Notes: generated by a model not told the origin, from the sequence alone. A DNA stretch of 34,863 bases from Microcaldota archaeon (GCA_021792235.1 JAJYVC010000004.1:1-34863); one strand, 5' to 3'; shown: positions 1 to 34,863, numbered from the stretch's first letter. A program made the numbers and translations.

Positions 1-244
1 CGAACTGAATCATGTCATCTATCAGATTCGGAGCAATCGCTCCAGAGGTTATCGAATTGGTTATCTCGAAAGCATCCTTGTCAGAAGCACGTTCTATCCT
101 GTGCACTTCTTCTATCTCGTCGGACCCGTTTATTATTCTGACAAGGATCTTATTTGCTGCAGAGGCATGATTCACTATCTTTGCGGTCCTGCCAAATACG
201 TCGTACTCAGAACCTCCACGGAATATTCTGTCAAGAATGCCCAT
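1..244 (-). CDS. DUF47/PhoU-like protein, N-terminal part (runs off the window start)
   Basis: Reverse-strand reading gives MGILDRIFRGGSEYDVFGRTAKIVNHASAANKILVRIINGSDEIEEVHRIERASDKDAFEITNSI..., open to the window edge; start overlaps the stop of the next gene (TAATG). Confidence 0.6.
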   Translation of the reverse strand, partial: MGILDRIFRGGSEYDVFGRTAKIVNHASAANKILVRIINGSDEIEEVHRIERASDKDAFEITNSITSGAIAPNLIDDMIQF

Positions 245-894
245 TACTTGTCACCAGTACCGAATTCGGCGTTCAGCAGGTTGTATATAGCATCAGCCTT
301 CCTGCTGCCTATCTTGTCCACCTTCATTAGCTGCTTCCTGTCAGCATTCGCTACGTTCTTCAGGGTTCGGAAGTGCGCTATGAGCCTGTGGGCTATAGCA
401 GGACCTATGCCAGGCATCGAACCAAGTATGAGAGTCTGCCATTGATAGGTGGTGTACGCCTTCTTAATTCCAGTGATCCTTGGCATGTTGCCCTCCCTGT
501 TCTGCTCACGCACAGCGAGTTTGGAAAGCATCTCCGCAGTCTCGACAGCATCAGCAGATTTCATTATCTGGATGCCATAATCAGCATACAGCTTAAGCAT
601 CGTGCCCATTATGATGTTCTTTCCGAGACGATATTCTGCTTCGCTGCCTTCTATTATGAGCATGGGTCTTTCGAAACTGGAGCGCAGCCTATCCAGCTGC
701 TCAAACAGCCGGTTGTCCATTATGGAATTCTCAAAGTCTGACACTGTCTTCCTCTCCACGCATATTCTTCCAGACAGTATGTAGTCGCCAACAGGAAGCT
801 GCGCAAATTCGAGCTTGGCGCCAGAGCTGCCCAGACCATCTATTACTTCTAGATTCCTCTCCCTTTTGTCAACAATGATCCTAGGCGCTTGCAT
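244..894 (-). CDS. ERCC4/XPF-family structure-specific nuclease (Hef/Mus81-type nuclease plus HhH, no helicase)
   Basis: IIVDKRE...GDYILSGRICVERKTVSDFENSIMDNRLFEQL (ERCC4 nuclease motif) and C-terminal helix-hairpin-helix region (LGSMPGIGPAIAHRLI). Confidence 0.85.
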   Translation of the reverse strand: MQAPRIIVDKRERNLEVIDGLGSSGAKLEFAQLPVGDYILSGRICVERKTVSDFENSIMDNRLFEQLDRLRSSFERPMLIIEGSEAEYRLGKNIIMGTMLKLYADYGIQIMKSADAVETAEMLSKLAVREQNREGNMPRITGIKKAYTTYQWQTLILGSMPGIGPAIAHRLIAHFRTLKNVANADRKQLMKVDKIGSRKADAIYNLLNAEFGTGDK

Positions 895-951
895 AACTGT
901 TAAAATACTCTATACACATTTAAGTATATATTGTGTAAGTTGGAGGATCAT

Positions 952-1713
952 ATGTCAAGGAAGGTGAGCACCAGGAAGAGGCCCGAAAGGGACGTGCACA
1001 TGATTAAGGAGCAGCTAAAGATAGAGGAGGGAGTGTTCGACAACCGTACTATGATGGCACTATGGCGCATGTTCAACCACAACATAGTCTCAAGGCTGGA
1101 TTTTATAATAGCAAAGGGGAAGGAAGCCGACGTATATCTTGCTGATGCCGGCAGTGCCATTGCAGGAAGCCTTGTAGTCCTAAAGATATTCAGGGCAGAG
1201 ACCTCAAGCTTCGACAAGAGAGTCGACTACATGTTCGGGGATCCAAGATTCGAGAAGATAAAGAAAGGCAACGTATACGAGCTAGTGACCACGTGGTGCA
1301 AGAAGGAGTACGGGAATCTAAAGATAGCCCAGATGGCAGAGGTGCACGCGCCAATTCCCTATTACTTCAAAGATAACATATTGGCCATAGAGTTCATAGG
1401 TTCTGATGAAACTCCTGCTAGGACGCTTAGGGATACGACTCTTGAAGATCCTGCCAGGGTGCTAGATACGATATTATCTGACATAAGGAAACTTTATGGT
1501 CTCGAACTGGTGCATGGTGATATAAGTGAGTACAACATACTGATCAAGGGCGTGGTCCCGTACATAATAGACTTCGGCCAGGCTGTTGTGAAAGGACATC
1601 CCAATGCAGAAAGGTTTCTGGAGCGCGATGTCTCCAACATAATCTCCTATTTCAAGAAGAGATATGGGATAATCAGGGATCCTGCATCAGAGCTATCAGT
1701 TATAAGGGGTTAG
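952..1713 (+). CDS. rio1: RIO1-type serine/threonine protein kinase
   Basis: KGKEADVYLADAG, LVHGDISEYNILI, YIIDFGQAV motifs; ORF opens at 931 but the ATG at 952 is the likelier start. Confidence 0.88.
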   Translation: MSRKVSTRKRPERDVHMIKEQLKIEEGVFDNRTMMALWRMFNHNIVSRLDFIIAKGKEADVYLADAGSAIAGSLVVLKIFRAETSSFDKRVDYMFGDPRFEKIKKGNVYELVTTWCKKEYGNLKIAQMAEVHAPIPYYFKDNILAIEFIGSDETPARTLRDTTLEDPARVLDTILSDIRKLYGLELVHGDISEYNILIKGVVPYIIDFGQAVVKGHPNAERFLERDVSNIISYFKKRYGIIRDPASELSVIRG

Positions 1714-2231
1714 TAGAGCTTCTTGTTGAGGAATGGCGCCAATGCACATGCCGTTGCCATTCTGAAGTATTCCTCCCTGCTTGTAATGCCATTTGTGAGG
1801 ATACCTATCGCACCCTCCTTCTGCTTGACGTTCTTCTTGTTAGTGATACTGTCTACAACCTCTCCCAGCTCTGCACCTTCCAATACCTTCCTTGACATTG
1901 ATTTTGGAAGCAGAACAGAGGTGCCTCCTCCTATTCCTATATTTCCATTTGTATCCACAATGCATACATAGCCGCAGACCATTAGTCCGTCAACGGTCTT
2001 CTCTACGCCTCCCTCTACACCTACTCCGAAGTCTGCGCCTTTCCTAGCAGCAATCGAATACTTCGCCCTAGAAACGGCGCCGAGCCTTGTCTCCTTTGAG
2101 CTCATTGGCATGTCAGATACTCCAGATGGCGAATCCACTGACACGTATATATTCTTTGGGAAGGCTCTGTCGAATGCATACCTAACAGCATTTATCTTAA
2201 CTGGATTCATTGACCCTATGGCAACAAGCAT
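1710..2231 (-). CDS. Inosine/xanthosine triphosphatase, DUF84/YjjX family
   Basis: VAIGSMNPVKINAVRYAFDRAF... and DFGVGVEGGVE; overlaps the rio1 3' end convergently. Confidence 0.85.
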   Translation of the reverse strand: MLVAIGSMNPVKINAVRYAFDRAFPKNIYVSVDSPSGVSDMPMSSKETRLGAVSRAKYSIAARKGADFGVGVEGGVEKTVDGLMVCGYVCIVDTNGNIGIGGGTSVLLPKSMSRKVLEGAELGEVVDSITNKKNVKQKEGAIGILTNGITSREEYFRMATACALAPFLNKKLY

Positions 2232-2244
2232 AAGATCACTTGAT

Positions 2245-2592
2245 TTATACGGAAGGTATCTCGAATCCCTTCGACTTCAGCGTCTCCTTGTCCATTATGC
2301 TGTACCTGTATACAACATCTCCCTTTTCGTTGCCCTGTACTACCCACGGTTTAACGAGCACCATGTCTCCTTCCTTGATCCAGAACCGCCTCTTCAGCCT
2401 TCCCGGTATCGAACATACTCTTTCGTTGTGATCCGAGCAGAACACCCTGAATTTTGATGCGCCTAGCGCATTGGTTACTATCCCTATCACTTCGTTGTCC
2501 TTCGGCAGGATTACCTTTCTCTCCTCGGTCTGCACGCCACGGCCTCCTCCCTGGCGGCCAAAATTTCTATTTCCCCTGTAGTAGCCTGGCAT
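2245..2592 (-). CDS. Translation initiation factor aIF-1A
   Basis: S1-like OB fold: VIGIVTNALGASKFRVFCSDHNERVCSIPGRLKRRFWIKEGDMVLVKPW. Confidence 0.92.
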   Translation of the reverse strand: MPGYYRGNRNFGRQGGGRGVQTEERKVILPKDNEVIGIVTNALGASKFRVFCSDHNERVCSIPGRLKRRFWIKEGDMVLVKPWVVQGNEKGDVVYRYSIMDKETLKSKGFEIPSV

Positions 2593-2600
2593 TCAAATCA

Positions 2601-3011
2601 TCATGAATTCTTCACTGTGTACTTTGCACCGCAGGCCTCGCACACTATGGTAGTATATCCTCTGTCTATCATCTGGACATGCGTGTCAGGCTTGTGGCAC
2701 TCCTTGCATATTATGTATAGCTCGAAGTACCTCTTCATCTTCTCGTTTAGAGTGTTCTGCTGTATTTTAGCGAGTATAGTCAGCTTCTGGTCGTCGTATG
2801 TTACGGGTGCAGCGAGCTCTTTGGTCAGGTACTTCGCAATCTCCGACCTGTCCCTCCTTGCAACGTCAGCTATCTGCGCTATGTTCTTGATTATTGTCTT
2901 GTTGCCCTGCACAAGAGAATCCACTTCGGGTATCTTGAAGTCAGCCTTCTCCTCAGAAAGCCCTGGAAGTAGGTCGAACGCTTTCTCGAGTAGCTGCTCG
3001 TAATTTGACAT
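2601..3011 (-). CDS. Translation initiation factor aIF2 beta subunit
   Basis: C-terminal zinc ribbon CKECHKPDTHVQMIDRGYTTIVCEACGAKYTV and the aIF2-beta core. Confidence 0.93.
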   Translation of the reverse strand: MSNYEQLLEKAFDLLPGLSEEKADFKIPEVDSLVQGNKTIIKNIAQIADVARRDRSEIAKYLTKELAAPVTYDDQKLTILAKIQQNTLNEKMKRYFELYIICKECHKPDTHVQMIDRGYTTIVCEACGAKYTVKNS

Positions 3012-3029
3012 ACTTTCATATTCAAAGCC

Positions 3030-3042
3030 AATTTATATAAGC
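3030..3042 (+). promoter_or_regulatory. Putative archaeal TATA box for the 7S RNA
   Basis: AATTTATATAAGC about 25 nt upstream of the predicted RNA 5' end. Confidence 0.5.
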
Positions 3043-3062
3043 ATTTGTAAGCGAACTATTAT

Positions 3063-3325
3063 GTGCAGCAGATAGGCGGGAAGCTAGGGGTTTCCCATCC
3101 GCAAATCCCCTTCAGGCGGGCCAATGCTAGCCGAGTATAATACTGGTATATTGGACCCATATCGAAGCGCTGATATCCTGCCTTTAGTGGTAGTCCCTTA
3201 TACGAACCGGGCCAGGCCGGAAGGAGCAACCCTAAGTATATCGTACTATGCTCTGAAGATACAGGGTTGAGTAGAGGTATGGCAATCTTATATACCTGTA
3301 TTGTGCAAGATAGCTTCTGCTGCAC
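3063..3325 (+). ncRNA. Signal recognition particle 7S RNA
   Basis: Domain IV signature GGGCCAGGCCGGAAGGAGCAACCC; 5' GTGCAGCAGA (3063-3072) is perfectly complementary to 3' TCTGCTGCAC (3316-3325), closing the terminal helix; about 263 nt. Confidence 0.93.
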
Positions 3326-3331
3326 CCAAAT

Positions 3332-3415
3332 GCTGGGTTCGCCTAGAGGTAGGGCGGCAGGTTGCTAACCTGTTTAGGAGAAATCCTTTCATGGGTTCGA
3401 TTCCCATACCCAGCG
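3332..3415 (+). tRNA. tRNA-Ser (anticodon GCT)
   Basis: Acceptor GCTGGGT/ACCCAGC, anticodon arm GCAGG-TTGCTAA-CCTGT, long class II variable arm AGGAGAAATCCT, T arm ATGGG-TTCGATT-CCCAT, discriminator G; T-run follows. Confidence 0.93.
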
Positions 3416-3482
3416 ACTTTTTTATCGCCAGTTTATGTCCTACAGAATACCATATCTCAATAAGCATTGAAAAACAATCTGC

Positions 3483-3615
3483 AGTAATTTAATGATTGCT
3501 AAAGAAATCCTTGATCTTTAGGTCGAGGTGGACACGATAGGACAAAATTCTGTTAAACAAATGCGAGCGAAGCGAGCATGTTCCCTCTGGGAAAGCCACG
3601 GCCTTTAGGTCGTGG
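3483..3615 (+). mobile_element. Orphan IS200/IS605-like end or omega-RNA-like remnant (no transposase or TnpB ORF)
   Basis: Two 8-bp hairpins with identical TTTA loops: CCTTGATC-TTTA-GGTCGAGG (3509-3528) and CCACGGCC-TTTA-GGTCGTGG (3596-3615), with TTCCC-TCT-GGGAA (3581-3593) between them; the last resembles IS605-family right-end hairpins. Confidence 0.5.
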
Positions 3616-3755
3616 AAGGGTTACTAATAATGGCTGTAGCAAATGGCAACTCCTTAAGTTTTTTGATCCAAAACTAATCAAGATATCTTTACTGATCCGC
3701 TCCGCAGAGGGAGAAACGCTCTTCGTTTTTGCATACAGCCATTAAATTAAAGGAA

Positions 3756-3932
3756 ATGTATAAGAAAGTACCTAAAGCATCTAAGAATATGGAAAAACCG
3801 CATCGCATACCTGTAATCCATGTCAAAAGCGAGCCTATAGAGATACCTGTTAAAAATCTCAACATCCGCTTTTCCGAGGAGGACTGGAAAGGCATTGAAA
3901 AGCTTCTAAGGGAAAATAAAGGGGGAAGCTAA
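3756..3932 (+). CDS. Small hypothetical protein (58 aa)
   Basis: ORF MYKKVPKASKNMEKPHRIPVIHVKSEPIEIPVKNLNIRFSEEDWKGIEKLLRENKGGS with an upstream AAAGGA; no family recognised. Confidence 0.4.
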   Translation: MYKKVPKASKNMEKPHRIPVIHVKSEPIEIPVKNLNIRFSEEDWKGIEKLLRENKGGS

Positions 3933-3961
3933 AGTCCCATTCAAAATAAGTCTTACTGCCT

Positions 3962-4708
3962 TCAGTCTCTTCTAGCCATATGCCATGCCTCGTCCTCTGG
4001 CTTCTGCACAACAAGAGTCGTCATCTTTACCGGAACGAAATTTCTCTCAGCGTCGTAATCCAGACGCGATACTACCTTCCATCCCTCATTCCTGTACAGA
4101 TCTACCAGGCTAGATTCAAATGGCAGGCTCTTTGCACGGGTCTCGTTGCTTGCTTCGAATAGTGTTCTAAACGGCTGCTCCTTAAGCTTTTCCCAGTAGC
4201 CCAGCCTCTCCTCAAGGAAATTGTCCGGTAGTGACGTAACAAAGGTTAGCATGTTAATCCCTCCTGGCCTAGTCGACTCCATAACCTTCAGCATAAGCAG
4301 TTGCTTGTAATCTTCGCTTACGTATTCAAGTACTGAATCCATTAGCACGAACGAATAGTTGTTTGGCCTGTCAAGCTCCAGTGCGTTCTTGACTTTAAAT
4401 GATACTTTCCCATTTGTTCCATGAATCGATGCTTCATTAGATGCCTTGGCTATTGCTACCTCAGATATGTCAATTCCTTCGACAAGTGTGAATTTACCCG
4501 TCTGTGCAAGGAAGACTGCTTCGGTACCTATTCCACAGCCAATGTCAAGCGCGAAGCCTCCCCTGAAGCTTACATCATTGATTCTGTTGAACATGAGCTT
4601 AAATCCCTCCCCCACACTTCTCCCAATATCCTTCATCCTGGAGTATTCACTGTCGAAGTGTTTGGCTACATCAGCATAATGCTGCCCCTCCCTGATCAAG
4701 ATAGGCAT
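3962..4708 (-). CDS. Class I SAM-dependent methyltransferase
   Basis: GFALDIGCGIGTEAVFLAQTG motif I and downstream MTase core. Confidence 0.82.
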   Translation of the reverse strand: MPILIREGQHYADVAKHFDSEYSRMKDIGRSVGEGFKLMFNRINDVSFRGGFALDIGCGIGTEAVFLAQTGKFTLVEGIDISEVAIAKASNEASIHGTNGKVSFKVKNALELDRPNNYSFVLMDSVLEYVSEDYKQLLMLKVMESTRPGGINMLTFVTSLPDNFLEERLGYWEKLKEQPFRTLFEASNETRAKSLPFESSLVDLYRNEGWKVVSRLDYDAERNFVPVKMTTLVVQKPEDEAWHMARRD

Positions 4709-4799
4709 TCACTCACATTCAGTTAAAGTAACGCAGTACACATATTAAATGATACCTAAATATTACAAAAGTACAAGAAAAGCTGTTATTATGTTACAC

Positions 4800-5816
4800 T
4801 CACGTTCCACGCCTATTCCTAGGCATCTCTGCAGCCAACTGCCTTACCTTGCCCAGAAGCTGGTCTTCCTTGTTGTACATCCTGTCAACAAAATACGGGG
4901 TGAAAGGGCTGTACTTGTTGAATGGGAAGTAAAGGAAGACCTTCTTCCCCGTGCTATGCGCATGCATCCTCTCGCTGTCAACTCCGCTTGAATAGACCAG
5001 GCTGGAGAGATGTATAACCACTATGTCTGACTGGTCTATAAGGTGGTAATCTCTCCTTACAGTCTGGTTTGCTGCAACCTGCATTATCTTATCATCATTT
5101 TTGTATTTCTTGTAAGCACTGAGGTCAACACTCCTCGGATCGAAAACTATCGATATCTTCCTAAGCTTGTTCACAAACCTCTGCAGATTTGAATAGTTGA
5201 TGTCGCTCCTGCTTGTCATCGCGAAGCTTATGTAGACCTTTATCATGTCTGGATTGTATATCAGATTGTATAATGTGAGCGGATCCTCCTGCAGGCCTAT
5301 TAGGTAGTTCTTCTTTCTCAGAGTCTTGCTTATTAGGTCTGCTGTGTATATCTCCAGCTCCGACCATATCAGCAATTCGTGCATGTCTATGTGTGCGTCC
5401 TTCCACCCCCCTTTCTTCTCAAAAGTGCTGTCCAGCTCATGCGCCGTAGCTATGACTGTTATGAAGAAATCGGGCTTTATCTCCTTGAAGTCGTCTATGT
5501 CCATCAGGTTTATCGGGCCACTCTTCCACCAGAATGATGTATGTCCGTCAATTATATAATCTGTGTCAGGATTGTTCTCTATCGTGTCATTTATCTTGTG
5601 CAGCGCGTTCCTCTTTATCACATCTAGCACCTTCTTGTCAAGGTGCAGCAGCGTCTTCGGCGTGAGCTCGCTGTTTAGACCCTTCGAAACTTCTAGCATC
5701 TCGTCCACGAGGTTTATTATCCCTAGCTTCTTTCCATTAGATTTCGCTATCTGAACTGCCTTATTCTCTATCTCTATCCTGTTTGATCCCGCCACCGAAG
5801 TGCTGAATATTATCAT
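4800..5816 (-). CDS. Fusion: archaeal adenylate-kinase-like domain (degenerate P-loop) plus nucleoside 2-deoxyribosyltransferase-like domain
   Basis: N-term IINLVDEMLEVSKG...YIIDGHTSFW...EIKPDFFITVIATAHEL...WSELEIYTADLIS resembles AdkA; C-term KVYISFAMT...YHLIDQSDIVVIHLSSLVYSSGVDSERMHAHSTGKKVFLY resembles the NDT fold. Confidence 0.6.
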   Translation of the reverse strand: MIIFSTSVAGSNRIEIENKAVQIAKSNGKKLGIINLVDEMLEVSKGLNSELTPKTLLHLDKKVLDVIKRNALHKINDTIENNPDTDYIIDGHTSFWWKSGPINLMDIDDFKEIKPDFFITVIATAHELDSTFEKKGGWKDAHIDMHELLIWSELEIYTADLISKTLRKKNYLIGLQEDPLTLYNLIYNPDMIKVYISFAMTSRSDINYSNLQRFVNKLRKISIVFDPRSVDLSAYKKYKNDDKIMQVAANQTVRRDYHLIDQSDIVVIHLSSLVYSSGVDSERMHAHSTGKKVFLYFPFNKYSPFTPYFVDRMYNKEDQLLGKVRQLAAEMPRNRRGT

Positions 5817-5866
5817 AATTTTATATCGGTATTTAGGTTTATAAGGTTATTCTGCTGAAAAGAATC

Positions 5867-6889
5867 ATGAAGGACGGCATACTTGAGAGGCTGCGGAAAG
5901 GTCCTGTTCTGGGTGCACAAGGATACGTATTTGAACTGGAACGCAGAGGATACATAAAGGCAGGTCCCTACGTGCCCGAGGTCGTGCTGGATAATCCTGA
6001 CGCCCTGCGCGAGCTGCACAGCGAGTTTCTTAATGCAGGAGCGGAAGTAATGGAAGCATTGACATACTATGCTCACAGGGACAAGCTAAGGATTATAGGG
6101 CGGGAGAAGGACACGAGGCGCATGAACATCGATGCGCTGCATATAGCTTCTGATGTTGCTAGGAGATCCGGTGCGCTTGTAGCAGGCAACATCTGCAACA
6201 CATGGATCTACGATCCGAATAAGCCAAGGACATTTAAGGTAGTACATGATATGTATGAGGAGCAGGTGGGCATTGCTGCCTCTAGCGGTGTCGACTTCAT
6301 AATTGCCGAGACCCTCGAATATGTCGGGGAAGCACTGATAGCGCTCGAGGTAATAAAGAAGTACGACCTTCCTGCTATGATAACGTTCGGCGCAACTTAT
6401 GAGGAGAGCAAGGACGGCTATGATTGGATAGATGGATGCAGGAAACTTGAGGAGGAAGGTGCTGACATAGTGGGCTTCAACTGCATAAGGGGGCCAAGCA
6501 CCATGATGCCTCTCATAAGGAGGCTGCGGAAGCGCGTGAACGGATACATTGCCGCACAGCCAGTGCCATATCATACGACTAACAAGCTGAAAGCATTCCA
6601 GTTTCTGAAATATGGTGGCAGGAGCGCGTTCCCAACGAATCTGGACCCCTTCCTTGCAACAAGGGATGAGATGGCAGCTTTCGCTGCAGAAGCTGATAGG
6701 ATTGGGGTCAACTATATAGGCATATGCTGCGGTGCAGGTCCGCACCACGTAAGGGCAATGGCTGAGGTGCTAGGAAGGATGCCGCAGGCAAGCAAGTACT
6801 CTCCTAATCTCTCCGAGCACAGCCTTCTCGGCACAGGCGCGAAGCTTAGAAATTCACACGAAAAGCGGTTCCTTAAGAAATGGAAGTAA
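5867..6889 (+). CDS. Homocysteine S-methyltransferase family protein (BHMT-like)
   Basis: Zinc-ligand motifs VGFNCIRGP and GICCGAGPHHVRAMAEVLG; N-term LGAQGYVFELERRGYI. Confidence 0.82.
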   Translation: MKDGILERLRKGPVLGAQGYVFELERRGYIKAGPYVPEVVLDNPDALRELHSEFLNAGAEVMEALTYYAHRDKLRIIGREKDTRRMNIDALHIASDVARRSGALVAGNICNTWIYDPNKPRTFKVVHDMYEEQVGIAASSGVDFIIAETLEYVGEALIALEVIKKYDLPAMITFGATYEESKDGYDWIDGCRKLEEEGADIVGFNCIRGPSTMMPLIRRLRKRVNGYIAAQPVPYHTTNKLKAFQFLKYGGRSAFPTNLDPFLATRDEMAAFAAEADRIGVNYIGICCGAGPHHVRAMAEVLGRMPQASKYSPNLSEHSLLGTGAKLRNSHEKRFLKKWK

Positions 6890-6892
6890 GGC

Positions 6893-7975
6893 TCAGTTAT
6901 TACCCGTTATCACTATCACTGTCTTCTTGCCCCTAAACATCTCTCTATCATTCTCATAAAACTTCATGAATCCGGCGAATCCTGCTGCTCCACCGGCCTC
7001 AGCGCCAATGCCTTTCTCCTCAAGCATAAGTATCGCATCGCGAAGCTGGTCCTCTGACACATTCACCGCAATGCCGTGCGTCTTCTTCAGTGCAGCGATA
7101 CCCTCTAAGCCAAATGTAGGATAGCCAACAGCTATCGCGTCTGCCACGGTCTTAGGCTTCACGTATTCTAGGTGCCTGCCAGACATGTATGCTCTCACTA
7201 ACGGGTCACACTTCTCTGATTGCACTGCGACTATCCTGGGCATACTATCTAAAAGTCCGAATCTAACGTATTCGGAGAGACCTTTGTACACGGCCGATAG
7301 AAGTGTTGCATTGCCTACCGGAAGAAAGATGAAATCAGGGCTTCCACACTGATCTATTATCTCGTACGCCACGCTTTTCTGGCCCTCTTTCCTAAAATGG
7401 TAATCGCCGCACATGAATGTTCTGTCCTTCCTTGCGAATGCTTCGGCATTTCTCAGTGCGGTGTTGAAATCGCCATCCACCTTCACAAGCCTTGCGCCAT
7501 AACTCTTTATTCTTGCTATCTTTTCCTTGCTAGCATCCTTGCTTATGAATATCGTTGCTGATATTCCTGCAAGCTTCGCGTATCTTGCCACCGACATTCC
7601 CATGTTGCCTGTCGAAGCGCAGCATACCGAATTCCTTCCAAGCTCAACTGCCTTGCTTATCTCCACTGCAGAGCCTCGATCCTTGAAAGATCCTGTCGGA
7701 TTCTCGGTCTCCATCTTGAACATTACTTTCTGTGCTCCAATATTGTGGGATACTAGGCGCGTGCCTCCCTCCCCGCCCTCCATCTCGAATCTCTTTATCG
7801 GGAACAACAGCAGGTATTTTGAGTTCTTCACTCTTCTGCTTCTGAAGGCCTTTCCTATCATTATGCTGGAATAATCTATCCTGACTTCTAGGATCGAGCC
7901 GCACCTGCTGCACCTGAATGCATCATCCGCTTCGGCATGACTGCACTTCGTGCACCGAAGCGAGTAGTCCATCAT
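6893..7975 (-). CDS. thrC: Threonine synthase (PLP-dependent)
   Basis: N-terminal zinc ribbon CTKCSHAEADDAFRCSRCG; PLP lysine motif ENPTGSFKDRGS; GNMGMSVARYAKLAG. Confidence 0.88.
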   Translation of the reverse strand: MMDYSLRCTKCSHAEADDAFRCSRCGSILEVRIDYSSIMIGKAFRSRRVKNSKYLLLFPIKRFEMEGGEGGTRLVSHNIGAQKVMFKMETENPTGSFKDRGSAVEISKAVELGRNSVCCASTGNMGMSVARYAKLAGISATIFISKDASKEKIARIKSYGARLVKVDGDFNTALRNAEAFARKDRTFMCGDYHFRKEGQKSVAYEIIDQCGSPDFIFLPVGNATLLSAVYKGLSEYVRFGLLDSMPRIVAVQSEKCDPLVRAYMSGRHLEYVKPKTVADAIAVGYPTFGLEGIAALKKTHGIAVNVSEDQLRDAILMLEEKGIGAEAGGAAGFAGFMKFYENDREMFRGKKTVIVITGNN

Positions 7976-8088
7976 ACCCTCATGATTAATTGGTTATGAT
8001 AGGTCTAAATAGGTTGTGTAAAAAGCAAAAGGAATAGTAAGTAAAAAGAAAAATAAATTCAGTTGTACGCCGTTTCAGATGTCCTTGC

Positions 8089-8412
8089 TTACTGTGGCGT
8101 GTCCTCGCTTGGAGCTTCTGGTGCCGGCTGGGATGAAGATGCAGAACCTATGAGTTCGCCCACTGCGAATCTCGCCCTTACATCAGTTATCCTTACCCGT
8201 ACGGTCTCCCCCTGCTTTGCGTCCTTCACAAAGATGACGAATCCGTCCTTCTTTGCAAGTCCGTCCCCCTTAGATGCGGTTGCATCTATGGTTACTTCCA
8301 CTTCGTCTCCGACCTTTACGGGCTTGGGCAGGAAATAGTTAGGGTTCAATCCCCTTCCTCCTCTCCTTTCCCCTCTTCCTTCCATGTCTCCGCTTCCAAA
8401 TTCTCTTGGCAT
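8089..8412 (-). CDS. TRAM-domain protein
   Basis: VGDEVEVTIDATASKGDGLAKKDGFVIFVKDAKQGETVRVRITDVRARFAVGEL. Confidence 0.88.
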   Translation of the reverse strand: MPREFGSGDMEGRGERRGGRGLNPNYFLPKPVKVGDEVEVTIDATASKGDGLAKKDGFVIFVKDAKQGETVRVRITDVRARFAVGELIGSASSSQPAPEAPSEDTPQ

Positions 8413-8476
8413 TGTATTTTCCTCTGTAGGATCAGCGATTTCGCTGTACTACTTCAATAGGATATTGGCGTTCTCC

Positions 8477-8486
8477 TTTATAAAAC
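8477..8486 (-). promoter_or_regulatory. Putative TATA box of the TRAM gene
   Basis: TTTTATAAAG on the minus strand, about 65-74 nt upstream of the start codon. Confidence 0.4.
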
Positions 8487-8528
8487 TATCGGTCCATATA
8501 GTCAGTTTTCAGTCGAAAAATAGGGTGC

Positions 8529-9149
8529 TTATTTGAGGGTCTTTATGGATGATAGGTTTGTCACTATGTGGTCCGGTTTCGCCTTCCTGAGCACGTCGTA
8601 CGGGTCGACCCCATCGCTGACCACGCACGAGTGGATGCCGGCGAATCTGGCTACATAGGCGTCGACAGCCATGTCTCCTATGTAAATGCAGTCCTTTCTG
8701 TCCAGTCTGAATCTCTCCATTATCTTGACTATTCCTGTGGGGTCTGGCTTGAACCTCCTTATGCTGGCAGCGCTTAGCATGAAATCGGCATACTCTGCTA
8801 TGCCAAGCTTCCTTGCCTCTATAGCCAGCCTGTGCCTGTTCGCATCGCTGAATATTGCAATCTTCTTGCCTCTCTTCTTGAGTAGCTTCAGCAATTCAAG
8901 GGCCCCAGGCTTGGGCTTCGGTCTGTAAAAAGCTGAATAAAGCTCGTATATGAATGCATAAAGCCTGTTAAGCCTTACTGCTTCATTGAGCTCTGCGTTG
9001 CCTCCGGCTCTGAAGTCTGCCCTCTCTCTTGCCATCCTGCCAACATTGTACCTTGTCTGAAGTAGGCGCGCCGCACGCACTAGGGATGTCGATGTAGCCA
9101 AAGTACCGTCCCAATCGAATATAAAAAGTCTATACCTGTCTATCAACAT
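8529..9149 (-). CDS. HAD-superfamily hydrolase (phosphoglycolate phosphatase-like)
   Basis: FIFDWDGTLA, KIAIFSDAN, FKPDPTGI, YIGDMAVD motifs; internal Met (MLIDRYRLFIFDWDGT) is the likelier start than the ORF start at 9320. Confidence 0.85.
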   Translation of the reverse strand: MLIDRYRLFIFDWDGTLATSTSLVRAARLLQTRYNVGRMARERADFRAGGNAELNEAVRLNRLYAFIYELYSAFYRPKPKPGALELLKLLKKRGKKIAIFSDANRHRLAIEARKLGIAEYADFMLSAASIRRFKPDPTGIVKIMERFRLDRKDCIYIGDMAVDAYVARFAGIHSCVVSDGVDPYDVLRKAKPDHIVTNLSSIKTLK

Positions 9150-9183
9150 AAGGTTATTAATTATTATCAACGCATAAAAAACA

Positions 9184-9243
9184 ATATGATGATAAGGGTG
9201 ATCGCCGAGCATACGCGATGACGATCGGTAGGCAGTCTGATTA
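9184..9243 (+). ncRNA. Candidate C/D-box sRNA
   Basis: C box ATGATGA (9186-9192), D'-like CCGA (9205-9208), C'-like CGATGA (9216-9221), D box CTGA (9237-9240), with archaeal sRNA spacing, in the intergenic gap. Confidence 0.6.
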
Positions 9244-9246
9244 TTT

Positions 9247-10131
9247 ATGCCAAATACAAACCCACCCAAACAAAGCATCCTCCAGAAACTAAACAAAAAA
9301 AGCATATCCGCAAAGGACATAGCTGCGCAGTTCTGGTGCGAGAAGCAGATGGAACTATCCTACATGTATGGATTCAAGACAAATCCGGCAATGGACAAGG
9401 GATCCGCAATACATCAGCGCATGCAGCGGGAGGTATACAAGGAGCTTACAGTTCCGCCAACGACGTGGCCCGACAGCATGTACAAGCAGGCTTACGATAA
9501 TGTGCTGACAATAAATACACTGCTTGAGAAGGGCATGGCAAGGGAGCTGAAGATATATGGTGCGGTAAACGGCTACCTCGTCGTAGGCCAGATAGATGAG
9601 CTAAGGATCAGCGGTGGCCGTGTAATGATAGTGGAGAACAAGACCACCAGGAGCGCAGGCGGACTAATGTCTCCGCAGTACACAAAGCCTCACATAGTGC
9701 AGATAATGATGTACAGGAAGATGCTTGGGGAGCTCAAGCAAAGGCTCTTTGGATTCAACAATCTGGATGTCTATTACAAGCTGGGCAGGTCTACGCTGTC
9801 CCCAGGATTCGTTTCCGGTCTGAGGGACATGGGCTTCAAAGAGGAAATGCTATCTATAAAGCCCATCTACGAGAAGATGTTCAACGTAATCTCCAAGCTT
9901 CCAGAGCTTTCAGATTCTCTTCTGCTGCATTACGTTAACAGCGAAACAAGGGAGCAGGTATCAGAGATAACTATAGACTACAAGGACGAATCAATCAACA
10001 AGGATTTAATATATGCTCTGAAATATTGGAATGGCCAGAGGCAGGCAAGTCCTGTTCCGGAAGAAGAGAAATGGAAATGCAGGTCTTGCAGGTTCTTCGG
10101 AGACAAATGCCTTGTATGGTACCAGAAATGA
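9247..10131 (+). CDS. PD-(D/E)XK nuclease, Cas4/EXO5-like with putative 4Fe-4S cysteines
   Basis: FWCEKQMELSYMYG, GSAIHQRMQREV, VVGQIDELRI...VMIVENKTT (D-ExK), C-term CRSCRFFGDKC. Confidence 0.8.
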   Translation: MPNTNPPKQSILQKLNKKSISAKDIAAQFWCEKQMELSYMYGFKTNPAMDKGSAIHQRMQREVYKELTVPPTTWPDSMYKQAYDNVLTINTLLEKGMARELKIYGAVNGYLVVGQIDELRISGGRVMIVENKTTRSAGGLMSPQYTKPHIVQIMMYRKMLGELKQRLFGFNNLDVYYKLGRSTLSPGFVSGLRDMGFKEEMLSIKPIYEKMFNVISKLPELSDSLLLHYVNSETREQVSEITIDYKDESINKDLIYALKYWNGQRQASPVPEEEKWKCRSCRFFGDKCLVWYQK

Positions 10132-10137
10132 GATTCT

Positions 10138-12819
10138 ATGCTAAACATAAAAGAGCTAAGCAAGCAGAAGCTTAGGGAGGAGTTCGCAAAGAAGGCCAAT
10201 GAGCATTACAGTGTTGGCCTCTTCGGTGAGGAGGGCTTCTCAAGGCATACATGCAACATATGTGGTAAGAACTTCTGGAGCATAAAGGATCGCGATACCT
10301 GCGATGACAGCTCACATACCGAGTATTCATTCTTCAAAGACAAGCCCAGGAGCACAGGATACGTCGAATTCTGGAAGAAGTTCGCCGACTTCTTCAAGGA
10401 GAACGGCCACACGGAGATAAATGGGTATCCCGTTGTGAGCAGGTGGAGGCAGGATCTGTACTTCACGATAGCGAGTATACAGGACTTCCAGAGGATAGAG
10501 AATGGAAAGATGAGCTTTGAGTACGGTTCGAATCCTCTCATAGTGCCGCAGATGTGTCTTAGGTTCGGGGACATAGAGAATGTTGGCATAACTGGTCGGC
10601 ACTTCACCTCGTTCATGATGGCAGGGCAGCACTCATTCAACTATCCTAAGGAAGGATACTGGAAGGACAGGACCATAGAGCTTAACTTCAACTTCCTAAC
10701 AAAGGTACTTGGGATAAAGAAAGAGGACCTTGTCTACGCTGAGGACGTATGGGCCATGCCTGACTTCTCGGAGTTCGGTCCGTCGCTTGAGAGTTTTGCA
10801 AACGGCGCAGAGATAGTTAACAGCGTATTCACACAGTTCGAATACTCTGAAGGGAAGATAAGGGAGCTTGGAGGAAAAGTCGTGGACGTTGGTTGGGGAT
10901 TCGAGAGGCTACTCTGGTTCTACACCGGACACGAGGATGCATACAGCGCGGTATTCGAGGATACGATAAAAAAGCTCCGGTCCAAGATAGGCATAGAACT
11001 TGACAGCAAGCCCTTCAGGAAGTTTGCAAGGCTCGCAGGCGAGCTTGACATCGACGAGGTGCGAAACGCAAGGCAGAAGGAGCAGCAGTTGCTCAAGACC
11101 GCGGGAATAACCATCGACGAATATAACAAGAAGATAAAGCCGCTGCAGGGGCTATATGCCGTTCTAGATCATACCAGGACACTTCTGTTTGGTATAGCAT
11201 ATGGGTCGCTGCCATCAAACATAGGTGGCGGTTACAACCTCAGGATAGTACTAAGGAGAGCATTGGACTTCATAGATCGATACAACCTAGGAATAAGCAT
11301 AGATGATATCGCAGCCCTGCAGGCCGCGGAGCTCAAAGAACTGTATCCGGAGCTGAAGGAATGCGTGGGCGGAGGGGACTTCTCACAGGTAATAGATACT
11401 GAGACAAAGAGATATCTGCGCAGCAGGGAAAACGCCTCTAAGATAGTTGAGACATTGATATCAAAGAAGGAGAGGATAGATGCGAGCAGGCTCAGGACCC
11501 TTTACGAGAGCAACGGCGTGACTCCGGAGTTTATCAGGTCGGCAGCCGATGAAAAAGGAGTGAAGGTCGAGCTTCCCGAAAACATGTACGAGGGAATAAT
11601 AGTGGGCGACCTTGTGAAGAAGGAGAAGCAGAAGGGCCCGCAGGCCCAGCTGCCCGCGGAGCTTCCAGACACAAAACAGCTCTATTATGACTTCGAAAGC
11701 GATTCAAGATCAAAGGTGCTCTTCTCAAACGGCAGGTATGTGGTGCTCGATAAGACGCCATTCTATCCTGAGGGAGGGGGGCAGGCAGCAGATCAGGGAA
11801 CACTTGCAGGAATAAAGGTCGTGGATGTGCAGAAGTACAATGGGGTTATAGTTCACACTCTAGAAAGGGACACAGACCAGAACAAGGAGCTCTCTAAAGG
11901 TGCGACGGCAGAGGCAAAGGTCGATCTTGACATAAGGTACAGGCTCATTGCGCATCATACTGCAACGCACCTTATAAGCGCAGCTGCAAGGAAAGTTATA
12001 GGAAAGCATGCGTGGCAGGAGGGCGCAAAGAAGGAGCCTGAAAAGGCGCACATAGATGTGGCGCACTTCGAGAGGTTCAGCGACGAACAGCTCAATGCCA
12101 TGGAAGATCTCGTGAACGGCTGGCTCAGGAACGGTGTAAAGGTGCAGGTCAACATGATGGACAGGGGCGATGCAGAGTCCAAATATGGTTTCGAGATATA
12201 CCAGGGTCACGGCGTTCCCTCAAGAAAGATGAGGATAGTGCTCATAGAGTCAAGGAAAGGCGAGTTCATAGATGCTGAGGCGTGCGGCGGCCTGCATGCA
12301 GTAAATGCCGAGACAGTCGTCGCTCTCATTAAGATAATAAGCTCGTACAGGCTACATGATGGAATAAATAGGATAGAGTTTGTTGCAGGAGAGGCCGCGC
12401 TTGACAGGTTCAGAAGTGTGAGCAATGCGCTCATGCGCGCGGCCCAGAGGCTGAATTCGGACCAGTTCAAGGTCGAGGAAAGGATAGCCTCAATAGAGGA
12501 GGAAAACAGGAAAATGAGGAAGCAACTGCAGGAATACAAGGAAGCCATCGCAGACCAGGCCGCATCTTCCATAGCAGAATCAAACAGTGTGATAAGGGAA
12601 TTCAATGTCCCTCGCGACACGCTGAGGCTCATTGCAACAAAGGCCGCATCCCTGAATGCCTCGGCAATAGTCATGCTGAGTAACAGGGAAGGCGATGTTG
12701 TCTGCGTTGCAGGGGACAAATCAAGCCACGACGCACTGAAGTTCATAAAGGACAATGCAGGCAAGAAGAATTTCGCTGGAGGCGGATCAAAGAAGTTTGC
12801 AGAGGGCAGGCTTTCCTGA
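10138..12819 (+). CDS. alaS: Alanyl-tRNA synthetase, archaeal type
   Basis: Class II core, editing HxxxH (AHHTATHLISAA), CGGLHA zinc motif, C-terminal domain; 893 aa. Confidence 0.95.
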   Translation: MLNIKELSKQKLREEFAKKANEHYSVGLFGEEGFSRHTCNICGKNFWSIKDRDTCDDSSHTEYSFFKDKPRSTGYVEFWKKFADFFKENGHTEINGYPVVSRWRQDLYFTIASIQDFQRIENGKMSFEYGSNPLIVPQMCLRFGDIENVGITGRHFTSFMMAGQHSFNYPKEGYWKDRTIELNFNFLTKVLGIKKEDLVYAEDVWAMPDFSEFGPSLESFANGAEIVNSVFTQFEYSEGKIRELGGKVVDVGWGFERLLWFYTGHEDAYSAVFEDTIKKLRSKIGIELDSKPFRKFARLAGELDIDEVRNARQKEQQLLKTAGITIDEYNKKIKPLQGLYAVLDHTRTLLFGIAYGSLPSNIGGGYNLRIVLRRALDFIDRYNLGISIDDIAALQAAELKELYPELKECVGGGDFSQVIDTETKRYLRSRENASKIVETLISKKERIDASRLRTLYESNGVTPEFIRSAADEKGVKVELPENMYEGIIVGDLVKKEKQKGPQAQLPAELPDTKQLYYDFESDSRSKVLFSNGRYVVLDKTPFYPEGGGQAADQGTLAGIKVVDVQKYNGVIVHTLERDTDQNKELSKGATAEAKVDLDIRYRLIAHHTATHLISAAARKVIGKHAWQEGAKKEPEKAHIDVAHFERFSDEQLNAMEDLVNGWLRNGVKVQVNMMDRGDAESKYGFEIYQGHGVPSRKMRIVLIESRKGEFIDAEACGGLHAVNAETVVALIKIISSYRLHDGINRIEFVAGEAALDRFRSVSNALMRAAQRLNSDQFKVEERIASIEEENRKMRKQLQEYKEAIADQAASSIAESNSVIREFNVPRDTLRLIATKAASLNASAIVMLSNREGDVVCVAGDKSSHDALKFIKDNAGKKNFAGGGSKKFAEGRLS

Positions 12820-12828
12820 AGTGACTAG

Positions 12829-13335
12829 ATGGACGGATGGATCTACTCTGTCATAATCTACCCAATCCTATTCATACTGCCTGCCTACGCTGCGAACGGT
12901 GCACCAGTACTCTTTGGAGGCGGAACGCCCCTGGATCTTGGAAGGAGGCTCAGGGGAAGACCGATATTCGGCAAACACAAGACTATAAGGGGCCTTCTGG
13001 CAGGCATATGCTCAGGAATAATTGTGGGGTTCGCAGAATCTCTCATGCCTGTCTATGGATTCATGCTTGGAATAGGATTACTCCAGGCTCTGGGCACCCA
13101 TGCGGGAGACCTCCTAGGCAGCTTCATAAAGAGGCAGAGGGGAATGAAGGAGGGCAAGAGATCTCTTCTCACGGACCAGTATCTGTTCCTTACCTTGGCA
13201 ATCCTATTCTCAGTTCCTCTTGGCCATCTTCCTGGAGTATACGGCATAATCTTCCTCTTCGTACTTACAGGAATAATGCACCCCCTGACCAACTTTCTAG
13301 CGCACATGTTAAGGCTCAAAGAAGTGCCATGGTAG
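12829..13335 (+). CDS. carS: CDP-archaeol synthase
   Basis: YAANGAPVLFGGGTPLDLGRRLRGRPIFGKHKTIRGLLAG. Confidence 0.92.
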   Translation: MDGWIYSVIIYPILFILPAYAANGAPVLFGGGTPLDLGRRLRGRPIFGKHKTIRGLLAGICSGIIVGFAESLMPVYGFMLGIGLLQALGTHAGDLLGSFIKRQRGMKEGKRSLLTDQYLFLTLAILFSVPLGHLPGVYGIIFLFVLTGIMHPLTNFLAHMLRLKEVPW

Positions 13336-13358
13336 GCGTTCCGTAAGAGCACATTCAG

Positions 13359-14831
13359 TTACAAGTTCCAGATCCAGGGAAGCGCATTCAGCAATACTAG
13401 AAGTATAACGAATGTGGACAGGTACTTTACCATTTTGTAGTTCTTTATGCTAGTATTGAAGATCCTCCATCCGTCAAAGCTTGGCACGGGGAGGAAGTTG
13501 ACAAGCGCTATCAGGAAGTTGAGAAGGAAAGACAGGGCAAAGAACGAATAAATGAATGATACTACCGGACCGGGGTTCGCTCCTCCAAGCCTTTGCCCTT
13601 CTCCGACTATTACTCCTATCTTTCCGGTCTGGTTCGCAATAATGCTGTAAGTGCTTACATTGGTGGCTACACTCACCATAGAGTCCGGAGCGTCTCCTTT
13701 AGCAGCGGCTTCCATATCTGTCACATTGCTTGTTGGATGACCATTCCATGAGAGAAGGGTTGATCCGGCCATCAAATGCGCATTATATGCAGGGCTGTTT
13801 GGGACGACGTATTCTATGTAGGTATAAGTCTGCAATGTGTGCGGCATCACGTAGTAAAACATAAGTATCGTAGGTACGAACGTGATGAGGCAGAAAAGCA
13901 GGTTCGCCGACATTCCCGCAACCGATATCCTATTCTGAAGCTTCCTGCTCAGCTTCGATATCTGTTTTTCATCAGGTTCTACAAATGCACCTATTGGCAC
14001 AACGCCTATCCCTATAAACCCTGAAGACTTCACCTTGACCTTAGATATCCTTGCGAGAACTCCGTGGGAGAATTCGTGCACCACAAGTATCAAGATGAAT
14101 GCAAGCAGTCCCTGGGCAAGCGGCAACGTTATCCCAGGTATCAAAGGCGCAACGCCAGGTATGCTGTTGCTAAGCCCCGTGGTATTTGGAACAGTGGTAA
14201 GCGAGGTTATTGCAAACAGCAATACCCCATACACTGCAAGTCCCGCACCGTAAGCTAGGGCTATAATCATGAACAAAACAAACCCTCCGAGCGCAGCTGC
14301 AATCAGGAGCGCTACTCCCACCATGCTTATGGCTCCCAGATTCCCATAAGGCGCCATACCCTGCACCCTTGATGTTATTTGCGGTATGTTAATGTACGAA
14401 AACGGCAGGAGAGTGAAAGGCAGAACTAGCGTAAGCATTAGCACCACAGAGATTACTCCCATTGCAACCGTCTTCTTGCTTATATCCTTCTTGAACAGCA
14501 CCAGCGAAAACAGACCGAAGCCCATCACCAGACCCCAGTCAGACATCCAGTTCCATACTCTGCTGTTATTTGAAGCAATTCTGTCCATAAGCCCGAGTCC
14601 TAGTCTACTCCTTGCAAGGTATATGCCGTAAGTGACTCTTGAGAAGCTGTTCGACTTTATCATCAGCTCCCCTCCCACTATGAGTGATACTACTGCAAGC
14701 GCGATGCTGTACGCTTTTGGCAAGCTAGAATACCACAGGTACACGATTATGCCTATGAATATTATGTAAAGCAAGGTGAACAGCGCTGGCCTGAATCTCT
14801 GCTTGCTTACACTCTCCTGCGGTTTGGCCAT
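13359..14831 (-). CDS. Site-2-protease-like M50 membrane metalloprotease
   Basis: Zinc motif VVHEFSHGV, PDZ-like region, NFLPVPSFDGWRIF, multiple TM segments. Confidence 0.88.
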   Translation of the reverse strand: MAKPQESVSKQRFRPALFTLLYIIFIGIIVYLWYSSLPKAYSIALAVVSLIVGGELMIKSNSFSRVTYGIYLARSRLGLGLMDRIASNNSRVWNWMSDWGLVMGFGLFSLVLFKKDISKKTVAMGVISVVLMLTLVLPFTLLPFSYINIPQITSRVQGMAPYGNLGAISMVGVALLIAAALGGFVLFMIIALAYGAGLAVYGVLLFAITSLTTVPNTTGLSNSIPGVAPLIPGITLPLAQGLLAFILILVVHEFSHGVLARISKVKVKSSGFIGIGVVPIGAFVEPDEKQISKLSRKLQNRISVAGMSANLLFCLITFVPTILMFYYVMPHTLQTYTYIEYVVPNSPAYNAHLMAGSTLLSWNGHPTSNVTDMEAAAKGDAPDSMVSVATNVSTYSIIANQTGKIGVIVGEGQRLGGANPGPVVSFIYSFFALSFLLNFLIALVNFLPVPSFDGWRIFNTSIKNYKMVKYLSTFVILLVLLNALPWIWNL

Positions 14832-14883
14832 GACAAGACATTCTCAGATAAGGTATATAAAAGCGTAAAGCAGAATTCGGTAT

Positions 14884-15357
14884 ATGGATGAATGCGAGGT
14901 ATGCGGCAGGAAGTCGGATCAGCTGTACCTTGTTAACATAGAAGGTGCGCAGATGATAGTATGTGCGTCATGTGCAAAGGGCAAGGACGTGATCAAGGAG
15001 TTCTCAGAGAAAAGGGAAGAGACTCCAATGCGGCACAGGCAGGTCCACAGGGAAAGCGACGAACTGCAGGTTGTCGAGAACTTCGGAAGCATAATACGGC
15101 ATGCCAGGGAGTCCTTGGGTCTTCCGTCAAAGGTCCTGGCCGAAAGGATAAACGAGAAGGAGAGCACTCTTGTCAGGGTGGAGAAGGGCGAGATGCTGCC
15201 AGATGACAGGCTTGCAAAGAAGCTCGAGAAGGAGCTTGGCATCACTCTCATAGTTAAGGAGGGAATAGAAAGAAAACAGTACTCTGCAAAGGGCAACGAG
15301 CAGCTTACGATAGGGGATTCTGCAGTGATCAAGGATCGGCGGGACAAGGGTAATTGA
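14884..15357 (+). CDS. MBF1-like zinc-ribbon/HTH transcription factor
   Basis: CEVCG...CASC ribbon followed by HTH (IIRHARESLGLPSKVLAERINEKESTLVRVEKGEMLP). Confidence 0.88.
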   Translation: MDECEVCGRKSDQLYLVNIEGAQMIVCASCAKGKDVIKEFSEKREETPMRHRQVHRESDELQVVENFGSIIRHARESLGLPSKVLAERINEKESTLVRVEKGEMLPDDRLAKKLEKELGITLIVKEGIERKQYSAKGNEQLTIGDSAVIKDRRDKGN

Positions 15358-16416
15358 TTGGCTGTAGCCCTCGGCAAGCTGATAGCGGACGTGAAGGAGC
15401 AGATAGACTTCAATGACATATCTGGCAAGGTAATAGCTGTAGATGCCTACAACACAATATACCAATTCCTCTCCATAATACGGCAGCCTGACGGAAGTCC
15501 TCTTGTGGACTCGAAGAATAGGGTCACTAGCCACCTTTCAGGAATACTCTACAGGACCTCCAACTTGCTAGAATACAAGATAACACCAGTATACGTATTT
15601 GACGGCATACCACCGGTCCTGAAGAGGAGGACGCTCGAAGCCAGGGCAGCTCGAAGGGCAGCAGCTCTGAGCGAGTGGAGCAAGGCAAAGGCTGCGGGCC
15701 AAATCGAGGAGGCCAGGATGCATGCCATGGCGAGCACAAGGATCAATGCAGAGATAATAGCTGGCTCAAAGGAACTGCTGAGGCTCATGGGCATACCATT
15801 CATACAGGCACCAAGTGAGGGAGAGGCTCAGGCTGCATCGCTTGCAAGGGATGGCCTAGTCTACGCGAGCGCAAGCCAAGATTATGATTCGTTCCTCTTC
15901 GGCGCAGAGGTGGTAATAAGGAACCTGACCATAAGCGGCAGGAGGAAGCTACCAAGGAAAAACGTGTACATAGACGTGAAGCCCGAGCGTGTGCGTCTAA
16001 GCAAATTGCTGAGCAGCCTTGGTATAAGCAGGGAGCAACTCATAATGCTAGGCATGCTCATGGGCACAGACTTCAATAGCGGCATAGACAAGGTTGGTCC
16101 TATGACTGCGCTGAAGATAGTAAGGGAGCACAGTACGCTTGACGGCGTTGTGAAATACGTTGGCGAGAAGTACGGCATCGAATTCGACGCCGATCCTGGC
16201 GAGGTCTTCGGGCTCTTCGAGCATCCGGAAATCGACAAGATTGCGCCAGAGAGGTTCAGTGCCATGCTTTCAGAGGCAAAGCCGGACAAGTCGGGCATAA
16301 TGCAATTCATGTGCGACAAGCATGAATTCTCAGCGGAAAGGGTGTCAAAGGTTGCCGAGAGGCTGCTGGAGCTTCGCGGGAACAAGGGCCAGAAAGGGAT
16401 AGGCAATTGGTTATGA
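15358..16416 (+). CDS. fen: Flap endonuclease 1 (TTG start)
   Basis: VIAVDAYNTIYQFL, VYVFDGIPP, APSEGEAQAASL, SQDYDSFLFGA, LGMLMGTDFN; C-term KGIGNWL. Confidence 0.92.
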   Translation: MAVALGKLIADVKEQIDFNDISGKVIAVDAYNTIYQFLSIIRQPDGSPLVDSKNRVTSHLSGILYRTSNLLEYKITPVYVFDGIPPVLKRRTLEARAARRAAALSEWSKAKAAGQIEEARMHAMASTRINAEIIAGSKELLRLMGIPFIQAPSEGEAQAASLARDGLVYASASQDYDSFLFGAEVVIRNLTISGRRKLPRKNVYIDVKPERVRLSKLLSSLGISREQLIMLGMLMGTDFNSGIDKVGPMTALKIVREHSTLDGVVKYVGEKYGIEFDADPGEVFGLFEHPEIDKIAPERFSAMLSEAKPDKSGIMQFMCDKHEFSAERVSKVAERLLELRGNKGQKGIGNWL

Positions 16417-16505
16417 ATCGGGTCATATGTTGAACATATTGCCTAAGAGTTCTCCACGCAGCAGAAAATCATTTTAAATCTTCGACATAATAAGTAAGTG
16501 ATAAC

Positions 16506-16622
16506 ATGGTACAAAAAACAGTAAAGAGAAAGCACAGGAAGGTTGGGCATCACGTAAGGAAGAGGATAGCGGGTAGGGCAAAGAAGGCATCAAGGGCTAA
16601 GTTGAGAAGGCACAGGCGCTAA
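16506..16622 (+). CDS. 38-aa highly basic protein (possible small ribosomal or nucleic-acid-binding protein)
   Basis: ORF missing from the track: MVQKTVKRKHRKVGHHVRKRIAGRAKKASRAKLRRHRR; upstream ATTTTAAAT TATA-like element; terminator-like hairpin downstream. Confidence 0.6.
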   Translation: MVQKTVKRKHRKVGHHVRKRIAGRAKKASRAKLRRHRR

Positions 16623-16638
16623 GTCCCACTGTGCAACC

Positions 16639-16673
16639 GACCTGCCGCATTGGGCGTGCAGGTCTCTTTTTTT
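16639..16673 (+). terminator. Intrinsic-terminator-like hairpin plus T tract
   Basis: GACCTGC (16639-16645) and GCAGGTC (16658-16664) with inner CGC/GCG, then TCTTTTTTT. Confidence 0.65.
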
Positions 16674-16729
16674 GTCAGCTGCAAATAAGTCAGCAATTCT
16701 AAGTATGCTCTCTTAAAGTTCTGCGCATT

Positions 16730-17305
16730 CTACACTATGTCCCTGTACATTTTGTCATTGAATTCATAGGCCGTGGTGTCATCACGATCTATACTCAGCT
16801 CATCAAGCAACGCGCCAAGGTTGGCGAAGTCTCTTACTCCCTTCTCCAGGTCCACTGCCATTATTTTCCCTCCGAATTCAGCGTAGACTATGAATGACCT
16901 ATCAGTCTCCTTTGCCACTACTATGATCCTTGACGAGACGTTCCCTATGGCGATCAGCAGACTGCATAGGAGCACAGCCTTGTCGAATATATCTCCGGCA
17001 GAATATCTTATGGTCTGATCCGGCTTCAGCCAGAACTGTATCGGAAGTGATATCGGTGTTATCCTACCCTTAACATACTGGTATGAGAGCCTTACTGCCT
17101 CTGGAAAATTCTCATCGTAGTTGAAGACCGGAAAATTACCCTCAATCTCCTTTGCAAGCAGCACGACATTATCATCGTTCGGAGTCACCAGTTTGGGCAA
17201 ATCTGCAAGATAAAGGCTCTCCTTCTCCTCTATGAGCTCCTTGTAGCGCATTATTATTTCCAGGTAAATGCTGTTGTACGCCTTAAGGGCTCCATTTTCG
17301 TCCAT
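16730..17305 (-). CDS. Transglutaminase-like fold protein, probably non-catalytic
   Basis: RYSAGDIFDKAVLLCSLLIAIG...FIVYAEFGGKIMAVDLE resembles the transglutaminase core, with Ile where the catalytic Cys normally is. Confidence 0.55.
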   Translation of the reverse strand: MDENGALKAYNSIYLEIIMRYKELIEEKESLYLADLPKLVTPNDDNVVLLAKEIEGNFPVFNYDENFPEAVRLSYQYVKGRITPISLPIQFWLKPDQTIRYSAGDIFDKAVLLCSLLIAIGNVSSRIIVVAKETDRSFIVYAEFGGKIMAVDLEKGVRDFANLGALLDELSIDRDDTTAYEFNDKMYRDIV

Positions 17306-17508
17306 CTCCCATCACTCATATATGTACAAATAGCTTTTAACGGTTACTCTTATAGAATCTATATCAAAGCAAGGCGATGCAATTAGCAATCGCCAGTGTT
17401 AGTGGGCCAAAAGTGCGATAGCATGACAATTAGCAAAATAACAGAAAGCAATGCACATAATGCCAAAATGGGTAACGCTTTAATATCATTTTATACATAT
17501 ATGTTAAT

Positions 17509-18867
17509 ATGGCATTCACTATGGGGGCTCTGAGAATCAAATCCACCAACGAAGGCCATCAAGGCATTGTCGCCTCAGCTGTAGTGCAGCAATCAGTTGC
17601 TGCTACTACAGATAGAGAGCCTATCAAGATTGAAGCGAATGTGAATGGTGAAGCAAAGCGCCTATTTGTGCCAGCCAAGCTCTACGATGAGCTTGAGTCA
17701 GCGTTGGGCCGTCCGCTTACAAAAACAGAAGCAAAGGAGATACTTTCATCGCAATCAATGCTGAAGACCATTGAGAGGAAACTAAATTCTAGGGAGGAGA
17801 GCTCAACCGATGCTGTAGCACAGCCAAGGCAGCTTACTGACGCCGAATGCAGGCAGATTCTGCTATTGAATGGCGTCCAGGAAAACAGTACACGGGTTAA
17901 GGACAAACCAAACGCATTTTATCTTGAGGCTGGAGATCCAAGTAAGGATACTGTGCTGCTCATCCACGGCGGCGGAAAGTGTTCATCAATAAACTGGAAA
18001 TACCAGATACTCGACCTTTCAAGGAATTTCCATGTAGTTGCAGTAGACCTTCCTGGATATGGCAGCACTGCAAAGCCTGATGATCACAAGGTAACGCTAA
18101 AGTATATGCAGGACTTCATCGTCAGTTTCATGGACTCACTTGGCATAACCTCTGCAAACCTGGTGGGGAACTCGATGGGGGGCGGAGTGTCTGCAGGAGT
18201 GGCATACGACTATCCGCAAAGGGTTGACAAGCTGTTCTTGATAGCTCCAACAAATATAACCGATGTCAAGGTACCGTTAGCCGTGAAGGCAGCGGCTTCA
18301 GTGATACCGCTACCTATGGTCATAAAGCTAGCAAACAAGCTCAGCGACAGTGACAGGATTGTCAACATGGTACTTAGAGCTTTCAACAAGAACAAGTCGG
18401 ACGGAAATATTGACGAACTTCCTGCAGACTATCTCGCAAAGAACAAGAAGTACATCAAGGAATTCATGGGTAAGGATGGATTCGCTCCAGCATTCTGGGA
18501 ATACCTCGAGGATCAGTTCGCCGACTTCAAGGACGTGGTTAATCAGGTCAGGAGGCGCAGGAAGATCAATTCAGGTTTCAAAACAGTATACGATCTTGAC
18601 AAGTTCAAGATGCCTGTGGAGCTTGAACAGGGCGATGATGATCCGTTCTTCAGCATAAAGAAGGCGAAGAACGCAGCCGATCATCCAGAGAATGGCAAGG
18701 AGTTCAAGCAGATTGCACACTCGGGCCACGGACCACAGTACGATAGAGCAGAAGAGGTAAATTCAGACATAACTAAGTTTTTTGCGCCTGAATCTGAATC
18801 AAGGGATGAGGCAGACAAGGGCAGGTTCAGGTCCATGCTCAGCAATGTCTTTAGGAAGGTATCCTGA
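17509..18867 (+). CDS. Alpha/beta hydrolase with about 130-aa N-terminal extension
   Basis: VLLIHGGGKCSSINW, LVGNSMGGGVSAG nucleophile elbow, DDDPF acid, HSGHGP histidine. Confidence 0.83.
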   Translation: MAFTMGALRIKSTNEGHQGIVASAVVQQSVAATTDREPIKIEANVNGEAKRLFVPAKLYDELESALGRPLTKTEAKEILSSQSMLKTIERKLNSREESSTDAVAQPRQLTDAECRQILLLNGVQENSTRVKDKPNAFYLEAGDPSKDTVLLIHGGGKCSSINWKYQILDLSRNFHVVAVDLPGYGSTAKPDDHKVTLKYMQDFIVSFMDSLGITSANLVGNSMGGGVSAGVAYDYPQRVDKLFLIAPTNITDVKVPLAVKAAASVIPLPMVIKLANKLSDSDRIVNMVLRAFNKNKSDGNIDELPADYLAKNKKYIKEFMGKDGFAPAFWEYLEDQFADFKDVVNQVRRRRKINSGFKTVYDLDKFKMPVELEQGDDDPFFSIKKAKNAADHPENGKEFKQIAHSGHGPQYDRAEEVNSDITKFFAPESESRDEADKGRFRSMLSNVFRKVS

Positions 18868-18917
18868 CAGCCAAAGGATAATAATTGTTTGCGGGGCAAT
18901 CCTTAATCAGACCTTCT

Positions 18918-20225
18918 ATGCCTTCAGTACACGTATCCGAAGCGATAAGGAAGCATGGCGCCGATGTCCTGCTGCGGGGATGGGTGCACCGCAAAAGGCA
19001 GAGTGGCGGCATCATATTTCTGGTGCTCAGGGACGTAACTGGCCTTATCCAGGTTGCTGTAAAGAAGGATACAGTGAGCCTGGAATCGTGGTCTGCAGCT
19101 GAATCTGCAAGCATCGAATCTAGCATCGAAGTATCTGGAACAGTGAAGGAGGACAAGCGCTCTCCCACTGGCTTTGAGCTGGCCGCTTCCTCTTTCAGTA
19201 TGGTAGGGATGTCAGAACCGTTTCCTATAACTGAATACCAGAGCACCGAGTTGCTCCTTGACAAGAGGCACCTATGGCTCAGGAGCCAGAAGATGACTGC
19301 AGCGATGAAGGCAAGATCATTCGTATTCAAGTATGCAAGGGAATTCCTTGACAAGAAGGGCTTCTTCGAGATAACTCCGCCAATCTTGACACGAGCGGGA
19401 GGGGAGACTGGCGCAAACCTCTTCGAGACTGATTTCTTCGGAAGGAAGGCCTATCTTACCGAGTCCTCGCAGCTTTATGCAGAAGCGATGATATTCTCCT
19501 TGGAGAAGGTATACACGCTTGCACCTTCGTTCAGGGCGGAGCTCTCACGGACTACAAAGCATCTCGCAGAGTACTGGCACCTTGAGCCAGAGATGGCATA
19601 CTACGACAACAAGATGAGCATGTCACTACAGGAGAGACTCGTATCGCACATTGCGAAGAACCTTGCAAAGAATAACGAGGAAATGCTCAAGGAATTCGGA
19701 GTGAGCAAGGATGACTTGCTCAAGATAAAACCTCCGTTCAAGAAGCTTAGCTATGAGGAGGCGCTAGGCGCAATAAATGACAAGGGTTTTGTACTGAAGT
19801 GGGGCGATGACTTCGGCGTAGAGCATGAGAAGGCTCTCACAGAATGGGAAGAAAAGCCGGTATTTGTATACAACTGGCCAAAGGAGATAAAGCCCTTCTA
19901 TATGCCCATAAACCCAGAGGATCCACGAACCGTGTTGTGCTCTGACCTGCAGGCCCCCAAAGGACACGGTGAGATAATAGGCGGCAGCGAGAGAATATGG
20001 AAGATTGAGGAGCTTCGCGACAGGATGCAGGATGTAGAGAAGACAAAAGGAATAAAGTTCAACATGGCGAATTACGAATGGTGGATAGACCTCAGGAGAT
20101 ACGGATCCGTGCCGCATGCAGGGTTCGGCATGGGAATGGAGAGAATAATAAAATGGCTCCTCAATCTTGACCACATAAGGGATGCAATACCGTTCCCAAG
20201 GATGTCTAACAGGCTAGAGCCGTAA
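18918..20225 (+). CDS. asnS: Asparaginyl-tRNA synthetase, archaeal type
   Basis: OB anticodon-binding domain; YLTESSQLYAEA, FRAELSRTTKHLAEYWHLEPEMA, DLQAPKGHGEIIGGSER, YEWWIDLRRYGSVPHAGFGMGMERI match AsnRS; ORF opens at TTG 18885 but ATG 18918 is likelier. Confidence 0.85.
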   Translation: MPSVHVSEAIRKHGADVLLRGWVHRKRQSGGIIFLVLRDVTGLIQVAVKKDTVSLESWSAAESASIESSIEVSGTVKEDKRSPTGFELAASSFSMVGMSEPFPITEYQSTELLLDKRHLWLRSQKMTAAMKARSFVFKYAREFLDKKGFFEITPPILTRAGGETGANLFETDFFGRKAYLTESSQLYAEAMIFSLEKVYTLAPSFRAELSRTTKHLAEYWHLEPEMAYYDNKMSMSLQERLVSHIAKNLAKNNEEMLKEFGVSKDDLLKIKPPFKKLSYEEALGAINDKGFVLKWGDDFGVEHEKALTEWEEKPVFVYNWPKEIKPFYMPINPEDPRTVLCSDLQAPKGHGEIIGGSERIWKIEELRDRMQDVEKTKGIKFNMANYEWWIDLRRYGSVPHAGFGMGMERIIKWLLNLDHIRDAIPFPRMSNRLEP

Positions 20226-20265
20226 GGTATTAATATAACAAAACAGAAATAAAATTGGTGTAAAC

Positions 20266-21039
20266 ATGGCATATTCCCCATTTGACTACGGATCCAATCC
20301 TGCAGCTGTGAACACAATAATATTGGCATGTATGGACAGGAGGCTAAACGAAGAGGTGGACAGGCTGAATGAGGGAGACGCTGTCGTTCTCAGGAATGCC
20401 GGAGCGAACGTGCCTATGGCAGAAAAAGCGCTAAGGGAAGTGCTGAACACGTATCCTAATATAAGAAAAATACTTCTTGTGCCGCATCTGGACTGCGGAG
20501 CAATGGGCTTGGTATCAAGCACATTGGTGAACGGACAGAGTGCGGATCCGCGTGTTTATGCTGACCTGATTGCTCAGTTCAAGGGAAAGTTCAAGTCTAG
20601 GAAAGATCTGGAGGAGGACGTGAACTCAAAAATGCAGCTCGGCGCACTTGCGGATGTAATAGGTGATAGATCCTTGCTGCTGCAGAGCATACGCGTGGAT
20701 CCTGCCAGCCTATCTCTGCCTCCTGATGACAGGCCGCACTCACTTGTGGTGGTAAGGCCATCCCAGACCCATTATAGATACATGCTCGATGACATAAATC
20801 GTGCGCTTGGCAACGACGTGATGGGTATGGGTAGCACGTATGTGATCCAACCAGAGGACCATTCAAGCATACGGATAGCCGTCGAAAACCTTCACATAAA
20901 ACAGGTCGTATTCTTTGCAGAGTCCCACAAGGATACCGAGGCATCAAAGAAGGCTGCAAAGGCGCTCGAAGCAAGCGATTTTGCCAAAGGTGCAAGAATA
21001 CTTGTTGCAGAGAAGGGCAGGGCAAAGGTGCGCGGATAA
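20266..21039 (+). CDS. Beta-carbonic anhydrase-like protein
   Basis: CMDRR (CxDxR), RNAGANV, HLDCGAMG (HxxC) beta-CA signatures. Confidence 0.65.
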   Translation: MAYSPFDYGSNPAAVNTIILACMDRRLNEEVDRLNEGDAVVLRNAGANVPMAEKALREVLNTYPNIRKILLVPHLDCGAMGLVSSTLVNGQSADPRVYADLIAQFKGKFKSRKDLEEDVNSKMQLGALADVIGDRSLLLQSIRVDPASLSLPPDDRPHSLVVVRPSQTHYRYMLDDINRALGNDVMGMGSTYVIQPEDHSSIRIAVENLHIKQVVFFAESHKDTEASKKAAKALEASDFAKGARILVAEKGRAKVRG

Positions 21040-21119
21040 ACAAATCTACAGCAATTTTAATCGCACTGCCAAGCGTCAGGTATAAAAAACATTAAAGTAT
21101 ACTATATTCTGGCGATCAG

Positions 21120-21983
21120 TTGAATTTAGGATATGTGAAGAGCCTAGTCTCACTAACGAGAGTATACTCTTTGGGTAATGTACTTCTAATCACAGCATTG
21201 GCGCTAGCAACATCGTCAGTACATCTGACCGCAGACCCTAAATTTATCCTTACGCTAATAATGGGTATCCTGTTCTGGGTAGCATGCGTGTTCACCCTGG
21301 ACTTTATGCACAAGTCGATAGATGGTAGGGAGAAGCTATTGAATAAGTACATCCTTCTAATCCCACTGGCCCTTTTAATAATAATTTTCTTGGAGTATGC
21401 ACCATATGCAATACTAATCTTCATCGGTGCGATGGTGAGCGTGATACTTTACAGCATGAAATCCAAGAGTACTGGCGTATCTCACCTTCTGTTTTTGTTC
21501 AGGCCATTCACAGAGATAGGCATAATATATTCTGCAGCAATGATGTACGGTATTGACTTATACTACCAGCCACTACTTTTGCTTTCTGCAGTAGTATTCT
21601 TGATATCCTCATCAAGAAACATAATTGGGGATGCCAGGGACGCAAAGTTCGATAAGCACACGACACTGCCAAGGAAAGTCGGAGTAAACCAGACCTACTT
21701 TATAAGTGCGGTCCTCTTGCTTATACTGTTCCTAATAAACGGACTGAACTACGCACTCGTCCCATTAGTCTTCATATTGGCGCTACTGATATTCCGTTTG
21801 CATCCGTACATCCTGCACCGCATATACATCCTGTGCTCAGGATTCTTCTTTGCCTTACTGTTGTCCCAGCTCGGCGTCAGCCCAATGATAATAACAATGC
21901 TGCTTTTGGTAACTTCACTACTCAACTTCACATATAACCTGACTCCTAGGGTATCAAACCTGGAAAGGCCAAGATGGTTTTAG
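21120..21983 (+). CDS. UbiA-family prenyltransferase-like membrane protein
   Basis: Multi-TM; second Asp-rich motif NIIGDARDAKFDK; first motif divergent (LDFMHKSIDG); TTG start. Confidence 0.7.
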   Translation: MNLGYVKSLVSLTRVYSLGNVLLITALALATSSVHLTADPKFILTLIMGILFWVACVFTLDFMHKSIDGREKLLNKYILLIPLALLIIIFLEYAPYAILIFIGAMVSVILYSMKSKSTGVSHLLFLFRPFTEIGIIYSAAMMYGIDLYYQPLLLLSAVVFLISSSRNIIGDARDAKFDKHTTLPRKVGVNQTYFISAVLLLILFLINGLNYALVPLVFILALLIFRLHPYILHRIYILCSGFFFALLLSQLGVSPMIITMLLLVTSLLNFTYNLTPRVSNLERPRWF

Positions 21984-22023
21984 CTTAATCGTCATCACCA
22001 AATGGAATGGCGCCGCACTGTAA

Positions 22024-23124
22024 TCATTCAAATAGAGACACGGAAAGGTATCCATTAGATATTGTCTTTTTAATCTGCTTAAATCCTATCTTTCTTTTAG
22101 CGACACAAGATATCATCCCTGACAGCATACCAGAAAACATGCCATAATCTATGTCATTATAAAATTTGGTGTATGGGAAATAGTCAACATTTATTACATA
22201 TTTTTTATTGGCCTCCATAATGGTGACATCTCCCCATCCAAAAGCAGACAAATAATCAATTATGGTCTTATTCTGCGGATTTTTTACGTTACCCAATATC
22301 CTCACACCTGCGGTAAACGCAGCGTAGTATACTTCCTTAGCATACTGCTTCAACCCCAATTCTAAAAGATAGAATCCATCACTGTCTATCATAAAATAAC
22401 GTTCATTGTTGCTAATCAATATGCCATCTTCCAATACGAAGATCCCCGCATCTATCAATTTTTTTAATGAGTAGTCCGAATATTTAAGTTGCCTAAGCTC
22501 ATTGAATTTTATGTACTCTAAAGAGGGCTCTAGTCCTGTTAATTCGGATTCGTGGAAAAATCGTTTTCCCATCTCGTCAAGGTATTTGCTTGGTGCATAC
22601 GTGAGCCGTGCAGTACCATTGTCTACATCTGATTCTTCCACAATTCCCTCAATAGTCTTATCCTGTAATATGTACGAAATAAGCCCAGCCGCACTGCCCA
22701 ACGGCAGAAAATATCCAAAGCCCAACCTTTCTATTATTACGAAATTTTTAAGATCGTAGGTGCAAACATTCCTAGTGAAATCTATGTTGAAATCTATGTT
22801 CTTAGCATAAGTTCCAGCTATCTGCTTATTTACCAAATCTATGTAATTTAGCAAATCCTGGTCCTGTTTGTCCTTCACCGTCATAAATCCTCCAAGAATT
22901 GCGTATGCATACCCAAATCTTTTGCCAGCAGAATATAATGCCTTTTGTGCATCAGGGCCTCTAAGCGTCATTGCTTTTTCAAGTTCTATCAGAAAGGTTT
23001 CAGGGATTAATACGCGCCTGGAGAATATTGGGGTTTTTCCGGATATCTTCAACAAGAGAAATCCAGGGTTACCTATGGTAACGGATCCATTCATTATATA
23101 ATTTTTGATATATGAAGAATCCAT
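22024..23124 (-). CDS. Uncharacterised protein with two V4R-like domains
   Basis: ALYSAGKRFGYAYAILGG and VYYAAFTAGVRILGNV as paired modules; C-term GMFSGMLSGMISCVAKRKIGFKQIKKTISNGYLSVSLF is V4R-like. Confidence 0.45.
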   Translation of the reverse strand: MDSSYIKNYIMNGSVTIGNPGFLLLKISGKTPIFSRRVLIPETFLIELEKAMTLRGPDAQKALYSAGKRFGYAYAILGGFMTVKDKQDQDLLNYIDLVNKQIAGTYAKNIDFNIDFTRNVCTYDLKNFVIIERLGFGYFLPLGSAAGLISYILQDKTIEGIVEESDVDNGTARLTYAPSKYLDEMGKRFFHESELTGLEPSLEYIKFNELRQLKYSDYSLKKLIDAGIFVLEDGILISNNERYFMIDSDGFYLLELGLKQYAKEVYYAAFTAGVRILGNVKNPQNKTIIDYLSAFGWGDVTIMEANKKYVINVDYFPYTKFYNDIDYGMFSGMLSGMISCVAKRKIGFKQIKKTISNGYLSVSLFE

Positions 23125-23154
23125 GACACTTACCCGATTTTGTTGGCAAGATCT

Positions 23155-23170
23155 TTATCCTGCAGGATAA
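23155..23170. promoter_or_regulatory. Perfect 16-bp palindrome, candidate operator
   Basis: TTATCCTGCAGGATAA equals its own reverse complement, 31-46 nt upstream of the V4R-like start codon. Confidence 0.45.
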
Positions 23171-23300
23171 TACTCAACCCACCCAACTGGATATTTTCCT
23201 TTTTCTGATATATAATACTTGCCAGGATTCGTGGAACAATCCTTCTCATATATATGCCTTCATTCCAGAGTGTTAATAAACTGCACTGCCACTTTAAATA

Positions 23301-24047
23301 CTAATTTAAGGATATTCCACCAGAATCTATTTTGTAAGACTTTATTCCGCCGTCCATCTTGCTGCATCTCATCTTCTTTATCTCCAGTGTCCTAGAAAGG
23401 GTCTCGCCTATTGCAAGCGATTTAAGCACTACTAGCCCATCGCACACGTATTCACTAACCCCGTCCACGGTAAGTGTATTAGTATCAGAAATCGTATCAG
23501 TTATTATCATATTTGTTGTTCCAAATTCGGATAGCTTATTGAGAGCGAGGTATGTTATCCTCTTCTCAGAGTTGCCTTCATACATTACCCCGTCCTTCAT
23601 CGGTCCAGACCTGCCCAGTATCCTGTCTATCTCATCGTCGAAGGCAAGGGGTATTGCGAATTGGTCTATGTTTATCGCAAATGCGGCAAGACTGTCAAAT
23701 ACTATCCTCTTGGCCCCTATGCGCTCAACTTCCGCCTGCACCGTATCAAAGATTCGTGTTTTCTCCCTGTTTAATGGCACTTTTACTATGGATATCTTAT
23801 TCTCCTTCTCGAACTTAGCAACATCCCACCCAAGCTGTTCGGCCTGCCTCTTCAGCTTCCCATCTTCCATGTCCAGGGATATATAAACGCCGGGTTCTCC
23901 TGCCCGTGCTCCGTTGAACAGATATTGTATGCCAAATAGCGTTTTGCCGGTGCCCGGAGCGCCTACAACAAGCACGTTGAAGCCCCTGGGGAATCCTCCT
24001 TCTACCAGAGAATCAAATTCCTTTATTCCTGTCTCCGCCCTATCCAT
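23301..24047 (-). CDS. KaiC-like RecA-fold ATPase
   Basis: TGIKEFDSLVEGGFPRGFNVLVVGAPGTGKTLFGIQYLFNGA, Walker B RIVFDSLAAF. Confidence 0.88.
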   Translation of the reverse strand: MDRAETGIKEFDSLVEGGFPRGFNVLVVGAPGTGKTLFGIQYLFNGARAGEPGVYISLDMEDGKLKRQAEQLGWDVAKFEKENKISIVKVPLNREKTRIFDTVQAEVERIGAKRIVFDSLAAFAINIDQFAIPLAFDDEIDRILGRSGPMKDGVMYEGNSEKRITYLALNKLSEFGTTNMIITDTISDTNTLTVDGVSEYVCDGLVVLKSLAIGETLSRTLEIKKMRCSKMDGGIKSYKIDSGGISLN

Positions 24048-24153
24048 GTGAACACCGATTGCCCGTAAAGCTATGCTATTTAAATATTATAAACTTTGTG
24101 CAGTCGGAGGTATACATATAAATCTGATTGGTTACAAACTATCTGGCGATCTG

Positions 24154-24909
24154 ATGTCAAAATCAGCAGAGGGAGAGGGTTCCGGAGTAAATAGGATAAA
24201 AACGGGAATAGAAGGGCTCGACCGCATCCTCTACGGCGGAATACCGGAGAAGACGCAGAACCTTATAATGGGTCCTGTCGGCAGCGGAAAGTCTCTCATT
24301 GCATTCAATATACTTTACAACAACGCAAGGAATGGGATGCCGTGCACGTTCGTTACCGTTGACCAGACAAAGGAAGACATGATCAGGAACATAAAGAGCG
24401 CTTTTCCTGGGCTGACCGACATAGACGAATTGATAAGTAGCAGGAGGCTGCATGTTGCCGAGGCCAGAGCTGATGACAAGTTCTATACGCGCGAGAATGC
24501 CATGCTCTTCATAGCCGGCATAATAAAGGCGGCAAAGGAGAACAACTCCAGCATGCTCGTGCTTGACTCAATAAGCATAATGCGCGCATTATTCGATGAT
24601 GACAGAGCGTTCACCCGCATGGTCAACTCCATAGCGGAGAATCTGCGCATAATAGGGCTGACGAGCATAATCACAGTAGAGGTGCCAGAAAAAGATGACA
24701 GCGACAAGGTGCCTGGCCTGTATGAGCAATCCATGTTCGATTGGATATTCAGGGTCAATAATGTGGTTAATAATGATACCACAAAGCATTTCGGCAAGGT
24801 CGTCAAGCTCAGGTATTCAAGCTACAGCAGCGCGGAAAGCCAGGTGCAGATAACAGAGAAGGGCATAACTGTAAGTGAAATCAGCACTGGCAAGAACCGC
24901 AAGGACTGA
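24154..24909 (+). CDS. KaiC-like RecA-fold ATPase (second paralogue)
   Basis: GIEGLDRILYGGIPEKTQNLIMGPVGSGKSLIAFNILYNNA, Walker B MLVLDSISIM; ORF opens at 24073, ATG 24154 likelier. Confidence 0.86.
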   Translation: MSKSAEGEGSGVNRIKTGIEGLDRILYGGIPEKTQNLIMGPVGSGKSLIAFNILYNNARNGMPCTFVTVDQTKEDMIRNIKSAFPGLTDIDELISSRRLHVAEARADDKFYTRENAMLFIAGIIKAAKENNSSMLVLDSISIMRALFDDDRAFTRMVNSIAENLRIIGLTSIITVEVPEKDDSDKVPGLYEQSMFDWIFRVNNVVNNDTTKHFGKVVKLRYSSYSSAESQVQITEKGITVSEISTGKNRKD

Positions 24910-24947
24910 TGTGCCTTGCATACCCTGTTGTGGCAAGTTGATGCGTC

Positions 24948-25496
24948 ATGACCACAGAAACAGAAAGCGTGATAGGTACTTTCCTCTATTCCGCAGCGTA
25001 CAAAAACTACAGTCTATACCACCTAATATTTACCACAAAGAGACTCATAATTGCAAATGCTGGGTGGAAAAAGGTTGGTAGAGGCTTCGACTTGGCCAAT
25101 GTGCTGCAGATCATCATATTGCAGATGCCTCCCATAGGGCCAAACACAGCCACGCTGCAGATGCAGATGTGGGCTAATATAAAAAAGGAAAATAAAGGAA
25201 GTACGTGTGTAAACTATAACGATCCCTCTTCAGAAGAGGTCCTCAAGCTGGGCAACATCGCTATGGCCTCCCACAAGATCGTCTCCAAAAGGTACGGCAG
25301 CATAAAACAAATAGAGATAACCGACTATCCCCTCACACAGGATTGCAGAATAAAGCTAAAATACAGGATATTAGGATCAACGACCGTGCTTATACCCGGC
25401 CATTCTCTAAAAGAATTCAAGGAGCTGGCATCAAAAGCAGGGCTTTCCAGCAAGCTTGCTGACAAAAGTACGGGCATCAATGATTATGCAATATGA
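24948..25496 (+). CDS. Hypothetical protein, PH-like domain suspected
   Basis: YHLIFTTKRLIIANAGWKK resembles the first strands of bacterial PH-like/GRAM domains; follows the KaiC-like gene by 38 nt. Confidence 0.45.
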   Translation: MTTETESVIGTFLYSAAYKNYSLYHLIFTTKRLIIANAGWKKVGRGFDLANVLQIIILQMPPIGPNTATLQMQMWANIKKENKGSTCVNYNDPSSEEVLKLGNIAMASHKIVSKRYGSIKQIEITDYPLTQDCRIKLKYRILGSTTVLIPGHSLKEFKELASKAGLSSKLADKSTGINDYAI

Positions 25497-25674
25497 TCAC
25501 CAAGTCTAGCAGCATCACTGCTAATGTTCGGTGTACCAAAATCCCAAATAATCAAACCATTTACTTTCAGATGGCTACTGCTCCCGCTGTGCTGACAACT
25601 ACCATAACTGTGCCAGCAAAATGACTTTGTTTAAATGCGTTAGCCTCTTTTCAGGAATTACATACAAAAAGATT

Positions 25675-25796
25675 CGCCAAGGTAGGGATTTGAACCCTAA
25701 CTCCCCGCAAAGGGAACCGGTTTTCTTTTGCATCACGAGATCAGCTCTTGAGGTAAACTCAAGACCGGCGCATTAACCAGATTCTGCAACCTTGGC
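25675..25796 (-). tRNA. tRNA-Ser (anticodon TGA) with a roughly 35-nt intron
   Basis: Minus strand: acceptor GCCAAGG/CCTTGGC, anticodon stem CCGGT/ACCGG, loop CTTGAG|intron|A, variable arm TCCCTTTGCGGGGA, T arm TAGGG-TTCAAAT-CCCTA. Intron approx. 25723-25757. Confidence 0.85.
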
Positions 25797-25872
25797 ACAG
25801 AGCTCTATTTACAAACTAACTATATAAAGGTTAATTGAGCCTTTACCTTGCCCCTAATGGTCTGTGATATCT

Positions 25873-26145
25873 ATGGAAAACGAGGATTTTGACAGGCTGC
25901 TGAAGATATGTAGGCTTAGCATGGAAAAGGACGCAAAGGACAAGATTAAGCATGACATAGATGAGATAATAGCGTATTTCAACTCAATAGATGGTGTCGA
26001 ATGCAGCAAATACTCTCCAGCATACCAGCCGATAAGCGTGCCGGCCAGGAAAAGGCCCGATAGGCACGAACCATTCCCAGAACCCGGCAAGCTGCTCAAG
26101 AACTCGAAGATTTACCGTTTCTTTATAGTGGGTCCTAAAATATGA
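25873..26145 (+). CDS. gatC: Asp/Glu-tRNA amidotransferase subunit C
   Basis: FDRLLKICRLSMEKDAKDKIKHDIDEIIAYFNSIDGVE; first gene of a gatCAB operon; alternative GTG start at 25864. Confidence 0.82.
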   Translation: MENEDFDRLLKICRLSMEKDAKDKIKHDIDEIIAYFNSIDGVECSKYSPAYQPISVPARKRPDRHEPFPEPGKLLKNSKIYRFFIVGPKI

Positions 26146-27491
26146 AAGCAGGGATAAGGGAGTTTTTAGCTGAGGAGAGGCCTGAAGGGTATTATGAAAA
26201 GTTAATTCGGGATCTCGAGGAGGCAAACGAGAAGCTTCGCATGTTCAGCGTAATAAACAGGGAGCTGAAATCAGGCATGCCCTTCAGCGTTAAAGACAAT
26301 ATCTGCGTTAAGGATGTCGAGTCTACCGCGTCATCCCAGATGCTGTCCGGATACATTCCTCCATTCAATGCAACTGTCGTGGAAAAACTTGACAAAAATG
26401 GGTTCGGATTCATAGGAAAGACGAAGATGGACGAATTCGGCTTCGGTACACTCGGAGTAAATTGCATTGAGCATCCTCTAAATCCATTCGATGAAAGGTA
26501 TGTGACTGGAGGATCGAGTGCGGGTTCTGCGGCAGCCACTGCCGTTCTGAGGCATCACGTTTCAATAGCTGAATCCACCGGAGGCTCAATAGCATGCCCT
26601 TCTGCTTTCTGCGGGGTGGTGGGATTCACTCCGACATATGGCCTGGTGTCAAGGTACGGGCTCATAGATTATGCAAACTCGCTAGATAAGATAGGAATTA
26701 TGGCAAGGAGTGCTTCTGACGCCAGATATGTCTTCGAAATGATAAAAGGCAGTGACAAATACGATACAACGTGCGTAGATCACGAAGTGACCACAGAGGG
26801 CAGGAGGAAACTCATAATAATAGACCAGCTTATAAAGGGCGTGGATGAACGAATAGCCAGCTCCTTTGATAAGACAATGTGCAAGCTTGGAAACCTGGGC
26901 TATGCGATAGAGCATAGGAGCGTTCCGTTCATAGAAAAGGCAATACCAGCCTATTACATAGTTTCCATGGCCGAAGCGTCTACAAACCTTGCAAAATACA
27001 CTGGATTCAAGTACGGATTAAAGGTCAATGACTTCTCAAAGAACTACAATGACTTCTTCACTGAGGCAAGAGGCAATTTCGGAGCTGAAGCTAAAAGAAG
27101 GATAGTAATCGGCACTTTCGTGAGGAGCTCAAGCGTGAAGAGCAGGTATTATGAAAAGGCTCTGAGGATAAGACGCATGCTGATAGACTCACTAAACTCA
27201 ATACTCAAGGAAGGCTTCATAATATCACCTACAATGCCTATAGTGACTCCGAAAGTTGATGAGGCTGAAGCCCTGAGCCCGCTTGAGGAGTATGGTATGG
27301 ACTCCATAACGGTTCCGCCCAACTTTGCAGGTCTGCCGCACGTATCATTCCCCTCAGACTACATTGGAGGCATGCCTGTAGGCACCCAGCTTGTTACAAG
27401 CCACTTCAATGACATGGCTCTGTTCGACTTCGTTGGCAGGTGGGAAGAGGATTTTGAATACAGATTCAAGTACAATGTTGGTGCATTATGA
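26142..27491 (+). CDS. gatA: Asp/Glu-tRNA amidotransferase subunit A
   Basis: Amidase signature: FSVKDNI, VTGGSSAGSAAATAV, STGGSIACPSAFCGVVGFTPTYG. Confidence 0.93.
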   Translation: MKAGIREFLAEERPEGYYEKLIRDLEEANEKLRMFSVINRELKSGMPFSVKDNICVKDVESTASSQMLSGYIPPFNATVVEKLDKNGFGFIGKTKMDEFGFGTLGVNCIEHPLNPFDERYVTGGSSAGSAAATAVLRHHVSIAESTGGSIACPSAFCGVVGFTPTYGLVSRYGLIDYANSLDKIGIMARSASDARYVFEMIKGSDKYDTTCVDHEVTTEGRRKLIIIDQLIKGVDERIASSFDKTMCKLGNLGYAIEHRSVPFIEKAIPAYYIVSMAEASTNLAKYTGFKYGLKVNDFSKNYNDFFTEARGNFGAEAKRRIVIGTFVRSSSVKSRYYEKALRIRRMLIDSLNSILKEGFIISPTMPIVTPKVDEAEALSPLEEYGMDSITVPPNFAGLPHVSFPSDYIGGMPVGTQLVTSHFNDMALFDFVGRWEEDFEYRFKYNVGAL

Positions 27492-28777
27492 GGATAGGAT
27501 TAGAGGTACACGTTGCATTGCCTACAAAGACAAAACTTTTCTGTGGCTGCAGCACAGAGGGAGATGAGCCCAACACTGCGATATGCCCTACATGTCTCGG
27601 ATTCCCTGGATCAAAGCCGATGCTCAATGAAGATGCGCTAAGCGCATCGTTGAGGGTAGCAAAGGCACTGCACTGTCAGATAAACGAGATCACATACTTC
27701 CTAAGAAAGGTCTATTTCTACCCAGATCTGCCAAAGTCATACCAGATAACACAGCTTGAAGGTGCAGTGGGACATGACGGATATGTTGATCTAGGCAGGA
27801 AGAGGATAAGGATACGCAGGGTGCAGCTGGAGGAGGATCCTGCCAAGATAATACGTGAGGAGGAATATTCGTTGCTGGATTTCAATCGGTCTGGCATCCC
27901 GCTCGACGAGATAGTAACCGAACCTGACATAGAAACAGAGGACGACCTAAGGGAATTTGTGAGCGAACTCAGGAGCATACTCTATTATGCAGGAGTGGAC
28001 ATAGACAAGGAGATGAAGGTGGATTTAAACATATCTTTGGGAAACGAAAGGGTGGAGGTCAAGAACGTCACAGGCATAAAGAACCTCATAGATGCAGAGA
28101 GATTCGAGGTAAAGAGGCAATCGAATCTGATTGCGAGCGGGCAGATGATAGCAAAGGAGACACGCTCGTATAACTCTGAGATGCTGTCAACCGTATCCTC
28201 AAGGGAGAAGGAGAGCGACGAGGAATATGGATTTATATATGAACCAGACCTCTCAGCGTATCCAACACTCAAAGACAGCATTCCGGACACCGTGATTGCG
28301 AGCTCAGCGGCAAGGCAACTATCATCAAAGTACGGGATAAACGAAGTCACCTTAAAGGAGCTAGTCATGTTTGACAGGAACGCGCTCAGGCTGATACAGC
28401 ACGGCCTTCGTTGCAGCAAGGCCGGTACAGTGATAAATGCCATAGAGCTCCTGAAGCGGCACAATGGAATAATGATAAGCGACAAAGGATTTGAAAAAAT
28501 GCTCTCATACATGGACAATGGAATGCTCCTCAACGAAGATGCAATCAAGGCGCTCTTGGAAGACCGCGACATCGGTGCGGAAAAGAACGCAGTCAGCGCA
28601 GAGGAGATAGACAATGCGATAAGGGATATAGTGTCCAGTAGGCAGGATCTTGTTAACGAATACAAATCAAACAGCAAGGCATTCAATTTCATAGTGGGGA
28701 TGGTGCTGAAAAAGTACAAAGTAAGTCCAAAATATATCTCAGAAAGGCTGGCAGAGTTTCTAAAAGACAAGGCTTAA
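27488..28777 (+). CDS. gatB: Asp/Glu-tRNA amidotransferase subunit B
   Basis: IGLEVHVALPTKTKLFCGCSTEGDEPNTAICPTCLGFPGSKPMLN; RKVYFYPDLPKSYQITQ. Confidence 0.94.
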   Translation: MRIGLEVHVALPTKTKLFCGCSTEGDEPNTAICPTCLGFPGSKPMLNEDALSASLRVAKALHCQINEITYFLRKVYFYPDLPKSYQITQLEGAVGHDGYVDLGRKRIRIRRVQLEEDPAKIIREEEYSLLDFNRSGIPLDEIVTEPDIETEDDLREFVSELRSILYYAGVDIDKEMKVDLNISLGNERVEVKNVTGIKNLIDAERFEVKRQSNLIASGQMIAKETRSYNSEMLSTVSSREKESDEEYGFIYEPDLSAYPTLKDSIPDTVIASSAARQLSSKYGINEVTLKELVMFDRNALRLIQHGLRCSKAGTVINAIELLKRHNGIMISDKGFEKMLSYMDNGMLLNEDAIKALLEDRDIGAEKNAVSAEEIDNAIRDIVSSRQDLVNEYKSNSKAFNFIVGMVLKKYKVSPKYISERLAEFLKDKA

Positions 28778-28811
28778 ATACTTAGAATGTTCTCCTTTCT
28801 TCTGTTTTTAA

Positions 28812-30590
28812 ATGGAGTTAAATTGCGGCGCCCTTGACGAGAGTCACATAGGAAAGAATGTAACACTTCATGGATGGTGCAGGTACCTGCGTGACCATGG
28901 GGGGAAGCTCTTCATAGATCTTGCAGACATGCACGGCACGACCCAGCTGGTTTTCGAAAAGGAGGCAAAGAAAAAAGCCGACACTCTTGGAAAAGAGTTT
29001 GTGATATCTGCAACGGGCAAAGTGGAAAAACGGGACGCTGACACCGTAGATTCAGCAAATCCGACAGGCAAGGTCGAGCTTTATGTAGAATCATTTGATG
29101 TGATGAGCGATGCGTTAGTCCCTCCATTCGAGCTTATAGAGGAGAAGGAGAAGTTCTTGGCCAACGAGGAATTGAGGCTGAAGTACCGGTATCTAGACCT
29201 GCGAAGGAAAAGCATGGCGAACAACATAATATTCAGGGACAGGCTTACTAAGGCTGTTAGGAAGTTCTTCTGGGAGAACGGTTTCATGGAGCTTGAAACG
29301 CCGTATCTGGTAAGGGACAACTATGAGACTGGATCAAGGACGCTGATAGTCCCTTCAAGGATAGACAAGGGGAAGTTCTATGCGCTTGCTCAATCACCGC
29401 AGATATACAAGCAGATACTGATGGCTTCCGGGTTCGACAAGTACTTCCAGATAGCTCGGTGCTTCAGGGACGAGGACCCGAGGGAGGACAGACAGCCAGA
29501 GCACACCCAGATAGATCTCGAGGTCGCTTTCAAAGATGAGCATTACATACAGGATGTCGTGGAGAGGATGTTTTCCAGGATATTCAAGGACGTGCTTGGG
29601 AAGGACCTAAAGATTCCATTCCCTCACATGAAATACAACGAAGCTGTAATGAGATACGGCAGCGACAAGCCTGATCTCCGCTTCGGCAATGAGATAATAG
29701 ACATAACTAAGGAGCTCAAAGGCACGGAATACAACATACTTAAGCGGGTAATAGAGACAAACGGCACTGTAAAAGCTATATCATTCAGCGCAGGTTTCGA
29801 CGGAGAAAAAGGCAAGCTAGACAAGAACTATATGCTCAAGATGATAGAGCTTGCCAAGCTGCACGGCCTGCGCGGCCTCACATGGCTGTACGTAAATAAC
29901 AACGTCATAGCTTCTGAGCCTCAGAGCATTGCAGACTCGCTGAAAGGATCCGAGGAAGAGATACGCAAGAAGCTGGGAGCCAAGAACGGTGACATAATAA
30001 TAATAGGCGCTGACCTCTCAGAGAGGATCCTGCTGGATGCCCTTGGCAAGCTCAGGAAGGTCATTGGGGAAAAGATCGGAGAATTCAGCTCAGAGCATTC
30101 ATTTCTGTGGATTGACGAGTTCCCTCTGTTCGAGATAAACGAGGTCACCGGAAAGTTAGTGCCTACTCACAATCCATTCACTGCGCCTACTGCACAAACT
30201 CTGAGTTATTTGGACACAAGCCCCGAGAAGGCCCTTGGCAGGCAGTATGATCTTGTCCTGAATGGCAATGAGCTAGGTAGTGGCGCCATAAGGATCAACG
30301 ATCCGAAACTGCAGAGGAAGGTGATGAATCTGTTTGGGATGGACGAAAAGGTTATCGAAAAGAATTTCGGATTCTTCATAGAAGCGCTTTCATATGGCAT
30401 GCCTGTAGAAGGAGGCATGGGTTTAGGCCTTGACAGAATAACTGCCCTTCTGTCAGGCTCGGGCAGCATAAGGGACTTCATTCTCTTCCCAAAGAACAAG
30501 AGGTTTGAGTCTTCTGTAGACATGTCACCGACAGCTATAGACCAGAAGAGGCTGAAGAATGATTATGGCCTTGAATTTAAGGGTATCTGA
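28812..30590 (+). CDS. aspS: Aspartyl-tRNA synthetase, bacterial type with GAD insertion; predicted non-discriminating
   Basis: YLRDHGGKLFIDLADMHGTTQLVF; QSPQIYKQILMASGFDKYFQIARCFRDEDPREDRQPEHTQIDLE; 592 aa with insertion between motifs 2 and 3. Confidence 0.92.
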   Translation: MELNCGALDESHIGKNVTLHGWCRYLRDHGGKLFIDLADMHGTTQLVFEKEAKKKADTLGKEFVISATGKVEKRDADTVDSANPTGKVELYVESFDVMSDALVPPFELIEEKEKFLANEELRLKYRYLDLRRKSMANNIIFRDRLTKAVRKFFWENGFMELETPYLVRDNYETGSRTLIVPSRIDKGKFYALAQSPQIYKQILMASGFDKYFQIARCFRDEDPREDRQPEHTQIDLEVAFKDEHYIQDVVERMFSRIFKDVLGKDLKIPFPHMKYNEAVMRYGSDKPDLRFGNEIIDITKELKGTEYNILKRVIETNGTVKAISFSAGFDGEKGKLDKNYMLKMIELAKLHGLRGLTWLYVNNNVIASEPQSIADSLKGSEEEIRKKLGAKNGDIIIIGADLSERILLDALGKLRKVIGEKIGEFSSEHSFLWIDEFPLFEINEVTGKLVPTHNPFTAPTAQTLSYLDTSPEKALGRQYDLVLNGNELGSGAIRINDPKLQRKVMNLFGMDEKVIEKNFGFFIEALSYGMPVEGGMGLGLDRITALLSGSGSIRDFILFPKNKRFESSVDMSPTAIDQKRLKNDYGLEFKGI

Positions 30591-30616
30591 TAGTTAGCCA
30601 GAGCTGCCTATCTGCT

Positions 30617-32287
30617 TCAGTTCCTTAATAGCTCCGCTGCCACTGGCTGCAGGACCTCGTTGTAGAGCTTCACTCCGCACTCATGCATGGTCTTCGAAAC
30701 GTACTTTGCAGTAGAAGTCCATTCCGACCATTTCTCTATGAACTCTTTGGCCATCTCTCTATTCCCTTCTGACTGTATCGACAGTACTTCTGCCAACATC
30801 TTTTCTGTGGCCACCGCCGCCTTGTCGAAATCGAGGTAGAACCTGCCATCCTTCAGCGTCACCGCACCTTCAGCAATGTAGTAATTGAACTTAACGAGAT
30901 TCCCTGTAGCGTGGGTGTCCTTGCCCTGTTTTGGCCTGTTCATCGGCAAATTTCTGCTCAGGCATCCATAGAAGGCAATTCCCCGCGCCTCTTCCTCCGA
31001 GTATAAACCCTTGCTTATGAGGTATGGGAGGTTGTAGACGGAGAGGAGATCTGATTTTAGCTCCTCTATTATGCCAGAATAGAATCCGAGAGCCTGATCC
31101 ACTGCCACTTTTTCGCCATTTGCCACACGATTGCTTATCTTAGGTCCTAGAGAATGGCTGACTTCGTGCCCAACCACAAAGTTCACTGAAGAGGCAGGCA
31201 CAGTATACCTGTGCAACTGTGGGTCAACAAGCCTGTTCATGACTTCCTGATTCGTCTTGAATCCAGAGAGAACGTTCTTATATATGAAAATCTTTCTGCC
31301 CACCTTTTCAAGTATCTTCTCATCGTTAGGAAGCGTCTGGCCTATCAGCATGCCTGGCCTGTTGGCCTGGAACTCCCCGCTCATCGCTATCACATCAACC
31401 ACTGCAACAGGTATGTTTATCCTAGACATATCCTTTGCGTTACCCTTGTCCTGCGGAAGCCGGTCTTCAAGATACTGTACATATGTTATATACTGCTCGA
31501 CCCTTCTCGATTCCTGTGGGTCCTTTATGCACACCATGCCAGAATAGAATGCCTTCTTTGACTGTATTCTGTCAAGGTATTCCTCAAGAGGTCCTATCAG
31601 CAGGTCTATCGGGCTGTCTGTAGACCTAACGAAGTCAACATCGCTGTTGAAGTAGTCACCAGAGACGAGTGCCTGCGCTCTTGACCTGAGATACTTCGCG
31701 AAGCTCGCGCTAGGAACGTCATTTGCTGCGTCAATCAGCAGCGAGGCCGCTTGGCCAAGCTGCTCCCTATATTCAGATTCATAAGGCACAGCATTGAAGC
31801 CCTTTCCTGCCCTTCTTATTATCGTGTTGGTCTTGTTGAATTCCGCTGCCTTTTCAGGGTGCTTTGCCAGATAGCTGTCCAATTCCTGTGCAGTTATGCC
31901 ATCAGTGTAAACCGTGCCTCCCTCAGGCCTCGGCCTTACTCCAGAGAATAGTGGCACTATCTCGTTGGAATATGTTATCCCTTCAGGACCGTTGAAGATC
32001 CTGAATACCCGCAACGCGTCAGCTGCGTCCTCTGACCTCTCCGATTCCCTGAGCAACAAGTTCTTTATGCTGAGAGAGTCAGGATGATCCTGCACAAGGA
32101 AAATATCGTCAACTATGCCTATTGCCCTGAGCAGCTTTGGAAGTGCCTTCCTGTATCCTTCTTCAAGGCCGCTTATATCCGGCTCAAATACGTGCACCCT
32201 CAGTTTCTCCGGAGCAAGGTATGTGTCTTTCAACCCCTTAGCATCATAGTTTATCCTGGGCATAACAGTCATCTGTCTGAATTGCAT
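30617..32287 (-). CDS. M49-like (dipeptidyl-peptidase III-related) metallopeptidase
   Basis: HEVSHSLGPK zinc motif and downstream EELKSDLLSVY. Confidence 0.65.
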   Translation of the reverse strand: MQFRQMTVMPRINYDAKGLKDTYLAPEKLRVHVFEPDISGLEEGYRKALPKLLRAIGIVDDIFLVQDHPDSLSIKNLLLRESERSEDAADALRVFRIFNGPEGITYSNEIVPLFSGVRPRPEGGTVYTDGITAQELDSYLAKHPEKAAEFNKTNTIIRRAGKGFNAVPYESEYREQLGQAASLLIDAANDVPSASFAKYLRSRAQALVSGDYFNSDVDFVRSTDSPIDLLIGPLEEYLDRIQSKKAFYSGMVCIKDPQESRRVEQYITYVQYLEDRLPQDKGNAKDMSRINIPVAVVDVIAMSGEFQANRPGMLIGQTLPNDEKILEKVGRKIFIYKNVLSGFKTNQEVMNRLVDPQLHRYTVPASSVNFVVGHEVSHSLGPKISNRVANGEKVAVDQALGFYSGIIEELKSDLLSVYNLPYLISKGLYSEEEARGIAFYGCLSRNLPMNRPKQGKDTHATGNLVKFNYYIAEGAVTLKDGRFYLDFDKAAVATEKMLAEVLSIQSEGNREMAKEFIEKWSEWTSTAKYVSKTMHECGVKLYNEVLQPVAAELLRN

Positions 32288-32311
32288 CGGACTATCATGA
32301 TATATAAAGCT

Positions 32312-33730
32312 TTATCCATCCATGTAGTTGTAAACCTCTATTGGGTGCGGATATGCAGCTATGTTCCTGCACTCCTCTCTCTTCAGGTCTATGTATGTCT
32401 GCAGCAGCGCACTGTTGAATACTGGCTTCAAGAACTCGCTGTTTGATTCAAGCTCGTCGAGCGCCTCGTTAAGGCTTCTTGGTATTTCTTTGATGTCCAG
32501 CTTCTTCCTCTTTTCTGCGCTCATATGCCATATGTTCTCATCAACCACCGGCTCTCCCGGCTCAGTCCTCCTCTTGAGGCCATCTAGCGCAGCCATGAGT
32601 ATTGCAGAGAATGCAAGATACGGATTGCAGGTCGGGTCAGGAGCCCTGTACTCTATTCTCTTGGCATTCTCGATCCCCTTGTAGTATGTTGGTACTCTGA
32701 CAACTGCGCTCCTGTTTGACTTGCTCCATGCAAGGTATACTGGCGCTTCGTATCCTGGTATGAGCCTGTGATAGCTGTTCACAGTGGGCGACACTATCGC
32801 GGACAGGGCCCTGGCATGCTTCAGCACTCCGCCTATCATGTACCTTCCCTCCTTGCTTATCTCTGCGTAGCTATCTGCCTTGTCATACATCACGTTCTTC
32901 CCCCTGGTAGTCCAGAGGCTGAAGTGCGTGTGCATTCCTGTACCGTTGTCACCAAACAGCGGCTTAGGCATGAAGGTCGCGAGCATTCCATGTGCATGCG
33001 CTACGTTCTTGACAACGTACTTTAGCGTCTGCAATTTGTCTGCCGTATCAACGAGCGTGGAATACCTGAAGTTAATCTCACTCTGCCCTGCCGTAGCTAC
33101 TTCGTGGTGCGCTGCCTCTATCTCGAACCCGAAGTTGTCGGAAAGCAGCGTGACCATCTCCCTCCTTATGTCTCCAAGCTGATCTACTGGCTCGGCAGGA
33201 TAATAACCCTCCTTGTGCCTTATTTGAAACTTGCCGGTGTCTTCCCAGGGCGCTTCCCTTGCATGTATTCTGTATCCTATACCAGCGCTTGGAGTGGATA
33301 CATCAAGGTTTACTGCATCAAATATGAAGAATTCGGGCTCAGGGCCGAAGTAGCTTACATACCCAAGTCCCTTCTGGTACTCTTCTGCCTTCTCAGCTAT
33401 GCCTCTTGGATCCCTCTCAAATCTCCCTGCTCCGGCTCCCCTGTGCACCTTTGCAAGAATTCGTGCAGTTCCGGGAGACCATGGTATTAGCCTTGCAGAC
33501 TCTGGTATTGGGAAGAGTACCATGTCGCTCTCGAATATCTCAGTGAAGCCCTTTATGCTGCTACCGTCCAGCTTTCCAAATCCCTGTGAGAATCCGCTCC
33601 TGTCGAATTGCTTTGCAGGCACAGTTATGTGTTGCAGCCGGCCGAACAGGTCGGTGAACTGGAGGTCCACCCACTTCACTTTGCTCGACTTCAGCAGCCT
33701 TATCGCGTCATCAACTTTATCTTCTGCCAT
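32312..33730 (-). CDS. glnA: Glutamine synthetase (GlnA type)
   Basis: [80 protein letters not shown]. Confidence 0.94.
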
Positions 33731-33809
33731 ATCAAATCACATTTTTCACAATTCATATTTTAGCGGTATCATAAAAACGGCAACGCAAGGAATATTCCTG
33801 TATGCCGCG

Positions 33810-34496
33810 CTAAGGATTTGTATTATTATTGCCCTTCCTGTTCTTCACTGCCTGTATTATTATCTCCTTGTCAGACTTCCTTATTTTGTAGCTATTGGCT
33901 ATCAATTCGGCATACTTCTCGTTGCCTATCTCCAGCTCATTCTCGAATATGAGCAAGCCTATGTTATAGTAGAGGTTCTTGCTCATGCCTCCATTGCGTC
34001 TTGCATCCTGCGCTCTGAAGAAGTAGCCCTCCCAGAGCGGACACGAATTCATAATGCTGTCTCCCTGCTTCTTAAGTTCCTCTCTCCCATTCTTCGAAGC
34101 ATCGGTGCGTCCAGGCTGCCTGCCACTGTCAGGAGACATGTCCCGCTCTATATCGTCTGCCTGCGCCCTGAGCGCCTGTGCGTTCTCCATGAACTTGTAT
34201 GATACATCCTCTATATCCAGCGCACGCATCCTCAGCTCCTCCACCATGGCATGCTTTATGTACTGCTCCGGAAGGCCGAACTTCACTGCAACATCATATG
34301 CGAGCTTGGGGTTCCTCTCATTGAGCAACTTGTCGTACCACTCCATCGCCGAGCTAACTACCTTCTCCTTGCCCAGCCTTCCCTTGCATGCCACAAATGT
34401 GGCCATGTCATACCTCTCCTCCTCCACCAGAGTGTCATAATCCTTAGAATATCTCTTGCCGAACAGCCTTCCTATCATAGTACCTATCTTAATCAT
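33810..34496 (-). CDS. Hypothetical protein
   Basis: Coherent 228-aa ORF in a gap between genes; no family recognised. Confidence 0.6.
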   Translation of the reverse strand: MIKIGTMIGRLFGKRYSKDYDTLVEEERYDMATFVACKGRLGKEKVVSSAMEWYDKLLNERNPKLAYDVAVKFGLPEQYIKHAMVEELRMRALDIEDVSYKFMENAQALRAQADDIERDMSPDSGRQPGRTDASKNGREELKKQGDSIMNSCPLWEGYFFRAQDARRNGGMSKNLYYNIGLLIFENELEIGNEKYAELIANSYKIRKSDKEIIIQAVKNRKGNNNTNP

Positions 34497-34595
34497 ACAT
34501 AAAGCTTTTAATTCCTAATCTACAAGAATCCCGTCGCAGCCCGAACCCTCAGATAAGTAATATAAACCTAAATTGCCAAAGAATATCTGATACTG

Positions 34596-34863
34596 ATGGC
34601 TATTACTAAGAGCGCCAAGGGAAACAAGGACGAGAGACTCCTCATACTTGCCGTGGATGTTGACAACGACCTGTACAGGAAGACGAAGATATCTGGGCCT
34701 CTAACTGGTAGGCTGCAGATTCTCAATGCGGCCAAAGAGCTTGCTCTAGCAGATCCCCAGGATCCCGATTCAAATACAATGTTCTACGCTGTAAACTATT
34801 ATGATAAGCTTAAGGACCAGGGATATCTGGTTAACGTCGCCACCATCACAGGATCTGAACTAG
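34596..34863 (+). CDS. DUF373 family protein, N-terminal part (runs off window end)
   Basis: MAITKSAKGNKDERLLILAVDVDNDLYRKTKISGPLTGRLQILNAAKELALADPQDPDSNTMFYAVNYYDKLKDQGYLVNVATITGSEL, open to the edge. Confidence 0.75.
   Translation, partial: MAITKSAKGNKDERLLILAVDVDNDLYRKTKISGPLTGRLQILNAAKELALADPQDPDSNTMFYAVNYYDKLKDQGYLVNVATITGSEL

Follow-up and report, generated by a model that had tools for sequence, protein, structure and literature searches.

Which genes around the two KaiC-like ATPases of this locus form a functional unit, and what would such a unit do? The window is a whole contig of 34,863 bp from an archaeal genome of 1.02 Mb in 64 contigs, whose closest named relatives are Micrarchaeota MAGs. 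A sequence-only reading had proposed a signalling cassette of four genes, a double V4R-like protein, two KaiC-like ATPases (A and B) and a PH-like protein. All four reading frames are present at the positions and on the strands claimed, as is the 38-nt gap between the genes for KaiC-B and the PH-like protein. The features relevant here are the following.

20266 to 21039, plus strand: carbonic-anhydrase-like gene (71% identity to the copy in genome G005), flank of the apparent insertion, not part of the cassette
21120 to 21983, plus strand: UbiA-superfamily membrane protein, 287 aa, cassette member located beyond the four genes first proposed
22024 to 23124, minus strand: putative sensor with a double V4R fold, 366 aa, core member
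23301 to 24047, minus strand: KaiC-like ATPase A of the V4R-linked KaiC lineage, 248 aa, core member (PF06745, 2e-49)
24048 to 24156, no strand: divergent intergenic region with a putative TATA-like element, ttaaatattataaa, at 24080-24093
24157 to 24909, plus strand: KaiC-like ATPase B, accessory (PF06745, 7e-36); the reading frame as listed opens at 24073
24948 to 25496, plus strand: PH-like protein, a neighbour judged to lie outside the cassette (synteny in genomes G003 and G005)

KaiC-B probably starts at the ATG at 24157 rather than at 24073, judging by where the domain alignment begins. Further downstream, a tRNA-Ser(TGA) gene with an intron is situated at 25675-25796 on the minus strand; it was found by ARAGORN with introns allowed and by Rfam RF00005 and was not detected in a default ARAGORN run.

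For the 366-aa protein itself, Pfam and NCBIfam gave no match, and the suggestion that it consists of duplicate V4R-like domains is borne out on the structural level. Its AlphaFold2 model, calculated from an alignment of 23 sequences, reaches a pLDDT of 89.8 and a pTM of 0.90. The best PDB matches found with Foldseek are the V4R sensor domains of MopR, PoxR and DmpR; BcsD, YslB, MJ1460 (a V4R protein of archaea), TRAPP Bet3/TPC6 and H-NOX are further matches. For MopR, PoxR, DmpR and MJ1460 the probability is 1.00 at modest E-values of 2.4e-3 to 1.8e-2, and all these matches are of one fold class. The order of secondary-structure elements E-E-H-H-H-E-E-H-E-E occurs twice in the model. Profile comparison of the two halves yielded no significant similarity, and the duplication is therefore a statement on fold. 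When the profile of the double-V4R family was compared with PDB sequences, MopR was again found best (E=0.0058), with parts of both halves aligned, and six of the 23 family members, not including the window copy, weakly match PF02830 (best 0.0014). A C-x7-C pair (ECQGRGDxRC) that aligns with cysteines of MopR is kept in most distant double-V4R relatives; the zinc site of DmpR uses Cys177 and Cys185 (PMC7264223). The pair is absent from the window protein and its nearest relatives, a fact that counts against the function as a ligand-controlled switch considered below.

The two KaiC-like ATPases are confirmed as such by their PF06745 matches and by KaiC matches in the PDB. Their Walker A motifs read GAPGTGKT (KaiC-A) and GPVGSGKS (KaiC-B). 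The first position of the catalytic pair stays acidic in the aligned relatives. At the aligned positions the catalytic Glu-Glu pair of clock KaiC is replaced by Asp-Met in KaiC-A and by Asp-Gln in KaiC-B, and the strength of their ATPase activity can therefore not be assumed; the substitution also counts against the switch considered below. A cyanobacterial clock-type KaiC was ruled out, as the proteins are single-domain, comprise about 250 aa and are encoded without kai neighbours. In a quick tree with a weakly supported deepest split (51) and the KaiC-B side starred at 99, a V4R-linked lineage is set apart from a KaiC-B lineage. The former contains all 29 KaiCs nearest to a double V4R and nine further proteins, mostly from single-V4R loci; KaiC-A falls into the clade with all KaiCs nearest to a double V4R, and its homologues are encoded beside V4R genes in many loci. 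Members of the KaiC-B lineage mostly occur without V4R, often as tandem KaiC pairs, and no V4R neighbour was found at unlinked KaiC-B-type loci. KaiC-B itself resides in a nine-member starred subclade, five members of which are second KaiCs of cassettes, and it is thus an optional but non-random member, an accessory that is met again in some cassettes. The divergent KaiC arrangement of the window is also present in genome G010 (L023). Besides the double V4R, the V4R-linked KaiC lineage also has partners with a single V4R (a representative matches PF02830 with 2.4e-8); at L156, L157 and L160, such a pair stands beside a UbiA or UppS gene. On another contig (L155, G014:C33, 5630-7926), a KaiC of the V4R-linked lineage is followed immediately downstream by four consecutive single-V4R genes, and two more KaiCs and another V4R gene are located near this row.

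For the double V4R and KaiC-A, the proposal of a sensor-ATPase unit is strongly supported by conserved pairing of the two genes, which are usually co-directional and recur in several archaeal phyla. A KaiC is encoded within two genes of the double V4R in 26 of 28 loci, the same number holds for an isoprenoid enzyme, and both are found in 24; double-V4R genes at contig edges were left out of this count. Of the KaiCs directly adjoining a double V4R, 22 of 23 are co-directional with it, mostly with gaps of 0-20 nt. The labels in the 28-locus count stem from profiles seeded in those same loci, and we therefore turned to further loci in genomes mostly unused before. There, a KaiC occurs within two genes of the double V4R in 14 of 17 cases and an isoprenoid enzyme in 13 of 17, or in 11 of 14 each when L171, L178 and L186, which repeat or nearly repeat earlier contigs, are set aside. 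The chance expectation is about 4% under a rough null that assumes some 1,000 genes and generous gene counts. Other observations count against the reading given below. Both partners are missing at three divergent double-V4R genes (L180-L182). No lipid enzyme was seen in the neighbourhood of two tandem double-V4R genes that stand beside a KaiC on an Altiarchaeales contig (L102:6059-8583). Finally, identity to KaiC-A and identity to the double V4R do not run in parallel (63% and about 29% for the G010 proteins). A scan of named genomes with a 6-sequence alignment revealed 21 double-V4R loci in Micrarchaeota, Diapherotrites, Aenigmatarchaeota, Altiarchaeales, Thermoplasmatota, Euryarchaeota and Marsarchaeota, these taxa being MAG labels for which binning errors are possible.

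The third gene of the cassettes encodes an isoprenoid enzyme, the type of which varies between loci. We found UbiA (PF01040, down to 1.1e-32 in independent Pfam/NCBIfam searches), a PcrB/GGGP-synthase-like enzyme with a HAD phosphatase (PF01884, 1.1e-17), members of the geranylgeranyl-reductase family (TIGR02032, 2e-54) and the cis-prenyltransferase UppS (PF01255, 1.9e-51). Since the genomes carry only one to five UbiA genes, the proximity of UbiA does not result from abundance. The archaeal ether-lipid enzymes GGGP synthase, DGGGP synthase and GG reductase belong to the same superfamilies as the cassette enzymes. A housekeeping role was nevertheless rejected for the cassette UbiAs, which appear in the tree as several fast-evolving subtypes apart from the conserved housekeeping clade. 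It was likewise rejected for the cassette PcrB in genomes G004 and G034, both of which encode a stronger GGGP synthase elsewhere, in a search that omitted the cassette copies themselves and whose counts miss divergent members. On one contig (G000:C53, L153), some 7.5 kb separate the housekeeping GGGP synthase gene from a KaiC-like gene (2435-3238 and 10780-11508); several relatives likewise have matches to both on one contig, about as far apart and not adjacent. At L172, L173, L018 and L110, a gene for a SAM-dependent methyltransferase-like protein recurs, placed either between the double V4R gene and that for UbiA or UppS or adjacent to them, which hints at a methylated isoprenoid product.

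The UbiA-like protein of the window matches PF01040 with 6.8e-5 and 22.7 bits, below the cut-off of 34.2 bits. Its homologue in genome G015 (52% identity), encoded two genes from a double V4R, passes this cut-off (34.6 bits, 1.5e-8). The window protein forms a fully supported clade with the proteins from G015 and an Aenigmatarchaeota MAG, both of which are encoded near a double V4R. The second Asp motif is kept (GDARDAKFD), while the first is altered to LDFMHKSIDGR. As the altered form h[DE]xxHKxxDGR is common to all three proteins, the alignment marks the change as a conserved alteration and not as decay. Catalysis by the window protein is uncertain, given its sub-threshold Pfam score and the change in its first Asp motif, and this counts against the reading given below.

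Membership as first proposed was thus wrong at both ends: the PH-like gene drops out, and the constant third element, the isoprenoid enzyme encoded at 21120-21983, had not been included. The best reading is a module of a double V4R, a KaiC of the V4R-linked lineage and a dedicated isoprenoid enzyme, with a second KaiC as an option. The ligands of V4R domains are hydrophobic, and signalling by these domains is thought to occur in cis or in trans (PMC2253512). In DmpR, ATP hydrolysis needs bound phenol, the V4R sensor domain restrains the ATPase, and the protein is constitutively active once this domain is removed (PMC7264223). By analogy, the V4R cavity of the double V4R most likely takes up a hydrophobic isoprenoid that the partner enzyme uses as substrate, passes through as intermediate or releases as product; the ligand-bound or empty form would set the oligomeric or ATPase state of KaiC-A, and KaiC-A would then adjust activity or expression of the prenyl-lipid step. 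The system would work as in DmpR and MopR, where V4R checks the ATPase until the ligand arrives, though here on separate chains. The gene linkage, the folds, the existence of two distinct KaiC lineages, the separateness of the enzyme paralogues and the patchy distribution are shown by the data; we infer an isoprenoid as the ligand, contact between the double V4R and KaiC-A and this direction of control, and give the reading as a whole a probability of about one half. A bolder version, in which isoprenoid-lipid sensing would be archaea-wide and the polyprenyl-bound double V4R would gate a KaiC whose direct target is a prenyl enzyme, either embedded in the membrane or forming lipids, is put forward tentatively and appears clearly less probable.

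Several known systems resemble the module in part. The aromatic-sensing regulators DmpR, MopR and PoxR, which provide the best structural and PDB-profile matches, also feature a V4R sensor beside an ATPase. They unite it in one chain with an AAA+ domain and a DNA-binding domain, whereas here the KaiC is a RecA-fold protein of its own, the V4R unit is present twice, a DNA-binding domain is lacking and the window copy has lost the zinc cysteines. The V4R protein BchJ acts next to a pathway that attaches isoprenoids and in which UbiA-type BchG and the GG reductase BchP take part, but it is a single V4R without KaiC partner and belongs to a tetrapyrrole pathway. Archaeal KaiC-like ATPases have been described as signalling hubs (Makarova, Galperin and Koonin, 2017, mBio e01959-17, via PMC5847659) and, as far as the account in PMC5847659 extends, include single-domain KaiC ATPases beside predicted input domains; in the cassettes described here, V4R proteins and isoprenoid enzymes accompany one particular KaiC lineage. 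No description of a KaiC-double-V4R-isoprenoid cassette was found in the open-access papers searched; the 2017 paper may mention V4R as a KaiC partner. The link of the KaiC/V4R pair to isoprenoid enzymes appears to be new. Its recurrence in several groups of small archaea points to a switch, not described before, for sensing or controlling membrane-type lipids, and bears on two little-understood matters, the inputs and targets of archaeal KaiC-like proteins and the sensing of isoprenoid lipids in archaea. With a constant KaiC/V4R pair and interchangeable prenyl enzymes in several phyla, it constitutes a concrete testable unit, in which one gene group supplies a candidate ligand class, a candidate ATPase partner and a candidate target.

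The main rival to the switch is a carrier role as proposed for BchJ. The genes would then form a lipid-biosynthesis operon without signalling, the double V4R serving as a soluble protein that carries or chaperones a prenylated intermediate and KaiC-A as an accessory NTPase for loading or remodelling. Taken together, UbiA, PcrB, HAD phosphatase, GG-reductase family, UppS and SAM methyltransferase do resemble a pathway; BchJ has been suggested, as yet unverified, to act as a chaperone in bacteriochlorophyll synthesis (PMC7242693), and TRAPPC3, which has the same fold, was crystallised with covalent palmitate (6aq3, among the Foldseek matches). However, the enzyme changes from locus to locus while KaiC and V4R are constant, many loci contain a single enzyme and hence no pathway, and KaiC-like proteins are usually regulators. 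We regard the carrier as rather unlikely. Both switch and carrier predict that an isoprenoid is bound; control of KaiC is predicted by the switch alone.

It is also conceivable that the double V4R acts as a structural tether that, similar to Bet3, places KaiC-A on the membrane beside the UbiA enzyme and has no task in ligand sensing. Homology between V4R and Bet3 has been described (PMC2253512), Bet3/TPC6 is among the structures matched by the 366-aa model, and the cysteines are lost in the clade of the window protein. Bet3 and MJ1460 share the fold, but they are single-domain proteins that belong to a tethering complex or stand alone. As PcrB and UppS are soluble enzyme families, the loci have no membrane partner in common, and a tether is improbable.

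As for the genomic setting, we take the PH-like gene to belong to the host locus and not to the cassette. The call itself is marginal: bPH_3 is matched at 0.025 in two of five relatives and not in the window copy, the window protein has no Pfam or NCBIfam match, its single-sequence structure model has a pLDDT of 37, its sequence profile matched no PH structure, and a scan of genome contigs with the protein returned no relative. In G005, the gene directly follows AsnRS and carbonic-anhydrase-like genes; in G003, AsnRS and carbonic-anhydrase-like genes are followed by two other genes, then by the PH-like gene and, after one more gene, by gatCAB. Neither locus contains KaiC, V4R or UbiA genes. 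In the window, the genes for UbiA, V4R, KaiC-A and KaiC-B lie between the carbonic-anhydrase-like and PH-like genes, and a cassette thus appears to have been inserted there. It is because G003 and G005 keep the gene in place without a cassette that we consider it a locus resident, and it is absent from all other cassettes examined. That the double V4R, two KaiCs and a PH-like effector form one signalling cassette, as originally envisaged, is consequently very improbable, even though the four genes adjoin with short gaps in the window and KaiC-B, whose membership is possible, recurs in several cassettes.

The double-V4R family is patchily distributed, occurring in 15 of 98 near relatives, three of 12 members of the genus and 32 of 295 genomes in a phylum-wide sample. 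The GC3 of the window gene (0.39) is far below that of the other genes on the contig (0.587 +/- 0.031) and fits a recent acquisition; in the remaining genes of the cassette the deviation is much smaller. A mobile defence or competition cassette, which this patchiness, the low GC3 and the odd composition might suggest, is the least probable of all readings, given weak P-loop matches to mad8 in PADLOC (0.00025 and 0.0022) and partners that are lipid enzymes rather than nucleases or toxins. At the host locus of G005, the closest relative, the PH-like gene (L150:4140-4483) is matched in two pieces, of which the second contains an in-frame TAG; it seems broken and may be decaying there.
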